From Candidatus Limnocylindrales bacterium (GTDB lineage Bacteria; Desulfobacterota; Binatia; UBA1149; CAITLU01): a stretch of DNA of 64,000 bases. The notes under the pieces are model-generated. The model had not been told where the DNA came from. It searched no databases and saw nothing but the letters and a program-made list of their open reading frames with translations. Positions within the stretch are counted from its first letter, which is position 1; each line of letters starts with the position of its first letter. This document shows positions 1-64,000 of the stretch, piece by piece. The position numbers and the translations under genes are program-made. The DNA is taken from the NCBI GenBank assembly GCA_035571835.1, contig DATNBU010000027.1, positions 124,001 through 188,000 on the forward strand. Direction: 5' to 3'.

Positions 1-2369
1 CAATCCTCCAGCACCACATCCGCGGCTTTCTCGCTGATCATCAGGATCGGTGTGAGAATGAAGTAGCCGGGTATCCTGGGGAACACCGAAGCATCGACGA
101 TGCGAAGGCCAGCGACTCCATGAACCCGGAAACGGCTGTCGACAACCGCAGAACGGTCGTGGAGCAGCGACGGATCGGACTGCCAGGTGTCGGATCCCAT
201 TCGGCAGGTGCAAGACGCATGATGGCCCCACGCCTGCGTGCGGATCCACTCTTCGAGCTCAGCGGACTTGTTTGCGAGATGCGATCCCGGCTGGATCTCG
301 CGGACGAACTTCTGCGGGTTGCGTGCGTTGACGTCGCGTATGAACTCGACGGCGTCCATGAGGGCAAGGAGGTCCCGCTTGCCATCGGTGCGGATCCTCT
401 CGATGTCGGCGATTCTGGACGCAAGATCGGCGGGCAGCTGTTCCCCCGAATCGCGATACGGTTTCGCCAGCGCCCCGAGCTCTGCCGCGTCCCGCTCGGC
501 TTTCTCATTGAAAGAATCGAAACAGATCTCCGGTTGAGCGAACGGATCCGATGAGCGAATCGTGACCTTTCCGCTGTTGTTCCGAGTGTACGCTTTGAGG
601 ATGATCCAGCTCCAGAGATTGCGCTGGTCCGTGGGTGCGCCGAGGGTCCGTCTCAGGAGCTCTTGCGACCATCGCCAATAGTATCCGCGAAATGCGGCCG
701 GGGCACCGAACGCAAAAAGATCCGGCTCAGGCCAGTCCGCAGGAAGCGCCTTCGAGCGTTTCAGAATCGCGAGGGTTCCACCGTTGGTGCGATAGAGACC
801 GTCACCGGTATTCATCCATTCCGTTCGCACCGGGTCATTCGCGTCGCCGGGTGTGAAGGTTGCCCCACGGAGCGTCGCGAATTCTTCGTCGAGCTCACTG
901 ATGACGCTTACCTCGTATCGGTCCTGCAGATTGCAGCCGACGCCCGGGAGGTTGATGCGTCGCGCGGATCCGTCCTCTGTGCGAAGGGGCAGACCATCAT
1001 GCCCGTGGAGTACGCATTCTTCGTCGCCGCGCGCTCCATCGCCGTTGCGAGCTGTCGCCTTGGCGAGATCCTGCACGTTTCCGATGCCGGAGAGATTCAA
1101 CAGTTGCGGCGTATTGAACGCGCCTCCGCACAGGATGACTTCACGCCTGGCAAAGTATCGGACTCGCGCGGAAGGCGGCGCCACCTGGAGAGGGCTTGCT
1201 TCGTAGAGATGAACGCCCTCGGCGGCTTCTATCCCGATCGCCCTGGGTTCCGAGTCCGTTTCCTTTTCCTCGAACAGCACGCGCGTCACGTGCGTTCGCA
1301 TCTTGATCACAAGGCGGTCCGGATACTCGTCACGTGTTTTCAGCACGAATTCCCGAACGCCTGCACGTCGACCTTTCACGCGAACGTCGGGTCGATCCGG
1401 GCTGTCTTCTGCGTCAATCCCGGTCGGAATCAGAAATGCACCTTCGGGGCTGGTTCTGCGCGTATTGGAGTCGTTGGGATCGATATGCTGAACGATGCGC
1501 AACGCCAGTAGCGAGCGCTTGAGCATGCCAACCAGCCGGTTGTCGCTGTGGAGGACGGCAAGCGCGGATTTCATCAGTAGTGAGACGAAATCCCGGTCGG
1601 TCTTCTGGATGCCTTCGATCAGCGTGGGATCGATGAAGCTCGTCGGCTGCCAGCCCTTGGAGCCGTGGCCGCCTTCATCCAGCACAGCCTTCGGATCGAA
1701 CAGGAGCACGATCCATTGCCAGAGATAGTAGATCGGCCCGAGCAGACGCTGGAACCACTTCTTGTAGTCGCGAACGTAGAGGCAACGCTCGAGGCGCGCG
1801 AAATACCCGCGCATGTTGCTCGCGCGCCACGATTCGTCGCCGGTAAGATCTGCAATGTAGTCCCAGTCGCGGTCGTTCGGGACTGCGACGATCATCGCGT
1901 GATGCGACGTGCAACCCCCCAGCGACGCGCTGCGCGGGTAGAGGATTCCCCCTTTGCCTCGTGCGCCCTGCGACTCTGGATCGAGAAAGCGTTTATCAGC
2001 GTTTAGTTTGTTGTATTTCTCATCTTTCTGCTGGCGCTGCGTATCGGAATAGTGCCGCACCGAGAACTGCCACGACACGGCCGGGTCTTCCGTCGCGGCG
2101 GCGTGGTACCCGGGGCAGCTGTATACTTCGCCGGGCTTGGCTTCGGGGTAGAGCGTGGACTTCTCGTGCGCGGGATCGGTGCCGGCCTCGATCAGAAGCA
2201 CGCTCCGTCCGCCGAGTACCAGGCGAGCAGCGAGTGGTCCACCGCCCGCACCGGATCCGACGATTACGTAGTCGAACGGGGTTTCCTGCGCGCTGCCCGC
2301 AAGACGAAGCAGTCTTTCGTTTTCGTTCTCCGTCGGCGGAGAGTTGGTATCCGTCTGTCCGTCGATCAT
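1..2369 (-). CDS. GMC-family FAD oxidoreductase (3' end beyond window)
   Basis: This is a flavoprotein of the glucose-methanol-choline/cholesterol-oxidase superfamily, which oxidises alcohols or sterols. The ATG at 2369 opens a frame that stays open to base 1, giving about 789 codons. The FAD-binding motif GSGAGGG is at residues 38-44. A mid-protein GMC stretch reads CGGAFNTPQLLNLSG. The C-terminal active-site region has HHASCTCRMG from residue 716, followed by VDSRFRVHGVAGLRIVDAS, typical of the GMC_oxred_C domain. Only a few C-terminal residues should be missing. It is long for the family (usually 500-600 residues), with extra sequence between the FAD and substrate domains. It starts 6 bp after the stop of the dihaem cytochrome gene, so the two are almost certainly co-transcribed and the cytochrome may accept its electrons (inference). 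The substrate is unknown; no signal peptide is evident. Confidence 0.88.
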   Translation of the reverse strand, partial: MIDGQTDTNSPPTENENERLLRLAGSAQETPFDYVIVGSGAGGGPLAARLVLGGRSVLLIEAGTDPAHEKSTLYPEAKPGEVYSCPGYHAAATEDPAVSWQFSVRHYSDTQRQQKDEKYNKLNADKRFLDPESQGARGKGGILYPRSASLGGCTSHHAMIVAVPNDRDWDYIADLTGDESWRASNMRGYFARLERCLYVRDYKKWFQRLLGPIYYLWQWIVLLFDPKAVLDEGGHGSKGWQPTSFIDPTLIEGIQKTDRDFVSLLMKSALAVLHSDNRLVGMLKRSLLALRIVQHIDPNDSNTRRTSPEGAFLIPTGIDAEDSPDRPDVRVKGRRAGVREFVLKTRDEYPDRLVIKMRTHVTRVLFEEKETDSEPRAIGIEAAEGVHLYEASPLQVAPPSARVRYFARREVILCGGAFNTPQLLNLSGIGNVQDLAKATARNGDGARGDEECVLHGHDGLPLRTEDGSARRINLPGVGCNLQDRYEVSVISELDEEFATLRGATFTPGDANDPVRTEWMNTGDGLYRTNGGTLAILKRSKALPADWPEPDLFAFGAPAAFRGYYWRWSQELLRRTLGAPTDQRNLWSWIILKAYTRNNSGKVTIRSSDPFAQPEICFDSFNEKAERDAAELGALAKPYRDSGEQLPADLASRIADIERIRTDGKRDLLALMDAVEFIRDVNARNPQKFVREIQPGSHLANKSAELEEWIRTQAWGHHASCTCRMGSDTWQSDPSLLHDRSAVVDSRFRVHGVAGLRIVDASVFPRIPGYFILTPILMISEKAADVVLED

Positions 2370-2375
2370 GGAAGC

Positions 2376-5300
2376 TCAGATCGTTTCCAGGAATGCGATC
2401 AGGGCATTCTTCTGGTCGTCGCTCAGTTTCTCGCCGAAGTAGTGCCCACGGTCGACGACGAAATCCGGCACTTTGCTTGCAGCCATCAGTGGTGCCCCGG
2501 CGATGTCGCTGAATACTTTGTATGCCTTGTCGCCCGTGAGGCCTTGCTTCCTGACCTCCGACATTCCACGTACGAGCGCCACGATTGCTGCGGGGAGCTT
2601 GTCGGTCTTTTCCGGGTCGATGTTCATCAGAAGGTTGACGGGTGTCCCACGCGGTAGTGGGCCGATTTTGATGCCGTCGTATTGTCCGTTGAGAAATCCG
2701 TGTACGAAGATGCCGGCGGCGAGTGTGGCCACCGAGAGCGTCGCGAAGACGCCTCGCGTAAAGACTCTCCATTCCTGACTCGTCAGCAGTAACCAGAGTC
2801 CGACGACGAGAAGCACGCCCACGGCAACCCACAGCCACAAGGACGACATCGACAGCAGCGTTTCCGCTCCGAGCATCATGATCGCCCCAGCCGTCGTACC
2901 GCCGTAACCGCCGGCCCCCGTCACACCGAGAACGACCGCCAGAACGATCGCGAGGGAAAGGACGAGTATGCCGACATGGCGAGCGCGGCCGCGCATCACG
3001 CCAACCACGAAAAATGCCGCCAGTGCGAGCCAGAGTCCCCAGCTCAGAAACCCGAATGCGATGCATCCGCCGACGCGACCGAGATACCCGGAAAGAATCC
3101 CGACGATCAGCGGACGGATGAACGGCGGAGCGAACGAAATCTCGCTGTCGTTTGGCAATCTGTAAATGAATCCCGGATCGCCCGCCGCCGGTTGAGGCAC
3201 GCCGCCTTTGCCGCTCGTGTCGTCGTCAGAACGCAGGTCGCCAGGGCGCCGGTATGGATCACCGGGCTTCGATGCACGTTCCTTGTTCCAGAGGAGCTTG
3301 CGAATGCCATCGTGGAACGCTTCGAGCCGACCTTTGACGGACGGATCGTGAGTGTAGATGCCCAGCTCGTTGTTGTGGAAATACGGAGCCGTGGCCCAGA
3401 CACTGATCAGTGACGGTGGACGCAGATATCCCGGCCCGCCCATTGTCCGGCCGTCGCTGTAGGTCGCGTTGTTCCCATACTCGTCGATCGCTGCTGCCGT
3501 GCTGTAAGGGTTGTAGTAACGAATTGCACCGACCGAAGGCAGTGCCTTGAACGAATCCGAGGAGAAATTGTCCCAGACCTGGCCGCTCATGGCGTTGGTG
3601 GCCATCGCGCGACCGGAATACGTGCCGACGAGCGTGATGGGAACGCGCAGCTCGTTCGACAGGTAGTTGTCCTTGAGGAATGGATCGGTCGCTTCGATAC
3701 TTCCGTCGGGTGCAGGTTTCAGCAGGTCATCGATCTGACGCAGCTGCCTGACGTAGTCATGGTAAGCCGGGCTGCGTTTGAACTTCTCCCAGTCGGCATA
3801 GTCCGACGGGAGTGTGTAGTGAAGGCGTGCCGGACCGTCGCCAGGAACGGGCGCTTTGTCCCACTCCACGTCGATCTTGCGACTGAAACCGAGGTCGAAT
3901 CCCCTCGGTTGCTTGCTCGAGTGACAGATCGCGCAATGGTCGATGAATACTTCGCGACCATTCCGGCGTCGCTCGTCGTCCGGCCCGAGCTCTGCGATGC
4001 CGGCATCACCTGCGTGCCGGAGAAGCATCGGTGCCGTGCTTTTTGGCCGGATGCCCTTGCTGCCGACCTGGAAGAAGTCCGCCATGTATTTGACGCGGTA
4101 ACGGTCGTTTACGTTCCAGTTGACCGAGTTGCTCAGGTTCGAAGCGACACTGAAGGGCCGCTGCGGCGTGAACCCGATGACGGGATTGTCGATTCGCAGC
4201 CACTGCTCGCCGAACAGGCCGATGTTCAGCGGTACTCGCGCGAGCGCCCCGAAGACGCCGACAGAGTCCTCGCCGGGAAATAAAACCGTCGCAAAATGCC
4301 GGTCTTTACTCGTGCTGCCGTTGTCCTCGAGGCTGCGCAGAAGGAGATTCGCGTCGCTCTGGCGCTCGGTAGGCTTCTCGAGCGCACGCTTCAGTCGCGC
4401 GGGAACGTCGAACACCGCGTTGATCACGTTCGTGTTGTTGATCTGGTCCGTACTGACGAGAGACGTGTCGATCGTCCCGGGCGCCTGGCTCCGAAGGAAG
4501 TGATACAGGAAGTTCGATCTCTGCAGGAGCGTGGCAAACGCCGGTTGTGGATCCCAGTACTGCCCGCCGATGATTCCGGACAGATTCTCCCATTCGGGAT
4601 GTTCCGGATCCGCGGGCGGGTTGAGAGGATGTGGCCCGATGTGGCAGAAACCGCACGACATGCTGACGCGGAAGGGACGCACCAGGCTCGGATCGGAACT
4701 GAGTGTCGAATCTATGTAGTACCGGTCGTTGGTGTCCTCGACTTTCTGCTTCCAATACTTGCGCGCCTCTTCAGCCGCTTCGGTATTCGCGAAGAAATCG
4801 GGATTGAGGAAAAGCCGCAATCCGAAAATGCCGCTCGGATAGCCGTAAACGGAGGGATCGAAACCGTCCTGTACGAGCTGTTTTCTTACGCGGTCCGGAA
4901 TGTAGTTGTCGAAGGGCTTCGGGTTGGACGGGTCGGCCTCCTTCTCGGTCTTCCACGGAGTGAAGAGCGGAGTGGGGTACTGTCCCGAATGCACCGGGCG
5001 TGGGACCGGCTCCCGCAACTCCCGGCCACGCGCATCGTAACGCTCGGCCTCGGCCTCCGATTGGTACGGATCGTACTGCGTCGACGGCTGGTAAGCTTGA
5101 GCATTGGTGGACGCGTCGTACGGCTTGTATCGGTTCGTTTCCGAATCCGCTTCCCGGTTGGGGTCGTATGGCTTGAGCAGCGCGGAGCCGGGCTTCTGCT
5201 CCTGGTCCAGATAGAGGCCGAGGATTTTCTTCTGCTTCTCCGTGGTGGACTTGAATCCTGGCTGATTGATCAGGCCCGTTCTTTTGAAACGAGTATCGCG

Positions 5301-5789
5301 CTGCCGCGAATCCAGCAGGATCATCAGATCTGTAAGCCCGTACCCCTCCTGCTGCAGCCAGTTCCAGAACACCTCGTCGCCTGCACCCCACACCAGCCAC
5401 GTGTTGCGCCCGCGGATCGCGTTGCGTTCCTCGTTGTCGACAACGCCATCGCCATTCTCGTCGAAATCGATCGGCTCGAGCTTACCCTCTTTGGGATCCC
5501 AGACCTGATCCATCTGCCAGAGCAGATCGCGGGGCTCGGCTGGAAACGTCGCAACCAGCTTGTCCATGACCTCCTTCGGATCGTCACCGGACGCCTTGAT
5601 CCCTCGCTGCGTGACGGGAGTACCGTGAAGTGTCTTCTGCGAGAGTAGCTCGTCCCTGGCGTCGTCCGGCCCGCATCCGTAAAGCGTGAAGACAAACAGA
5701 AGCACGAACGCCTGTTTTCCGAGGCCGCAGATGTTCTGTCGCCGGCTGCGAGTTGTGCTGCGTCCCGATGTTTCCTGACTACGCTTCAT
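2376..5789 (-). CDS. Large dihaem c-type cytochrome lipoprotein with internal membrane segment
   Basis: A 1137-residue protein. The ATG at 5789 is preceded by GGAG and is followed by a basic N-terminus, a hydrophobic stretch and a lipobox-like LYGC with Cys39, so it is probably an exported lipoprotein. An EF-hand-like DENGDGVVDNEE lies near residue 106. Two haem c sites are visible: CGFCH (379-383) and CAICH (619-623). The region after the second haem (GGPGYLRPPSLISVWATAP) recalls the dihaem peroxidase/MauG/rubber-oxygenase RoxA superfamily; the membership is by resemblance only. Residues about 890-1035 are strongly hydrophobic, with four or more membrane spans. A soluble tail follows that ends in LSDDQKNALIAFLETI, the usual last helix of a cytochrome c domain. 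It lies between a lipase and a GMC oxidoreductase and probably acts in periplasmic oxidation of a hydrophobic substrate or in electron transfer from the GMC enzyme. Confidence 0.85.
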   Translation of the reverse strand: MKRSQETSGRSTTRSRRQNICGLGKQAFVLLFVFTLYGCGPDDARDELLSQKTLHGTPVTQRGIKASGDDPKEVMDKLVATFPAEPRDLLWQMDQVWDPKEGKLEPIDFDENGDGVVDNEERNAIRGRNTWLVWGAGDEVFWNWLQQEGYGLTDLMILLDSRQRDTRFKRTGLINQPGFKSTTEKQKKILGLYLDQEQKPGSALLKPYDPNREADSETNRYKPYDASTNAQAYQPSTQYDPYQSEAEAERYDARGRELREPVPRPVHSGQYPTPLFTPWKTEKEADPSNPKPFDNYIPDRVRKQLVQDGFDPSVYGYPSGIFGLRLFLNPDFFANTEAAEEARKYWKQKVEDTNDRYYIDSTLSSDPSLVRPFRVSMSCGFCHIGPHPLNPPADPEHPEWENLSGIIGGQYWDPQPAFATLLQRSNFLYHFLRSQAPGTIDTSLVSTDQINNTNVINAVFDVPARLKRALEKPTERQSDANLLLRSLEDNGSTSKDRHFATVLFPGEDSVGVFGALARVPLNIGLFGEQWLRIDNPVIGFTPQRPFSVASNLSNSVNWNVNDRYRVKYMADFFQVGSKGIRPKSTAPMLLRHAGDAGIAELGPDDERRRNGREVFIDHCAICHSSKQPRGFDLGFSRKIDVEWDKAPVPGDGPARLHYTLPSDYADWEKFKRSPAYHDYVRQLRQIDDLLKPAPDGSIEATDPFLKDNYLSNELRVPITLVGTYSGRAMATNAMSGQVWDNFSSDSFKALPSVGAIRYYNPYSTAAAIDEYGNNATYSDGRTMGGPGYLRPPSLISVWATAPYFHNNELGIYTHDPSVKGRLEAFHDGIRKLLWNKERASKPGDPYRRPGDLRSDDDTSGKGGVPQPAAGDPGFIYRLPNDSEISFAPPFIRPLIVGILSGYLGRVGGCIAFGFLSWGLWLALAAFFVVGVMRGRARHVGILVLSLAIVLAVVLGVTGAGGYGGTTAGAIMMLGAETLLSMSSLWLWVAVGVLLVVGLWLLLTSQEWRVFTRGVFATLSVATLAAGIFVHGFLNGQYDGIKIGPLPRGTPVNLLMNIDPEKTDKLPAAIVALVRGMSEVRKQGLTGDKAYKVFSDIAGAPLMAASKVPDFVVDRGHYFGEKLSDDQKNALIAFLETI

Positions 5790-5856
5790 TGTTGATTGTT
5801 CTCCGCATCTCGCTCGTTGGTCCGTGGTCTGGGCCGGTCGGGCGGCCGCCAGCCGT

Positions 5857-6981
5857 TCACAACTCCGAGAGCCGATCGAACAGCCGCCGATAGAAGCGCC
5901 GCTGTGGTTTGATCTGATCAGGCTCGGGGAAAAGTACGATGTCTCCGTGGTCGGTGTGTTCGACAATCTCGTGATACCAGCGACCTGGAGACGTGCTCGA
6001 GAGATCGCTGATCGGGCCGCCAACCGGATGATTGCCGCTGATGCGTGGGTAGAGCTGCGAATAGACCGAAACGAGCCCGTCGTTGTGCCACCAGTCGCTG
6101 GCGCGGAACTCCGGATAGAACGGATGCGCATACGACGCCCGACCCATGTAGAAAGCGGTCGGGAACAGGAAAGGATTCATCCAGAATTCCGGATGATGGT
6201 ACCCGCCGAACAAGCCCTCCGCGGTCTGCTCCGTGGCGTAGGAGAAGTAGAATGTGTCTGGATTTGTCCGGCACACGGCGTTCTGCTCGAGCAATGCCTG
6301 GATGGTCAGGCTGTATGCGCCGTGATCCCTGCCTCGAAACATGGGAGAGCGTGCGAGCTGAGCCATCAGCCGATCGAGCGGCTGGCCCGAATCGATGCCC
6401 CATTGATCGAGCTGGAAATCGTAAAGACGGTCGAAGAGGTCTCCCGCCACTCGCACCTGCAGCTCGATCGCACTCGACAGGAAGTGCCCGATGCTGAAAT
6501 CGTGCAGCAGACCGGTTCGCTCGTCTGCCCCGAAGAAGTAGGTAGCCGTGCTGCCGTTCAATACTCCCGAAATGCTGGTGAGCGACTTGACCCAGTTCGC
6601 ATTCGATCCCCAGCCGAAAAAATCGCTTGCGAGCAGATGCTGCAGCAGCCAGATCGTCGGCGCACCCATGCTGTGTCCGACCAGGTGCACCGGGTTGCTT
6701 TCGGACCACTGCGGATGAAACGGCGTGGAGTATGTGCGTCCGAACTGGGAATGTCCCTCGGTGCGCGCGTGGGCGCTTCCAAAATCGACTCGTCCGCCTT
6801 TGATCTGATAGGCGAGCTCGCATGCCCGGTCGTGTGAGCTGCTGACGGGGCCGAGCATCGCGACGAACTTCCGGAGCGTAGTGTTCAGCTTCTGTGCGAC
6901 GCCCCAGTACGGGAGACCGAAGAGCTCGTCCGGGCCCCAGCCAAGCAACCCAGGTACCAGAATGACGGGATGATCGTTCAT
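5857..6981 (-). CDS. Alpha/beta-hydrolase lipase (staphylococcal/Geobacillus-like)
   Basis: A 374-residue hydrolase. It begins MNDHPVILVPGLLGWGPDE, the N-terminal oxyanion-hole strand of true lipases (VPGLLGWG). The nucleophile elbow GHSMGA has Ser104. The opening and the stretch YWGVAQKLNTTLRKF recall family I.5 and staphylococcal lipases acting on triglycerides or other esters. The later segment VEHTDHGDIVLF probably carries the catalytic His, and an Asp upstream completes the triad (inferred). No obvious signal peptide is present, so its location is unclear. It starts 16 bp after the PhoD-like gene stop and lies 67 bp upstream of the cytochrome gene, inside a four-gene minus-strand unit. 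The exact substrate cannot be read from sequence. Confidence 0.85.
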   Translation of the reverse strand: MNDHPVILVPGLLGWGPDELFGLPYWGVAQKLNTTLRKFVAMLGPVSSSHDRACELAYQIKGGRVDFGSAHARTEGHSQFGRTYSTPFHPQWSESNPVHLVGHSMGAPTIWLLQHLLASDFFGWGSNANWVKSLTSISGVLNGSTATYFFGADERTGLLHDFSIGHFLSSAIELQVRVAGDLFDRLYDFQLDQWGIDSGQPLDRLMAQLARSPMFRGRDHGAYSLTIQALLEQNAVCRTNPDTFYFSYATEQTAEGLFGGYHHPEFWMNPFLFPTAFYMGRASYAHPFYPEFRASDWWHNDGLVSVYSQLYPRISGNHPVGGPISDLSSTSPGRWYHEIVEHTDHGDIVLFPEPDQIKPQRRFYRRLFDRLSEL

Positions 6982-6997
6982 CGTCGGCGTTCCGCGG

Positions 6998-8704
6998 CTA
7001 CCATCGGGCGAGAGGCAGGACGTTCGTATCCGTGTAACCTTCGTCTTTCCCTGTAACGCCGAGAAGTTTTCCGTTCCTGTCGAAGTATTGGACGGTCAGC
7101 GCGCTCGTAGGCCGATCGACGTAGATGCGGCAGAAGTTGTCCTCCTGCGTATAGGCCCACGACGTGTAATGCATCTCGCCATCGTTCAGAGGAAAGACGT
7201 CGAACTGACCCGGAGCCCGCGAATCGTGGACGTAGTTGTTCGGATCGCCGTCGGCAAAGGGAAATGGCCAGTAAAACGCGGACGAGGTTATGTCGTACAG
7301 ATGTAACCCAAGCGACCTGGCTGCAGGCTGTTTCGCATTCACCTCGATTTCCATGCGCGCAATGTTTGCGCAGTGAATGTCTCCGGTCAGAAAAACGACA
7401 TTCTCGATGTGATTGTCGACGATGTGCTGCAGGATGGCCTGTCGTGTGCGCGGATACGCCGGCCACGAATCGCTGTCTCCCCTGCGCTTTTCATTTCCTC
7501 TGAAAAGATTTGGAACGCCCTCGCCCGAAAGGCGCTCGTCCATCGCGTTTGGAGCGAAGACGCTCGAGGAGCCGATGAACTTCGGAACATTACCGCGCAG
7601 CTTCTGCTGGTCGCTCAGCCAGTTGAGCAGCTGCTGCAGCTGACCAAGATGCTGCCGGTCGATTTGCGGCCGGCCAAGCATGTGGTTGTCTTCGAGTCCC
7701 TCGGCATCATCCTTGAAGCGCTGCGTTCGGGTATCGAGTACAAAGAACGGATAACCTCCACAGTCGAATTTGTAATAGAGAAGCCGTCCCCACGTACGAG
7801 GGCTGTGACTCCACTCGTAGCTCATGTAGGCGCCGATCGCGTAGTTGAAAAGACGATGCTTCCCGGCATCCCGCAGTTGATCCTGCGTCCAGTTGTCTTC
7901 GATCTCGTGGTCGTCGAGCATCATGTATGTCGGAGATGTGCGCAGCAGACGCCGCATGTTCGGCGAGCCGAATGCGGTCTGGTAGCGCTCCTGGAATTCC
8001 TCGTACGTATCGGCGCGCCCGACGGGTAACAGGCGGTTGAGCGTATCTGCGTACACCTGATCGCCGATCATCAGTGTGAAGCGCGCGGCGTCCGGTCCGC
8101 TGTCGAAATGCGACAGCATCGGTCCGAAAATGCGGTCGGCTTCCTTTATCTTCCAGAGCAGACCCGGGTACCTGCACGAACCCAGAAGGAACGAGACCTT
8201 GTCCTGGATACTGTCTTTGTCGGGGAAAGTGCGGAACGTGACTTCGTAGTCGTCCAGTTCCTTGCCGAGGAGCATGTCCTGGATGTTCTCGATGTCGGGA
8301 AGACGCTTTGCGATCTCCGCATCGCTCGGCGAGTCGTCGTCCGGCCTCGGATCGTCGACCGAGAGAGTAGCCATGCGGACGACATACTCGCTATCCGGCC
8401 TGAGCTTGTACGGCTTGTCTATCTCGGCGGGCGCGACTCCGTCACTCTCGTGACGACCGAGCGCAACGTCCTCTCCGAGCGTAAATATACCAGTACGATC
8501 GAACTCGCGCTGCAGCCGAAAATAGTAAGCCTTGAGGATTTTCCTCTCACCAGAGAGCAGGCCAATGACACCGACAGTGCGCCGATCCGCAGCAGCGCTG
8601 CGTGCCAGATCCATTGGATTGTTCGCCTGGATCCACAGACGGCAGGAGCTCTCGGTCGTATGTCCGACGATGGGGCCGAGTCCCGGTGGGCGAAGTGCTG
8701 ACAT
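6998..8704 (-). CDS. PhoD-like alkaline phosphatase/phosphodiesterase
   Basis: 568 residues from the ATG at 8704, which was chosen because the protein then opens with MSALRPPGLGPIVGHTTESS, the usual start of cytosolic-form PhoD-like proteins. The frame is open further upstream, to 8929, but that sequence has no family character. Metallophosphatase motifs are visible: LGSCRYP, GDQVYAD (from residue 214), LDDHEIEDNW (about 264) and LTGDIHC (440-445), which bind the Fe/Ca centre in PhoD. It hydrolyses phosphomonoesters or diesters in the family. No Tat or Sec signal is seen with this start, which is unusual for PhoD itself. It is the first gene of the lipase-cytochrome-GMC run and is divergent from the metalloprotease at 9085. 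No strong Shine-Dalgarno precedes the chosen ATG. Confidence 0.87.
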   Translation of the reverse strand: MSALRPPGLGPIVGHTTESSCRLWIQANNPMDLARSAAADRRTVGVIGLLSGERKILKAYYFRLQREFDRTGIFTLGEDVALGRHESDGVAPAEIDKPYKLRPDSEYVVRMATLSVDDPRPDDDSPSDAEIAKRLPDIENIQDMLLGKELDDYEVTFRTFPDKDSIQDKVSFLLGSCRYPGLLWKIKEADRIFGPMLSHFDSGPDAARFTLMIGDQVYADTLNRLLPVGRADTYEEFQERYQTAFGSPNMRRLLRTSPTYMMLDDHEIEDNWTQDQLRDAGKHRLFNYAIGAYMSYEWSHSPRTWGRLLYYKFDCGGYPFFVLDTRTQRFKDDAEGLEDNHMLGRPQIDRQHLGQLQQLLNWLSDQQKLRGNVPKFIGSSSVFAPNAMDERLSGEGVPNLFRGNEKRRGDSDSWPAYPRTRQAILQHIVDNHIENVVFLTGDIHCANIARMEIEVNAKQPAARSLGLHLYDITSSAFYWPFPFADGDPNNYVHDSRAPGQFDVFPLNDGEMHYTSWAYTQEDNFCRIYVDRPTSALTVQYFDRNGKLLGVTGKDEGYTDTNVLPLARW

Positions 8705-9084
8705 TCGGAGGTCTCGCTTCTGGTTGTCTCGAGAGCGCAGAAAAGAAACGCGGTATTCCCCTCGAGCGGCGCAACCGTGAGAGAACGAACTACCTCTGTC
8801 AAGAAAACGGACGGCGTGGAGCGTTCGCGAGGTGACGACGATCACGCGACACGCATTGGCATCGTGAGCGCGTTGCGGAAAAGACCTGGCTTCAAGAGCC
8901 GTCGCGCATTGTGCATGGGCGACGCCCACGGTGCATCAAACAGAGCGCGAACCGTGCCGGGAACAGTGACCGCGCTTACCCACGTCGACAAACTTTTGTA
9001 ATCGACGATGGCGATTCGTTGACACGCTTTCGGGAGAAGTCCTACGATTCGCAGCGCAGTCCCAAGTATGGTGGAGGACCTTTT
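8705..9084. other. Divergent intergenic region, phosphatase / metalloprotease
   Basis: 380 bp between two divergent genes. The right half contains a good sigma-70 promoter for the protease (annotated separately) and a GGAGG ribosome site at 9073-9077. I see no convincing small gene. The frames open across it have no family resemblance. Confidence 0.5.
9019..9048 (+). promoter_or_regulatory. Sigma-70-type promoter for the metalloprotease gene
   Basis: A perfect -35 TTGACA (9019-9024), an 18-bp spacer and a -10-like TACGAT (9043-9048, 4 of 6 consensus) lie about 37 bp before the ATG at 9085. In a 65% GC context a consensus -35 in this position is unlikely to be chance. Confidence 0.6.
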
Positions 9085-10185
9085 ATGGCGCGCCCCCGAA
9101 AAAAAACGACCGTCAGAAAGGCCACTCGAAAGAAGAACGCGATGAAGCCGCTTTGCGGGAATGCCGCCCGGGCCACACCGCAGCTATCGGATTCTGTAAT
9201 GATGGATCCGCGTCGTGCCGCGGCCATCCTGTCGACGCGATCGAAATGGGCCAACGGAACTGTACTGCACTACTGCTTCTTTACCGGCAGCTCGCGTTAC
9301 GCAGTTCCCAAGACTCAGGCGGATGCGGTTCGACAGGCGTTTGCCGTCTGGAAGTCCGCCGGCATCGGTCTGGATTTTCAAGAAGTAAAAAAACTGAGCG
9401 AAGCCGAGGTACGAATTGGCTATTCGACTGCCGACGGAAGCTCTGCATCCGCGGTGGGCCGCGATGTTCTCGACGTCCCTCTCAATCAGCCAACCACGGT
9501 CTACGGATGGGATCTGACTACTCCGTACGGCAGAGGAACTGCGCTCCACGAGTTAGGACACGTGCTTGGCATGGAGCACGAGCACCAGAATCCGTTCGCC
9601 GGGATCACGTGGCACGAGGAAGCCGTGTACACCTCGCTTGCGCAGCCGCCGAACAGCTGGTCGCGTGAGAAGACCTTTCACAACATCCTCGAAAAGCTGA
9701 GCACGCAGCAGGTGCAGGGCTCAACATGGGATCCGGATTCGATCATGGAATACGAATTCGAGCCCGGTCTGATTGACGAGCCCCAGCAATACGATGAGAA
9801 GGGCCTCTATCCGCCGGGCAAGCTTTCGAATGCCGACAAGTCCTGGGCGCAGAAATGGTACCCCGGCGCCACGTCGCAGCCATCCGTTCTCGAGCCGTTC
9901 CAGTCGGCCGCCATCGAGCTTGCAGCGGGCCAGCAGGTCGATTTCGTGATTCGTCCGCAGGAATCGCGCAAGTATACGATCGCGACCAAAGGAGCTTCCG
10001 ACACTCTGCTTGCGCTCTTTGAGGAAATTTCGGGCCAGCCTCGATATCTTACGGCTGACGATGACAGCGGCGAAAATCGCAACGCGAGCATCTGTTACAA
10101 GCTGTTCGCGGGTCGCACCTACTATGTACGCCTCCGGCTGTACTATCCGGGACAATCGGGAATGACTTCCGTATTGGTCTCATAG
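9085..10185 (+). CDS. Metzincin-type zinc metalloprotease with C-terminal PPC-like domain
   Basis: 366 residues. The ATG at 9085 has GGAGG 7 bp upstream and a sigma-70 promoter before that. The zinc-binding signature HELGHVLGMEH (155-165) matches the metzincin pattern HExxHxxGxxH, and SIMEY at 219-223 is the matching Met-turn (Met221). Astacin-like and matrixin-like proteases share this layout. The C-terminal ~90 residues (VDFVIRPQESRKYTIAT...) resemble the bacterial pre-peptidase C-terminal beta-sandwich found on secreted proteases. The N-terminus is very basic (RPRKKTTVRKATRKKNAMK) rather than a classical signal peptide, so export is uncertain. Substrates are unknown. Confidence 0.87.
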   Translation: MARPRKKTTVRKATRKKNAMKPLCGNAARATPQLSDSVMMDPRRAAAILSTRSKWANGTVLHYCFFTGSSRYAVPKTQADAVRQAFAVWKSAGIGLDFQEVKKLSEAEVRIGYSTADGSSASAVGRDVLDVPLNQPTTVYGWDLTTPYGRGTALHELGHVLGMEHEHQNPFAGITWHEEAVYTSLAQPPNSWSREKTFHNILEKLSTQQVQGSTWDPDSIMEYEFEPGLIDEPQQYDEKGLYPPGKLSNADKSWAQKWYPGATSQPSVLEPFQSAAIELAAGQQVDFVIRPQESRKYTIATKGASDTLLALFEEISGQPRYLTADDDSGENRNASICYKLFAGRTYYVRLRLYYPGQSGMTSVLVS

Positions 10186-10327
10186 CCGCGCGCCATCGGT
10201 TTCCAGCGGCGTCTGTTCGTAAAGCCGTTGCCGCGTAGCTCGCCACTGTCGCCCAGCAGAGGTTCGAAACGGGAGTGAGTACGCCCGCGCTTGCCTTCCG
10301 CACGGCCACGGCCAACCGTTGGGCTTG

Positions 10328-11953
10328 ATGCCCCCCGGACTAAGCGACCCCGCGCCCGTCGATGCGCTGACACCCTCCGCGCCAACCCTCTGGACTCCGC
10401 TCGGCCACACGCTCTTCCGCTGGCTCTGGATCGCCACCGTCGTCTCCAACATCGGAACATGGATGCAGGACGTCGGCGCGTCGTGGCTGATGACGTCGCT
10501 TGCGCCTTCACCGCTGTGGGTTGCGATGGTCCAGGTCGCGACGACGCTGCCGGTCCTGCTCCTGTCGATCCCGGCCGGCGCACTCGCCGATGTCGTCGAC
10601 CGAAGAAAGCTGCTGCTGACAACCCAGACGGCAATGGTTGCCACCGCGCTGGCGCTTGCCGCGATCACGATGTCGGGCGCGATGACGCCAGCATTGCTTC
10701 TTGCGCTGACGTTCCTCATCGGCACCGGAGGCGCGCTCACGGCTCCAGCTTTTCAGGCGATCGTGCCGGATGTCGTGCCGCGCGCCGAGTTGCTCTCGGC
10801 GATTTCGCTGAACGCGATGGGATTCCACCTGTCGCGAGCCATCGGTCCGGCGCTCGGCGGCATCGTCGTTGCTGCCGCCGGGCCGGGCTTCAACTTCCTG
10901 CTCAATGCGGCATCGTTCCTCGGCACGATCGTCGTGCTGTCGCGTTGGCACGCGGCGGAACGCGAAAGCCTGCTTCCGCCGGAGGACCTTCGCGGCGCGA
11001 TGCGCGCGGGTCTTCGCTACGCCCGCCACGCGCCGGCACTGCATGCGGTGATGGCGCGCGGCGCGGCGTTCACATTCGGCGCGAGCGTAGTGTGGGCGCT
11101 GCTTCCACTGCTCGCCCGCGAACAGCTCCATCTCGGCCCGCACGGATATGGTCTTCTTCTCGGGAGCATGGGGCTCGGCTCGGTCGGCGGTGCCCTGATC
11201 CTTCCGAAGATCCGCAACCGCGTCACGCCGGATTCGATCGTCATCGCCGCAAGCCTCGTCTTCGCGCTCAGCTGCTTTGCGATTGCGCACGTGACGAAGC
11301 CGCTTGCGGTCGGTTTGCTGCTTCTGCCGGCCGGCATGGCCTGGATTGCAGCGGCGTCTACCGTGAACGTCTCGGCGCAGAATTCTGTTCCGGCCTGGGT
11401 TCGCGCACGCGCACTGTCGCTCAATCTTCTGTGCATCTTCGGCGGCATTGCCACCGGCAGCATCTGCTGGGGATGGCTCGCAGGAAGAGTCGGCGTGCCG
11501 CTTGCGCTCGATGCCGCGGCCGTGAGCCTCATCGGCAGCCTTGCCGTTGGCAGATTCGTGCGTCTTCCCGACGCAGGGCCGATCGACCTGAGGCCCGCAC
11601 CTACAGCATGGGTCTCCGATTTCGCCGAAGAACCGTCACCCAACGACGGCCCCGTGCTCGTCACGATCGAGTACCGGATCGATCCCGCCAATACGCGCGA
11701 CTTCGTGCGGAGCATGGCGAGTCTTCGCCGCATTCGCCGCCGCGATGGTGCGATTCGCTGGGCGCTGTGGTCGGATCCTGCGCACCCGGGAAATTATCTG
11801 GAAAGTTTCGTCGTGGCTTCGTGGATCGAGCACATGCGCCAGCACGAGCGAATGACCAAAGCCGATCGCGAGGTGCAGGCAGTCGCGACTGCATTTCATC
11901 TCGGCCCCGGTGCACCGCTCGTCATGCACCGCATTCACGCGATAATGGGTTGA
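10328..11953 (+). CDS. MFS exporter (MFS_3 type) with C-terminal monooxygenase-like domain
   Basis: 541 residues from the ATG at 10328; an in-frame TTG lies 9 bp upstream, and neither has a clear ribosome site. About 12 membrane helices cover residues 25-420, with the MFS loop motif GALADVVDRRKLL after helix 2. The profile is that of the transmembrane secretion effector/EntS-like group (MFS_3), which exports siderophores or drugs. As in many MFS_3 proteins, the last ~100 residues (VLVTIEYRIDPANTRDF...) form a soluble domain resembling the antibiotic-biosynthesis-monooxygenase fold. The cargo is unknown. The next clear gene starts at 12112. Confidence 0.85.
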   Translation: MPPGLSDPAPVDALTPSAPTLWTPLGHTLFRWLWIATVVSNIGTWMQDVGASWLMTSLAPSPLWVAMVQVATTLPVLLLSIPAGALADVVDRRKLLLTTQTAMVATALALAAITMSGAMTPALLLALTFLIGTGGALTAPAFQAIVPDVVPRAELLSAISLNAMGFHLSRAIGPALGGIVVAAAGPGFNFLLNAASFLGTIVVLSRWHAAERESLLPPEDLRGAMRAGLRYARHAPALHAVMARGAAFTFGASVVWALLPLLAREQLHLGPHGYGLLLGSMGLGSVGGALILPKIRNRVTPDSIVIAASLVFALSCFAIAHVTKPLAVGLLLLPAGMAWIAAASTVNVSAQNSVPAWVRARALSLNLLCIFGGIATGSICWGWLAGRVGVPLALDAAAVSLIGSLAVGRFVRLPDAGPIDLRPAPTAWVSDFAEEPSPNDGPVLVTIEYRIDPANTRDFVRSMASLRRIRRRDGAIRWALWSDPAHPGNYLESFVVASWIEHMRQHERMTKADREVQAVATAFHLGPGAPLVMHRIHAIMG

Positions 11954-11983
11954 AACCTCATAAGACGCTGCGCTTACAGACGA

Positions 11984-12109
11984 ATTGCAGAAGCTGCCGG
12001 CAGCAGCAACGATATCGACCATGCGTTCGTGGAGATCGTGGCGCGCTACGCCGTCGCCGAGACAAAGCAAGCCGGATGGACACCGGAGCAAGTTGAGAGG
12101 ACAACGTAG
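11984..12109 (+). CDS. Possible small ORF without a standard start, coupled to the next gene
   Basis: In the frame of the MFS gene, after its TGA, codons stay open from 11954 to a TAG at 12107-12109. They read as a helical, protein-like sequence (DIDHAFVEIVARYAVAETK). There is no ATG. Possible starts are ATT at 11984 or GTG at 12029. The stop lies 2 bp before the ATG of the following gene, as in translationally coupled pairs. It may be a real leader-type ORF, the remnant of a longer gene, or chance. The confidence is low. Confidence 0.2.
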   Translation: MAEAAGSSNDIDHAFVEIVARYAVAETKQAGWTPEQVERTT

Positions 12110-12111
12110 GG

Positions 12112-13083
12112 ATGCTTACACCTACCCCGAGATCTGCAGCGACCCCCAAAACTTTAGTGATGAGACTGGAAAGCCAACCGGGCTGGGGCGCAGGTCTCGT
12201 GGTGCGCGACCTGCCGCTGCACTGGGAGATGTACTTCGAGCACGGCGGTGAGCGAAAGTTCGTCAAGAGCCTGGCAACGACTCTGGTGCCCGTGACGCTT
12301 TCGCCGTCGGATCTGACCGCGCTCGAGATCAAGGCGTTCGCACGCCACTCCAGATCCGACCTTCGGACGACGAGCGTCGCACGCGTTCGCACTCCTGCGG
12401 CAGCCAAGGCGCGATTCGCGTCGATCGACGAACAGATCGCGTTCTTCGAGAAGATTTTTCCCGGCGGTTTCCTCGGTGACGTCTTCACGACCGAAGAGCG
12501 TGGAGTTCTCGGGGCAAAGGGAAAATTCGGCTACAAGGAAGCGGCCATCGCCCTCGCGCAGCAGGAGCTTTCTCTCGAGCGCTTCGAAACTGTCGAAGCG
12601 GCGGCGCTGTTCGACAGCGCAAAGAAGGTCCTGCAGGCAACGAGCATCGTGTTCCCGATGGAAGGCCCCATTCCGTTCGCGGCCATGGATGACGAGAATC
12701 GGGCATCGACAGTGACCGCCCTGAAGGATCTGCTGTACGGCGAAGGCGAGTACGGCAGCCGCCTGCAGGCGTTCGTCGGCGCAATCCACATGAAGGACAA
12801 GAAAGGCGAGCCGAAGGCGGCGTCGTGGCCGCTGGCGACGATCTTCGCGGCGTATGTGCGGCCGAACGAATGCGTCTGCGTAAAGCCCACAGCTTTTGCG
12901 ACCCAGTCGGCCACTCTCGGCATGTCGGTCGAAAAATCGCAGCCGGTGACCGCTTCCGGATATCGCGACTTCGCCGAGGTCGCCACGAGGACTCGCGATG
13001 CGCTGACGGCAGCCGGTCAGGAGCCTCGCGATCTCATGGACGTATATTCGTTCATCTGGCGGACACACGCCGAGAAGGCGTAG
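12112..13083 (+). CDS. Uncharacterised protein
   Basis: 323 residues from the ATG at 12112, with GAGAGG about 11 bp upstream. I cannot assign it to a named family. It is soluble with no signal peptide. It contains IAFFEKIFPGGFLGDVF near residue 105, a central ATSIVFPMEGPIPFAAMDD segment, and a C-terminus (PNECVCVKPTAFATQ ... DLMDVYSFIWRTHAEKA) whose spacing recalls uncharacterised bacterial proteins that I remember but cannot name. A later in-frame ATG near residue 17 (MRLESQPGWG) is an alternative start. A strong hairpin follows the stop. Confidence 0.7.
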   Translation: MLTPTPRSAATPKTLVMRLESQPGWGAGLVVRDLPLHWEMYFEHGGERKFVKSLATTLVPVTLSPSDLTALEIKAFARHSRSDLRTTSVARVRTPAAAKARFASIDEQIAFFEKIFPGGFLGDVFTTEERGVLGAKGKFGYKEAAIALAQQELSLERFETVEAAALFDSAKKVLQATSIVFPMEGPIPFAAMDDENRASTVTALKDLLYGEGEYGSRLQAFVGAIHMKDKKGEPKAASWPLATIFAAYVRPNECVCVKPTAFATQSATLGMSVEKSQPVTASGYRDFAEVATRTRDALTAAGQEPRDLMDVYSFIWRTHAEKA

Positions 13084-13118
13084 CCCTCGACGAACGAACA
13101 GTCACCGGCAAGCGCCTG

Positions 13119-13151
13119 GTGCTGAAACCGGGCCGGCCCCGGTTTCAGCAC
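13119..13151. terminator. Strong hairpin after the 12112 gene
   Basis: A perfect 14-bp stem (13119-13132 with 13138-13151) and a 5-nt loop lie 36 bp after the stop codon. There is no T-tract, so it is either a rho-independent-like terminator of a high-GC genome or an mRNA-stabilising hairpin. Confidence 0.5.
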
Positions 13152-13215
13152 ACCTGCGTCATTGCCGATGCGTCGCTGCCGCTGCACGATCGCGGCTTCC
13201 CGAGAGAGGAAGCAC

Positions 13216-13662
13216 GTGACGACCGACGAACAGCGGCTCATCGAAAAACTTCGGCGCATCGAGGCGCTGTTCTCGCGGCCCGGGACCGACGGCGAACGCG
13301 ACGCGGCAGCCCATGCGCGCGACCGCATCCTGAAACGCCTCGGCGAATCGATTGCGCATGCGTCGATCTACGAGGATCCGCCCGTCGAATACCGGTTCTC
13401 GCTCGCGGATCCGTGGTCCCAGCGTCTGCTCTTCGCGCTGCTGCGGCACCACGGAATCGCGCCTTACCGGCGCCGCGGCCAGCGACGCAACGTCATTACC
13501 GCACGGGTCTCCCGGCGTTTCGCCGATGAAGTCCTCTGGCCGCAGTTCCGCGAGTTCGAACGCGAGCTGCGAGAGTACTTCGATCAATGCACGGACCGCA
13601 TCATCGATCAGGCGCTGAGCAGCGCGAGAAGTGGGCGAAGTACCGCATCGGGTGGGCGCTGA
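13216..13662 (+). CDS. Uncharacterised 148-residue protein
   Basis: The start is taken at GTG 13216 because GAGAGAGGA sits just upstream at the right spacing; an in-frame TTG at 13162 has no such signal. The protein begins VTTDEQRLIEKLRRIEALF, and residues 10-45 (an IEALF...GERDAAAHAR pattern) resemble the N-terminal region of DUF2786-type proteins. The rest (RFSLADPWSQRLLFALLRHHG...) is charged and soluble, with a helical C-terminus. It has no signal peptide and no catalytic motif that I recognise. A Ser/Arg/Gly-rich tail ends the protein. Confidence 0.65.
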   Translation: MTTDEQRLIEKLRRIEALFSRPGTDGERDAAAHARDRILKRLGESIAHASIYEDPPVEYRFSLADPWSQRLLFALLRHHGIAPYRRRGQRRNVITARVSRRFADEVLWPQFREFERELREYFDQCTDRIIDQALSSARSGRSTASGGR

Positions 13663-13832
13663 GAAATGTCGATCCCGTTCTGGCGCACCTTTCCTTTGCA
13701 AGTGTGAAGGAGGTCGCGTCGCTGAGACTGCAGATTGCAGGCCCGGAATGCGATTCCGCACTGGACTGAACCCCGGCAACTCCCTAGAACCCGCGCAGCG
13801 AACAAGACGTCCGTTCTCTGGGAGGATCACTC

Positions 13833-15671
13833 ATGAAGATCTCGAAGCGGAACATCTGGCTGCACTCTGCCATCCTCGGCGCTTCTTTGTGGACGACATC
13901 GGCGGTCATCGCCGGGCCGAGCAGCACGACCTGCGTCGTCGACAACACGCTCGATACCAACGCGAGCCTGCCACCGGTGGCAGGCTCGCTTCGCGACTGC
14001 ATGACGCGGGTCATCGCCGGCGACACGATTACGTTCGACCCGGACGTCTTCGATCTCACGAATTCAAATGCTGAGACCACGATCAACGTGCAGGATCCGC
14101 TTCCCGCCCTCGACGACGGAAACGTCACGATCGATGCGTCCGACCGCCGGGTGACCATCAACGGCTCAGCGGCAGGCAGCTCGGTGGGCATCGACATGAC
14201 ATCGAGCAACAACCAGGTCCTGGGTCTGACCATCGTCGGATTCAGCAGCTCGGGAATCCGGATCACCGATGCGGCATCGAACACGATCGGCGGACCACGT
14301 TCGACCGGCATCGGACCGAACGGGCAGGGAATGCGCATCTCCGCATGCGGCTCGTTCGGCATCGAGATCTCGGGCGGCGGCAGCACCGGCAACACCGTAA
14401 AGGGCTGCTGGATCGGTCTGGACGCGTCCGGCGCGGCGCCGATGCCGAACGTTGCGGGCATGATCGTTCAAGGCGGCGCCCATGCCAATACGATCGGCAG
14501 CGTGGTCGCCGCGGAAGCCAACGTGATCAGCGGCAACACGTTCGAAGGGATTACGCTTTCCGACGCCGGCACCGACGACAACGTCGTCATTGGAAACGTG
14601 ATCGGTACGACGGGTGCAATCGACGGCCCGATCCCGGGTCGCACTTCGACCGCCGGCAATGGCAGCGCCGGTGTCTTCCTGTCGCGCGGTACGCAAAGCA
14701 CCAAGGTAGGCGGTGACAGTTCGGGCGAGTCGAATGTCATCGGGTTCAACGGCGGCAACGGCGTCGAGGTTCGTGCGACGGGAAGCAGACGCAATTCGGT
14801 GCAAGGCAACCGGATAGGCAAGAACATCCGCGGCGGAATCGCGCTCTTCGACGGCAGCAACGATGCGGTCCGGCCGCCCAACATCACCAGCGTCCAGGAA
14901 ATCGGCGCCGGCTCGACCGGTTCGGGAGTAGCGCTTCGACTCACGGGGACGACGCCGGCCAATGGCGGCATCGAGGTCTTCAATGATCCGTCCGATCAGG
15001 GCGGGGCGTTTCTCGGGCGCAAGGATGTGCTGAGCGGCGCCTGGACTACCGATGTCGATGGCACGAGCGGGGAGAATCTGTCGGCAACCCTGACCGACGA
15101 TCTCGGCAACACTTCGCGCTTCGGGGTCTTCGGCCTCACGTCGCTCGATACCGACGACGACGGCGTGTCCGACGTGATCGAAACGCTCGCGGAGACGGAT
15201 CCCGCCGACCCTGCGGATACGCCCACGCTGCTCCACGAAGCACTGAGTGTGAGCAAGATGTCGATCAGGCTGAATTTCAAGAGCAGCGGCCGCGACTCCC
15301 TCAAGTTTGCGGGCGGCCTCACGTTGCCGTCCGGCTTCACGCCGGACAGCTCGAGGCTGGGCGTTTACGTTGCCGGTCACTCCGACCATCTCAATCTCGA
15401 TAGCGGTGGACACGGCTCCTCGGCGAACAGCAAGGTGTTGTTCAAGACGTCGTCGATGACGGGTCCTGTCGTCAAGTACGGGATCAAGCTGGCTCCGCTC
15501 AACGGCGGGTTGGAGACGAGCGGGATCTCTGAGAAGACGACTACGGGTGATGGAGAGCGATGGGTACTTCCGGTTGCTGTAACGCTTGGGAGCTCGGTTG
15601 CGTACGGCACTGTCACGGTGACGTACAAGGCGACGCAGGGAAAGTCGGGCAAGGCTTCGATGTCGAAGTGA
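13833..15671 (+). CDS. Secreted right-handed beta-helix surface protein
   Basis: 612 residues. The ATG at 13833 follows GGGAGGATCACTC. A signal peptide covers residues 1-28 (ILGASLWTTSAVIAGP). Residues about 30-340 show many short N/G-rich turns (NTIGG, NVISGN, GNVIG, NSVQGNRIG) typical of parallel beta-helix (PbH1) repeats. A thrombospondin-type-3/calcium-binding stretch DTDDDGVSDVIETLAETDP follows near residue 440. The C-terminal ~150 residues are a beta-rich domain (SIRLNFKSSGRDSLKF...). It is likely an extracellular or surface protein, possibly binding or cleaving polysaccharide; no catalytic residues can be named. Confidence 0.8.
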   Translation: MKISKRNIWLHSAILGASLWTTSAVIAGPSSTTCVVDNTLDTNASLPPVAGSLRDCMTRVIAGDTITFDPDVFDLTNSNAETTINVQDPLPALDDGNVTIDASDRRVTINGSAAGSSVGIDMTSSNNQVLGLTIVGFSSSGIRITDAASNTIGGPRSTGIGPNGQGMRISACGSFGIEISGGGSTGNTVKGCWIGLDASGAAPMPNVAGMIVQGGAHANTIGSVVAAEANVISGNTFEGITLSDAGTDDNVVIGNVIGTTGAIDGPIPGRTSTAGNGSAGVFLSRGTQSTKVGGDSSGESNVIGFNGGNGVEVRATGSRRNSVQGNRIGKNIRGGIALFDGSNDAVRPPNITSVQEIGAGSTGSGVALRLTGTTPANGGIEVFNDPSDQGGAFLGRKDVLSGAWTTDVDGTSGENLSATLTDDLGNTSRFGVFGLTSLDTDDDGVSDVIETLAETDPADPADTPTLLHEALSVSKMSIRLNFKSSGRDSLKFAGGLTLPSGFTPDSSRLGVYVAGHSDHLNLDSGGHGSSANSKVLFKTSSMTGPVVKYGIKLAPLNGGLETSGISEKTTTGDGERWVLPVAVTLGSSVAYGTVTVTYKATQGKSGKASMSK

Positions 15672-15701
15672 CGCGCTCAGGGGCGGCGTCGTGAAGAGCA
15701 G

Positions 15702-16397
15702 ATGATGTCCGAGTCGCGTCCTGCTTCCGAGCCGAAAGAAAAACCTGCGCGTACGATTCGCCCGAGAGACGCGGCCACGCTGATCCTGGTCCGCAGCGAC
15801 GGAGCGAAGCCGCGAATCCTGATGGGCCAGCGCTCGCGCGGCCACGTGTTCATGCCGGATAAATGGGTTTTCCCGGGCGGGCGCGTCGATCGCGCCGACC
15901 TGCGCGCACCGGCAGCAAGCGAGCTTCGTCCGGAGATCGCACAGCAACTTTCCGCGGGAAGAGTTCGAAGGCATCCGCGTGCGCTCGCACTGGCTGCGGT
16001 GCGAGAGACGTTCGAGGAAACCGGGCTCGTTGTCGGCAGGGCCGGCGCGCTGCAAGGGCGCGTGCCGCCGGCATGGTCCGACTACGCGAGCCACGGCGCG
16101 GCGCCCGATCTCGCGCAATTTAACTTCGTGGGCCGTGCGATCACGCCGCCGGGAAGGCCGCGGCGCTTCGATGCACGCTTCTTTCTTGCCGAAGCCGAAA
16201 AGGTGCTGCTCGACGAGAGGCCGCACGCGAGCGGCGAAGAGCTGCTGCACGTCGAATGGTTCGAGCTCGAACAGGCCGAAGAGCTCGACCTGCCGATGGT
16301 CACGCGCTTCGTGATCGGGGAGGTGCGGCGCCGGCTTGCCGGCGAGAACGTGGACGCGCCGTTCCTGCGCTGGTCGCGTCGCCCGGTCCGCGACTGA
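15702..16397 (+). CDS. Nudix hydrolase
   Basis: 231 residues. The Nudix box is present but spread out: FPGGRVDRAD, then a ~30-residue insertion, then AAVRETFEETGLV (the REx2EExGU part). Nudix enzymes hydrolyse nucleoside diphosphates linked to another moiety. The insertion between the Gly and the REUXEE half is typical of the larger Nudix group related to NUDT7/8/19-type CoA or ADP-sugar pyrophosphatases, so the substrate may be a CoA derivative (inference). It starts 30 bp after the beta-helix gene and converges on the P450 gene with only 18 bp between stops. Confidence 0.85.
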   Translation: MMSESRPASEPKEKPARTIRPRDAATLILVRSDGAKPRILMGQRSRGHVFMPDKWVFPGGRVDRADLRAPAASELRPEIAQQLSAGRVRRHPRALALAAVRETFEETGLVVGRAGALQGRVPPAWSDYASHGAAPDLAQFNFVGRAITPPGRPRRFDARFFLAEAEKVLLDERPHASGEELLHVEWFELEQAEELDLPMVTRFVIGEVRRRLAGENVDAPFLRWSRRPVRD

Positions 16398-16415
16398 AGC
16401 GGGCGAGCTGCGGCT

Positions 16416-17702
16416 TCAGGCCACCCTGGCCACACGCCCCGGCGTGAACTCGCACGGCATCCGCTTGATGCCGTTGATGAAGTACGAGACCAGCCGGTTC
16501 GGCTCGCCGGTGATCTCGAGATCCGGCAGCCTGCGGAAAATCTCGCGGAACATCACGAGGATCTCGCGGCGGGCCAGGTTCGCCCCGAGGCAGAAATGCG
16601 GCCCGGGCCCGCCGAATCCGACGTGCTCGTTCGGCGTGCGCCCGACGTCGAACCGGTACGGATCGCGGAAAACGGCGTCGTCCCTGTTCGCCGAGTTGTA
16701 CCAGAGCACGACCTTGTCACCGGCAGCCATCTTCTGGCCGCCGACCACCGTGTCCTGCGTGCACGTACGCCGCATGTGAATCACCGGGCTCGCCCAGCGG
16801 ATGATCTCTTCGACTGCGGTCTTTGCCATGCCGTCGAAGTCCGCGGCCCAGCGCGCGCGCTCGTCCGGATAGTCGCAAAGCGCCTTCATGCCGTGGCTGA
16901 TCGAGTTTCGCGTGGTCTCGTTGCCGGCGACCACGAGCAGGATGAAGAACGAGCACAATTCTTCGTCGGTCAGCGCGCCGTCTTCCTGGCTGGCGTCGAG
17001 AAGCGCCGACGTCAGGTCGTCTTTCGGCCGGCGCCGATGCTCTTCGGCCAGATCGCGCATCAGCTGGGCCAGGTTCGCGCCCGCGCCCATGATCGCCATC
17101 ATCGCGTCCTCGCCGTTGGAGGTGAATTCGGGATCGCCGATGCCGAGGATGATGTTGGTCTGCTCGAAGACCATCGCCGAGAGGTCGGCCGGAATTCCCA
17201 TCAGGTCGCAGATGATTTCGAGCGGAAGCGGCGCCGCGATGTCGGCTACGAAGTCGCACGCGCCTTTCTCGATCACGCGATCGATGATGGTGGCCGCTCG
17301 AGACTGGACGCTGGCTTCGAGCCGTGCGAGCGCGCGCGGCGTGAAACCTCGCGAGACGATCCGGCGCTGGCGCGCGTGCCGCGGGTCGTCCATGTTGATC
17401 ATGCCGCCGAAAAACTCGTTGAAGTCCGACGGAAGGTCCGGGATCGACGTGGCGCCGCGCGCCGAGCTGAAGATCTCCGGAGTGCGGCTGGCGAGCAGCA
17501 CGTGCTCGTGGCGCGTCAGGCACCAGAAGCCGGGACCGGTCTCAATAGGGAAACCCGGGATCTCGTGCTCGCGAAAGAACGGTATCGGTCGCTCCTCGCG
17601 AAGCGTATGGAAAGCGCCCTCGCGATCTTCGAGGGGCATTGCCCAGAACAGGAGGTCGTCGAGGTCGATCTGGTCGGCAGTAAGACTTTTTCTGATGTTC
17701 AC
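16416..17702 (-). CDS. Cytochrome P450 (CYP125/CYP142-like)
   Basis: 428 residues from GTG 17702, which gives the standard bacterial length and opens with NIRKSLTADQIDLDDLLFW; the frame continues upstream without family sequence. Motifs: I-helix AGNETT, K-helix EEIIR, RRTCTQDTVVGG, and haem ligand loop FGGPGPHFCLG with Cys371. The motif set (HVGFGGPGPHFCLGANLAR) is closest in my reading to the CYP125/124/142 group, which oxidises terminal methyl groups of sterol side chains and branched lipids. It needs ferredoxin/reductase partners, none of which lie next to it. An SDR gene lies upstream on the same strand. Confidence 0.9.
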   Translation of the reverse strand: MNIRKSLTADQIDLDDLLFWAMPLEDREGAFHTLREERPIPFFREHEIPGFPIETGPGFWCLTRHEHVLLASRTPEIFSSARGATSIPDLPSDFNEFFGGMINMDDPRHARQRRIVSRGFTPRALARLEASVQSRAATIIDRVIEKGACDFVADIAAPLPLEIICDLMGIPADLSAMVFEQTNIILGIGDPEFTSNGEDAMMAIMGAGANLAQLMRDLAEEHRRRPKDDLTSALLDASQEDGALTDEELCSFFILLVVAGNETTRNSISHGMKALCDYPDERARWAADFDGMAKTAVEEIIRWASPVIHMRRTCTQDTVVGGQKMAAGDKVVLWYNSANRDDAVFRDPYRFDVGRTPNEHVGFGGPGPHFCLGANLARREILVMFREIFRRLPDLEITGEPNRLVSYFINGIKRMPCEFTPGRVARVA

Positions 17703-17796
17703 TGTTTGTCTCGCTGAAATTTGTTCGGGCCGCGCTTGCGGCGCGCGAACATGCTCCAGATCGATTGCGAACGAAAATACGCGACGGGATGGCGCT

Positions 17797-18717
17797 TCAG
17801 AGCTTCGCGACGATCTCCTCGGTGACCGACCACAGGCGGTCCGCCATCGCGGCGTCGCGTCCATGACGCGAGGATTTCCCAATGTTGCAATCGTAGAAAT
17901 ACTCGCCCGAAACGCCGGCCAGCGACGGATGAGCAGTTACGAAGCACTGGGTGGCGGCGCCTTCCGGAATGCTCTTGAGCGCGATCGCCGAAGCCAGGCC
18001 GAGGGCAGTGCGCGCGATGACGTTCATGTGGCGGCCGAGGTTGGTTGCGATCACGCCGGGGTGCAGTGCATTGGCCGTCTGTTTCGTGCCGGCGAAGCGG
18101 CGCGCCAGGGATCGCGCGAACAGGAGATTCGCGAGCTTGGATTGCCCGTAGGCTCTCCATGGCCGGTAGCCCTTCTCGAACGTAAGATCATCGAACTGGA
18201 TACCGGTCGCGGGCGCCATGGTGTGCGCGTCGCTCGAAAGCATCACGACTCGCCCCGCCGGCGCAAGCCGGCCGACGAGGCCCGTCACGAGCAGGAAATG
18301 ACCGATGTGGTTGGTGAAGAACTGCAGCTCCTGTCCGTAGTGAAGCTCTCGTTTCGGCAGCGCCATGATTCCCGCGTTGCACAGAATCGCATCGAGCTTT
18401 GCGCCCGTGCCCTTGACGGTTTCGACGCATGCACGGACCGAGTCGGGATCGGAAAGCTCGCAGGCGAGCGGCACAGCGTTCTTTCCGAACGCGCGGCACG
18501 CCTCCTCCGCCTTCGCAGGGCTGCGCGCGGCGCCGAAGATCGTTGCACCGCGCATTGCCAGCACGCGGGCGCTTTCCTGTCCGAGACCCGAGCCGACGCC
18601 GGTGATGAGGATGTTCTGCCCGCGCAGGTCGAGGCCGTCGGTGACTTCCTCTGCGGTCGAAGCATAACCGAAGCCGTTGGCGCCGCGCCGGCCTTTGATT
18701 GTCGAGAGCAGGGACAT
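17797..18717 (-). CDS. Short-chain dehydrogenase/reductase (retinol-dehydrogenase-like)
   Basis: 306 residues; the ATG at 18717 has GGAGG upstream. Cofactor motif TGVGSGLG at 39-46, NAG motif CNAGIM, Ser in MLSSDAH, and the catalytic pair Tyr190/Lys194 in YGQSK. The overall layout (about 30 residues before the Rossmann motif, LHPGVIATNL near the end) fits the retinol dehydrogenase/WW-domain-oxidoreductase-like SDR branch. It reduces or oxidises a hydrophobic alcohol/ketone with NAD(P)(H). It is followed on the same strand by the P450 gene (94 bp between them) and may act with it. Confidence 0.88.
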   Translation of the reverse strand: MSLLSTIKGRRGANGFGYASTAEEVTDGLDLRGQNILITGVGSGLGQESARVLAMRGATIFGAARSPAKAEEACRAFGKNAVPLACELSDPDSVRACVETVKGTGAKLDAILCNAGIMALPKRELHYGQELQFFTNHIGHFLLVTGLVGRLAPAGRVVMLSSDAHTMAPATGIQFDDLTFEKGYRPWRAYGQSKLANLLFARSLARRFAGTKQTANALHPGVIATNLGRHMNVIARTALGLASAIALKSIPEGAATQCFVTAHPSLAGVSGEYFYDCNIGKSSRHGRDAAMADRLWSVTEEIVAKL

Positions 18718-18882
18718 CTTGATTCCTCCGTGCAGCGGTACGCGCCGCTACGTTTTGCTCGACACGGCTCCGTCGTTTCAGTGATGAAAAACGGCGGTCG
18801 CGGACAGCGGCAGCTTGCAGGGGAAATGGTGTGATCGCCAACGGCGGTTGAGCCGCTTCGCTGCATCGCATAGCCGTTCACG

Positions 18883-20043
18883 ATGGCGGTCTTGCGGAGA
18901 GCCGGAACGACCGGCGGCGGCCGGCAGGGTGGCGCCGAAGACACACCCGCGTCGCCGGGATCCTCCGATCTCACGATCCGTCCGGCGGCAGACAAACCAC
19001 TCTCTAAGGACGAGCGCGCCTTCAATCGTCTGACGGCGCGCATCGGCGAGCTCGAACGAGACATCGCCGCCGAGCGCGCGAAGCTCGAGAGCTTCCTCGA
19101 CCGATACAACGAAAAGGTCCTGCCGCTCGAGCAGGCCCTGGCACGCAGGCAGGTTGAGCTTGCGCGTGCGCTGGCTGACGCCGCCGAACGGCTGGCACTT
19201 CGAAACAAACAGAAAGACGCGCTGCGCGAGATGCTGGTCGACCTTTGCCGCGAAGCATTCGACGTCGAGAAACCGGATGCCGGGACCGAAGCGTTCTACG
19301 ACGAATGGTCCGAGGTTCGCTACCGCGAGGAGCTGCGCCGGGAGGCTGACGACCTGAAGCACGAGCTGGCCGACGACCTGCGGTCGCGCTTCGGCATCGA
19401 CGTCGACGTTCCCGAAGGCACGTCGCCGGAGGCGATGGCGCGGTTCTTCCACGAATTGAAACAGAGAGAACGAGCAGCAGCCCAGTCGTCCCCTGAAGAA
19501 AACACAAAGCGGGCAGGGCGCGCGGCGCGCCGTGGACGCGGCGCGGCCACGGCTCGCAGCCTGCGCGAGATCTATCTTTCGCTGGCGAAGGTTCTTCATC
19601 CCGACGTTGTCGCGGGCGACGAAGGTAAACTCCGGGAAGAGTCGATGAAGCGGGCGATCACGGCCTACCGCGACTTCGACGTGACCGCACTACTTGACCT
19701 CGAGCTGCGTTGGCTGGCCAGGGACAGTGCGCGCGGAGCACTCCCGGACGATGCGCTCCGGCGCTACATCCCCGCGCTCAGGCAGCAGGCGGCGCGTCTG
19801 GAGCAATCGCTCGAGGAAGAGAGTCGCGATCCCCGCTACGGGGCGATTCACTTCGTCGCATTCATGGACGAACGCTGGGGTCTGGCCGAGCTGAAGAAGC
19901 ATGCCCAGGAATTGCGCGAGGCAACCGAGAGCGTCGAGCAGATGCTGCGGTACGTGAAACGGTGCGAGGCAAAAACGGAGCTGCTGCGGCTGGTCGCCGA
20001 ATATCGCGAAGGCATGCGCCGCGAAATCGGGGACAGACACTGA
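18883..20043 (+). CDS. Coiled-coil protein with J-domain-like HPD motif
   Basis: 386 residues. Residues about 40-110 are a strongly charged coiled coil (ARIGELERDIAAERAKLES). After a basic linker (RAARRGRGAATAR), residues 228-260 read LREIYLSLAKVLHPDV with the HPD tripeptide at 239-241, the hallmark of DnaJ J-domains that stimulate Hsp70. A second charged helical region follows. It could be an Hsp70 co-chaperone, but the J-domain is incomplete by eye. The last six residues (EIGDRH) and the stop codon are encoded inside a REP-type palindrome, so the original C-terminus may have been replaced. The ATG at 18883 has no strong ribosome site. Confidence 0.75.
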   Translation: MAVLRRAGTTGGGRQGGAEDTPASPGSSDLTIRPAADKPLSKDERAFNRLTARIGELERDIAAERAKLESFLDRYNEKVLPLEQALARRQVELARALADAAERLALRNKQKDALREMLVDLCREAFDVEKPDAGTEAFYDEWSEVRYREELRREADDLKHELADDLRSRFGIDVDVPEGTSPEAMARFFHELKQRERAAAQSSPEENTKRAGRAARRGRGAATARSLREIYLSLAKVLHPDVVAGDEGKLREESMKRAITAYRDFDVTALLDLELRWLARDSARGALPDDALRRYIPALRQQAARLEQSLEEESRDPRYGAIHFVAFMDERWGLAELKKHAQELREATESVEQMLRYVKRCEAKTELLRLVAEYREGMRREIGDRH

Positions 20044-20077
20044 TTTCGCAGTCCTGCGAAATCAGTGTCTGTCCCCG
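20028..20077. repeat. REP-like palindrome, copy 1 (perfect 24-bp arms)
   Basis: Arms 20028-20051 and 20054-20077 are perfect reverse complements with a 2-nt loop; the outer part reads CGGGGACAGACAC. The same core (GGGGACAGACAC / GTCTGTCCCC) recurs at 36211-36260. Such GGGACAGAC palindromes are dispersed repeats in many high-GC proteobacteria and in my recollection are linked to REP-associated (Y1/RAYT) transposases. It overlaps the end of the upstream CDS and lies 5 bp before the convergent stop of the dehydrogenase gene, so it can also act as a bidirectional terminator. Confidence 0.8.
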
Positions 20078-20082
20078 AATTC

Positions 20083-22005
20083 CTACTGCGGCTCCATGCG
20101 GTAGATGCTGTTGTTGCCGTTGATGATGTAGATCTCGCCGCGCGCATCCTGGCCCCACGAAACCACGCCGACGAACGTAGCCCCCGCCGACTTTGCGTCA
20201 TTCGTTCGATCGGTGACGTTCGTCGCCGCTCCCCCGGCAATCTCGAACGTGTGGATGAACGCGCCGCACAGGTCCGAGAAAAAGTAGGTTCCCTGAAGGT
20301 CCGGCATCGAGCAGCCGCGGTAGACATAGCCGCCCATCACGGCGCAACCGCTGGCATGCGTGTATTCATGGACCGGAAACGTGAAGCCCGTCGGCGGGTC
20401 CGGGCACGGCGGGCTGTGGCAGGTGGACGCTTCGAAAATGTTCCAGCCGTAGTTTTCACCGCCGATGCTCGACGCCGGAGAGTAGTCAACTTCCTCGACG
20501 GATCCGGCGCCGACGTCGCCGATGTAAAGATCACCAGTCATGCGGTCGAAGCTGAAGCGCCACGGATTGCGCAGGCCCTTCGCCCAGATGTACTCGAGCT
20601 CGCTGGCGCCGCCCGCGTAGTGCGGGTTGGTCGCCGGCACGGTGACGAACGGCGCAGAGTCGTGGTCGACGTCGAGGCGCAGGAGCTTGCCGAGCATCGA
20701 AGCGTCGTCTTGCGCGTTCACGCCGGATCCTCCGTCGCCCATGCTCCAGTACAGGTAGCCGTCGCTGCCGAACTGCAGCTGCCCGCCGTTGTGGTTGGCC
20801 GCGCCCGGATGCGGCACGAGCACGAGCTCCTTCCTCGTCGATTCGTCGGCGGTGTTCGGATCGGAAACCTCGTAGCGAGCCAGCACGAGATCGCCCGAGG
20901 TGTTGGTGTAGCTGATGAAGAAACGCCCATTGCTCTCGTAGTCGGGATCGAACGCCATGCTGAACAGGCCGCGCTCGCCGCCGTTGGTCGTCAGGTCGCT
21001 GATGTCGAGGAACGGCGTCGGATCGATCGAGTTGTCCACGAGGTTGAGGATGCGAATGAGGCCGCCCCGTTCGACGACGAACACTCGCCTCGCATCGAGA
21101 CGCGGCGCCGTGAGGAAAATCGGGGCGATGAAGTCGCTGCTGACCAGAATCGCGTCGATCGAAGTACCGGCGGTCGTTTCGACACCGGTACAGAGCGCGC
21201 TCGCATTCTCGAGCTGGCACAGCGCCGAGCAGCCGTCTCCGTCGGTGAGGTTCCCGTCGTCGCATTCCTCGGGCAGCTCCGCGACGCCGTCTCCGCACTC
21301 GGGAGGAATGACGCAGATGCAGCTCTGGCTGCACAGGCCCGGACAATTCCCGTCGTCACCGATCTCGCACTCCTGAGTCGGGCCCTTGATCGCGTCGCCG
21401 CAAACCGGCGACAACGCCTGCACTACACTGCGGGCAGCGTCTTCGTCGAGATCACGAACGGCGTCGAGCTCGCCCGTCGTCGTGCATCCCCCGCGGGTCT
21501 CCGCGCTGGAGAACGCCGAGACCAGGCGCTCGTAAGCCATCTCGAGGCATTCGTCGTTCGGACCGAAGCCGCGCGCGGCGGGCTTTCCGTAACACGCCAG
21601 CCGGCCGCTGAGATAGCGGCCGGCGCCTTGCAGCTTGGTTGCCGCGCAGGCGCGCGCCTCGTCGGTTGGATCGGGAGTCAGTAGCGCATCAATCGAGGTG
21701 CGCGTGTCGTCCACGATGCCCTGGGCAATGGTCTCGTCGTCCGTCGTGACGCAGCCGCCGAGGAGCTCGGCCTTGTTGAAAGCCGATGCGAGCTTGCTTG
21801 CGGCGCGCGACGTGCACTCGGGATCGACCGCCTCGCCGCTTCTCAGCGCGGAGGCGTGGCACGCAAAGAACGACTTGGCGTACCTCGCGGCACCTTTCGT
21901 CTTGGAACCGCCGCAGCGATTGGCTGCGGGGTCGGCGGCAGACTGGCCGGCGCAAGCCAGGACGAGCGCGGCGATGAAGGCTGCAACGATGCGGCCCTTG
22001 TTCAT
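20083..22005 (-). CDS. Exported PQQ-type sugar dehydrogenase with Cys-rich N-terminal modules
   Basis: 640 residues; the ATG at 22005 follows GGGAGGGGAAACAC and a signal peptide covers residues 1-24 (IVAAFIAALVLACAGQSAAD). Residues 28-200 contain two copies of a four-Cys helical module (C-K-AxxY-C ... C-A-AFxxAExxGGC). A CGDGVAELPEECDDGN segment of DUF4215 type follows. The C-terminal ~390 residues are a six-bladed glucose/sorbosone-dehydrogenase-like propeller (VFVVERGGLIRILN, GERGLFSMAFDPDY, NHNGGQLQFGSDGYLYWS, GLRNPWRFSFD), a family that uses PQQ and Ca2+ to oxidise sugars or alcohols. PQQ binding cannot be proven here. It acts outside the cytoplasm. Confidence 0.87.
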   Translation of the reverse strand: MNKGRIVAAFIAALVLACAGQSAADPAANRCGGSKTKGAARYAKSFFACHASALRSGEAVDPECTSRAASKLASAFNKAELLGGCVTTDDETIAQGIVDDTRTSIDALLTPDPTDEARACAATKLQGAGRYLSGRLACYGKPAARGFGPNDECLEMAYERLVSAFSSAETRGGCTTTGELDAVRDLDEDAARSVVQALSPVCGDAIKGPTQECEIGDDGNCPGLCSQSCICVIPPECGDGVAELPEECDDGNLTDGDGCSALCQLENASALCTGVETTAGTSIDAILVSSDFIAPIFLTAPRLDARRVFVVERGGLIRILNLVDNSIDPTPFLDISDLTTNGGERGLFSMAFDPDYESNGRFFISYTNTSGDLVLARYEVSDPNTADESTRKELVLVPHPGAANHNGGQLQFGSDGYLYWSMGDGGSGVNAQDDASMLGKLLRLDVDHDSAPFVTVPATNPHYAGGASELEYIWAKGLRNPWRFSFDRMTGDLYIGDVGAGSVEEVDYSPASSIGGENYGWNIFEASTCHSPPCPDPPTGFTFPVHEYTHASGCAVMGGYVYRGCSMPDLQGTYFFSDLCGAFIHTFEIAGGAATNVTDRTNDAKSAGATFVGVVSWGQDARGEIYIINGNNSIYRMEPQ

Positions 22006-22097
22006 GTGTTTCCCCTCCCGTGCGGCGTCCCCCGTCGCACGGCCCCTGTTTATCGCGACCATGGCCGCGGAGGCCAGCCGTTTTTGACCGGAGATGC

Positions 22098-22775
22098 TTA
22101 CTTTCGACAGGCCCGGAAGTCGGCGTAGTCGCCCGTCGCGCTCGAGCTGGTCTCGTCCGCATCGGTAAGCACGGCGATTCCGCCGGGTTTCGGCGCGGCT
22201 TCGAGCTCGAATGCCGACAGGAAGTCCGATCGGACGTCGACCCGCTCGTCGGTCCACGTGCCTTTGCCGTCGGTCCCGCTGCGCAGCACGCGTACCTTGG
22301 TCAGTCCCATGTTCGATTCGAGGCGTGTCCCGGTCGGAACCTTCTCGCTCCAGATGTACTTGACCGCGCGCGGACCGCGAATGGTCGAGTACGGCACCAG
22401 CAGGTAGACGGCGAGCACGCTGTCGTTGCGCGACGATTCGCGTTCGTCGCCGTTCTTCGGGAACTCCATGGGCCGCCAGCGCCATGCGAGGATCGGGTAT
22501 TCGTCGAGGTTCCACTCGAAGGACCTGGCAGCCTGCTGGCCGAGGCCCACCGAGTGCGCGCGAAGGAATCGCGAACCGGATTCCTCCTGGACGGTGTAGG
22601 TCTTCTTCGCCTCGTCCTTGCGCACTTTCCAGCCGGCGGGGAACTCTCCGACTTTTGCGGCGGAGAAATTTTCGATCGGGATGCAGTCGTCGGCGCGAGC
22701 CGGCGGAGCGGCGATGGCCATCGAAACGGCGAGGATTGCGGATGGCAATGACAGAAGGCGGCGCGGGTTCCGCAT
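22098..22775 (-). CDS. DUF3047 exported protein
   Basis: 225 residues with a signal peptide (LLSLPSAILAVSMAIAAPPARA). The mature part (IPIENFSAAKVGEFPAGWKV ... YPILAWRWRP ... AVYLLVP ... YIWSEKVPTGT) matches my recollection of DUF3047, a periplasmic family of unknown function with a jelly-roll-like fold. The FPAGWKV and WRWRP motifs are characteristic. It lies between ftsH and the sugar dehydrogenase on the same strand, with 58 bp to the upstream ftsH stop. Confidence 0.8.
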   Translation of the reverse strand: MRNPRRLLSLPSAILAVSMAIAAPPARADDCIPIENFSAAKVGEFPAGWKVRKDEAKKTYTVQEESGSRFLRAHSVGLGQQAARSFEWNLDEYPILAWRWRPMEFPKNGDERESSRNDSVLAVYLLVPYSTIRGPRAVKYIWSEKVPTGTRLESNMGLTKVRVLRSGTDGKGTWTDERVDVRSDFLSAFELEAAPKPGGIAVLTDADETSSSATGDYADFRACRK

Positions 22776-22833
22776 GGATCCGATCTTCTATCTGGGCGAA
22801 ACCAACGCAATCGTCGTCGTGGCGCAGTCAGGA

Positions 22834-24849
22834 CTACGACGACTCCGGTCCGTCCTCTTTCGAGGGGAGGATTGCAGTGCCCACGTTCGAATCATCCGTG
22901 GAAACGGCTGCGAGGCCGGTGATCTCGCGGATCTCGCTCGCATCGAGCGACTCGGCCTTGAGGAGCGCATGGGCCAGAGCATCGAGTTTGTCGCGGTTGG
23001 CGGCCAGCAGACGGTCGGCCTCGCCGTGACACTCCTCGACGATCCGACGAACCTCGGCGTCGATCAGCTCGGACGTGGCCTCGCTGTAGGGTTGATGCTG
23101 GAAAGCCGCCGGCAGGCCTTCATCCTGCGGCGCGACGAAGCTGATCGGCCCGAGCTTGTCGCTCATTCCCCAGCGGAGAACCATGTGGCGTGCGATCTCG
23201 GTGACCTGCTTCAGGTCATTCTCTGCGCCGGTCGTTGCGATGCCGTAGACGAGCATCTCCGCGGAACGCCCGGCCAGCGAGCTGGTGATGCGCGCGCGAA
23301 GATAATCTTCCGAGTAACTCGTGCGGTCGTCGATCGGCAGCTGCCAGGTCACGCCGAGCGCCATGCCGCGCGGAACGATCGATACCCGGTGCACCGGGTC
23401 GCTGCCCGGCGTCAGCAGTGCAACGAGCGCATGGCCGGATTCGTGGTACGCGGTGCGTTCGCGATCGGCCGGCTGCAGCAGGATGTGGCGAGCCGGTCCC
23501 AGCGTGATCTTCTGCAACGCCTCCGCAAAGTCCTTCGCGCTGACCGCCGACATTTCCTTGCGTGCTGCAAGCAGCGCCGCCTCGTTGACGAGGTTTCGCA
23601 AGTCTGCGCCGACGAGGCCCGGCGTTTCCGATGCAATCCTCGCGAGCGAAACATCGGGATCGAGCGGGACTTTTCGGGTGTGCACCTTGAGAATCGCTTC
23701 GCGTCCAGCCCGGTCCGGACGCTGGACGACGACACGGCGATCGAAGCGTCCGGGCCTGAGCAACGCCTGGTCGAGCACATCGGCACGGTTGGTGGCGGCC
23801 AGGACGATGACTCCTTCTCGTGAGTCGAAGCCGTCCATCTCGGTAAGAATCTGGTTCAGAGTCTGTTCGCGCTCGTCATGTCCGCCGAGCTGCGCGCCGC
23901 TGCCGCGCGTGCGACCGATCGCATCGAGCTCATCGATGAATATGATCGCAGGTGCTGCCTCGCGAGCCATGCGAAAGAGGTCGCGCACGCGGGCCGCGCC
24001 GACACCTACGATCATCTCGACGAACTCGGACGCGCTGAGGCTGAAGAACGGAACCTCTGCCTGGCCGGCGATCGCGCGGGCCAGCAGCGTCTTGCCAGTC
24101 CCCGGCGCGCCGACGAGCAGCACGCCCTTCGGCATCGTTCCTCCAAGCTTCTGGTACTTCTGAGGGTTCTTCAGGAAGTCGACGATCTCGAGCAGCTCGT
24201 TCTCGGCTTCGTCGATGCCGGCGACGTCGTCGAACGTGACCTGCGGCTTTTCCTCGCTGTATCGTTTGGCGCCGCTGCGGCCGAGGCCAAACAGACCGCC
24301 GCCGGCCGCTGCCGCCCGGCGACTCATCCATACGAAGGCCGCAATCAGCAGCAGAGTCGGACCGAAGCTGAGCAGCAGCCTGAGCCATGACGGGCCTTCG
24401 ACGTCGACGGCCTCGACGACCACATGCTTGTCGTCGAGGAGCTCTTCGAGTCCGGGATCGGCAAAGGCGGGCCGCTGCGTCCTGAAATGTGCCGAGCCCT
24501 TCGGTTTGACGGCGCTCGCCGGTTCGCCGCCGGCAGGAGGCGACGCGGGCTCGGGCGTGTAGACCACCTCGGTCTTGAAATCTCCCGTGATCGTATCGCC
24601 CACGGCGACGATGCGCGTGACGTTTCCGGCGACGACCTGCTGCTTGAAGAACGTGTATGGAACTTCGATCGATGCGGGCTCCGGAAAGAAGGCAAGCCGC
24701 ACGAGATAGTTGACGAGCATCACGACGAGAAAGACCAGCCACCAGGGTTGGGGCTGCATCGAGCGCCCGCGGGTTGGCGTTCTCGATCCGCTGGCCGCGG
24801 CGCTGTCCGGTCGCTTTGCGGCCGGAGTCGTAGTGGAGCGGTCGGGCAT
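22834..24849 (-). CDS. ftsH: ATP-dependent zinc metalloprotease FtsH
   Basis: 671 residues. TM1 is at about 36-57 ([20 protein letters not shown]), then a short periplasmic domain, then TM2 ([17 protein letters not shown]). AAA+ module: Walker A GAPGTGKT from residue 247, Walker [12 protein letters not shown], and second region of homology [20 protein letters not shown]. Zinc protease motif HESGH at 469-473. It degrades misassembled membrane proteins and short-lived regulators. The periplasmic domain contains a Pro/Ala-rich insertion ([18 protein letters not shown]) not usual in FtsH. Its neighbours are not the tilS-hpt-folP genes that often accompany the housekeeping copy, so this may be a second paralogue (inference). 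Confidence 0.95.
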
Positions 24850-24925
24850 GCGTATTGTGTTCTAGGAGGGGCACGCGATGCATGCGAATTGCCGGCAGCG
24901 CCGCCAAATGGACGGGCGTTCGTCG

Positions 24926-25906
24926 TCAGCCGCGAAACCGCGAGGGCGTCTGTCCCGTCCACTTGCGAAACGCACGTGAGAAGCTGCTGGCTTCGCGAAA
25001 TCCGAGCGAGAACGCGATCTCGGTGATCGACCAGCGGCCCTCGCGCAGCAGGTTGCGGGCCATCTCTTCGCGTGTTCGCGCGACAATCTCCGCGAACGGC
25101 AGGCCCTCCTCGGCCAGTCGGCGCTGCAGGGTTCGAGCGCCGATCCCGAGCGCCTTCGCGATTTCCTCCTGAGACGGCTCGCCGGCAGGCAGCCTGTCGC
25201 GGATGAGCGCGTTCACTTTTGAAGCGAGGCCGGCCTCACCGCGCTCGGCGATTTCCCGGGCCATCACTTCATCGCTTCGCAGCGCCAGTTCCGCGTGAGC
25301 CGCCGGGAGTGCGGCGTCGATCAACGCCCGATCGAATTCGAGCACGTTCCCGTCGGCGCCGAACGTGACCGGGGCGCGAAAGAAGCGGTCGAACGCATCC
25401 GACGGAGACGGTCGAGGACGCTTCAGCGTTACCGAGAGCGGACCGCAGCGACGGTCTCCGTGCAGCGTGCGGAGCGTTCTCACTTTGAGCGACACGATTG
25501 CATCGACCGACTCGTTTTCCAGGCGTGCGTCGGGTGCGATGCTGATGATGAGGCGGCAGCGGTCGCCGTCGTCGTCGAGGCGATACTCCGCGGCATCGCT
25601 GACGATGCGGCTGTAGCGCACGAGGCGGGTGAACGCATCGCGCGCCGAAGCGCTCGCCAGAATCGCGACGCCGAGCGCAGGGAACGCAGGGAAAGAAAGA
25701 TAGCGCGATGCGAACAATCCGAAGCAGGGGTCGCCGGTAGCGGCGACGGCCAGCCGCCAGAGGCGACCCGTAGCCGTAACCGGCGCGCGGCCGGCTGGAT
25801 CGCGAAGGGATTGCTCGTCGATTCCGGCCTGGCGAGCCAGGCTGCGACCGTCGGTACCGCGGTCGTCGAGCGCGGCGACGATGGCCCGCGCCCACGATGT
25901 GAGCAC
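24926..25906 (-). CDS. AraC-family transcriptional regulator (Arabinose_bd N-domain)
   Basis: 326 residues from GTG 25906 (VLTSWARAIVAALDDRG), the usual opening of this family; a longer GTG start at 25963 would run through the operator-like repeats. The N-terminal ~200 residues match the Arabinose_bd/ligand domain (PF12625-type) of OruR/ArgR-like AraC proteins. The C-terminal ~100 residues hold two helix-turn-helices: EEIAKALGIGARTLQRRL and ITEIAFSLGFREASSFSRAF with the AraC signature. It is divergent from the desaturase gene at 26030, with two 21-bp-spaced direct repeats between them, so it probably controls that gene and perhaps itself. Confidence 0.88.
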   Translation of the reverse strand: MLTSWARAIVAALDDRGTDGRSLARQAGIDEQSLRDPAGRAPVTATGRLWRLAVAATGDPCFGLFASRYLSFPAFPALGVAILASASARDAFTRLVRYSRIVSDAAEYRLDDDGDRCRLIISIAPDARLENESVDAIVSLKVRTLRTLHGDRRCGPLSVTLKRPRPSPSDAFDRFFRAPVTFGADGNVLEFDRALIDAALPAAHAELALRSDEVMAREIAERGEAGLASKVNALIRDRLPAGEPSQEEIAKALGIGARTLQRRLAEEGLPFAEIVARTREEMARNLLREGRWSITEIAFSLGFREASSFSRAFRKWTGQTPSRFRG

Positions 25907-25931
25907 CGAAGGTGCGCGCGGCGAAGTCCTG

Positions 25932-25967
25932 TTGTCGTTTGCGGACAATCGATTGTCGTTCACGGAC
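25932..25967. promoter_or_regulatory. Candidate AraC operator: two direct repeats 21 bp apart
   Basis: TTGTCGTTTGCGGAC (25932-25946) and TTGTCGTTCACGGAC (25953-25967) match at 13 of 15 positions and are offset by exactly 21 bp, two helical turns. That is the usual geometry of AraC-family sites. They lie between the divergent AraC regulator and the desaturase gene. The assignment to this regulator is an inference. Confidence 0.6.
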
Positions 25968-26029
25968 GAGTGGCCCTGCGGCGGTCCTGTTAGCGTACCC
26001 CGTCGGTCGCGAGGACCGAGGAGGTACTC

Positions 26030-27136
26030 ATGCAACGCGCAGTTTGCCCGAACCCCGCTCTTTCCGCACGTGTCAATGCGGTTTCTGCAGCGACAAGGAA
26101 CGTTCTCCCATCGCCGGGTGCGCGAGCCGGTCTCGATGACGGCGCGCGCCGCATCCGCGACGGAGTACGGGCGTGTAGCCGGGCCTGGCGCCAACGCTAT
26201 CCCGTCCTCGAGCAATGGCAGAGCGCCATCGGTCTCGCCCTGCAGCTGTTCGCGCTGTTCGGCATGACGGGCTGCGCGCTTCTGTACGCTCGCGGGATCC
26301 TCGGTGCGGTCGTCGTGGTGCCGCTTGCGGCCTTCTTCGCGTCCGTTGCGCACGAGATCGAGCACGATCTCATCCACAAGTGCTACTTCCCGACGCGGCG
26401 ACGGGTAGCCGACGCCATGCTCGCGATCGGCTGGCTGATGAGGCCGAGCACGATCAATCCCTGGATTCGACGTCGCCTGCACCTGGAGCACCATCGCATT
26501 TCCGGAACCGCGGGCGATGTGGAGGAGCGCGCGATCACCAACGGCATGCCGATGGGAGTCCGTCGCATTGCAGTGATGATCGACGGGCTTTTCGCGGGGT
26601 CGCTGCTCAGGCCCGTTCCCGCGGGGCAGAGGAGGCGAACGATCGTGCGAACGTTTGCGGCCTATTTCCCGCTCGGGCTGCTGCATTACGGAATCTTCTA
26701 TCTATGGGTGGTGGTACACGGCTTTCTGGGGCTGGCTTCCGTAGTCGGCCACGTCGTGCACGTTCCCGGCTGGATGAGCGGTGTCGACTTCCTCTTTGTG
26801 GTCTGCGTCGCGCCGAACGTGCTGCGGACGTTCGCTCTCCATTTCGTGAGCTCGAACCTGCACTACTACGGCGACATTGCCGTGGGCGATGTGCTCCGCC
26901 AGGTGCAGGTGCTCGACCGCGGCGTGTTCCTGCCGCTGCAGATCTTTTGCGCGAACTTTGGCAGCACGCATGCCATCCACCACTTCTACGTGCCGGATCC
27001 GTTTTACATGCGACAGCTGACCGCGCCGGTCGCGCATCGATTGATGCGGGAGGAAGGGGTTCGGTTCAATGACGTCGCGGCGATTGGGAGGGCGAATCGG
27101 TATGGAGCGTGGGGGCCGGAGGAGGTGGGAGCGTAG
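26030..27136 (+). CDS. Membrane fatty acid desaturase/hydroxylase-family protein
   Basis: 368 residues; the ATG at 26030 has GAGGAGGT close upstream. Three His boxes are visible: HEIEHDLIH (around residues 107-115), HLEHH, and HAIHHF near residue 310, the di-iron site of membrane desaturases, hydroxylases and carotene oxygenases. Hydrophobic spans flank the first box (LALQLFALFGMTGCALLYA, VVVVPLAAFFASVA), and two more lie between boxes two and three. It inserts double bonds or hydroxyls in acyl chains or related lipids. The divergent AraC gene and the direct repeats suggest that it is an inducible lipid-modifying enzyme. Confidence 0.85.
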   Translation: MQRAVCPNPALSARVNAVSAATRNVLPSPGARAGLDDGARRIRDGVRACSRAWRQRYPVLEQWQSAIGLALQLFALFGMTGCALLYARGILGAVVVVPLAAFFASVAHEIEHDLIHKCYFPTRRRVADAMLAIGWLMRPSTINPWIRRRLHLEHHRISGTAGDVEERAITNGMPMGVRRIAVMIDGLFAGSLLRPVPAGQRRRTIVRTFAAYFPLGLLHYGIFYLWVVVHGFLGLASVVGHVVHVPGWMSGVDFLFVVCVAPNVLRTFALHFVSSNLHYYGDIAVGDVLRQVQVLDRGVFLPLQIFCANFGSTHAIHHFYVPDPFYMRQLTAPVAHRLMREEGVRFNDVAAIGRANRYGAWGPEEVGA

Positions 27137-27261
27137 TCAGCAGTCCGGCGGCTCCCGGATCCTGCGGTTCGTATCGACCGCTCGTGTCGATGACGCTACC
27201 GGCGATGGACTTGGTGTTGCGATGCGCAGCACGGCCAGCGCGCTATGCCGCTACCGCACCA

Positions 27262-27279
27262 ACATTCCGCGGGGAATGT
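27262..27279 (+). repeat. 18-bp inverted repeat, left copy
   Basis: ACATTCCGCGGGGAATGT is the exact reverse complement of 28985-29002 near the end of the HNH gene. Each copy is itself a near-palindrome (ACATTCC/GGAATGT). Confidence 0.7.
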
Positions 27280-27385
27280 GACCCAGGCTTCGTCTGACGC
27301 ATCAGCGCTCAGAGTGATCGGTGTCTTGAGGACCAGCAACGAGATGGGCGGTGGCGACCGATCCGAACGGTTCGTCGGATCATAC

Positions 27386-27429
27386 ACGCGCGGCGTCGGA
27401 CTCAGATACGCGCGGCGTCGGACTCAGAT
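27386..27429 (+). repeat. 22-bp tandem duplication
   Basis: Two exact copies of a 22-mer beginning ACGCGCGGCGTCGG, followed by the start of a decayed third copy at 27430. It is non-coding. Confidence 0.8.
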
Positions 27430-27730
27430 ACGCGGGCGGCTATGAGTCTGAAAAGTTCGTCGAAAAACACGCGCCGCGTCGAACGCGGATCACGGCCGGC
27501 CATACCACTTCTGTTATCGAAGCATTGTCGCGATGTCGATTTCGCTTGACGCGATTATTGGCCGCTTCACGTCGCCTACAGCGAAGCAAAACAGAGCGCA
27601 TCCTTTTTTTCGCCGACTTCGCGCGTTGCGCCGCTCGGACCTCGCGCCTCACTGCCACAGACGCATGCTGGATGGTGGTCGCATCCTTGCGGAGAACGAC
27701 GCCTGAAAAACCCGTGTTACAAGGATCGTC

Positions 27731-29041
27731 ATGACGACATCCTTCGACAGCGTTGCAAAGCTCTCCGAACAGGAACTGCTCGATCACTTCGAGTGCCTCG
27801 TCGCTCGCGACCGTCGTACGACTGCGGCGCTACTCGTTGCGATCGCCGAGATCGATGAGCGCAAGCTCTGGGCCAGACATGCCTGCTCCTCCATGTTCAG
27901 CTTCTGCATGGAGCGCTTTCACATGTCGGAGCAGGTAACGGCCAAGCGGATCTGGGCTGCGCGCACGGCGCGTCGCTTTCCGGTCGTGCTGGACTTCGTC
28001 GCACGCGGCGAGCTGCATCTCAGCGCGATCCATCTGCTGGCGAAGCATCTGACCACCGAGAACCACCTGCAAGTGCTCGAACGCGCCACGCACAAGAGCT
28101 CGCGCGAGGTCGAGCGGCTGGTTGCCGAGCTGGCGCCGCGACCGGATGTGGCGTCGCGTGTCCGTGCGATGCCCGGGCGTCGCGGTGCGGACGCGGCGAA
28201 CGATGGGACGGCGGTTGCGGCCGATGGGACTTCGATGGATTGCCGACCGGCCGTCGGTGCGAGCGATCAGCGCACTTCGACAGACCGCGAGTCCGTCGGT
28301 TGCTTGAGCAATCGGCCGGCCTCCAGAGACTCCGAGGTCATCGGCGCCGCCATCGCTCCACCGTCACCGCAGCCGGCAAAAGTGACCAAGCCGGTCGTTC
28401 CGCTCAGCCCTCGCCGCTACAAGATCGAGATCACCGTAGACCAAGAAACGCACGACAAGCTTCGGTCGCTACAGGATCTGCTCGGCCGCTCGGCGACCGG
28501 TCGCGACGCGGCCGCGATCATCAGTCGTGCGATCGACGTGCTCCTCGTCCGGACACTCGCGCGCAAGGCCGGTTGCACGGATCGACCGAAGTCGACGACG
28601 CCGACGAACGCGGGATGCACCGATCGACCGAAGTCGACGACGCCGGCGAACGCGGAATGCACCGGCCGGCCGGACTCAATGGCGCCCGCCGCCGATAGAG
28701 CCGCTTCGCAGCGAGCACAGCGATCCCGGACCATCCCGGCGGCGGTGCGGCGCGAGGTATGGCGACGCGACTCGGGACGCTGCTGCTACGTAGACGGCCG
28801 AGGACGTCGCTGCCGCGAGACCAGCAACATCGAGTTCCACCACAGAGCTCCCTTCGCGATGGGCGGACCTCCTACGCTCGAGAACATCGAGCTGCGCTGC
28901 GCGGCACACAACCAGTATCAGGCGGACCTCGACTTCGGCCGCGCCTTCATGGACGCGAGGCGCGGCAATCTCACCGACGCGCGAACATTCCCCGCGGAAT
29001 GTCTGGCCGTCGACCGGGCGGCGACGGCGGCCGCGCCGTGA
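27731..29041 (+). CDS. DUF222-type HNH endonuclease
   Basis: 436 residues; the ATG at 27731 has AAGGA upstream. The N-terminal ~140 residues match the DUF222/13E12-type helical domain (LLVAIAEIDERKLWARHAC, GELHLSAIHLLAKHLT). A variable Ser/Thr-rich middle follows, then IEITVDQETHDKLRSLQDLL, a linker with three 14-residue repeats, and the HNH nuclease: VWRRDSGRCCYVDGRGRRC ... EFHHRAPFAMGG ... LRCAAHN (about 350-400). Such proteins are abundant, often multicopy, and include the REP13E12 repeats of mycobacteria. Their function is unproven. The linked RHH gene and the inverted 18-mers suggest a mobile or selfish unit. Confidence 0.87.
   Translation: MTTSFDSVAKLSEQELLDHFECLVARDRRTTAALLVAIAEIDERKLWARHACSSMFSFCMERFHMSEQVTAKRIWAARTARRFPVVLDFVARGELHLSAIHLLAKHLTTENHLQVLERATHKSSREVERLVAELAPRPDVASRVRAMPGRRGADAANDGTAVAADGTSMDCRPAVGASDQRTSTDRESVGCLSNRPASRDSEVIGAAIAPPSPQPAKVTKPVVPLSPRRYKIEITVDQETHDKLRSLQDLLGRSATGRDAAAIISRAIDVLLVRTLARKAGCTDRPKSTTPTNAGCTDRPKSTTPANAECTGRPDSMAPAADRAASQRAQRSRTIPAAVRREVWRRDSGRCCYVDGRGRRCRETSNIEFHHRAPFAMGGPPTLENIELRCAAHNQYQADLDFGRAFMDARRGNLTDARTFPAECLAVDRAATAAAP
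28571..28696 (+). repeat. Three 42-bp tandem repeats inside the HNH gene
   Basis: Units 28571-28612, 28613-28654 and 28655-28696 encode GCTDRPKSTTPTNA, GCTDRPKSTTPANA and a diverged ECTGRPDSMAPAAD. The first two differ at few bases. They form the linker before the HNH domain. Confidence 0.85.
28985..29002 (-). repeat. 18-bp inverted repeat, right copy (inside the HNH gene)
   Basis: ACATTCCCCGCGGAATGT, the exact reverse complement of 27262-27279. It encodes TFPAEC near the HNH protein C-terminus. The two copies enclose the HNH gene except for its last 13 codons. Confidence 0.7.
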
Positions 29042-29060
29042 GTCGTCGTCGGGAGTTCGG

Positions 29061-29222
29061 ATGTTCCCGGTGCGACGGCGAGGTGCGACGCGGCATCCGC
29101 AGGCCGTCCCAGGTTTGCCGGTTACGTTTCGGCTGCCGCCGAAGGTGATCGAGAAGGTGCGACGGCAGGCCAAGACCACGGAGCAAACAATGTCTGAGTA
29201 CTTGGCTGAGAAGCGGCCATAG
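29061..29222 (+). CDS. Small ribbon-helix-helix (CopG/Arc-like) protein
   Basis: 53 residues, starting 19 bp after the HNH stop, with GGGAG 5 bp before the ATG. The second half, VTFRLPPKVIEKVRRQAKT followed by MSEYLAE, is a textbook ribbon-helix-helix pattern: a beta strand with alternating residues, helix 1, a turn and helix 2. RHH proteins bind DNA as dimers and serve as antitoxins or repressors. It is short enough to be missed by gene callers. It may regulate the HNH gene or be its cognate partner (inference). Confidence 0.6.
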   Translation: MFPVRRRGATRHPQAVPGLPVTFRLPPKVIEKVRRQAKTTEQTMSEYLAEKRP

Positions 29223-29483
29223 CCCGAACAGTCCGGGCACGTCGATCGTGCGACAGTCGTGTCCAACCATCTGTGAATCGTTGAATGGCGGCTGCCCGAT
29301 TTTCTCCGCACACAATTCGCAATTTCCCGAAAAATTCCCCTCGCTGATTTGAAAAACTTTCCGTATGATCGCCGCCATTCCATGACACCCCAGCGCGCGT
29401 TCGTTCGTTTCCCCTGAGTCAAAAACCTGAGAGTCGCCTCGGCGGCCCTCTCCATCGTCTGCTTGTCGGAGTGCTCCAACTTT

Positions 29484-32400
29484 ATGGCGTTCTTCTCCCC
29501 ATCCGTGAACACGTCGTTCGCTGCATCGTTTCTGCTGGCACTGCTGGCATCGGCCGGTTGCGACTCGCCGCCGCCGAACCTCGCAGGCCGGCCTTCGCCG
29601 GCGCCGAACCCGGCAACCGAGGCTGTGGCGCCGCAAGCTGCCGCGAAGCGCGCCGACATCCGCGCCGATCTCGCTCCGTTCGACAGGTATCCGTCGGGCG
29701 AAACCTTCCCGCTTGTGTTCCGGTTCACGCAGCCGCTGGCACCGGCCGATCGCAGTGCTCCGTCCAACTTCTCGCAGATTCACGTCAATCCTGCTCGCTA
29801 CGGCGCGTGGCGCTGGCTGTCGGATTCCGAGCTGGCGTTCGACCCGAAGGAAGCCTGGCATCCCGACGAGCAGGTCGACGTTTCGCTTCATGGACTGGTT
29901 ACGTCCGACGGCACCCAGGCGGCCGGTCCGTCGTTTTCTCCGGAGAGCTTCCGTGTACGCCTGCCGGCGGCGGCGGTAAGCCTTGAAAGCTGTGAATTCT
30001 CGATTCGCAATCGCGCTCCGCTCATCCAGTTCCCCGTCGTGCGGCTGCGATTCAATTATGCTGCGGCTCCGAAACGCTCTGCGGAGTTCGTCCACCTGAC
30101 TCTGAAGAAGGGCGGGAACGAAGAAGCCCTGCAGACGACGGTGGCTGCGTGGGGAACGACGATGCAGATCATGGGGCCGGACCTGTTTCGCCCGGAGCTT
30201 CCGAGCGTGGTCCGCTTCGACCTTGAAAAAGGCCTGCCGTTCCTCGGCGGCGGCGCGCTCGAAAAAGGAATCGACTGCGTTCTGGCGACCGATCCGGACG
30301 CATGGGACAAGGCCGCGGAAGCGCAGAAGCCGGTGGCACCGCCGCCGCCGCTGGTCGTCGTCGTAGCCGACGAGCCCGCGCACTCGTACGGCGCAAGCGG
30401 CGACCGGCGCGAGCCGCTCGTCGTAAGATTCAGCGACGCGTGGGTAAGGCAGTATGTACCCCACGGAAAACCGAAGGGCCTCACTCTCGACAAGGGCCTG
30501 ACGCTGGACCCGGCGATCCCCGGCGTCTGGAAGACCGACGCGAGCAACGAAGACGCGATCGATTTCGTTCCGACCTCGCCGTGGCCGATCGGCCAGCAGG
30601 TGAGCGTGACGGTCGACGAGAACGTATTTCCCGCCGTCAAGTTCAAAAACCCGCGGGCAACGTTCGAGACGCCGCGATTCTGGGCGAGCATTTCGAGTAC
30701 CGAGCTTTACACCGATCCCGAAAATCCTTCCGTACGGCAAGTCACGGCCACGCTGGAGTTCTCGCATCCGACCGAAATCGGCGAGGTCGAACGCCGGTTG
30801 TCGCTTCAGATGCGCATCGAGCCTCAGAAGGACTTTACCGCGGCAGCGAGCCTTGGGTTCAAGCTGGAACCCGATCCGAAGATGCCGCTGGTCTACTATA
30901 TAAGGAGCAGCAGCATCGACCTGCCCGAAGAGAGGGGCGAGGTGCTGGTCGAGCTGGCGCCCGGAGTGCCGCCCGCCGAAGGCGGCACGCCGACCAATCA
31001 CCCGACCTCGTCGCGGGTCAGGATTCCGTCCAGGCGCGAGATCTTCCGCATCGATTCGACGTCACTGTCGGTCGTGAAGCGGGACGCCGAAACCAGCCAG
31101 CGCATTCTTACGATCGACGTTTCGGAACCGACGGCGCTCGCCGACCTGCAGAGAAACCTCGAGCTCTACCTGCTTCCCGATTGCCGAGATGAGCATCTCC
31201 GGGAGCTCTGCCGCAACCGCGAGCAGTTCGGCGACGAAGGTCTCGTCACCGAAGCGGTATTGTCGCAATCGGTGCCGGTCGCGCTCGCGCCTGTTCCCCG
31301 CGACGAGACCACGTTGCCGAAGACGTTTCTGTTTTCGTTCGAGGCGCCCGGAAAGCGTGAGCTTTTCGTGCGGGTGAAGACGGGCCTTCAGTCCCGGACG
31401 CAGTTCCAGCTCGCCCGCGAGTACCGCTCGATTCAGTACGCGCAGGCTTTTCCGCGGGACCTTCGCGTGATGCACGAGGGGGCGCTGCTCAGCCTGTCGG
31501 GGTCGCGCCAGCTCGGGATCTCGCTGTGCGGCGTGCCGAAGGTCGAGTACGAGCTCGCGCGCATCCTGCCGCGCGACGTCCATCATCTTATAACCGTCAC
31601 GTCGGGCAGCTTCGCCCGGCCGACCTTCAAGTCGTCGCACATCGCGCTCGACCAGCTCGCCGAGCGTTTCAACTACACCGAGGATTTCCCGGACCCGGAA
31701 AGCGGCAAGACCTACTACTCGAGCGTCGACTTCGGACGCTTCCTGTCGACCGGCGCTTCGCCGCACGGCCTGTTCGTTCTGACGGTCCGGGAGAAGAAGG
31801 ACGAACCCAAAAAGGAAGGAGTCAGCCAGGACGACTCGGAGGACGACTCGCAAGGTGACTCGGAAGACGCCTCGGACGAATCCTCGGGCAACTGCAAGGG
31901 CGAGGAGGACTGCAGCGGGGAGGACGAAGGCGAGTATGACGACTACGACGGCGGCGACTCGGAGCCTTCGAGCGCGCTGTCCGACAGCCGGCTCATCCTG
32001 CTGACCGACCTTGGACTGCTCGTAAAGGATACGCTGGCCGGCGAGCACACGGTTTTCGTGGTGTCGTTTCGCAGCGGCGAGCCGGTCGAAGGGGCGACCG
32101 TAAAGCTGCTCGGCCAGAACGGCGTGCCGGTCTTCACCGCCACCAGCTCGGCCGATGGCCAGGTGCATTTCCCTGCGACCCGCGACCTGCGCAACGAGAA
32201 GGTTCCTCTCGTCTACGTGGTCGAGAAGGGCGACGACTACTCGTTCCTTCCGTTCGGTCGCAACGATCGCCAGCTCAACTTCTCGCGCTTCGAGACCGGC
32301 GGCGTGTTCAACAGCGACGAAGCCGAAGGCCTGCGGGCGATGGTCTTCTCCGACCGCGGCATCTACCGCCCGGGCGAGGAGTCGCGTTTCGGCATCATCG

Positions 32401-35400
32401 TGCGCCGCCGCAACCTCGACGCGGCCGGCACCAACCTGCCGTTGGAAATCAGCCTGCGCGATCCGCGCGGCATCGAGATCCTGCGCCGCAAGTTTGCGCT
32501 CACCGACTTCGGCTTTGAGGATTTCCGCTGGAAGACCGAGGGCGCGCTGACCGGAACCTATTCGCTCGCGGTCTATCTGGTGCGCGGAAGAAAAGAGGAC
32601 AAGCAGGCGCTGCTCGGTTCCACGTCGTTCCGGGTCGACGAGTTCCAGCCCGACAAGCTGGCCGTCACTTCGCGCTACATCGAAGACAAACCCGTCGCTC
32701 CCGCTTCGGCTACAGCGCCGGCAGCGATGCCCGGCTGGGTTTCGCCGCACGGCAAGTTCGATGTGAAGGTGCAGAACCTGTTCGGCACGGCGGCGGTCGC
32801 CAACAACGTCAAGGGAACCTTGCTCGTCAGGCCGTGGGGCGGAACGTTCAGCGAGTTCCCGCAGTACAACTTCTACTCGCGCGACAGCGTCTCCGACCTT
32901 CCCACGCAGAGCGAAGACCTGGGCGAGCTCACCACCGGCACCGACGGGCTCGTGCATTTCGTTCCCGACCTGACGCGTTATTCCGAGCAGGCCTTCCGCC
33001 TGGAGTTTGCTGCCGAAGCTTTCGAGAAGGGATCGGGCCGCTCGGTGGTCAGCACCGCCGAGGCGCTCGTGTCGTCGTCGCCGCACTTCCTCGGCTTCAA
33101 GGCCGACGGAAGCCTCGACTTCATCGCGAAAGGCGCCGGCCGGAAAGTTTCGCTGATCGCCGTCGGCCCGGATCTCAAGGCTACCAGGCTCGCGGGCGCC
33201 AGACTGAAGCTCGAGCGGACGACGAGAATCTCGGCGCTGGTCAAGCTGCCGAACGGATCGCTCGAGTATCAGCTGACTCCCAAGGTCACGACGGTCAGTG
33301 AGAGCACGCTCGACGTCGATGCGGCCGGCAGTGATCTCCTTCTGAACACCGACGAACCCGGTGACTACAGGCTGCACATCGCCGACGCGTCGGGCGCCGA
33401 GCTGGCGGTGGTGCGGTACCTCGTCCACGGCGATGGAAACACGACGTTCCTTGCCGACCGTTCCGCCGAGGTCGGAATCCGCCTGAGCAAGACCTCGCTC
33501 GAACCGGACGAGGAGCTCGAGGTTTCCATCGACACCCCCTACGTCGGCTCCGGCCTGCTGACGATCGAACGCGACAAGGTCTACGCTGCGCAGTGGTTCA
33601 AGACCGACACGCTCTCGTCCGTGCAGCGCATCAAGGTGCCGAAGGGCATCGTCGGCAACGCCTATGTGAGCGTCGCGTTCGTGCGCTCGCTGGAATCGCG
33701 CGACATCTTCGCGCCGCCGCTCAGCTACGGCGTTCGGCCATTTTCGATCGCGCGCTCGGAGTACACGACGACGATCGACCTGACGGTGCCGCCCGAGGCC
33801 AAGCCCGGGCGCGACATGGAGGTAGGATACAAGACCAGCAACGCCGGGCGCGTGCTGGTCTATGCGGTCGACGAAGGGATTCTTCAGTTCGCGCGCTACA
33901 AGGTTCCGGCGCCGGTCTCGAGTTTCGTGCCGAAGCGGGCGCTCGAGGTCGATACCTACCAGATCCTCGACCTGCTGCTGCCCGATCACAAGATCGTCGA
34001 GGAGCTGTCGTCGCCGGGTGGTGACGAGGACGTCGGCCTCGGCAAGTTCAAGAATCCGTTCGCACGCAAGAAGCGCCAGCCGATGGCGTTCTGGTCGGGG
34101 ATTCTCCCGGCGGGTGCGGAAGGAACCGTGAAGATTCCGATCCCGGAGGATTTCAACGGAACGGTCCGCGTTATTGCCGTGCAGGTCGGCGCCGGAAAGC
34201 TCGGCGTCGCCACCACGCAGACGGTCGCGCAGCACGACTTCGTGATCGAGCCGCAGGCGCCGTACTTCGTCTCGCCCGGCGACGAGTTCGAAATCGGAGC
34301 AACCGTGGCGAACACCGTCAAGGGCTCGGGCAAGGACGTCAAGGTTGCTCTGGCGGTGACGCCGTCGTCGGGATTCGAGATCGTCGGCAGCAACGACGTC
34401 GAGCTCGTCATCCCCGAAGGCGAAGACCGCTCGTTCCGCATGCGGATGCGCGCGCGCGACGTGCTCGGGCCGCAGGACTTCCGCATCGACGCCAGCGGGA
34501 TCGACCGCAAGGAAACGGCGACCGAGACGGTCAGCCTTCGCCCTCCGCAGGCACTGCGCACGTCGCTGCAAGGCGGCATCTACCGGCCGAACAAGGACGG
34601 CGACAACGCCGAGAAGACCATCGCAGGCCTGCGGCCGCTGTACGCCGAGCATCGCGAGGTGTCGGCTACGATCTCGTCGTCACCGCTGACCGTCGGGCAG
34701 GGCCTCGTCACCTATCTCAAGCAGTATCCTTACGGCTGCACCGAGCAGCTGGTCAGCAGTGCTTTCCCGGCCGTGATTTACGGAGCGGATCCGGAGATCG
34801 GTCTCAGCCAGCAGGATGTCGAGCGCTTCACGCGGCGCGCGTTCCAGTCGCTGAGCAGCCGCCAGCGCGCCGACGGCTCGTTCGGTCTGTGGGACGCAAC
34901 CTCGTATTCGGACGTCCTGTTCTCCGTCTACGCGGTTCACTTCCTGCTCGAAGCCAAAGAGCGGTCGCTCGAGATTCCCGAAGCCGTCTACACGCGTGCC
35001 ATCGACTGGCTGGCGACGCTCAACAAGCAGACGTCGTACTCCGCTTACGAGCAGCTCGCCCAGGCCTACGCACTGTACCTGAGGGCGCGCACCGGCGAGC
35101 GCGTGACGACGCAGGCGCAGGCTCTCGTCGCCGAGCTCGATCGCCAGTGGCAGGCGTCGTGGCGCGAGACGACGATCGCGATGTTCCTGGCCGCCACGTT
35201 CCGTCAGCTGCAGATGGACACTGAAGCGAACTCGCTGCTGAAGAAGCCGGGACAGGTCTGGCACAGCCAGGGCTTCCCGTGGCCGCTGTCGGACGCGAGC
35301 GTGCACGGGTCGATTTATGCGTGGCTCTCGTCGAAGCACTTCGGCAAGGAAACCTGGATGTCTTCGCTCGACACGGTGCTCGGCGTGTCGGCGATGATCG

Positions 35401-36089
35401 ACGACCAGAGCTTCACGTCGTTCTCGAGCTCGTTTGCCATGCTCGGGCTGGCGACAACCGGACAGGCTCTGAGCGTGGATCAGCGCGAGCGCCTCAAGAT
35501 CGAGGCGAAAACCGCCGCCGGCACGTCCGTGCTCGATCTGACCGGCGAAAGGATTCTCAAGGCCGACGTGCCGATCGATGCGAACGAGCTCGTCTATAAA
35601 GGACAAAGCGGCCAGATGTATTTCTACGGCCTCAGCCAGACCGGGTTCGATCACGTTGCCGCCGAGCCGTACGAAGCCGGCCTCGCGATCGAGCGCGAGC
35701 TGCGCAGCGACAAGGGCGACAAGAAGGATGCGTTCGATCTCGAGGACAAGCTCGAGGTCACGCTGTTTCTCAAGGCTTCCGAGCCGCTGACGAGAATGGC
35801 CGTGCTCGAGCTGATCCCGGGCGGCTTCGAGATTGATCTCGGCGACGAAGGCCTCGCGTCGCGGCACTCGCTGCATCCCGGTGCGAACACGTGGGAGCCG
35901 CAGTTCATCGACGTGCAGGAGGACCGCATTGTCTTCTTCGGCGACCTGCCCGCTGACACCGCGACGTTCACGTATCGCCTCAAGCCGCTGAGTCGCGGCA
36001 AGTACACATTTGCCGCCCCATACGCCGAGGGAATGTACGATCCGACCAGGCGCTTTCTCGGCCGGCCGAGCATGGTGGAGGTGCGGTGA
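29484..36089 (+). CDS. Bacterial alpha-2-macroglobulin lipoprotein (YfhM type)
   Basis: 2201 residues from the ATG at 29484. The signal peptide ends at a lipobox LLASAGC, so it is anchored in a membrane. It is a chain of macroglobulin beta domains, including the bait-region-containing MG part (GGVFNSDEAEGLRAMVFSDR, YRPGEESRFGIIVRRRN). The thioester motif CTEQ is at residue 1752, in the alpha-helical thioester domain. It traps foreign proteases in the periplasm through the bait region and covalent thioester. Residues about 771-833 form a very acidic, Ser/Gly-rich insertion not typical of the family. Its stop overlaps the pbpC start by 4 bp, the conserved YfhM-PBP1C arrangement. The 2200-residue length exceeds E. 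coli YfhM (about 1650). Confidence 0.93.
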   Translation: MAFFSPSVNTSFAASFLLALLASAGCDSPPPNLAGRPSPAPNPATEAVAPQAAAKRADIRADLAPFDRYPSGETFPLVFRFTQPLAPADRSAPSNFSQIHVNPARYGAWRWLSDSELAFDPKEAWHPDEQVDVSLHGLVTSDGTQAAGPSFSPESFRVRLPAAAVSLESCEFSIRNRAPLIQFPVVRLRFNYAAAPKRSAEFVHLTLKKGGNEEALQTTVAAWGTTMQIMGPDLFRPELPSVVRFDLEKGLPFLGGGALEKGIDCVLATDPDAWDKAAEAQKPVAPPPPLVVVVADEPAHSYGASGDRREPLVVRFSDAWVRQYVPHGKPKGLTLDKGLTLDPAIPGVWKTDASNEDAIDFVPTSPWPIGQQVSVTVDENVFPAVKFKNPRATFETPRFWASISSTELYTDPENPSVRQVTATLEFSHPTEIGEVERRLSLQMRIEPQKDFTAAASLGFKLEPDPKMPLVYYIRSSSIDLPEERGEVLVELAPGVPPAEGGTPTNHPTSSRVRIPSRREIFRIDSTSLSVVKRDAETSQRILTIDVSEPTALADLQRNLELYLLPDCRDEHLRELCRNREQFGDEGLVTEAVLSQSVPVALAPVPRDETTLPKTFLFSFEAPGKRELFVRVKTGLQSRTQFQLAREYRSIQYAQAFPRDLRVMHEGALLSLSGSRQLGISLCGVPKVEYELARILPRDVHHLITVTSGSFARPTFKSSHIALDQLAERFNYTEDFPDPESGKTYYSSVDFGRFLSTGASPHGLFVLTVREKKDEPKKEGVSQDDSEDDSQGDSEDASDESSGNCKGEEDCSGEDEGEYDDYDGGDSEPSSALSDSRLILLTDLGLLVKDTLAGEHTVFVVSFRSGEPVEGATVKLLGQNGVPVFTATSSADGQVHFPATRDLRNEKVPLVYVVEKGDDYSFLPFGRNDRQLNFSRFETGGVFNSDEAEGLRAMVFSDRGIYRPGEESRFGIIVRRRNLDAAGTNLPLEISLRDPRGIEILRRKFALTDFGFEDFRWKTEGALTGTYSLAVYLVRGRKEDKQALLGSTSFRVDEFQPDKLAVTSRYIEDKPVAPASATAPAAMPGWVSPHGKFDVKVQNLFGTAAVANNVKGTLLVRPWGGTFSEFPQYNFYSRDSVSDLPTQSEDLGELTTGTDGLVHFVPDLTRYSEQAFRLEFAAEAFEKGSGRSVVSTAEALVSSSPHFLGFKADGSLDFIAKGAGRKVSLIAVGPDLKATRLAGARLKLERTTRISALVKLPNGSLEYQLTPKVTTVSESTLDVDAAGSDLLLNTDEPGDYRLHIADASGAELAVVRYLVHGDGNTTFLADRSAEVGIRLSKTSLEPDEELEVSIDTPYVGSGLLTIERDKVYAAQWFKTDTLSSVQRIKVPKGIVGNAYVSVAFVRSLESRDIFAPPLSYGVRPFSIARSEYTTTIDLTVPPEAKPGRDMEVGYKTSNAGRVLVYAVDEGILQFARYKVPAPVSSFVPKRALEVDTYQILDLLLPDHKIVEELSSPGGDEDVGLGKFKNPFARKKRQPMAFWSGILPAGAEGTVKIPIPEDFNGTVRVIAVQVGAGKLGVATTQTVAQHDFVIEPQAPYFVSPGDEFEIGATVANTVKGSGKDVKVALAVTPSSGFEIVGSNDVELVIPEGEDRSFRMRMRARDVLGPQDFRIDASGIDRKETATETVSLRPPQALRTSLQGGIYRPNKDGDNAEKTIAGLRPLYAEHREVSATISSSPLTVGQGLVTYLKQYPYGCTEQLVSSAFPAVIYGADPEIGLSQQDVERFTRRAFQSLSSRQRADGSFGLWDATSYSDVLFSVYAVHFLLEAKERSLEIPEAVYTRAIDWLATLNKQTSYSAYEQLAQAYALYLRARTGERVTTQAQALVAELDRQWQASWRETTIAMFLAATFRQLQMDTEANSLLKKPGQVWHSQGFPWPLSDASVHGSIYAWLSSKHFGKETWMSSLDTVLGVSAMIDDQSFTSFSSSFAMLGLATTGQALSVDQRERLKIEAKTAAGTSVLDLTGERILKADVPIDANELVYKGQSGQMYFYGLSQTGFDHVAAEPYEAGLAIERELRSDKGDKKDAFDLEDKLEVTLFLKASEPLTRMAVLELIPGGFEIDLGDEGLASRHSLHPGANTWEPQFIDVQEDRIVFFGDLPADTATFTYRLKPLSRGKYTFAAPYAEGMYDPTRRFLGRPSMVEVR

Positions 36090-38455
36090 GCGCGAGCCTC
36101 CAGCACATGCTTCGCATGCTGCGGCGGCTCGCTGTCGCAGCGCTTGGCGGCGCGGGAATCGTCGCGCTCGCGTGGCTCGCGCTCGCGCTCGTGCCGCCGC
36201 CGGCGCTCCGAAATCGGGGACAGACACCGATTTCCGGTAGTCAGGGTCTGTCCCCGATTTCCGACGTGCTGTTCGACAGCCGTGGCGATTTGCTGTCGCT
36301 CAGCCTGTCGTACGACGAGCGCTACCGCGTGCCGATCTCGTATGCGGAGCTGCCGAAGGAGGTCGTGCAGGCGACCGTTCTTTACGAGGACCGGCACTTC
36401 TTCGATCACTTCGGCGTCAATCCGTTCTCGCTCGCACGCGGCGCGCTGATGACGGTGGTCGCACCGAAGCGACCGATCGGCGGCTCGACGATCACGATGC
36501 AGCTTGCACGCATGCAGCTTGGTCTCAGCACCCGCAGCATCTACGGCAAGCTGTCGCAGATGTTCTGGGCGCTCGTGCTCGAACGGCACTACACCAAGCA
36601 GCAGATTCTCGAAGCGTACCTCAACGAGGCTCCGTACGGCGCGAACATCGAAGGCATCGGTGCGGCGAGCCTCGTCTACTTCCGCAAACCTGCCGGCCAC
36701 CTGTCCGCCGGCGAGGCCGTCACGTTGGCGGTCCTGCCGCAGAATCCGAGCCTGCGCTGGAAAGCCATCGGTGCGCACGACCTCGATGCTGCACGGCAGT
36801 TGCTCGTCGCGCGACTCGACGCGAACGGCGCAGCGGGCGTTGTCGCCAGAGACTTCCTCTATTCTCCGGCCGACATCCCGGCGGGCGCGCCTCACTTCTT
36901 CCAGCGCGTGCGCGAGCTGTTCCCCGATCGCACCCAGTTCACGAGCAACATCGACCCGGTTCTGCAGCGCGACGCCGAAGACGTGCTGCGGTCGACGCTG
37001 GCAAGTTTCTCGGAGTACGGAGTCCGTAACGGAACCATTCTTGTCGCCGAGCTTCCGGACATGAAGGTCCGTGCGTACGTCGGGTCGGCCGGCTATCTGC
37101 GGCCGGAGATCTCAGGCTACGTCAACGGCCTTGCGGCTCAGCGCTCGCCCGGCTCCCTGCTCAAGCCGTTTCTTTACGGCCTGGCTCTCGATCAGGGCAT
37201 CATCGCGCCGGAAACGATGCTGCGCGACGTCCCGATCCGGCTGTCGTCGTACGTTCCGGAAAACTTCGAGCACAATTTCCTCGGGCCGATCTCTGCCAGC
37301 GATGCGCTGGTGCGAAGCCGCAACATCCCGGCGCTCGAGCTGTTCCGCGCGCTGGCGCCGGGTTCGCTCTACCATCTTCTCGGCGATGCCGGCGTAACCA
37401 GGCTCAAGTCCGAGGAATACTACGGCATCGCGCTCGTGCTCGGCGGTCTCGGCACGACGTCGGAAGAGATCGCGCAGCTCTACGGGGTTCTCGGCAACGG
37501 CGGCGTGATGCAGCCGCTTCGCTTCCTGGACGGCGCGGCGACGGGCAGCGAGGGCAGGAAAGTGCTGTCACCCGAAGCGGCCTTCCTCGTCACCGACATG
37601 CTGTCGCGCAATCCGCCGGCGCTCGGAAAATTCCGCGAGCAGCACATCCCGTGGAAGACCGGGACTTCCTACGGATCGAGAGACGCATGGGCAGTCGGTC
37701 TCGTCGGCACGCACGTGGTTGCGGTCTGGCTCGGCGAGTTCGACGGAAAGCCGAATCCGAATCTGGTCGGTCGCGACGTTGCCGGGCCGGTCTTCTTTTC
37801 CGTCGTCGACCGACTGCGCACGCACGGCATCGTTCCGGTTCCTCCGGATCCTGCTGCGCTCAATCTCAAGAAGGTCGAGGTGTGCGCTCTGTCCGGCGCC
37901 CTTCCGGGTCCGGACTGTCCGCACCGCAAGCAGAGCTGGTTCATTCCCGGAGTGTCACCGATCGCAAGCTGCCGGATCCATCGCAAGGTCGAAGTGGACG
38001 AGGCGAGCGGCCTTCGCGTCTGTCCGGGCGAGCGCGGCGGAACGGGCCGCGTCTACGAGTTCTGGGACAGCGCAATGCAAAAGCTGTTCGTGCAGGCCGG
38101 CCTGCGGCGCGCAACGCCGCCGGCTTACGAGCCGCGCTGCGGGATTCCGGCTTCGGATGCCGAGGAGATCCGCATCGTCAGTCCGGAACAGCATGTGGAG
38201 TACCGGCTCGAGCCGCATCGCGGCCTGGAGCTGGAGCTTGTGGCGTCGGTTCCGGCGGATGCGAAGCAGCTTTACTGGTTCGCCGGCGACGAGCTGATCG
38301 GCCAGGTCGATCCTTCGCGCTCGCTTCACTGGAAAGCGAGGGTCGGGACGTTCCTTTTCCGTGCCGTCGACGATCGCGGGCGTGCGAGCTCGGTGCGGGT
38401 TCGCGTGCTGCCGCAGACAGGAGACGACGCGACCGGGTTTACGCCGCCGGCGTAA
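36086..38455 (+). CDS. pbpC: Penicillin-binding protein 1C
   Basis: 789 residues from GTG 36086, overlapping the alpha-2-macroglobulin stop (GTGA). One membrane anchor (LAVAALGGAGIVALAWLALAL) is followed by the glycosyltransferase domain (LYEDRHFFDHFGVNPFS, GGSTITMQLARM) and the transpeptidase domain with catalytic Ser357 in SPGSLLKP, the SRN motif and KTGTS. A C-terminal BiPBP_C-like beta domain ends the protein. It polymerises and cross-links peptidoglycan; paired with alpha-2-macroglobulin it is thought to repair wall damage after attack. Residues 43-60 (NRGQTPISGSQGLSPISD), just after the anchor, are encoded by a REP-like palindrome (36211-36260) inserted in frame. Confidence 0.95.
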   Translation: MSASLQHMLRMLRRLAVAALGGAGIVALAWLALALVPPPALRNRGQTPISGSQGLSPISDVLFDSRGDLLSLSLSYDERYRVPISYAELPKEVVQATVLYEDRHFFDHFGVNPFSLARGALMTVVAPKRPIGGSTITMQLARMQLGLSTRSIYGKLSQMFWALVLERHYTKQQILEAYLNEAPYGANIEGIGAASLVYFRKPAGHLSAGEAVTLAVLPQNPSLRWKAIGAHDLDAARQLLVARLDANGAAGVVARDFLYSPADIPAGAPHFFQRVRELFPDRTQFTSNIDPVLQRDAEDVLRSTLASFSEYGVRNGTILVAELPDMKVRAYVGSAGYLRPEISGYVNGLAAQRSPGSLLKPFLYGLALDQGIIAPETMLRDVPIRLSSYVPENFEHNFLGPISASDALVRSRNIPALELFRALAPGSLYHLLGDAGVTRLKSEEYYGIALVLGGLGTTSEEIAQLYGVLGNGGVMQPLRFLDGAATGSEGRKVLSPEAAFLVTDMLSRNPPALGKFREQHIPWKTGTSYGSRDAWAVGLVGTHVVAVWLGEFDGKPNPNLVGRDVAGPVFFSVVDRLRTHGIVPVPPDPAALNLKKVEVCALSGALPGPDCPHRKQSWFIPGVSPIASCRIHRKVEVDEASGLRVCPGERGGTGRVYEFWDSAMQKLFVQAGLRRATPPAYEPRCGIPASDAEEIRIVSPEQHVEYRLEPHRGLELELVASVPADAKQLYWFAGDELIGQVDPSRSLHWKARVGTFLFRAVDDRGRASSVRVRVLPQTGDDATGFTPPA
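36211..36260. repeat. REP-like palindrome, copy 2, inside pbpC
   Basis: 15-bp perfect outer arms (36211-36225 and 36246-36260, AAATCGGGGACAGAC) surround a 20-nt centre. The core matches copy 1 at 20028-20077. It lies in frame in the juxtamembrane linker of pbpC and introduces no stop codon. Confidence 0.8.
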
Positions 38456-38461
38456 ACTCGC

Positions 38462-38494
38462 GCGGCGGGCGCCATTGGCCATGGCGCCCGCCGC
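38462..38494. terminator. Bidirectional hairpin between pbpC and the DUF11 gene
   Basis: A perfect 14-bp GC-rich stem (38462-38475 with 38481-38494) and a 5-nt loop lie between the two convergent stop codons (38455 and 38517). There is no T-tract on either side. It probably ends transcription from both directions. Confidence 0.6.
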
Positions 38495-38516
38495 CCAGCA
38501 CTCGCGCTGGTGGTCG

Positions 38517-40844
38517 TCAGAACTTGCCCTTGACCGACAACGTACTCGAAGCGACGTTGTCGTACGGGTAATCGTAGAACATGCCGTCGGCGCTGACGGA
38601 TACGTTGTTGGTGACGGAAGAGCATTTCTTGCACGTCAGCTGGACCGTGAACGTGAAGAACTGCGTCACGCCCGGATCGAGCTGGCCGATCGAGCACACG
38701 ACCGTCCCGCCGAACAAATCGCAGCCGGAATCCGCTGAAACGAACGTCGTTCCGGGCGGCAGGTTGTCGGTGAGCTCGACGTTGCTCAGCGAGGACGGTC
38801 CGCTGTTCCCACCGCCGATCGTGTAGTCGATCAGCTTCTTTCCCTTGACGCGCATCTTCGTCGCGGTTTTCGACGCGGACAGGCTGGCCAGTGTCACGTC
38901 GGCGGTCGAGAATGCGAGTCCTCTCGACTGGTGCGACATCGAACCGAGGAACGACGAATCGGACGGGCTGCCTGCGCCCGGGATGGTCACGCGATACAAC
39001 TCACCGAAGGATGCAACGAGCAGCGTGATCGTGCCGCCGACGTCGGATTCCACTGCCACGCCCGTTGGTTCCCTGTACAGAATCGACGTGTCGACGGTCG
39101 TGCCGCCGCACGGATCGCTCGCGCTTCCCGGGAACTGGGACGGATCGATGATCTGTACCTGGATAAAGCAGTCGTTCGGGCAGATCTCCGTCGTCATGTA
39201 GATGAGCCCGCCTGAGAACGTCATCGCGCCACCGAAACCCTCGGGCAGCGTGCATACGGCGGTCATCGTGGCGTCGGTCGGATCGACGGTGAACAGCGTG
39301 CGGAAGTTGGGGCCGCTGTTGCCGGTTCTGGCGTAAAGCGTGTCCTGGTCGGCGCCGAACGTGATCGAGGAGACGCGGTAGTCACCGAAGCTGCCGATGA
39401 GCGTCGCCTCGCCCGTCGCCGGGTCGATCGTCGCGAGCAGACGGCCCTGCGAAGAATCGAGCCCTGCGAACATCGTCCCGGTCTCCGGCTGCACGGTGAG
39501 GCCGTTGCCGCCGGTCAGATCGTACCCGTCGAGGGTTATGCTCATGGCCATGTCGATCAGGAAGAACGTGGGATCGACCACCCAGAGCCGGTTCGTGTCG
39601 CGATCGAGCGAAAAGAGCTTGGGAACGAGTACGTCGGGCGTGAGTGCGGCGTAGGTGTCACCGGCCTCGTCGCCCGAGCCCGGCACGGAATCGGGATCGT
39701 AGGAATCCGACGTGGCGACTTCGGCAACGTTCGTGTACTGACCGGGCGCGTTGAGGACGGTTGCCGTAATGTCGATCGTCGCAAACGCGCCCCCGCTGGC
39801 GATCGTTCCGATCGTCCAGACGCCCGTGCCGTCGTCGTAAGTGCCGTCGCCGCTGCTCGAAACGTAGGAGTAGCCGGCCGGTAGAAGATCGGAGACGGTC
39901 ACGTTGTCCGCCGCATCGGGGCCGTCGTTCGTCACCGTGAGCGTGAAGACGACGTCGGTGCCGATGACCGGGTTCGGAACATCGACGTCCTTGCTCAGGC
40001 TGAGGTCGGATACCGGCGGCGGAGTCAGGACGCCGCGATCGAACGTGATCGCGCCCATGTTGGGGACGGTGTTCGATCCGATGAAGGTCGCCTGGCCGCT
40101 CGTCGGGTCGATTGTGTACAGAAAGAAGCCCTGCGAGTTGCGGTCACCCGAGAACATCACGTCGTTCTGGTCGAACGCGAGGAAGTTTTTCAGATCCTCC
40201 AGGATATCGACGAAGCCGAAGGATTTCGCGGTGTACTGATTGATGCGGTAAAGCTCGTTCGTCATCTTCAGATACAGATGACCTTTCGAGTCGGACGCGA
40301 GGCCGGTCCGGAACGTGCTGAGATCTCCGAAGTCCACGCGCGTACCCGTGCCGGTTGTCGTGTCGATGATCCACAGGCTGTCGCCGTCGAATTCGTTCCA
40401 GGCATACAGCGTTCCAAACGGATCGAACGTGATGTCGGGGAACTGGCCGCTGATGCTGCCCTGCGTGCCCACGACGGTTGCTGCCCCTGTAGCCGGGTCG
40501 ATCGTCAGCAGCGTTGCGTCGCCTTCGTCCGAGCATGCCGTATCGACTCCGTTCATCACCGCGTACATCACACCGGTGGACGGATGCACGGCAAGACCCG
40601 TGATGTGCCGTGCCTGCGTGCCTCCAATCATGACGGGACCGACGAGCGTCGCTGCGCCTGTGGTCGGGTCGAGCGTGTACAGGGCGGATAGTGTCCCGCC
40701 GCAGGATCCCTGCGCCGCCGGTCCGGCGCCGGTGACCCCATAAAGCGTCCCGACGGCTGCATGCGCCCGTCCGCTGAATGCGAAAGTGGAAAGGATGGCG
40801 ACTGCGGCCACGGCCATTTGTGAGAAGCGTCGCGTGTTCATCAT
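38517..40844 (-). CDS. Secreted DUF11-repeat surface protein with propeller-like domain
   Basis: 775 residues from the first of two adjacent ATGs (40844), with GGAG 5 bp upstream. A signal peptide covers residues 1-28 (VAAVAILSTFAFSGRAHA). Residues 30-280 are a beta-propeller-like region with repeating LYTLDPTTGAATLVG, LLTIDPATGAATVVG and LYTIDPTSGQATFIG blades. A DUF11 domain follows (LSLSKDVDVPNPVIGTDVV), then a second propeller-like part, and a second DUF11-type domain near the C-terminus ending with CKKCSSVTNNVSVSADG. DUF11 modules are common on cell-surface or adhesin-like proteins. There is no sorting signal or membrane anchor at the C-terminus. The function is unknown. Confidence 0.82.
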   Translation of the reverse strand: MMNTRRFSQMAVAAVAILSTFAFSGRAHAAVGTLYGVTGAGPAAQGSCGGTLSALYTLDPTTGAATLVGPVMIGGTQARHITGLAVHPSTGVMYAVMNGVDTACSDEGDATLLTIDPATGAATVVGTQGSISGQFPDITFDPFGTLYAWNEFDGDSLWIIDTTTGTGTRVDFGDLSTFRTGLASDSKGHLYLKMTNELYRINQYTAKSFGFVDILEDLKNFLAFDQNDVMFSGDRNSQGFFLYTIDPTSGQATFIGSNTVPNMGAITFDRGVLTPPPVSDLSLSKDVDVPNPVIGTDVVFTLTVTNDGPDAADNVTVSDLLPAGYSYVSSSGDGTYDDGTGVWTIGTIASGGAFATIDITATVLNAPGQYTNVAEVATSDSYDPDSVPGSGDEAGDTYAALTPDVLVPKLFSLDRDTNRLWVVDPTFFLIDMAMSITLDGYDLTGGNGLTVQPETGTMFAGLDSSQGRLLATIDPATGEATLIGSFGDYRVSSITFGADQDTLYARTGNSGPNFRTLFTVDPTDATMTAVCTLPEGFGGAMTFSGGLIYMTTEICPNDCFIQVQIIDPSQFPGSASDPCGGTTVDTSILYREPTGVAVESDVGGTITLLVASFGELYRVTIPGAGSPSDSSFLGSMSHQSRGLAFSTADVTLASLSASKTATKMRVKGKKLIDYTIGGGNSGPSSLSNVELTDNLPPGTTFVSADSGCDLFGGTVVCSIGQLDPGVTQFFTFTVQLTCKKCSSVTNNVSVSADGMFYDYPYDNVASSTLSVKGKF

Positions 40845-41002
40845 TGGAGTCTCCGTTGGGTTAAAGAAAATTCCCGCCAACGGGAGCCGTTTAGATGCCC
40901 GAATCACGCGAGTCAATAATTTCGGGCGTCGTGCCGTCACGTACGACGCGATCGGGTATGACCACGGACCGAACCGAATTTCGGGAACGTCTTCCGCCGT
41001 AT

Positions 41003-41347
41003 TCAGAACCGCGACGTCGCCTCCAGCTTGCCGCTTTTTCCAACCACGACGGTCAGCTTGGTCATGCACGGAAGACAGAACACGCGGTCGCCCGGCTGCA
41101 GCTCCTGGGTAGATCGAATCACCACTTTGCAGACAGGGCAGAGGACTTCGTTCGGCGCGAGCACGTCTGTTTGGCCGCCCCACTTTCGATAGAAACGGCG
41201 CATCTTCTTCGGCACTTCGTTAAAGCCCGTGTCTTCGAGGACATAGCGGCGCCGTTCGCCTTCATGGACGAGCGTCAGCAGCGGCTCGCCGCCGCACAGG
41301 AGCGTGAACGCGCGCTCCTGGGTTGCCAGGCTCGGATTCGGTTCCAT
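41003..41347 (-). CDS. Small zinc-ribbon protein
   Basis: 114 residues, starting 21 bp after the diiron gene stop, so co-transcribed with it. The N-terminal half (RAFTLLCGGEPLLTLVHEGE) is beta-rich. The second half has two Cys pairs, CPVC (about 70) and CLPC (about 91), spaced like a zinc ribbon or rubredoxin-like site. It could be a metal-binding partner or electron carrier for the upstream diiron protein (inference). No named family was recognised. Confidence 0.65.
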   Translation of the reverse strand: MEPNPSLATQERAFTLLCGGEPLLTLVHEGERRRYVLEDTGFNEVPKKMRRFYRKWGGQTDVLAPNEVLCPVCKVVIRSTQELQPGDRVFCLPCMTKLTVVVGKSGKLEATSRF

Positions 41348-41368
41348 GGCTCTTCTCCCTCTTTACGC

Positions 41369-42241
41369 TTACGGGCGCGGCGGCGACTGGTAGTCGAGAC
41401 CGATGCGCGCGAGCCGCGTCTTGAACTCACCGAGCACCGTATCGGCGAGCAGGCCTTCCATCTGTTCCGGCGACATGACGCCGAGGTCCGCGCCCTGGTA
41501 CGACGAATGGCTTCGCTCGCGGCCGATGCGGTCGAGCTCCTCGGCCGTGCGGTTGCCGCGGAACGCGTCGGCAAAGGTCGCGAGCATGTACCACGACATG
41601 TCGCGCTGCATGTTTTCGATTTCGCGCTTCTTTTCGGGGTGCTGCTTGAGCAGCGATCCGATGCGGTTCTCGCCGAAGCCGACGTGACGGCGCTCGTCGG
41701 CGATCGTCCCGGTAAGAACGTGCGCGAACTTGGGATTCATTTCCTTGTTCATGGCCTGCATCATCTCGAACACGCTGAAGGCCATGCCCTCGAGGACGAT
41801 GTTCTGGCCGACGACGCCGGCGATGAAATCCCGGCGATGGACCTTGTCGAGAAGCACTTCGGCGAATTTGATGAGGTTCGGATTGGCGAAGTGCAGGATC
41901 GTCGATTCGAGATCGGCTCTTTTTACGCCGAGGTCATAGAGCCGCTGCGTGAAGACCTCGACATGGCGGGCTTCGTCGAGGGTCTGGGTGGCCAGGAAAC
42001 GCTTGCTCGCTTCGTCGGGCGCCGCGTTGATCAGGCCGGACGACGCGGCAAGGGCGCAGCGCTCGCCGACGACGAGCTGTACGGTGCTGCGGATCGCGTC
42101 TTCGCGCAGCACGTCGTTTTCGAGCAGGAACTCCGGCTCGGTCTCGCCGTCCGGATGACCGAACACCGTGTCCTCGAGGTAGCCCTGGGGACAGGACTCG
42201 AGCCATCGCTGGATGGAGTAGCCGCTCAGAAAATCGCTCAT
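41369..42241 (-). CDS. Ferritin-like diiron protein (oxygenase-type)
   Basis: 290 residues; the ATG at 42241 follows GGGAGCC. A helical bundle with carboxylate/His motifs: an ERCALAAS helix, DEARH (89-93), an EGMAFSVFEMMQAMN helix, and DERRHVGFGE later. This ExxH pairing is that of class Ib R2/ferritin-like diiron proteins such as AurF/CmlI-like N-oxygenases and R2lox. It activates O2 for oxidation of an unknown substrate. It is followed by a zinc-ribbon gene and is divergent from a VOC-family gene 235 bp away. Confidence 0.75.
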   Translation of the reverse strand: MSDFLSGYSIQRWLESCPQGYLEDTVFGHPDGETEPEFLLENDVLREDAIRSTVQLVVGERCALAASSGLINAAPDEASKRFLATQTLDEARHVEVFTQRLYDLGVKRADLESTILHFANPNLIKFAEVLLDKVHRRDFIAGVVGQNIVLEGMAFSVFEMMQAMNKEMNPKFAHVLTGTIADERRHVGFGENRIGSLLKQHPEKKREIENMQRDMSWYMLATFADAFRGNRTAEELDRIGRERSHSSYQGADLGVMSPEQMEGLLADTVLGEFKTRLARIGLDYQSPPRP

Positions 42242-42476
42242 TGGAAGGCTCCCGGCATACGGTTGGGCCGCCGGCGATCGGCGACATCTGCCGGTGATTT
42301 GCAAAGGTCATTCCGCTGCGATTTGCGCGGTGGATGCGGGGCGGCGCCCGGGCGTCGTTCCCGCCAGTGCGAAAGGATTCGGGGCGGGTTTGCAGGTTCG
42401 CGAAATCGATTGGAGTCGGCGCCCCGAGGCTGAACGGTTGTGCCGGCGCGGCACCCTCTTCCAGGAGAAGACCACG

Positions 42477-43001
42477 ATGAGCCGTATTTTTGGTGCAATC
42501 CGTCAGAACGGTTACGTGGTGCGGGACATCCGTGGCGCCATGGACCACTGGGTCAACGTGATGGGCGTCGGTCCCTGGTTCTATTTCGATCGGGTGAAGG
42601 TCGACTATTTCCGGCATCACGGCCGGCCGTCGGACGTCGAGATGAGTATCGCGCTCGCCAACTCCGGCGACCTTCAGATCGAGCTCATCCAGCAGAGAAA
42701 CGACGCGCCGTCGATGTACAGGGAATTCCTCGACTCCGGCCGCGAAGGGCTTCAGCACGTCGCGTACTGGACGAAAGACTATCAGGCGCTTTACGACCGC
42801 GCGTTATCTCTCGGTTACAAGGTCGGGCACGAAGGCCAGATCGGCGGCGAGCTCGGTCGCTTTGCGTACTTCGACACGCAGCTTCATCCGGGCACCGTCG
42901 TCGAGCTGTCCGACATCAGCGGACCCAAGGGTGCGTTCTTCGACCTCGTGCGGCAGATGTCGATTGACTGGGACGGCTCGCAGCCGGTCCGGCCGATGTG
43001 A
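42477..43001 (+). CDS. VOC/glyoxalase-superfamily protein
   Basis: 174 residues; the ATG at 42477 has AGGAG about 8 bp upstream. It opens MSRIFGAIRQNGYVVRDIRG and shows the paired beta-alpha-beta-beta-beta repeats of vicinal-oxygen-chelate enzymes: GYVVRDIRGAMDHWVNVMGVG, then IELIQQRND, then LQHVAYWTKDYQAL, and GTVVELSD at the end. The pattern is close to methylmalonyl-CoA epimerase-like and bleomycin-resistance-like members. The substrate is unknown. Confidence 0.82.
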   Translation: MSRIFGAIRQNGYVVRDIRGAMDHWVNVMGVGPWFYFDRVKVDYFRHHGRPSDVEMSIALANSGDLQIELIQQRNDAPSMYREFLDSGREGLQHVAYWTKDYQALYDRALSLGYKVGHEGQIGGELGRFAYFDTQLHPGTVVELSDISGPKGAFFDLVRQMSIDWDGSQPVRPM

Positions 43002-43058
43002 AGCGACGAGAAGTTCGTTGCGGTCCGTTCGCAGGAGGCCCGTCGTCGGGTAACAGGC

Positions 43059-43520
43059 ATGCCGGGTATCAGGACATTCGCGATCGTCTGCGCGACATCG
43101 CTCGTTGCGATGATCGCTATGGGTCCGATCACGGCTCTGATCGGCATCTCGCTGGAAAGCGGCCGTCCTCAGCTGGTCGGGATCGCAATTCTGTTTACCT
43201 TGTTCGTCGTGTTCGGCCTGAGCGCAGTCGCGCTCATGGTCAAGCTCGTGCTCTCGGCTCATGTTGCGGCCGGCAACGCCGACTCCCCGCTTGTTCGCGC
43301 GCTTCGAAATCACGAGACGGGCGTGATCGTGGCGTTCTGGAGCCTGATCGTTGTGGGACTCGCGCTTGCGGTTCCGGCAGCGATCCTCGACGGCGCGATG
43401 GGTCCCGAACCGGCGCGCCGACTTCACGAGTGGCTGCCGCCGGCCACCCGCCGAACATCCGGCAATGATCGACCCGCCGATTCCAGAGTCACGGCGAGCG
43501 CGCGAAGAATGTCTGCTTAG
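43059..43520 (+). CDS. Small membrane protein of unknown function
   Basis: 153 residues from the ATG at 43059; the ribosome site is weak. Three hydrophobic spans are visible: TFAIVCATSLVAMIAMGPIT, LVGIAILFTLFVVFGLSAVAL and VIVAFWSLIVVGLALAVPAAI. A basic, Ser/Arg-rich tail follows. No family was recognised; the start and the reality of the last 30 residues are uncertain. Confidence 0.6.
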   Translation: MPGIRTFAIVCATSLVAMIAMGPITALIGISLESGRPQLVGIAILFTLFVVFGLSAVALMVKLVLSAHVAAGNADSPLVRALRNHETGVIVAFWSLIVVGLALAVPAAILDGAMGPEPARRLHEWLPPATRRTSGNDRPADSRVTASARRMSA

Positions 43521-43680
43521 TGCCGCACGAACGGATGCTCCGCGTGCGAGGTTTCGGGGTAGAGGCGCCGATCGCGTCGCCGCCAGGAAATTCGCGGCAT
43601 CCCCCGGGACAGTGGCAATCCGTTCGATACCCTCGTCTGCGATCGAATGTTGTGCCGCATGACGACGGTCCAAGCGCGAC

Positions 43681-45834
43681 ATGAAGAAGACCGACGAGCT
43701 GGATGTCGGCGGCCGCCGCATCGCACTGTCGAACCTCGACAAGGTCCTCTACCCCGGCGGCAGGTTCCGCAAAGGGGAGGTCATCGACTTCTACATCCGG
43801 ATAGCCGACTGGATTCTTCCGCATCTGAAAGGCCGACCGGTAACGCTCAAGCGGTTTCCAGACGGCGTCACCGGTGAGGCGTTCTATGAAAAGGACGCAC
43901 CGGGATTCACGCCGCAATGGGTCCGGGTCGTTCCGGTCCCGCGTCGCGGCGGCGGGTCGCCGATCCGCTACATCGTCATCGACGACCTTGCGACGCTCGT
44001 CTGGATCGCAAACCTCGCGTGCCTCGAGATCCATCCGTTTCTCCACTGCGCCGGGAACCTCGAAAATCCGACGCACGTGGTGTTCGACCTCGACCCGGGC
44101 GAAGGCGCCGACATGCTCGCGTGTGCGCGAGTAGCGCTCGAGCTCCGCGAGCTGCTCGCCACGCTCGGGCTCGAATCGTTCGCGAAAGTGTCGGGCTCCA
44201 AGGGGCTCCAGGTCTACGTCCCGCTCAACCGCAGCGTTTCGTACGCAGTCACGGGTTCGTTCGCGAGAGCGGTAGCGAGACTGCTGCACGAGCGCATGCC
44301 GAAGCTGGTCGTCGCGGAGATGTCGAAGTCGCTGCGCACGAACAAGGTGTTCATCGACTGGAGCCAGAACACCGACTACAAGACGACCGTCGGCGTGTAT
44401 TCACTGCGCGCGAAGAGCCATTCGCCTTACGTGTCGATGCCCGTGCGGTGGGACGAACTGGTCGCTGCGGAAAAGTCGCGCGACGTGGCTGGGCTCGTAT
44501 TTTCTCCGGAAGCCGCGCTCGAGCGTCTGGCGTCGACCGGCGACCTGTTCGCGCCGGTGCTCGAAAAGACGCAGGAGCTTCCCCAGGAGATCATGCAGGC
44601 GTTCGCGGAGCGCCGCGCACCGACCCCGCGCCGCGCATCGTCGCTCGAGAAGTACCGCTCCATGCGCGACTTCTCGAAGACGAGCGAGCCGTCCGGCGAC
44701 TCCTCGCACGATCGCGCACTCCCGCGTGGAAGCCGGCAGGGAAGCCGCCGCCGGTTCGTCGTGCAGAAACACGCCGCCAGTCATCTGCACTACGACTTCC
44801 GCCTGGAGATGCACGGAGCGCTCAAGTCGTGGGCCGTGCCGAAGGGACCGTCCTGTACGAAAGACGAAGCGCGGCTCGCGCGCGCAACCGAAGATCATCC
44901 ACTCGAGTATTTCGACTTCGAAGGCATCATCCCGAAAGGCCAGTACGGCGGCGGCACGGTGATGGTATGGGACATCGGGACTTACGACCTCATCGAAGGG
45001 AATTACTACCGGGGATTTCTCCGCATCCATCTCGACGGGCACAAGCTGAAGGGCGAGTGGACGCTCAAGTCGGACGCGGACGACCGCCAGACGTGGCGGC
45101 TGATTCGCAGTGGTCCGTCCGCCTCGCCGGTAAGCGCCAGCTCCGACGACGAGTCGGTGCTGACCGGCCGGTCGATGCGTGAGATTGCCTCCGCCGCGGA
45201 TGCCGTCTGGCAGAGCAATCGCTCGAGTGACATCAGCAGCGTCGCCGCGAAGCCTTCGCGATCCGTCAATGGCAATCGACGCAGGAGGAAGGGCGGCGCT
45301 CCGGCGATGCAGCTGGACTCGCTTCCTGCTGCATCGATCGCATTCGTCGCCAAGCAGAAGGCGAGTACCTACGAATCCGGCCGGCGGTCGGGAGCGTGGG
45401 TGAAGCACAAGACGAGCCAGAGCCAGGAGCTCGTCGTCGGCGGCTATATTCCGGGCCCGGACGGTTTCGAGTCGCTGCTCGTCGGCCATTTCGAAGATCG
45501 AAAGCTCGTCTTCGACGGCAAGATCCGCAACGGGTTCGTGCCCGAGCTGCGCCGGAAAGTCTCACGCCAGTTCGCGCGTCGCGAAACTTCGGAGTGTCCG
45601 TTTGCGAACCTGCCGGAGCCGAAGAGCGCGCGCCGGGGGGAAGCCCTCACCAGCGATGTGATGAAACGCTGCCGCTGGCTTCGTCCGGACCTCGTCGCAC
45701 AGATCCAGTTCACCGAGTGGACGCGCGGCGGCCACCTTCGCCACGCACGCTTCGCGGGGCTCCGCGACGACAAGGATGCGCGCGACGTGGTGCGTGAAGT
45801 CGCGACGACGGCGCGACGATCGCGCAGTCGATGA
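43681..45834 (+). CDS. ligD: LigD-like POL-PE protein with truncated ligase domain
   Basis: 717 residues. The N-terminal primase-polymerase (POL) domain, about 1-290, carries the catalytic FDLDPG (Asp136/Asp138) and SGSKGLQVYVPL. The 3'-phosphoesterase (PE) domain starts near 355: VVQKHAASHLHYDFRLE, PLEYFDFEGIIPKGQYGGG. Between residues 475 and 545 is a low-complexity linker. From about 555 the sequence rejoins the ligase: FVAKQKASTYESGRRSGAWVKHKT (motif IV/V region) and then the OB-fold. Motif I (KxDG), with the Lys that takes AMP, is absent, and the ~200 residues of the adenylation domain are missing. It should retain polymerase/phosphoesterase roles in NHEJ but should not ligate. No Ku gene lies in the window. 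Confidence 0.88.
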   Translation: MKKTDELDVGGRRIALSNLDKVLYPGGRFRKGEVIDFYIRIADWILPHLKGRPVTLKRFPDGVTGEAFYEKDAPGFTPQWVRVVPVPRRGGGSPIRYIVIDDLATLVWIANLACLEIHPFLHCAGNLENPTHVVFDLDPGEGADMLACARVALELRELLATLGLESFAKVSGSKGLQVYVPLNRSVSYAVTGSFARAVARLLHERMPKLVVAEMSKSLRTNKVFIDWSQNTDYKTTVGVYSLRAKSHSPYVSMPVRWDELVAAEKSRDVAGLVFSPEAALERLASTGDLFAPVLEKTQELPQEIMQAFAERRAPTPRRASSLEKYRSMRDFSKTSEPSGDSSHDRALPRGSRQGSRRRFVVQKHAASHLHYDFRLEMHGALKSWAVPKGPSCTKDEARLARATEDHPLEYFDFEGIIPKGQYGGGTVMVWDIGTYDLIEGNYYRGFLRIHLDGHKLKGEWTLKSDADDRQTWRLIRSGPSASPVSASSDDESVLTGRSMREIASAADAVWQSNRSSDISSVAAKPSRSVNGNRRRRKGGAPAMQLDSLPAASIAFVAKQKASTYESGRRSGAWVKHKTSQSQELVVGGYIPGPDGFESLLVGHFEDRKLVFDGKIRNGFVPELRRKVSRQFARRETSECPFANLPEPKSARRGEALTSDVMKRCRWLRPDLVAQIQFTEWTRGGHLRHARFAGLRDDKDARDVVREVATTARRSRSR

Positions 45835-45933
45835 GCGTGGATCCGGCCGCGGCCGGTCGAGCCATCCGAGTCCGGCTCGACTCCGTTTCGCACGCGCGTT
45901 CCCTGGCGATAAGGTCCAGCCGGGAGGAGCCGG

Positions 45934-47835
45934 ATGACGGCTTTCGGGCAGACCCTCAAAAGCTCCAACGGTGTACCGACCGCGCTGCTGATCGCGGCGG
46001 TTGCGACGACGGCGATCGTCGTCATGCGCTGGCTGCTCGATCCCTGGCTCCCTGGCCAGTTTCCATTCGTGACGACCTTCTCTGCCGTTGCAGCGGCGGC
46101 CTACTACGGCGGGTGGCTGCCGGCGTTGCTGTCGGCGGTGTTCGGCTTCATTGCTTGCGGGCTGCTGTTCACGCCGCTCGCCCAGGCGACGCCGGTGCAG
46201 CAGCAGCTAGTGGGATTCGGCGTGTACGCCGTGACCTGCTCGGTACTGATCATCCTTGCGGAAGCCACGCGCAACGCACAGCGAGTCATGCACGCCGAGC
46301 ACGAGCGGCTCAGCACGACGCTGGCAAGCATTGGCGACGGCGTGATCACGACGGACGCCGATGCGCGCGTCATCTACCTCAACGGTGTGGCCGAGGCACT
46401 TACCGGCTGGACGCAGGCGGACGCCGCGGCTCAGCCGCTCGAAGACGTGTTCGCCGTCATCAACGAGCACACGCAGCAGAGGATCGACAACCCGGCGACG
46501 AGCGCGCTGCGCGAAGGCGCAATCATGGGACTCGCAAACCATACTGTGCTGCTGTCGAAAGATGGCCGTTCGATCCCGATCGATGACAGCGCCGCGCCGA
46601 TCCGCGACCGCAGCGGCCGGGTGGTCGGCTGCGTGCTGATCTTCCGCGACGTCGCCGAAAAAAGGCGCGCCGACCGCGAGCTCGCCGAATCGCGGGCCAA
46701 TCTGCAGGCGGCCGACCGGCGCAAGGACGAATTCCTGGCCACGCTCGCGCACGAGCTACGCAATCCGCTTGCGCCCATCCGCAACTCGCTGCAGATCATG
46801 CGGCTTGCGGGCGATGACAAGCCTGTCGTCGAACAGGCCGTTGCAACCATGGAGCGACAGGTCGACCAGATGGTGCACCTGGTCGACGATCTGCTCGACG
46901 TGGCCAGGATCAGCCGCGGCAAGATCGAGCTCCGGCGTGAGCGTGTCGAGCTTGCCGGAATCGTTCAGCAGGCCGTCGATCTTTGCCGGCCGCTGGCGGA
47001 GAACATGCGGCACGAGATCCGCGTATCGCTGCCGGCCGAGCCGCTCCACTTGCAGGCGGACGCGGTGCGCCTTTCGCAGGTACTCGGCAATCTGATCCAC
47101 AACGCGTGCAAGTACACGGAGCGCGGTGGCCGGATCGAGCTCGTCGCGGAGCCTCACGACGGCGAGCTCGTCGTCGCCATCAAGGATACCGGCATCGGAA
47201 TTCCGCCCGACATGTTGCCTCGCGTCTTCGAGATGTTCACGCAGGTCGACCAGACCCGCGAGCGTGCTCAAGGCGGGCTCGGCATCGGTCTTACGCTTGC
47301 GAAAGAGCTCGTCGAGATGCACGGCGGCACCATCGAGGTGCATAGCGAAGGTCGCGGGCGTGGAACCGAGGTCGTCGTACGGCTTCCGCTGATGGTCGAG
47401 CACCAATCGGGCCGCGAGCGTGTGCCGTCACAGCCGGGGCACACGTCGCCGGTCTGGCGCATTCTCGTCGTCGACGACAACGAGGACAGCGCGGAATCGT
47501 TGTCGATGCTGCTCAGGCTGCAGGGGCACGATTCGAGCACCGCGCACGACGGGCCGAGGGCCATCGAGCTTGCCGAGCAGATCCGGCCGGAGCTCGTGCT
47601 CCTCGATATCGGGCTTCCGCGCATGAACGGGCTCGAGGTGTGCCGCCGGATTCGCGAGCAGGCCTGGGGCAGGACGATGATCGTCGTCGCGCTCACCGGC
47701 TGGGGGCAGGAGGAAGATCGCCTCCGGTCGAAAGAAGCAGGGTTTGATCATCACCTGGTCAAGCCGGTGCAGTTTGCGGAGCTGACCAGGATGATCGCGT
47801 CGCTGGCAGTGGCGCCGTGCACGCCGCCGGGGTAA
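45934..47835 (+). CDS. Hybrid sensor histidine kinase (DUF4118-PAS-HK-REC)
   Basis: 633 residues; the ATG at 45934 has GGGAGGAG upstream. The N-terminus has 3-4 membrane spans of the KdpD-type DUF4118 domain (LLIAAVATTAIVVMRWLLDP, SALLSAVFG-type helices). A PAS domain covers about 130-250 (LASIGDGVITTDADARVIYLN). The dimerisation/phosphoacceptor helix has His273 in AHELRNPLAP, then the ATPase with NLIHNACKYTERGG, DTGIGIPPD and GLGIGLTLAKELV. The C-terminal receiver has ILVVDDNEDSAES and phosphoacceptor Asp558. The signal is unknown; no separate response regulator is adjacent. Confidence 0.92.
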   Translation: MTAFGQTLKSSNGVPTALLIAAVATTAIVVMRWLLDPWLPGQFPFVTTFSAVAAAAYYGGWLPALLSAVFGFIACGLLFTPLAQATPVQQQLVGFGVYAVTCSVLIILAEATRNAQRVMHAEHERLSTTLASIGDGVITTDADARVIYLNGVAEALTGWTQADAAAQPLEDVFAVINEHTQQRIDNPATSALREGAIMGLANHTVLLSKDGRSIPIDDSAAPIRDRSGRVVGCVLIFRDVAEKRRADRELAESRANLQAADRRKDEFLATLAHELRNPLAPIRNSLQIMRLAGDDKPVVEQAVATMERQVDQMVHLVDDLLDVARISRGKIELRRERVELAGIVQQAVDLCRPLAENMRHEIRVSLPAEPLHLQADAVRLSQVLGNLIHNACKYTERGGRIELVAEPHDGELVVAIKDTGIGIPPDMLPRVFEMFTQVDQTRERAQGGLGIGLTLAKELVEMHGGTIEVHSEGRGRGTEVVVRLPLMVEHQSGRERVPSQPGHTSPVWRILVVDDNEDSAESLSMLLRLQGHDSSTAHDGPRAIELAEQIRPELVLLDIGLPRMNGLEVCRRIREQAWGRTMIVVALTGWGQEEDRLRSKEAGFDHHLVKPVQFAELTRMIASLAVAPCTPPG

Positions 47836-47895
47836 CCGTCTGCCGAGCCGCGTCTGCGCGACGAAGCGCGGCGCGCAACCCTCGAAGGAATCCTC

Positions 47896-48606
47896 ATGAC
47901 ACAAGCCCTCCCCGTAGCGCTGGTCAGTGGCGTCGGACCCGGAACAGGAGCGGCGATCGCGCGCCGCTTCGCACGCGGCGGCTACGCCGTCGCAATGCTC
48001 GCGCGCAACAAGGAGCGGCTCGTCGCGCTCGAGCACGAGATCGACAATGCGCGTGGATACGCATGCGACGTGACGGACGAAGCACAGGTCGAAGCCACGC
48101 TGCAACAGGTTGCGAGCGAGCTCGGTGCTCCGAAGGTGCTCGTTCACAATGCCGTCGGCGGTGCCTTCGGAACGTTTCTCGAGATCGAGCCGGACGTTCT
48201 GAACCAGAACTTTCAGGTCAATACGATGGCGCTTCTCCATCTTGCAAGAAGGACCGCGCCGGCGATGATCGAGGCAGGCGAAGGCGCCATCATCGTGACC
48301 GGAAATACGTCGGCGCTGCGAGGGCGGCAGAAGTTCGCCGGCTTTGCACCGACCAAGGCGGCGCAGCGGATCCTGGCCGAAACGATGGCGCGCGACCTCG
48401 GCCCGAAAGGAGTGCACGTGGCCTACGTCGTCATCGATGCAGTGATCGACGTCGAGTGGACGCGCGCAATGCTGTCGAAGCCCGAGGGGGATCCGTTCTT
48501 CGCGCAGCCGTCCGCGATCGCCGAGGAGGTGTGGCACGTCGCGCACCAGGACCGGTCATGCTGGTCGTTCCACGTCGAGGTGCGGCCGTTCGGCGAGAGC
48601 TGGTGA
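47896..48606 (+). CDS. Atypical SDR lacking the catalytic tyrosine
   Basis: 236 residues; the ATG at 47896 follows AAGGAA. The Rossmann motif is degenerate (VSGVGPGTGAAIARRF). HNAVGGAFG replaces NNAG. The Ser region is IIVTGNTSALRG, and the usual YxxxK is FAPTK, with Phe150 in place of Tyr and Lys154 kept. The tail continues ILAETMARDLGPKGVHVAYVVID. Loss of the acid/base Tyr argues against normal dehydrogenase activity. Similar FAP[AT]K-type SDRs exist as a subfamily in my recollection; their reaction is not known to me. Confidence 0.8.
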   Translation: MTQALPVALVSGVGPGTGAAIARRFARGGYAVAMLARNKERLVALEHEIDNARGYACDVTDEAQVEATLQQVASELGAPKVLVHNAVGGAFGTFLEIEPDVLNQNFQVNTMALLHLARRTAPAMIEAGEGAIIVTGNTSALRGRQKFAGFAPTKAAQRILAETMARDLGPKGVHVAYVVIDAVIDVEWTRAMLSKPEGDPFFAQPSAIAEEVWHVAHQDRSCWSFHVEVRPFGESW

Positions 48607-48705
48607 CGCATGGAAGGGAATTCACCAGACGTAACGATGAACTGATGTCGTTCGAGATCTCGGAACGCCGACGCTCGTCGTGAGTGGTGACGGAGCGACG
48701 CCCTG

Positions 48706-49839
48706 TCAATCGGCAGCCGGAAACGCGATGTCGAACGTCGTTCCGTGCCCGCCGGACCGTACGCGGATGCTGCCGCCGTGGCTCTCGACGATCGCCTTGA
48801 CCGTGGCGAGCCCGAGCCCGTGACCACCCGGCTTGGTCGAGATTCCGACGTCGAAGATGCGTGTCAGGATCGCGTCGCTGATGCCGGTGCCCGTATCCGT
48901 GACGCGCAGATGCACATGGCGCACGACACTTCCGTCTTCATGCTGCATGGTCACGCCGGGGTCCGACACGAGGTCGGTCTCGATGACGAGCGCTCCGCCC
49001 GTCGGCATCGCCTCGACCGCATTGCGTGCGAGATTGAGCAGGATCTGGTCGATCTGGGTCGGATCGCAGACGATCTCGCAGAGCTCAGCAGGACGTTTGA
49101 GCTCGAGCCGCACGCCGCGGCCGATGATCTCCCGCAGCAGGCTGCGTAGCTGCGAAACGCGCTCGCTGACATCGATTCGCTGCGGCTCGACCGTCACGCC
49201 GTGCCGGACCTGGCTCAGCTGCGTGAGCAGGCGGTCAGCAGCTTTGACGGCGGTGCGCACGGTTTCGAGCGACGCGACGTCGTCCTGCTTCCTCACCTCG
49301 AGTGAAGCAAATCCTCCGATGACCAGCAGGAGACTGCGCAGGTCGTGCGCTATCGCAGCCGACGCGCGTGCGGCGGCATCGCCGCGAACAACCCGTCGCG
49401 CCTGGTCCTCGAGGTGGACGCGAGCGGTGATATCGCGTCCGACCGACTGCAACTCGACCAGCCGATGCTCGCGGTCGTAGATCGCTCGATCGACCCATTC
49501 CATCCAGATCACGGTTCCACCCGGGCCGATCGCGCGATGCTGCCCGGTCGAAACCGGGCTCTCATAACTGAGCGCCGCGATGCGATCGTGCACCTCGCGC
49601 CGGTCGTCGTCGCTGATGAGCGGCCAGAAGGTGCTTCCGATCAGTGTCTCGCGCGTGGCGCCGAACAGCCGGCAGTACGCGTCGTTGACGAACAGCCTCG
49701 TGCCGTCGGGCTTCCAGCGCACCACCAGCTCGGACATGTCTTCGACGACGGCGCGGTATGGGACGCTTTCGAGCTCGCGCAGCCGCGAGAGTTCCGCTTC
49801 GAGCTCGACGACGCGTGCTTTGAGGTCTTCTTCGGCCAT
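48706..49839 (-). CDS. PAS-domain sensor histidine kinase
   Basis: 377 residues from the ATG at 49839, which places the coiled coil (LKARVVELEAELSRLRELES) at the N-terminus; the frame is open upstream but has no family sequence. A PAS domain covers about 28-145 (YRAVVEDMSELVVRWKPDGT, IGSTFWPLISDDD). The phosphoacceptor His165 is in AHDLRSLLLVIGG, then NLARNAVEAMPTGG, DTGTGISDAI and GGHGLGLATVKAIVESHGG. There is no membrane span, so it is probably a cytoplasmic sensor. It has no adjacent response regulator. Confidence 0.9.
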   Translation of the reverse strand: MAEEDLKARVVELEAELSRLRELESVPYRAVVEDMSELVVRWKPDGTRLFVNDAYCRLFGATRETLIGSTFWPLISDDDRREVHDRIAALSYESPVSTGQHRAIGPGGTVIWMEWVDRAIYDREHRLVELQSVGRDITARVHLEDQARRVVRGDAAARASAAIAHDLRSLLLVIGGFASLEVRKQDDVASLETVRTAVKAADRLLTQLSQVRHGVTVEPQRIDVSERVSQLRSLLREIIGRGVRLELKRPAELCEIVCDPTQIDQILLNLARNAVEAMPTGGALVIETDLVSDPGVTMQHEDGSVVRHVHLRVTDTGTGISDAILTRIFDVGISTKPGGHGLGLATVKAIVESHGGSIRVRSGGHGTTFDIAFPAAD

Positions 49840-50028
49840 GAAGGCCCGCGTTATAGCTGCGCAGGCCCGGTTCGTCCACGCCGCCGGGACGGTAAGCGGC
49901 ATTGCAACGGTCGGCCGGGGCTTTGTTCGACGGCCCTCGTGAAGGGAGTAACTCACACCGCGCAGTGCGCGCCGCGAAAAGGATACGGGTTGAGAGGTGC
50001 GGTTGCGCGGCGTCGTCGCCGCGCGAGG

Positions 50029-50814
50029 TCAGGTGTTTCCAGTCTGCGCTTTTCCCCGCAGGCGGATGGCCTCTCGCCGGGCTTCGATCTGATCCGGGCG
50101 TACGTTGCGATTGGTCTCGGCGCAGACGCGGGCTTCGGTCCTCAGCGACTCTGCGAAGCTCTGCGCGTAGCCGTCGTCGATCAGGCGTTTGTAGGCAGCC
50201 AGGCATTCCGGCTCGAGAGACAGCATGTCTGCGGCGAGGCGGCGACAAACCGGAAGCAGATCCTCGGGCTCGACGACGCGGTTTACCAGACCCCAGTCTG
50301 CTGCCTGCGCGGCGCTCAGAAAGTTGCCGGTCAGCGAAAGCTCCTTTGCACGGTAGATGCCGATCGTACGCGACAGTTTCTGCGACAGGCCCCATCCCGG
50401 GAGGATTCCGACGCGCCCGTGCGTGTCGGCGAACCGGGCTTCGGTGGAGCACACAAGCACGTCGCAAGCGATCGCGAGCTCGAAGCCTCCGGTAATCGCG
50501 ACGCCATTGATCGCAGCGATGACCGGACCCGAAAACTGTCCAATCGAGCGAACCGGATCGGCTGTTTCGACCGTCCCCTGAACCGAGTCGGTGCCGCCGC
50601 CGAGCTCTTTCAGATCCAGTCCGGCGCAGAACGCGCGGCCTTTACCGGTGAGGATCGCAACGCGCACGTCCGGGTCCGCTTCGAGCTCTGCAAACGTTTC
50701 CGCGATCGCTCCGCGCAACTCCCGTGACAGCGCGTTCATGGCATGAGGGCGATTCAGAGTGACGAGCGCGAGGCCGTCGGCCTTGTCGACGAGGATTACA
50801 GCGTCTGATGTCAT
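50029..50814 (-). CDS. Enoyl-CoA hydratase/isomerase family protein
   Basis: 261 residues from the ATG at 50814, with AAGGAA upstream. Crotonase-fold motifs: VTLNRPHAMNALSREL, the oxyanion hole sequence AFCAGLDLKEL, and AAINGVAITGGFELAIACD. Glu in GFELA is kept; the position where Glu164-type hydratases carry the second acid reads HGRVGILPGWG, so it may be a hydratase lacking one catalytic acid or an isomerase/hydrolase. It acts on acyl-CoA in beta-oxidation-like pathways. Confidence 0.88.
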   Translation of the reverse strand: MTSDAVILVDKADGLALVTLNRPHAMNALSRELRGAIAETFAELEADPDVRVAILTGKGRAFCAGLDLKELGGGTDSVQGTVETADPVRSIGQFSGPVIAAINGVAITGGFELAIACDVLVCSTEARFADTHGRVGILPGWGLSQKLSRTIGIYRAKELSLTGNFLSAAQAADWGLVNRVVEPEDLLPVCRRLAADMLSLEPECLAAYKRLIDDGYAQSFAESLRTEARVCAETNRNVRPDQIEARREAIRLRGKAQTGNT

Positions 50815-51188
50815 TGCGGATTCCTTTCCAGCCGGAGTGGATTCGATGAGACCGATGTTGCGACGGTAGCACCAGTGCTGCGTTCGAGCCACGGCATGAA
50901 CACCGCGCCGGTCCGCCGTATAGCGAGCCCGTCGGGACGGCTAAGCCGCCGCCGGCGGAGTTCATGCGAGCATCTCGGCAGCACGTTTACGAGATGCCAG
51001 TGAGCGGCAATCGCGCATCCGTAGAATAAAAATCATTCTCCCATGTGACTGCAGACACTTCGCATTCGCCGCAGCCACAGGTTTGGTGATTCCGCTTACA
51101 TGTGAACCGAGTTTTTTGTCCGTCGGCACTTCCATGGGATCCGGCCGGCAGGAAGGATGCGCTAGCGATATCATCGGAGGTGACTACA
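50815..51188. other. Divergent intergenic region, enoyl-CoA hydratase / GH19 lysozyme
   Basis: 374 bp. It contains an AT-rich island at 51023-51039 (AGAATAAAAATCATTCT, a 5-bp palindrome around an A/T centre) that could hold a promoter or regulator site, and the GGAGGTGA ribosome site at 51176-51183. There is no convincing gene. Confidence 0.45.
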
Positions 51189-51869
51189 TTGCGGCTGCTC
51201 ACACTGAACGACTTCAAGGCAACCGGCTGGAATACGAACAATCCGAATGTCCTGGCGCAGGTGAATGGCATCCTTGCAACGCAGGACAATGCATTCACCA
51301 GGTACGGCATATCGAAGGACGTTCACGTCGCACATCTCATGGCGCAATTAAGCCACGAAAGCGGCGAGGGCACCGAGCTCGTCGAGTCGCTCAACTACGC
51401 ACCCGCCGCATTGCTCAGGCAGTGGAGCACGCACTTCTCACCCGGACAGGCGCAGATGTACGGACGCACCGCCGACCATCCTGCCAACCAGAGAATGATC
51501 GGCGAGCTCGCGTATGGCGGTCGCATGGGCAACGCACCGGCGCCGTCGGAAGATGGTTACACCTTTCGCGGCCGCGGCTTCATACAGACGACCGGCAGGA
51601 ACGGATACAAGGAGCTTGCGACGAAGACGGGCCTGCCGCTGCTCGAGCATCCGGACATGCTCATCGACCCCCATCACGCGTTCGAGTGCGCAGTGGCCGA
51701 GTTCGTCAGCTACCCGCACATGCTCATGTACTGCGAATCCGGCGACATGCTCGCCATCGGAAGCCTCATCAATCTCGGTCACGTCTCGCACAATCCGGCC
51801 GAGATCATCGGAAATTCGGACCGCCAGGCGCAGTCCGCGCTGTGGAAACACCAGTACGGGATCGCTTAG
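51189..51869 (+). CDS. GH19 chitinase-type lysozyme/endolysin
   Basis: 226 residues. The start is TTG 51189: it has a near-perfect GGAGGTGA 5 bp upstream, and upstream in-frame codons lack both a ribosome site and family sequence. It starts LRLLTLNDFKATGWNTNNP and has the GH19/phage-endolysin pattern: HLMAQLSHESGEGTELVESLNY (catalytic Glu57 in HES), RGRGFIQTTGRNGY and a late LINLGH segment. It cleaves peptidoglycan or chitin. There is no signal peptide and no holin or other phage gene nearby, so it may be a domesticated phage lysin. Confidence 0.85.
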   Translation: MRLLTLNDFKATGWNTNNPNVLAQVNGILATQDNAFTRYGISKDVHVAHLMAQLSHESGEGTELVESLNYAPAALLRQWSTHFSPGQAQMYGRTADHPANQRMIGELAYGGRMGNAPAPSEDGYTFRGRGFIQTTGRNGYKELATKTGLPLLEHPDMLIDPHHAFECAVAEFVSYPHMLMYCESGDMLAIGSLINLGHVSHNPAEIIGNSDRQAQSALWKHQYGIA

Positions 51870-51888
51870 GACGGCGGATCGGTTCGCG

Positions 51889-52623
51889 TCAAAGGTTCCG
51901 GGAAAAAAGCGCAAGCAACCTCGTCCAGTGGCGCTCGGCCGAGGACTTGTCGTAAATCGGGCGTTGCGGGAACGCGAAGCCGTGTTCGGTGCCGGCATAG
52001 ATCTCGACTTCGCCGTTAACGCCGTGCTCCCGGAAGTCCGCAGCGAGCGCATGGACCATCGTCAGCGGCGCCCACTGGTCATGCTCTGCGCACGCGACGT
52101 AGATTTCGCCCTTCGCCTTTCGGACCGCAAGGTGCGGGCTGTCGGGTGCATCGGTCATGAGCAGGATTCCGTAGATGGACGCGGCTGCCGCAACGCGATC
52201 CGGGTACCTTCCGGCGGCGCTGAGCGCGTACTGTCCGCTCATGCAGTAGCCGAGCGTACCGATCCTGCCTTTCTTCGCCGCCGCTTGCGTGTCGATGAAT
52301 GCCAGCAATGCGTCGGTGTCGTCCATGACCAGGGGGATGTTGATTGAGCCCATGAGCTGAAACATTCGCGTCAGCCACGGGCCGTCCGGCGTGCGATCGA
52401 TCGGTCCGAGCTCCATTACTCCCGAACGGTAGTACATGTTCGGCAGCACGACGTAGTATCCGGATGAAGCGAGACGGCGCGCCATGTCGCGCAACTCCTC
52501 GCGGATCGCCGGTGAATCCATGTAGAAGAGTATGGGTGGGTGCGGACCACCGCGGTCCGGATGTGCAATGAAAGTGGTGCAGGAGCCGTCCGCAGTCGGG
52601 ATCTCGACGGTTTGCTCGATCAT
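51889..52623 (-). CDS. Dienelactone hydrolase family protein
   Basis: 244 residues from the ATG at 52623 (GAAGGA upstream). The nucleophile elbow is GYCMSG with Cys127, the Cys-type serine-hydrolase motif of dienelactone hydrolases. The likely Asp is in AEHDQWAP and the His in EHGFAF. The N-terminus has FIAHPDRGGPHPPILFYMDS. It hydrolyses dienelactones or similar esters, as in aromatic degradation; the substrate here is unknown. It is convergent with the lysozyme gene (19 bp between stops). Confidence 0.85.
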   Translation of the reverse strand: MIEQTVEIPTADGSCTTFIAHPDRGGPHPPILFYMDSPAIREELRDMARRLASSGYYVVLPNMYYRSGVMELGPIDRTPDGPWLTRMFQLMGSINIPLVMDDTDALLAFIDTQAAAKKGRIGTLGYCMSGQYALSAAGRYPDRVAAAASIYGILLMTDAPDSPHLAVRKAKGEIYVACAEHDQWAPLTMVHALAADFREHGVNGEVEIYAGTEHGFAFPQRPIYDKSSAERHWTRLLALFSRNL

Positions 52624-52877
52624 TTCATGTCCTTCGCCGGGGCTGTGCGCCTGTGTGCTTGCTTGACGACCAACCGCGACGACGCACCGGTAGCGAAGGG
52701 CGGCCGTCAGGTCGAACTCTCCAGGATCGATCGCGGTCACCACGGCGCGCGTTGACTGCGCAGATGCACTGACCATCGGCGACGTGCTCGGGAAGACGCG
52801 CCGATGGCATTTTACCACCGATGGCATAACGCGATCCGATACCGCGCGGATACGCGCTGCCGGAGAAGGAAGTCCGC

Positions 52878-53408
52878 ATGGCCAGGCTCGTGTTCGGAAT
52901 GAACCAGTCGCTCGACGGCTACGTCGACCATACGGCCTTTGCGCCCGATCGGACGCTGTTTCGCTACTTCATCGAGGAGGCTCGACAGCAGGCGGGCAGC
53001 GTGTACGGTCGGCGGATGTATGAGGTGATGCGTTACTGGGACGACGAGCATCCGGAATGGGATGCGGACGAGCGCGCCTTCGCGGCCGCCTGGCGACAGC
53101 AGCCGAAATGGGTCGTCTCGCGCTCACTCCAGTCGGTTGGTCCCAACGCTACGCTTGTCGACGAGAATCTCGAGGGTGCCATTCGCAGATTGAAGGCCGA
53201 ACGCGACGGCGAGATCGAAGTTGCCGGTCCGCACCTGGCGCAGAGTCTCGGCGAGCTCGGCCTGATCGATGAGTATCGAATCTACCTGCACCCTGTCGCG
53301 CTGGGTCACGGCAAGCCGTATTTCGCAGGACCGCGCCCGCGGCTTCGGCTTCTGAGCAATGAGCGAGTTGGCGAGGATGTGATCCGGCTGACCTACGCTC
53401 CTGCTTGA
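52878..53408 (+). CDS. Dihydrofolate reductase/RibD C-terminal family protein
   Basis: 176 residues; GGAGAAGGAAG lies upstream of the ATG at 52878. The opening VFGMNQSLDGYVDH matches the RibD_C/DHFR-like fold, with VYGRRMYEVMRYW, WVVSRSL and EIEVAGPHLAQSLGELGLIDEYRIYLHP as the typical strand-helix pattern. Members reduce NADPH-dependent substrates, but most paralogues are uncharacterised. It converges on the Cys-rich gene. Confidence 0.85.
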   Translation: MARLVFGMNQSLDGYVDHTAFAPDRTLFRYFIEEARQQAGSVYGRRMYEVMRYWDDEHPEWDADERAFAAAWRQQPKWVVSRSLQSVGPNATLVDENLEGAIRRLKAERDGEIEVAGPHLAQSLGELGLIDEYRIYLHPVALGHGKPYFAGPRPRLRLLSNERVGEDVIRLTYAPA

Positions 53409-53446
53409 TCGTAGACTCGACGGCCCGTCCGAGGTCCACGCCGTGG

Positions 53447-54007
53447 TCAGCCGATGATGCTCTGACAGATGGGGCCGTTCGGCGTGGAAATACAGGCCAA
53501 ACCGTTGCAGCACTGTCCGATGGCGCACGACTGGCCGGCGGGCACGCACGGCATGATGCACACAGATCCCGACTCGATCGTGATGCATTCGCCTCCGTTG
53601 CAGCAGTTGGGGCTCGCCGGGTCGCAATTCTGAGATTCCGGGATGCAGCCCAGCGTCGTGCTGGTCGTCGACGTCGAAGTTGTCGTCGTGGACGTCGAGG
53701 TCGTAGTGGTGGTGGTCGTCATGCAGGTGTTCTGATCGCAGAAACTTCCGGGGTCGCACTCGCGGCAGTTGATCTGCGTGCCGCAGCCGTTGTCGATCAT
53801 GCCGCACTGGGCGCCGAGGGACGCGCACGTTTCGGGCTCGCAGCACACGCCGAACTTGTCCGCCGGTTGCAGGCGGACACATAGATGCGACTGGCAGCTG
53901 CGGCTGACGTGGCACATTGCCCCGGCAGGCTTGCCGGCTCCGAGAGCGGAACCGGCAAATGCAATAATACCGCAAGCGATGAATGCGATGACCGGCGATG
54001 ACTTCAT
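53447..54007 (-). CDS. Secreted Cys-rich protein with Thr/Ser linker
   Basis: 186 residues. The ATG at 54007 is chosen over 54019 because GAGAGG is 4 bp upstream. A signal peptide covers residues 1-24 (VIAFIACGIIAFAGSALG). Then come two Cys-rich parts with paired Cys (CCEPETC, CGTQINCREC) separated by an almost pure Thr/Ser linker of about 25 residues, and a C-terminal part with CCNGGEC and CCNGLAC. The two C-terminal CxxxxxC-CCNG units are likely disulfide knots. There is no known family; it is probably an extracellular structural or binding protein. Confidence 0.75.
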   Translation of the reverse strand: MKSSPVIAFIACGIIAFAGSALGAGKPAGAMCHVSRSCQSHLCVRLQPADKFGVCCEPETCASLGAQCGMIDNGCGTQINCRECDPGSFCDQNTCMTTTTTTTSTSTTTTSTSTTSTTLGCIPESQNCDPASPNCCNGGECITIESGSVCIMPCVPAGQSCAIGQCCNGLACISTPNGPICQSIIG

Positions 54008-54210
54008 GGCGCCTCTCATGACGGTCGTGGTTCGTACGGACGGCTCGTCAGCATCGGAGATACGGTAAATCTCGCTGCTCGCCAAGATCGTTGCGTTGAC
54101 AAAATTCCGGTACGGCTCATCTGCGGGGGGCGTACACGCAAACGCAATGCGAGCGACCGCGCATGGCTTGCATTCGATAGCGACGGGCCGCGGCGCGTGC
54201 TCGCCGTCGA

Positions 54211-55113
54211 TCACGCGCCGCGTGCAATCTGGCCGAGCCGTCCCGCGCGATAGTCCTCGATTGCCTGCGCGATCTCGCGCTCGGTGTTCATCACGAACGG
54301 CCCGTACTGCACGACCGGCTCGCCGAGCGGAGCTCCGCTCAGAAGCAGTGCCTGCGCCGCGACATCGGCGGACATGCGGACCATGTCGCCTTCGCCGAGA
54401 AGGGCGAGCTCGCCGTCGTTTACGATGCGATCGCCCACCCGCAATGCGCCTTCGAAAACGTACACGTACGCCGCGTGATCTGCAGGAACCGCTGCTTCGG
54501 CGGCGCTGCCCGGCTCGAACGTCCAGTGCAGGAACATGATCGGCGTGCGCGTCTCGATGACGGCCGATGCTCCGAGCGCTTCGCCGGCGATGACGCGCAC
54601 CCGTGCACGTCCGTCCGGCGTGGCCGCCTCGGGAATCGTCGAGCGAGGGACCTCCTGATATCGCGGCGCCATCATCTTGTCGCGCGCCGGAAGATTGACC
54701 CACAGCTGGAAGCCGTGCATCCGGCCGCCGCGCTCACGTAAAGCGCGCGAAGGCATCTCCGAATGCACGATGCCGCGTCCGGCAGTCATCCATTGCACGT
54801 CGCCGGCGCCGATCCGTCCGCGGTGGCCGGCGGAGTCCTCGTGCTCCATCTCTCCGTCGAGCACGTAGGTGACGGTCTCGAATCCGCGATGCGGATGATC
54901 CGGCGCGCCGACGGCTTTACCGGGCGCGTAATCGACCGGCCCCATCTCGTCGAGCAGCAGAAACGGATCCGCATGCCGGAGCGCCAGCCCCGGGAACGGC
55001 CGGCGCACGATGAAGCCGGCGCCTTCGCGCTGCCGGTGAGCCGTGACGACGGAAGTAACTTTTCGATCGGCTACGTCGCCGGCCTGATTCGATTTGAGAG
55101 TATTCGATTGCAT
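54211..55113 (-). CDS. Pirin-family protein
   Basis: 300 residues; the ATG at 55113 has a near-perfect GGAGGTGATC site. The bicupin pattern is clear: GLALRHADPFLLLDEMGPVD, DHPHRGFETVTYVLDGEMEH (the metal ligands His/His/His/Glu in HPHRGFET...), HSEMP and GFQLWVNLP. Pirins bind Fe or other metals; some are quercetinases and others act in stress or transcription. It lies 13 bp after the DoxX gene in the same transcript, and a divergent LysR regulator is beyond it. Confidence 0.9.
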   Translation of the reverse strand: MQSNTLKSNQAGDVADRKVTSVVTAHRQREGAGFIVRRPFPGLALRHADPFLLLDEMGPVDYAPGKAVGAPDHPHRGFETVTYVLDGEMEHEDSAGHRGRIGAGDVQWMTAGRGIVHSEMPSRALRERGGRMHGFQLWVNLPARDKMMAPRYQEVPRSTIPEAATPDGRARVRVIAGEALGASAVIETRTPIMFLHWTFEPGSAAEAAVPADHAAYVYVFEGALRVGDRIVNDGELALLGEGDMVRMSADVAAQALLLSGAPLGEPVVQYGPFVMNTEREIAQAIEDYRAGRLGQIARGA

Positions 55114-55126
55114 GTGATCACCTCCG

Positions 55127-55555
55127 TCATTGCGCGCGTGCGGGCAACGGCCGCGAAGCAGGAACAGACTCCGGCGCTGCGCTGTCCGTCGTGAACAGCG
55201 CCCGATAGGCACCTCGGTGCACGTACGCGAGAAACAGCTCGAGCGAAGCGACGACGAGCGCGAGCCCCAGGCCTTCGGGCGCCAGGAAGACGTGGAACGA
55301 GACGATGTTCACGATGACCGGCGCCAGCACGACCAGTCCGAGCGGCACGAAGCCGAAAAGCAGAAGGAGGCCGCCGGCAACCTGCGTCGCGAAGATGAGC
55401 GGGACCATGTAGCCGGTCGCGAAAAGCGCTCCGAAGAATGCGACGGCACCGTCCGGCATCGGCGGCTGCGGCAGGAAGTGCAGGAAACCGTTCAGACCAA
55501 AGACGGTAAAGATGAGCCCCAGAAGCATGCGAGCGGAAGTTGCTGCCTTGTTCAT
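55127..55555 (-). CDS. DoxX-family membrane protein
   Basis: 142 residues, with GGGAGAAC before the ATG at 55555. Four membrane spans are visible: LLGLIFTVFGLNGFLHFLP, FFGALFATGYMVPLIFATQVAGG, LLLLFGFVPLGLVVLAPVIVNI and LGLALVVASLELFLAYVH. It matches DoxX/DoxD-like quinol-oxidase-associated or detoxification membrane proteins. It is the first gene of the DoxX-pirin pair that commonly sits under a LysR regulator. Confidence 0.88.
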   Translation of the reverse strand: MNKAATSARMLLGLIFTVFGLNGFLHFLPQPPMPDGAVAFFGALFATGYMVPLIFATQVAGGLLLLFGFVPLGLVVLAPVIVNIVSFHVFLAPEGLGLALVVASLELFLAYVHRGAYRALFTTDSAAPESVPASRPLPARAQ

Positions 55556-55665
55556 TGATGTTCTCCCTGCGGCCGACGAGTTGGTTGGCGGCCGATATGA
55601 GGAGGAGTCTACGATCGTTGCCGGAAGGTGGCTAGACCGCTAGATTCGAACAGACTGTTGCCGAT

Positions 55666-56565
55666 ATGCGCACAATCGATCTGAACCAGGTCCGGCTCTT
55701 CGTGCGGGTAGTCGACGCGGGAAGCTTCACGGCGGCGGCCCGGGCCGTCGGGCTGCCGAAATCCTCCGTGAGCCGCGCGGTCTCCGCCCTCGAGCGCGAG
55801 CTCGGCATCCGCCTGATCCAGCGAACCACCCGGCGAGTGCAGGCGACCGACGCCGGCCGCACATACTACGAGACGGTGTCGCGTGCGCTGTCCGGCATCG
55901 ACGATGCGAGTGAAGCCGTCGCGGAGCTCAAGGACGTTCCGCGCGGAACGGTGCGCATCACCGCACCGGCCGACAGCGGGCACACTCTGCTTGCGGACAC
56001 GGTCGTGCGATTCGCGCAGAGCTATCCCGAGGTGCGAATCGACGTGTCACTCACGCAGCGCGTGGTCGAAATGGTCCACGAGGGATTCGACCTTGCCATC
56101 CGCATCGGAAAGCTCGCCGACAGCGGTCTGGTTGCTCGCCGCATGGGCTTCGTGCACGCGGGCCTGTTCGCATCGAAGACGTATCTCGAACGAAAGCCCC
56201 GTCCTCGCTCGATCGCCGATCTCGCGGAGCACGAATGCATCCTGTTTCGCAGCGCCGGCCCGACGGTATGGGAGCTCGTCGGTCCATCCGGTCCCGAATC
56301 GGTCGAAGTACACGGTGCATTGTCCGCCGACGATCATCATATGGTTCGCGACGCAGCGGCCGAAGGGCAGGGGATCGCGCTGCTGCCGATTTTCATGTGC
56401 TCCGGCCAGACCGGCGACAGCGACCTCGTGCGCGTGCTGCCCATGCATACGACCGCGGGCGTTCCGATCCATCTCATCCATCCGTCGGCGCACTTCATTC
56501 CGAAGCGCGTGACGCTTCTTCGTGATCAGCTTCTGGAGGACATTCCGAGGCTGCTGCGGGTCTGA
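55666..56565 (+). CDS. LysR-family transcriptional regulator
   Basis: 299 residues, ATG at 55666. The N-terminal winged helix reads LNQVRLFVRVVDAGSFTAA, ARAVGLPKSSVSRAVSALE and RELGIRLIQRTTRRVQATD, the standard LysR HTH. A periplasmic-binding-type effector domain follows (APADSGHTLLADTVVRFAQ). It is divergent from the DoxX-pirin pair, 110 bp away, and likely controls it. Its last 40 bp overlap the convergent MFS permease gene on the other strand. Confidence 0.93.
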   Translation: MRTIDLNQVRLFVRVVDAGSFTAAARAVGLPKSSVSRAVSALERELGIRLIQRTTRRVQATDAGRTYYETVSRALSGIDDASEAVAELKDVPRGTVRITAPADSGHTLLADTVVRFAQSYPEVRIDVSLTQRVVEMVHEGFDLAIRIGKLADSGLVARRMGFVHAGLFASKTYLERKPRPRSIADLAEHECILFRSAGPTVWELVGPSGPESVEVHGALSADDHHMVRDAAAEGQGIALLPIFMCSGQTGDSDLVRVLPMHTTAGVPIHLIHPSAHFIPKRVTLLRDQLLEDIPRLLRV

Positions 56566-57926
56566 AGCGGCGACGCATGCGATCCGGCCGGATCGCGGCG
56601 TTCGGCCGATTCCCGCATCCATTGACGTACTGCTTCGATGTCGCGCGGTACCATACGGGCCGCGGCCAGCATGCACACCGTGAGTAGAAGGTTGAGCGCA
56701 GGAATCACGTACATCGCGCGGCGCAGGCCGTCGCCCTTGAACGCTTCGAGCGCGGGGCCGCTGGTCGCGGAAACGCCCGCGGCTGCGGCTGCCGCCAGCA
56801 TGTAGTGATCGCTCAGGCGGCCCATGACGATGGGGCCGAGCGAAGCCCCGAGCAGATACATGGCGAAGAAGTACGTGGCCATCGCCATGCCGCGCAGCGA
56901 CGGCTCGACCAGATCCTGGATCGTCGAGTACGTCGTCGAGTAGTAAACGTACATCGCCGCGACGCCGAGGGTCATCGGGAATGCGAAGCCCATCGGGCTC
57001 GACGGTGGCGCATCGATGGCGACGTACGTCAGCGGCGCCGCGACGAGGAATGCCATCGCAGAAAGGGTCATGCGCCCTCCCGGCCACCGTCTGGTGAGCC
57101 GATCGGCGAGCATTCCGCCGAAGATCAATCCGGGAATGCCCGAAAGGCCGAAGACGAACATCGAATAGTAGCCGGCCTCGGCGATATTCACGTGATGGTA
57201 GCGGATCAGCAGCGGCGCGATGAACGAACCGATGGCGTACATGTTGAAGTTGTGGAGCGCACCCGAGAGCACGATCGGCCACATGCTCGGGATCGACAGC
57301 ACCAGCCTGATCGGCGAGCCGGCGCGCACGACCTCACCGATGTCATGCGCTTCGGCAGCGCCGCGCGCGGGCTCGTGGATCAGGGCAAGCGCTGCAATCG
57401 AGCACAGGACCCCCGGCGCGGACGCGAGAAAGAAAGCTGCCTGCCAGCCCCAGGTCTTCGCGATGTACCCGCCGGCAAGAAAGCTTGCGGCGATCCCGAG
57501 CGGGAGACCGAGCATGTAGATGGAAAGAGCCCGGGAACGTTCGTGGGCTGGAAACAGATCGCCGATCAGCGACGCCGCCGCCGGTGCGCACGATGCCTCA
57601 CCGAGGCCTACTCCAAGGCGCACGACGAACAATTGTGTGAAGCTCGTGCAGATGCCCGAAGCCGCAGTGAGCAGGCTCCATGCGAACACTCCGCCGGCGA
57701 GGATGTGCGTGCGTCGCAGCTTGTCCGCCAGCCGTCCGAACGGGAGGCCGACGACCGCGTAGATCAGCGTAAATGCCGTGCCGAGAGTGCCGAGCGCGGT
57801 GTCGCTCAGCTGCCACTGTTTTCGGATGTCTTCACCGACCGCTCCGAGGATCTGGCGGTCGACGAAGTTCATCAGGTTGATCGCGAACAGGACCGCGAGC
57901 GCGACCTGGGCTCGTCTGCGGAGCAT
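56526..57926 (-). CDS. MFS permease (spinster/ACS-like)
   Basis: 466 residues from the ATG at 57926; in-frame GTG 57932 and TTG 57962 are alternatives and none has a clear ribosome site. About 12 membrane helices. The first helix INLMNFVDRQILGAVGEDI, the loop motif GLPFGRLADKLRRTH and GLGEASCAPAAASLIGDLF match the spinster/ACS branch, which exchanges sugar, organic-acid or sphingolipid-like solutes. The substrate is unknown. Its end overlaps the LysR gene by 40 bp. Confidence 0.9.
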   Translation of the reverse strand: MLRRRAQVALAVLFAINLMNFVDRQILGAVGEDIRKQWQLSDTALGTLGTAFTLIYAVVGLPFGRLADKLRRTHILAGGVFAWSLLTAASGICTSFTQLFVVRLGVGLGEASCAPAAASLIGDLFPAHERSRALSIYMLGLPLGIAASFLAGGYIAKTWGWQAAFFLASAPGVLCSIAALALIHEPARGAAEAHDIGEVVRAGSPIRLVLSIPSMWPIVLSGALHNFNMYAIGSFIAPLLIRYHHVNIAEAGYYSMFVFGLSGIPGLIFGGMLADRLTRRWPGGRMTLSAMAFLVAAPLTYVAIDAPPSSPMGFAFPMTLGVAAMYVYYSTTYSTIQDLVEPSLRGMAMATYFFAMYLLGASLGPIVMGRLSDHYMLAAAAAAGVSATSGPALEAFKGDGLRRAMYVIPALNLLLTVCMLAAARMVPRDIEAVRQWMRESAERRDPAGSHASPLQTRSSLGMSSRS

Positions 57927-58353
57927 CGGCACGCGCCAGTTTCGAGTTCGTCGCGGTGACAAGCAAATTCGAGTGCAGGCGACGATGTGCGAGAAATCGT
58001 CCGGCGGCTATGGCGTGAACTCGCGTTTCTGCGATGGGTCCACGAGACCGTTCGCTCGATGCGGAGCCGCTGAGATCCTTCCGTGAAGAACGCCGTTGCA
58101 CAGGTTCGAGTCCCCGAGCGATTTCCTCTCAGCTCTCGGCACTGAGCTCGACCGGTTGGTCTCGCCGGACGGCGTCCGTGCCGATGCCGCGCCGACCCTT
58201 CTCTGTGAAGTGGATAACAAAAATTGCGCAGACGAACGTGCGGCTGCGACGATTGCCTGCGCTACCACGGAAGAATCTCCGTACTTCTTCTGGCCGTAGT
58301 CGTTCCCGAATGACAGGGTCGCAGCCCCGAACTTCCATGCACGGAGGGGAACA
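57927..58353. other. Divergent intergenic region, MFS permease / FG-GAP gene
   Basis: 427 bp. It contains an open frame of 67 codons from a TTG at 58096 (ending FFWP) with protein-like composition but no family resemblance or ribosome site; I do not call it a gene. GGAGGGG precedes the ATG at 58354. No other feature is visible. Confidence 0.4.
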
Positions 58354-60879
58354 ATGAGCCGACAGTTACGAAGCCCTATCGTTCGAGGATGCAGCGTTGT
58401 CGTGACCAGCCTGCTGCGGTGCTGCCTGATCTGCGTTCTGGTCGCATCTGCGCAAATCGAAAACGCCTGTGCCGAGACGATACTTTCCGAGTCGTTTGAG
58501 AATGGCGTCCTGGACTCGCGCATCAGCGTGCAGACGGTTGGAACGTTTAGAAACGCACCCGGAATCGAGCCGGTCACCCAGCTCGGCAGCGCGCACGCTT
58601 TCGGCTTCGGACGTTCGAACTGCGGAGCCAGCTGCTTTCAGTTTCACTCGACCGCGCTTCACATCGTTTTCCCCGAACCGGTGTACGTGTCGTCGATTTC
58701 GTTCAAGGAGATGGAGCTCTACGAAAACTGGGGTTCGGGCGGAAATGTGGCAGTCGATGGGGTTGCGCTCGAGAACTCCTATCTGGGGCGCCAACCGTAT
58801 AACGATCGCCAACCCGACTCCGCGCCTCGCCAACACGATCTTCCGGTAGGAAAGCCCGTGAAAGAGATCGTCATCTACGTCGGCGACATCACCAATCTCA
58901 GCGAGGTCTTTCTCGACGATCTCAGGATCAACTCGGAAGCCGAAACCGTCTTCGACGCAGACTTCACCACCAATGCGATTTCGGTCATCGGCGGAACGGC
59001 GAGTGTTGTCGGGAATTTCGTCTTCGATTTTCGCCCGGAACGCACGGATGACCACTGGGCGTTCAAATCTCACGGCGCGTCGTTCACGATCACGTTTCCT
59101 CTTCAGGCTCCCGGGAATCTGCTCCTGCAGTTCGAGCATCTGACGTCGCTGCTGGCAGGCGCCACCAATGACGGGTTCTCGCCGATCGATGTCCTCGTAA
59201 ACAATCAGCCATTTCTCGACGATTACGACCCTGGAGTTGCCCACGGTGGAAACAAGGGGTTTGTTTCCGACCAGTTCCTCGTGCCAGCTGGTTTGCTGGC
59301 AAGCGGTACGAACCAGATCACGGTAGCGATCCAGGATGCTGCGGAGAGTCAGTACTGGATCAGGCACATGCGGGCCGAGTCGGGCATCGGAGTCGTCACG
59401 CCTGCGCCTCTGGTGCCGGATGACCAACTCGAAGGTGAGGGGCTCGGCGGGTCGATCGCGCTCTCGGACGATTACCTCGTTATTGGTGCGCCGGCGACCA
59501 ACGGCAACAAAGCAGGCAGAGTGCGACTCTTCGCACGCTCCGGCGACGGATACGTCGAACAGAGCCAGACCGGTCCTGTTCCGATTCCTTTCCAGGATCC
59601 CGACGATCCTGCTGCCGAGCTTAACTTCGGAGAGTCGGTAGCCGTCTCCGGACGGACGATCATCGTCGGTGCACCGGCCGATGTTGCGGTGAACGGCAGC
59701 AAGAAGGCCTTCGGCAGCGCGTCCGTCTTCTTTTTCGACGGCACGTCCTGGGTGCACCAGGGAAAGTTCCTCGACTTCGACAACGACTGCAAGAGTTTCG
59801 GTACCAGCGTCGCGATCAACGGCGATGACGTCGTGGTCGGTGCTCCGGGGGGAGCCTGCGCACGCGTCTTCGAACGAACGGGAACCACGTGGGCTCCAAA
59901 AGCGTTGTTGCGTGCCGGAAGCCCGAGCGGTCGATTCGGACAGAGCGTGGGCATTTCCGAAGGATCGATATTGATCGGCGCACCGGGAGCGGCCGGCTCA
60001 GGCCATCACTGCATGACGCAGGGTTCGGTCTACGCGTATCGCAAGTCCGGATCCGATTGGATTCTGGATACGACTATTGTCGAGCCCTCGGACACCGGTG
60101 GTGGAGCATGTTTCGGCACTGCCGTTGCGATCGATGGTGCGACGGGCGTGGTTGGTACGCCGGGAGACGACGGCGGAGCCGAGGATGCGGGAGCTGCCTA
60201 TGTAATCCAGCACCAGGCCGGTCACTGGTTTGCTCAAACCAAGCTACTCGCTTTTCCCACCCCGGCCGCCGGCGACGGTTTTGGTGGCGCGGTCGACACG
60301 AGGCTGGGGTTGGTCCTGGTCGGTTCTCCCGGCGCCGCAGCTTACCTTTTCCAGTTTCAGCCGGAGGCCGCTTCTCTCTCCTTGAGAAGTCCGAACAAGT
60401 CGCTGTGGCCGCCTCGTGGCCTGTATCTTCCGCCGCCCGAATTCCCGCCCAGCGTCAGCAAGTTCGCATTCTCGGTCGCCGTGGCGTCGGGCCTGACGGC
60501 CGTCGGTGCCCCGGCGACGCGCATTGATGAGCTGAGCGAGGCCGGCGCTGCTTTTCCGGACGACTCCGCTCCCAAGCCCACGATCGTGTGCGGCGATGGC
60601 ACAGTCGAGCTCGGGGAAGGATGCGATGACGGCGACGTGAGCTGGAGCCAGGGCCAGCCCTGCGATGAGCAGTGCCATGCGCTGAAGTGCGGCGATACGA
60701 ATGACTCCGGAACGCTCACGTCGGCGGACGCGTATTTCGCACTGCGCGTCGCGTCCGGGTCATCGACATGCGCCCGGTCGGTTTGTGACGTGACCAGGGA
60801 CTTGCAGATCACGAGCGTGGACGCGCTCAAAATCCTCAGAGCCGCCGTCGCGTTGGAGGGTGAGCTTTCCTGTTCATGA
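58354..60879 (+). CDS. Secreted FG-GAP beta-propeller protein with Cys-rich and dockerin-like C-terminus
   Basis: 841 residues; GGAGGGG precedes the ATG. A signal peptide covers about residues 1-38 (LLRCCLICVLVASAQIENACA). Residues 40-320 are two beta-sandwich domains (SFENGVLDSRISVQTVG, FPLQAPGNLLLQFEHLT). Residues 340-700 are seven FG-GAP/integrin-type blades with recurring LVIGAPATNGNKAGRV, VVVGAPGGACA, ILIGAPGAAGSG. Then CGDGTVELGEGCDDGD (DUF4215 type) and a dockerin-like pair of EF-hand segments (DTNDSGTLTSADAYFAL, DVTRDLQITSVDALKIL). It is extracellular; the function is unknown. Confidence 0.85.
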   Translation: MSRQLRSPIVRGCSVVVTSLLRCCLICVLVASAQIENACAETILSESFENGVLDSRISVQTVGTFRNAPGIEPVTQLGSAHAFGFGRSNCGASCFQFHSTALHIVFPEPVYVSSISFKEMELYENWGSGGNVAVDGVALENSYLGRQPYNDRQPDSAPRQHDLPVGKPVKEIVIYVGDITNLSEVFLDDLRINSEAETVFDADFTTNAISVIGGTASVVGNFVFDFRPERTDDHWAFKSHGASFTITFPLQAPGNLLLQFEHLTSLLAGATNDGFSPIDVLVNNQPFLDDYDPGVAHGGNKGFVSDQFLVPAGLLASGTNQITVAIQDAAESQYWIRHMRAESGIGVVTPAPLVPDDQLEGEGLGGSIALSDDYLVIGAPATNGNKAGRVRLFARSGDGYVEQSQTGPVPIPFQDPDDPAAELNFGESVAVSGRTIIVGAPADVAVNGSKKAFGSASVFFFDGTSWVHQGKFLDFDNDCKSFGTSVAINGDDVVVGAPGGACARVFERTGTTWAPKALLRAGSPSGRFGQSVGISEGSILIGAPGAAGSGHHCMTQGSVYAYRKSGSDWILDTTIVEPSDTGGGACFGTAVAIDGATGVVGTPGDDGGAEDAGAAYVIQHQAGHWFAQTKLLAFPTPAAGDGFGGAVDTRLGLVLVGSPGAAAYLFQFQPEAASLSLRSPNKSLWPPRGLYLPPPEFPPSVSKFAFSVAVASGLTAVGAPATRIDELSEAGAAFPDDSAPKPTIVCGDGTVELGEGCDDGDVSWSQGQPCDEQCHALKCGDTNDSGTLTSADAYFALRVASGSSTCARSVCDVTRDLQITSVDALKILRAAVALEGELSCS

Positions 60880-60925
60880 TACGCGTTCCGGAGTAGGCGA
60901 GGCTGGTATCGGGGGACGGATCTCG

Positions 60926-62875
60926 TCAGCCAGCACACGTCAGGTCGACGGCCAGACCAACCGCATTGCGAAGCACGGCCAGAGCATCCGTCGCCGTGAT
61001 GCTGCCGTCCGAGTTCACGTCGCAGACGCGCTCGTCGCAGCTCGCACCGCCGACCGATGCCTTGAGGGTGAAAAGAGCGTCGGACACCGTCGCACCGGCT
61101 ACGAGCGGAGTCAGCGGCTCACCGCACGGGACCCGGCGGCAATCGTCCAGACAATACTGGCCGGCCTGGAAGCCGGTACTGCCGTCGTCGCACTGCTCGC
61201 CGCCGTCGATGACATGGTTTCCACAAAGCGGAGCGTCACACGCGGGAAATGCATACGCTTCGTATCCCCAGCACATGACCGAGCCGTCGTCGCGAACACC
61301 GCAGGTCACGGCGAAGTCGCTCGAGAGCTCCACGAATGAGCCGGACGGCGGACTGGCCTGTCCATAGTCGTCGGCGCCCCAGCACGAGACGCTGCCGTTC
61401 GGCCGGATGCCGCACGCATGGCCTCCGCCCGACGCGATCTGCAAAAACGATCCGGACGGAGGATCGGCCTGGCCGTAGTGATTGTTACCCCAGCAGTCCA
61501 CGCTGCCGTTGTCGCGGATGCCGCACGTAAAACCGTTGCCAGCCGCGAGCTGTACGAAATTGCCCGGAGGCGCAGTCGCCTCGCCGCTGTTGTTGCTGCC
61601 CCAGCATTCGGCGCTGCCGTCCACGCGGATCGCGCAGTCGTGAGTCTCTCCCGTCGACAGGTGCTCGAACTTTCCCGCGGTCGGCACCGGTTTGCCGTCG
61701 GGAAGCTGTCCCCAGCATTCGATGCTTTTGTCCTCGCGGATGCCGCACGAATGGTCGCCGTTGGCCGACACCTCGCGAAACGCTGAGCCCGGCGGGCTTG
61801 CCTGGCCGTAGTCGTCGGATCCCCAACAGATCGCATCGGTGCCGGACAATCCGCAGACGTGGAAGGAACCCGATGAGATCCGGTCGAACATCGCAGCAGG
61901 AATCGCCAGTCCGTACGGAGTCGGTCCCCAGCAATCGACAAGGCCGTTCTCCCGCCGCACACACCAGCGCACTGCGCCGACGGTCACCTCGCGCGCAACT
62001 CCGGTCGGCAGCGCCGCGCCGCCTTGACGGTTCGTGCCCCAGCAGGAGACCAACCCGCTCTCCAGAAGGCCGCAGCTGTAGGCAAAACCGCCGGAGGCGC
62101 CGATGAAACCATCACGCGTCGGCGGCGTTGCCTGTCCCCAGTCCGAATTGCCCCAGCAGATGACGTGACCATCGCTGCGCACGCCACACGCATGCCCCCA
62201 ACCTGTCGTGACCTGCGTAAATGGTCCGTCGGGAGGAGACGTCGAACCATAGTTGTCGTAGCCCCAGCATTCGATTTCGCCATCCTCGCGCAGCCCGCAC
62301 GAAAGGCCCCAGCTCACGGAGATCTCAACGAATTTGCCCGGAGGCGCGTCGAGGTCACCCGCGAATCCATCACCCCAGCATTGTACGGTGCCGTCCTGTC
62401 GAAGCGCGCACGCGTGGCGATCGCCGGAGTCGACCTTCGTGAACGTTCCCGTCGGCTCGTCCTGCAGTCCGTATGCGTTCGCCCCCCAGCACCGCAGCGT
62501 TCCGTCTGTACGAACACCGCAGCTGAAGTCGGTGCCGGCAGAAAGCTGGATGAACCTGCCGCTCGGCGCCGCGGCCTGGCCTGCGAGATTGCTTCCCCAG
62601 CACGACACGCTGCCATCGGCCGCGATGGCGCACGTATGGTCCTGGCCGGCGCTGAGGTCGACAAACGGCCCGGATGGCGGTTCGGACTGCCCGAAAGCAT
62701 TGTTTCCCCAGCAGACGGCGTCACCTGCCGCGGTGAGACCGCAGGTGTGACCACCGCCGACCGAGATTTTCTCGAATGCACACGAAATCGCTCCGGCATC
62801 GGACGCGGCTCCGCACAAGATGGCGAAGAGCACGAAGGCGGACCAACACTGACGGCGCGCGCTGGGGAGGAACAT
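60926..62875 (-). CDS. Secreted RCC1-repeat beta-propeller protein with dockerin-like C-terminus
   Basis: 649 residues from the ATG at 62875, which puts the signal peptide (CWSAFVLFAILCGAASDAGA) at the N-terminus. About 12 RCC1/ATS1-type repeats (HTCGLTAAGDAVCWGNNAFGQ, FSCGVRTDGTLRCWGANAYGL) form one or two propellers of the DUF346/RCC1-like secreted type; each repeat has two Cys that may form disulfides. The C-terminus has CGNHVIDGGEQCDDGS and a dockerin-like duplicated EF-hand (CDVNSDGSITATDALAVLR). Extracellular and probably surface-bound; the function is unknown. It is convergent with the FG-GAP gene (46 bp between stops). Confidence 0.85.
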   Translation of the reverse strand: MFLPSARRQCWSAFVLFAILCGAASDAGAISCAFEKISVGGGHTCGLTAAGDAVCWGNNAFGQSEPPSGPFVDLSAGQDHTCAIAADGSVSCWGSNLAGQAAAPSGRFIQLSAGTDFSCGVRTDGTLRCWGANAYGLQDEPTGTFTKVDSGDRHACALRQDGTVQCWGDGFAGDLDAPPGKFVEISVSWGLSCGLREDGEIECWGYDNYGSTSPPDGPFTQVTTGWGHACGVRSDGHVICWGNSDWGQATPPTRDGFIGASGGFAYSCGLLESGLVSCWGTNRQGGAALPTGVAREVTVGAVRWCVRRENGLVDCWGPTPYGLAIPAAMFDRISSGSFHVCGLSGTDAICWGSDDYGQASPPGSAFREVSANGDHSCGIREDKSIECWGQLPDGKPVPTAGKFEHLSTGETHDCAIRVDGSAECWGSNNSGEATAPPGNFVQLAAGNGFTCGIRDNGSVDCWGNNHYGQADPPSGSFLQIASGGGHACGIRPNGSVSCWGADDYGQASPPSGSFVELSSDFAVTCGVRDDGSVMCWGYEAYAFPACDAPLCGNHVIDGGEQCDDGSTGFQAGQYCLDDCRRVPCGEPLTPLVAGATVSDALFTLKASVGGASCDERVCDVNSDGSITATDALAVLRNAVGLAVDLTCAG

Positions 62876-63087
62876 CGCTCTGGCGCGCCTCGTGTCACGC
62901 CGTAGCTGTTCTCGCAAGCTCCGTCAGATCGGGTGCGTGTGCGCCCAGGCCGTTTCCATCAGGAACAGCTCGCGGGTGCCGGAGGCGACGGCAGAATGCC
63001 GTTTTCTGTCATGCCCAGGAGAAGCTGGCTGTGCTATCGTGCGAGATAGCTCACCAATACGCGTCATTCCCGGGAAGGAAGGCATTC

Positions 63088-63882
63088 ATGGATAGCCATA
63101 CACACGTGCTGCTCGCGTCGCGCCTGCTCGAGATTTGCGGCGCCCGCAAGTCGCTATGCATCGTAAGTCTCTTCCCGCAAATCGACCGGTCACCGCCGAC
63201 GCTGCATCGCATGTATGCGCATACGGTGTTCAAGACGAGGGAGTTGACGGAAATCGGTCTGCTCGTGTTGAGCGATCGTGGCACCGAGACTGCGTCGGCG
63301 CGCTTCAGCAACGCTTTTGCCGTCCGGCGCTTCGGCGAAGAAGGCGGGCGGATGCTCTCTTATCTCGCGCAGCAGTCGTGGGACGGCGCTTCCGCTCTGT
63401 CCGAGCTCGAGCGCGATGCGGCATTGATGGCGTACGTGTCGCACCTTTATCTCGATACCTACAACCAGCCGACCCAGCCTTTTTCGCCGGAATCCGTGTA
63501 TTGCTCCGGACAGTGGAAATTGTGGAAGGAGCTCGGCGACTTCCGGCTCGAGCTCTACACCACGCCGGCCATCGACGAGCTGCGCGAGGAACTCTTCCAC
63601 CAGGCCTTCTGGAAAGACGCGCCCCGAATTTTCCCCGCCATTCTGACGCAGGCAATGCTGATCAGGATGTGCGCCTTCAGCCTGGAGCAGATCCCTGCCG
63701 CGCTGGTGGTGTCCGGAATGAAGGCGCTGAAATTCGAACCCGGCATGCAAGGCGAAACGAAGGCGGCGTGCCAGTTCCTCGAGGAGTTCGAAAACAGCTT
63801 GTTCAATCTGCACATCAAACATCTGGGCGTGGGCGCCAGCGTGCATGTGGCTAGCCCGGCCTCGAACGTTTATGCCGCCTGA
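63088..63882 (+). CDS. Uncharacterised protein (zinc-PLC-like helical fold suspected)
   Basis: 264 residues; GGAAGG precedes the ATG at 63088. It opens MDSHTHVLLASRLLEICG and contains LMAYVSHLYLDTYNQPTQ in the middle, with His-rich spacing (HTH ... HRMYAH ... SHLYLD ... HQAF) that recalls the all-helical zinc-dependent phospholipase C/S1-P1 nuclease superfamily. The resemblance is by eye only. There is no signal peptide. The upstream frame (to 62776) is open but probably non-coding. It overlaps by 11 bp the partial ORF that follows. Confidence 0.6.
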   Translation: MDSHTHVLLASRLLEICGARKSLCIVSLFPQIDRSPPTLHRMYAHTVFKTRELTEIGLLVLSDRGTETASARFSNAFAVRRFGEEGGRMLSYLAQQSWDGASALSELERDAALMAYVSHLYLDTYNQPTQPFSPESVYCSGQWKLWKELGDFRLELYTTPAIDELREELFHQAFWKDAPRIFPAILTQAMLIRMCAFSLEQIPAALVVSGMKALKFEPGMQGETKAACQFLEEFENSLFNLHIKHLGVGASVHVASPASNVYAA

Positions 63883-64000
63883 CTTTCCTCACGAGGTCGC
63901 AGGCTACGCATGCCCGCTGATCAATCCGCCGGCGCAGCGGCACCTTTTTCGGAACAAGATCCACAATCTGCAGCTGGCGATCGGTCGCATGCAAGGCTTT
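63872..64000 (+). CDS. Partial ORF at right edge
   Basis: A frame opens at ATG 63872, overlapping the previous gene by 11 bp, and stays open to the edge (43 codons). It reads MPPDFPHEVAGYACPLINPP and then a basic helical stretch. Its 3' end is outside the window, and no family can be assigned. The overlap is typical of coupled genes, but there is no ribosome site. Confidence 0.35.
   Translation, partial: MPPDFPHEVAGYACPLINPPAQRHLFRNKIHNLQLAIGRMQGF

Follow-up and report, generated by a model that had tools for sequence, protein, structure and literature searches.

What does a LigD-type gene amount to once the core of its ligase domain has gone, and did that core disappear in the organism, through a real deletion or incipient decay, or only in the assembly? 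The question is raised by one gene in the window, by which we mean the whole stretch of 64,000 nucleotides that was analysed. It is a single frame that stays open through to the gene end, and its parts are as follows:

43681-45834, + strand: LigD-type ORF of 717 aa, with the order POL-PE-(no NTase core)-OB, in a single open frame
43771-44550, + strand: POL (LigD_Prim-Pol), residues 31-290, Pfam E 4.3e-83
44764-45066, + strand: PE (LigD_N), residues 362-462, found by Pfam and matched by several PE structures
45112-45336, + strand: low-complexity linker, residues 478-552, poorly conserved (42% identity to relative G005 over 478-548)
45340-45357, + strand: deletion junction, GCATTCGTCGCCAAGCAG, where four relatives have 157-160 extra residues
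45346-45411, + strand: remnant of the NTase domain (end of motif IV and motif V), residues 556-577, from the alignment with relatives
45463-45774, + strand: OB-fold (DNA_ligase_A_C), residues 595-698, Pfam E 1.5e-19, with the R and K of motif VI kept

The POL domain matches the POL structure of M. tuberculosis LigD, 2iru, at E 5e-59 (phmmer), and D136, D138, S173, K174 and D226 are found in all six class members of its lineage, the window protein included; the Asp residues among them (D136, D138, D226) we take to be catalytic. The PE domain keeps the equivalents of Q40, H42, H48, D50, R52, S61, E82, H84 and Y88 (9/9), in the numbering of section 8 of PMC8656161; H42, H48 and D50 among them are Mn-binding. 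The protein also scores above the cut-offs of the NCBIfam models for POL and PE, TIGR02778 and TIGR02777, and from its sequence both domains should still be active. On the ligase side, Pfam does not find DNA_ligase_A_M (PF01068, the adenylation family of ATP ligases) in the 717-aa protein, the LIG structures 6nhx, 6nhz and 1vs0 match residues 555-706 only, and the scores stay below the cut-offs of the LIG domain model TIGR02779 (98.7 bits vs 227.75) and of the full LigD models TIGR02776 (346.5 bits vs 373.2) and PRK09632 (544.8 vs 989). Of the features by which a LigD can be judged, POL with its catalytic Asp and the PE residues are therefore in place, and an ATP ligase domain with the KxDG lysine is not. 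ORF translation and Pfam bear out the frame, coordinates and POL and PE motifs that an earlier note on this DNA had read from it. An AlphaFold2 model built on a five-row alignment had a mean pLDDT of 40.4 and was dropped.

An alignment with five relatives locates the loss. The ligase part resumes at residue 556 (VAKQKASTYESGRRSGAWVKHK), right after a linker ending in LPAASIAF, which agrees with the restart near residue 555, behind a low-complexity linker, that had been proposed. Everything from motif I (KxDG) to the motif IV Glu is absent, the columns of the motif I K and D and of the motif IV Glu, which the relatives all carry, being gaps, and what is still present comprises the motif IV Lys, the motif V W and both its Lys, and the motif VI R and K; the motif names are those that we take to belong to these positions. 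The adenylation domain with its KxDG lysine is thus indeed missing, as claimed, nor does a KxDG motif occur in residues 475-555 of the translation, the region named beforehand as the one where its presence would contradict the claim. The size of the loss had been put too high, at about 200 residues: it measures 157-160 residues against G005, G141, G147 and G084 (161 against G005 with a slightly different breakpoint). Both the nucleotide pocket and the catalytic lysine belong to the NTase subdomain (PMC8656161), so sealing should be beyond the product; with the lysine of motif I and the Glu of motif IV gone, no ligase-AMP would form and hence no sealing by the protein alone would take place, so that nick sealing is expected to be absent. 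In the relatives, the two breakpoints lie in similar short sequences (TCATCG/TCGTCG-like) that share few bases, a similarity that would be compatible with a deletion between very short repeats.

Is the loss ancestral or derived? Among 148 genomes of the class searched at E <= 1e-60, the POL-PE-LIG lineage occurs in six, the window genome (G000) among them. The ligase core is kept in all five others, with KxDG in each and PF01068 at all five places, so the loss looks derived, and the core-less form is known so far from one genome among these 6/148. Three of the five (G005, G147 and G141) are full length, G084 has a degenerate PE, and G040 is without most of it. In a phylum sample of 395 genomes, 15 matches were obtained at 1e-70, two of them being G000 and G005; of the 13 further ones, five loci were read (L070-L074, with L075-L082 left out), and all five have a K-x-D-G ligase part. 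The phylogeny points the same way. In a midpoint-rooted FastTree of 62 POL sequences, the window protein groups with G005 (0.958), then with L048 (0.904), then with G147, G141, G040 and G084 (0.958), which makes a clade of seven members at support 0.958. The ligase core is likewise seen in the seventh, L048, which comes from a Bryobacterales MAG (KFDGY, EGLIAK); its POL, PE and LIG parts lie in different frames (919-3590 +), so that either the gene itself is frameshifted or the sequence is. Identity between the window protein and G005 amounts to 72% in POL, 80% in PE, 42% in the linker and 65% in OB. An in-frame deletion, one of the two possibilities raised in the earlier note, is accordingly supported, given that the nearest relative, G005 of the same family, and four other class members all keep the core.

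Searches of mobile elements returned nothing of the core-less kind: no relative was found in the viral contigs searched, and 8 phage records gave partial matches, none covering 80%. In a plasmid survey, 60 rows were drawn from across 1042 matching records, and 25 of them cover at least 78% of the query with record spans of 2.3-2.6 kb; as about 2.1 kb would be expected without the core, no core-less form is apparent among these 25, as read indirectly from the spans. Many rows of the survey have a different domain order, and one of short span, H44, bears the annotation DNA ligase D with a length of 630 aa.

The genome holds other end-joining genes. A search for a separate ATP ligase and Ku, which had been suggested, returned PF01068 in three other places, once on contig C37 and twice on C12, and a single Ku, on C12, immediately before a LIG-POL gene. 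On the opposite strand of C12 there are PE, LIG and POL frames, the PE and LIG there being separate ORFs in overlapping frames (6633-8618 and 7640-8599, - strand, in L012, G000:C12:5000-24000). C37 carries genes for a 364-aa ligase, presumably LigC-like by its size, and for a 446-aa POL, and one match to an NAD ligase lies on C38. What the earlier note did not hold is that the window gene is an extra LigD copy, another NHEJ set sitting on a different contig. With the G005 core as query, the assembly yielded only three paralogues, of 34-41% identity, and the missing core was not found elsewhere in it. Three other ATP-ligase domains, a Ku and an NAD ligase make sealing in trans possible; the second possibility of the earlier note, a ligase supplied in trans, therefore has its components in the genome. 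That POL, PE, LIG and Ku are all present elsewhere in the genome is probably why the loss was tolerated.

We consider it likely that a real, lineage-specific in-frame deletion deprived an additional LigD copy of POL-PE-LIG type of its adenylation core and that the product, if used, is an end-processor whose ends another ligase seals. In such a scheme, POL would extend the ends by adding nucleotides, mostly ribonucleotides, PE would clean 3' ends, and a separate ligase would seal, the candidates being the NAD ligase, the LigC-like protein and, from the contig that carries Ku, LIG-POL or LIG. Enzyme activity, expression and the hand-over to a ligase in trans are what we infer here. LigC gives back-up ligation when the ligase domain of LigD is defective (PMC5124664), and PMC5663958 cites a figure of about 20% of DSBs for a LigD strain with a mutant ligase; both serve as precedents for trans-sealing. 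According to the latter paper, a LigC complex is not proven as back-up for LigD, and Prim-PolC failed as back-up polymerase.

Several observations speak against this reading: the gene is not beside Ku, no promoter was found, and the form is known from a single genome. In the window, no Ku was detected at E 1e-6 with ORFs of at least 120 aa from five relatives' loci as queries, both Ku of G005 included, and over positions 43400-46000 a simple scan for promoters found 0 against 0.3 expected by chance. The neighbours comprise a gene of the glyoxalase family, an ORF of 153 aa in which Pfam finds nothing, and a histidine kinase that carries a receiver domain. Synteny with the five relatives' loci was considered and rejected, for the only matches were the gene itself and antisense frames, histidine kinases (at one locus) and one weak match; this remaining flank match, 30% over 206 residues to window positions 50257-50850, is not counted as synteny. 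Two tandem Ku genes (L043, G005:C31:94000-109000, 4646-6371 +) stand directly upstream of the full-length POL-PE-LIG gene of G005, whereas no Ku was found in the window.

Might the gene simply be on its way out, the deletion being its first visible lesion and the protein being without a present role? Early decay of this kind is possible, if on the improbable side. It draws on the redundant modules elsewhere in the genome and on G001, the other genome of the same genus, which has no match at E 1e-60, the best being 40% identical. It draws likewise on two relatives in which PE has decayed or been lost for the most part. In G084 (L044, G084:C36:196000-210000, 5993-8455 +), 27/48 PE columns invariant in the others are changed and eight of the nine tested residues are replaced (Q40, H42, H48, D50, R52, E82, H84 and Y88, with S61 kept), the tested POL and LIG residues being intact. 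In G040 (L045, G040:C26:27000-41000, 4613-7744 +), QKHAARRLHYD joins the LIG linker directly and in frame, so that most of PE is gone. Finally, OB carries 13 unique changes in G000 vs 4 in G005 (chi-square about 4.8 by hand arithmetic, uncorrected for four regions), with 18 vs 13 in POL, 3 vs 3 in PE and 2 vs 6 in the linker; this hints at faster change in OB, and we count it against our main reading too.

However, the frame is open to its end, and dN/dS between G000 and G005 is 0.22 in POL, 0.15 in PE, 0.37 in the linker and 0.21 in OB, with dS of about 1 and thus near saturation. Moreover, at columns invariant in the others, the window protein is changed only in 0/89 for POL, 1/22 for PE and 1/44 for OB. 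Columns with gaps were excluded from this test, the PE set omits G040, in which not enough PE survives, and the gene of L048, which lies in several frames, entered as separate pieces. The corresponding OB counts are 1/44 in G005, 1/44 in G040, 3/46 in G141, 3/46 in L048, 5/48 in G147 and 7/50 in G084. The term 'orphan OB-fold', which the earlier note had used, is anatomically correct, but decay of OB is not seen at invariant columns. Under a simple neutral model (branch dS 0.4-0.8, 2.2 nonsynonymous sites per codon), the probability that at most 1/44 OB columns had changed is <=0.105 if 10% of the branch were neutral and <=0.0041 if 20% were, which makes so low a count unlikely had OB been unconstrained over more than about 10-20% of its branch. 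The single changed column means that either the loss is recent or OB is still used.

A broader reading builds on the same relatives. LIG or PE has been lost in 3/6 class members, as seen in their assemblies, the tested POL residues are intact in 6/6, and both G040 and G084 encode a further PE at another place in their genomes. One could picture the extra LigD lineage as being pared module by module to its POL core, LIG having been lost once and PE twice, with POL-PE-OB as a working end-processor that would hand ends to a ligase encoded elsewhere and OB kept for DNA binding; we put this forward tentatively and rather doubt it. Unlikely in our view is the notion that POL-PE-OB has settled as a form retained on purpose, in which OB and the motif V remnant would assist end processing by binding DNA or a partner. 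The conservation of OB at invariant columns, with the neutral-model probabilities just given, and the keeping of POL in all six class members would suit it. Yet a recent deletion accounts for the same OB conservation, no second case turned up among the 6/148 class genomes with the lineage or the 5 phylum loci read of 13, and OB would be isolated from the NTase domain on which it normally closes (PMC8656161). That the true gene is full length and that some 480 bp were lost in assembly is very improbable: the loss is known from one assembly only, but the reading frame is preserved exactly across the join, the gene occupies positions 167681-169831 within a contig of 236,207 bases, the few bases shared by the breakpoints are probably too short for the usual assembler collapse, and a search of the assembly for the missing core found only three distant paralogues.

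How does the protein compare with what is known? Its domain order is that of M. tuberculosis LigD (Rv0938), POL-PE-LIG (PMC5124664, PMC1378119), from which it differs in lacking motif I through the motif IV Glu and in that no Ku was found in the window. With its class relatives it shares the POL clade and, in the case of G005, 65% identity in OB and 72% in POL, but the five keep the KxDG core and the window protein does not. Proteins with end-processing domains and without LIG in the same chain are encoded likewise in Pseudonocardiales/Pseudonocardiaceae MAGs (L052, L053, L054 and L056), although their order is PE-POL and they have no OB remnant; in one of the four, L053, the same locus has a LIG match some 3 kb upstream. 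A scan of a genome contig collection returned 17 loci, and the four, from loci of this collection, were chosen for Pfam after showing PE without KxDG. Pfam on 8 ORFs from the collection's loci gave 4 PE-POL without LIG, 2 PE-LIG-POL, 1 POL only and 1 PE only, the last (L058) at a locus end. In Streptomyces, POL, nuclease and ligase are likewise not in one enzyme, but there they are separate genes (PMC5124664), whereas the window protein probably results from an internal deletion with OB kept. More generally, LigD domains vary by order and presence (PMC8656161), and in the census of PMC7719229, which has categories for LigD domains distributed among different proteins, 37% of NHEJ-positive bacteria carry several POL copies. 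In the limited collection of literature searched, the exact POL-PE-OB architecture with an internal deletion of the core was not found. LigD-type proteins without LIG and split POL, PE and LIG genes are already known, and the window protein is a variation on that modular family.

Taken by itself, the finding alters little of what is known of LigD. It describes a natural deletion by which, in a bacterial end-joining enzyme, end processing is uncoupled from sealing, and the genome concerned has ligases to spare. Whether stand-alone NHEJ modules act in trans was left open in a 2006 review (PMC1378119), and the window protein, paired with its full-length relative, would lend itself to a natural test of modules acting in trans.
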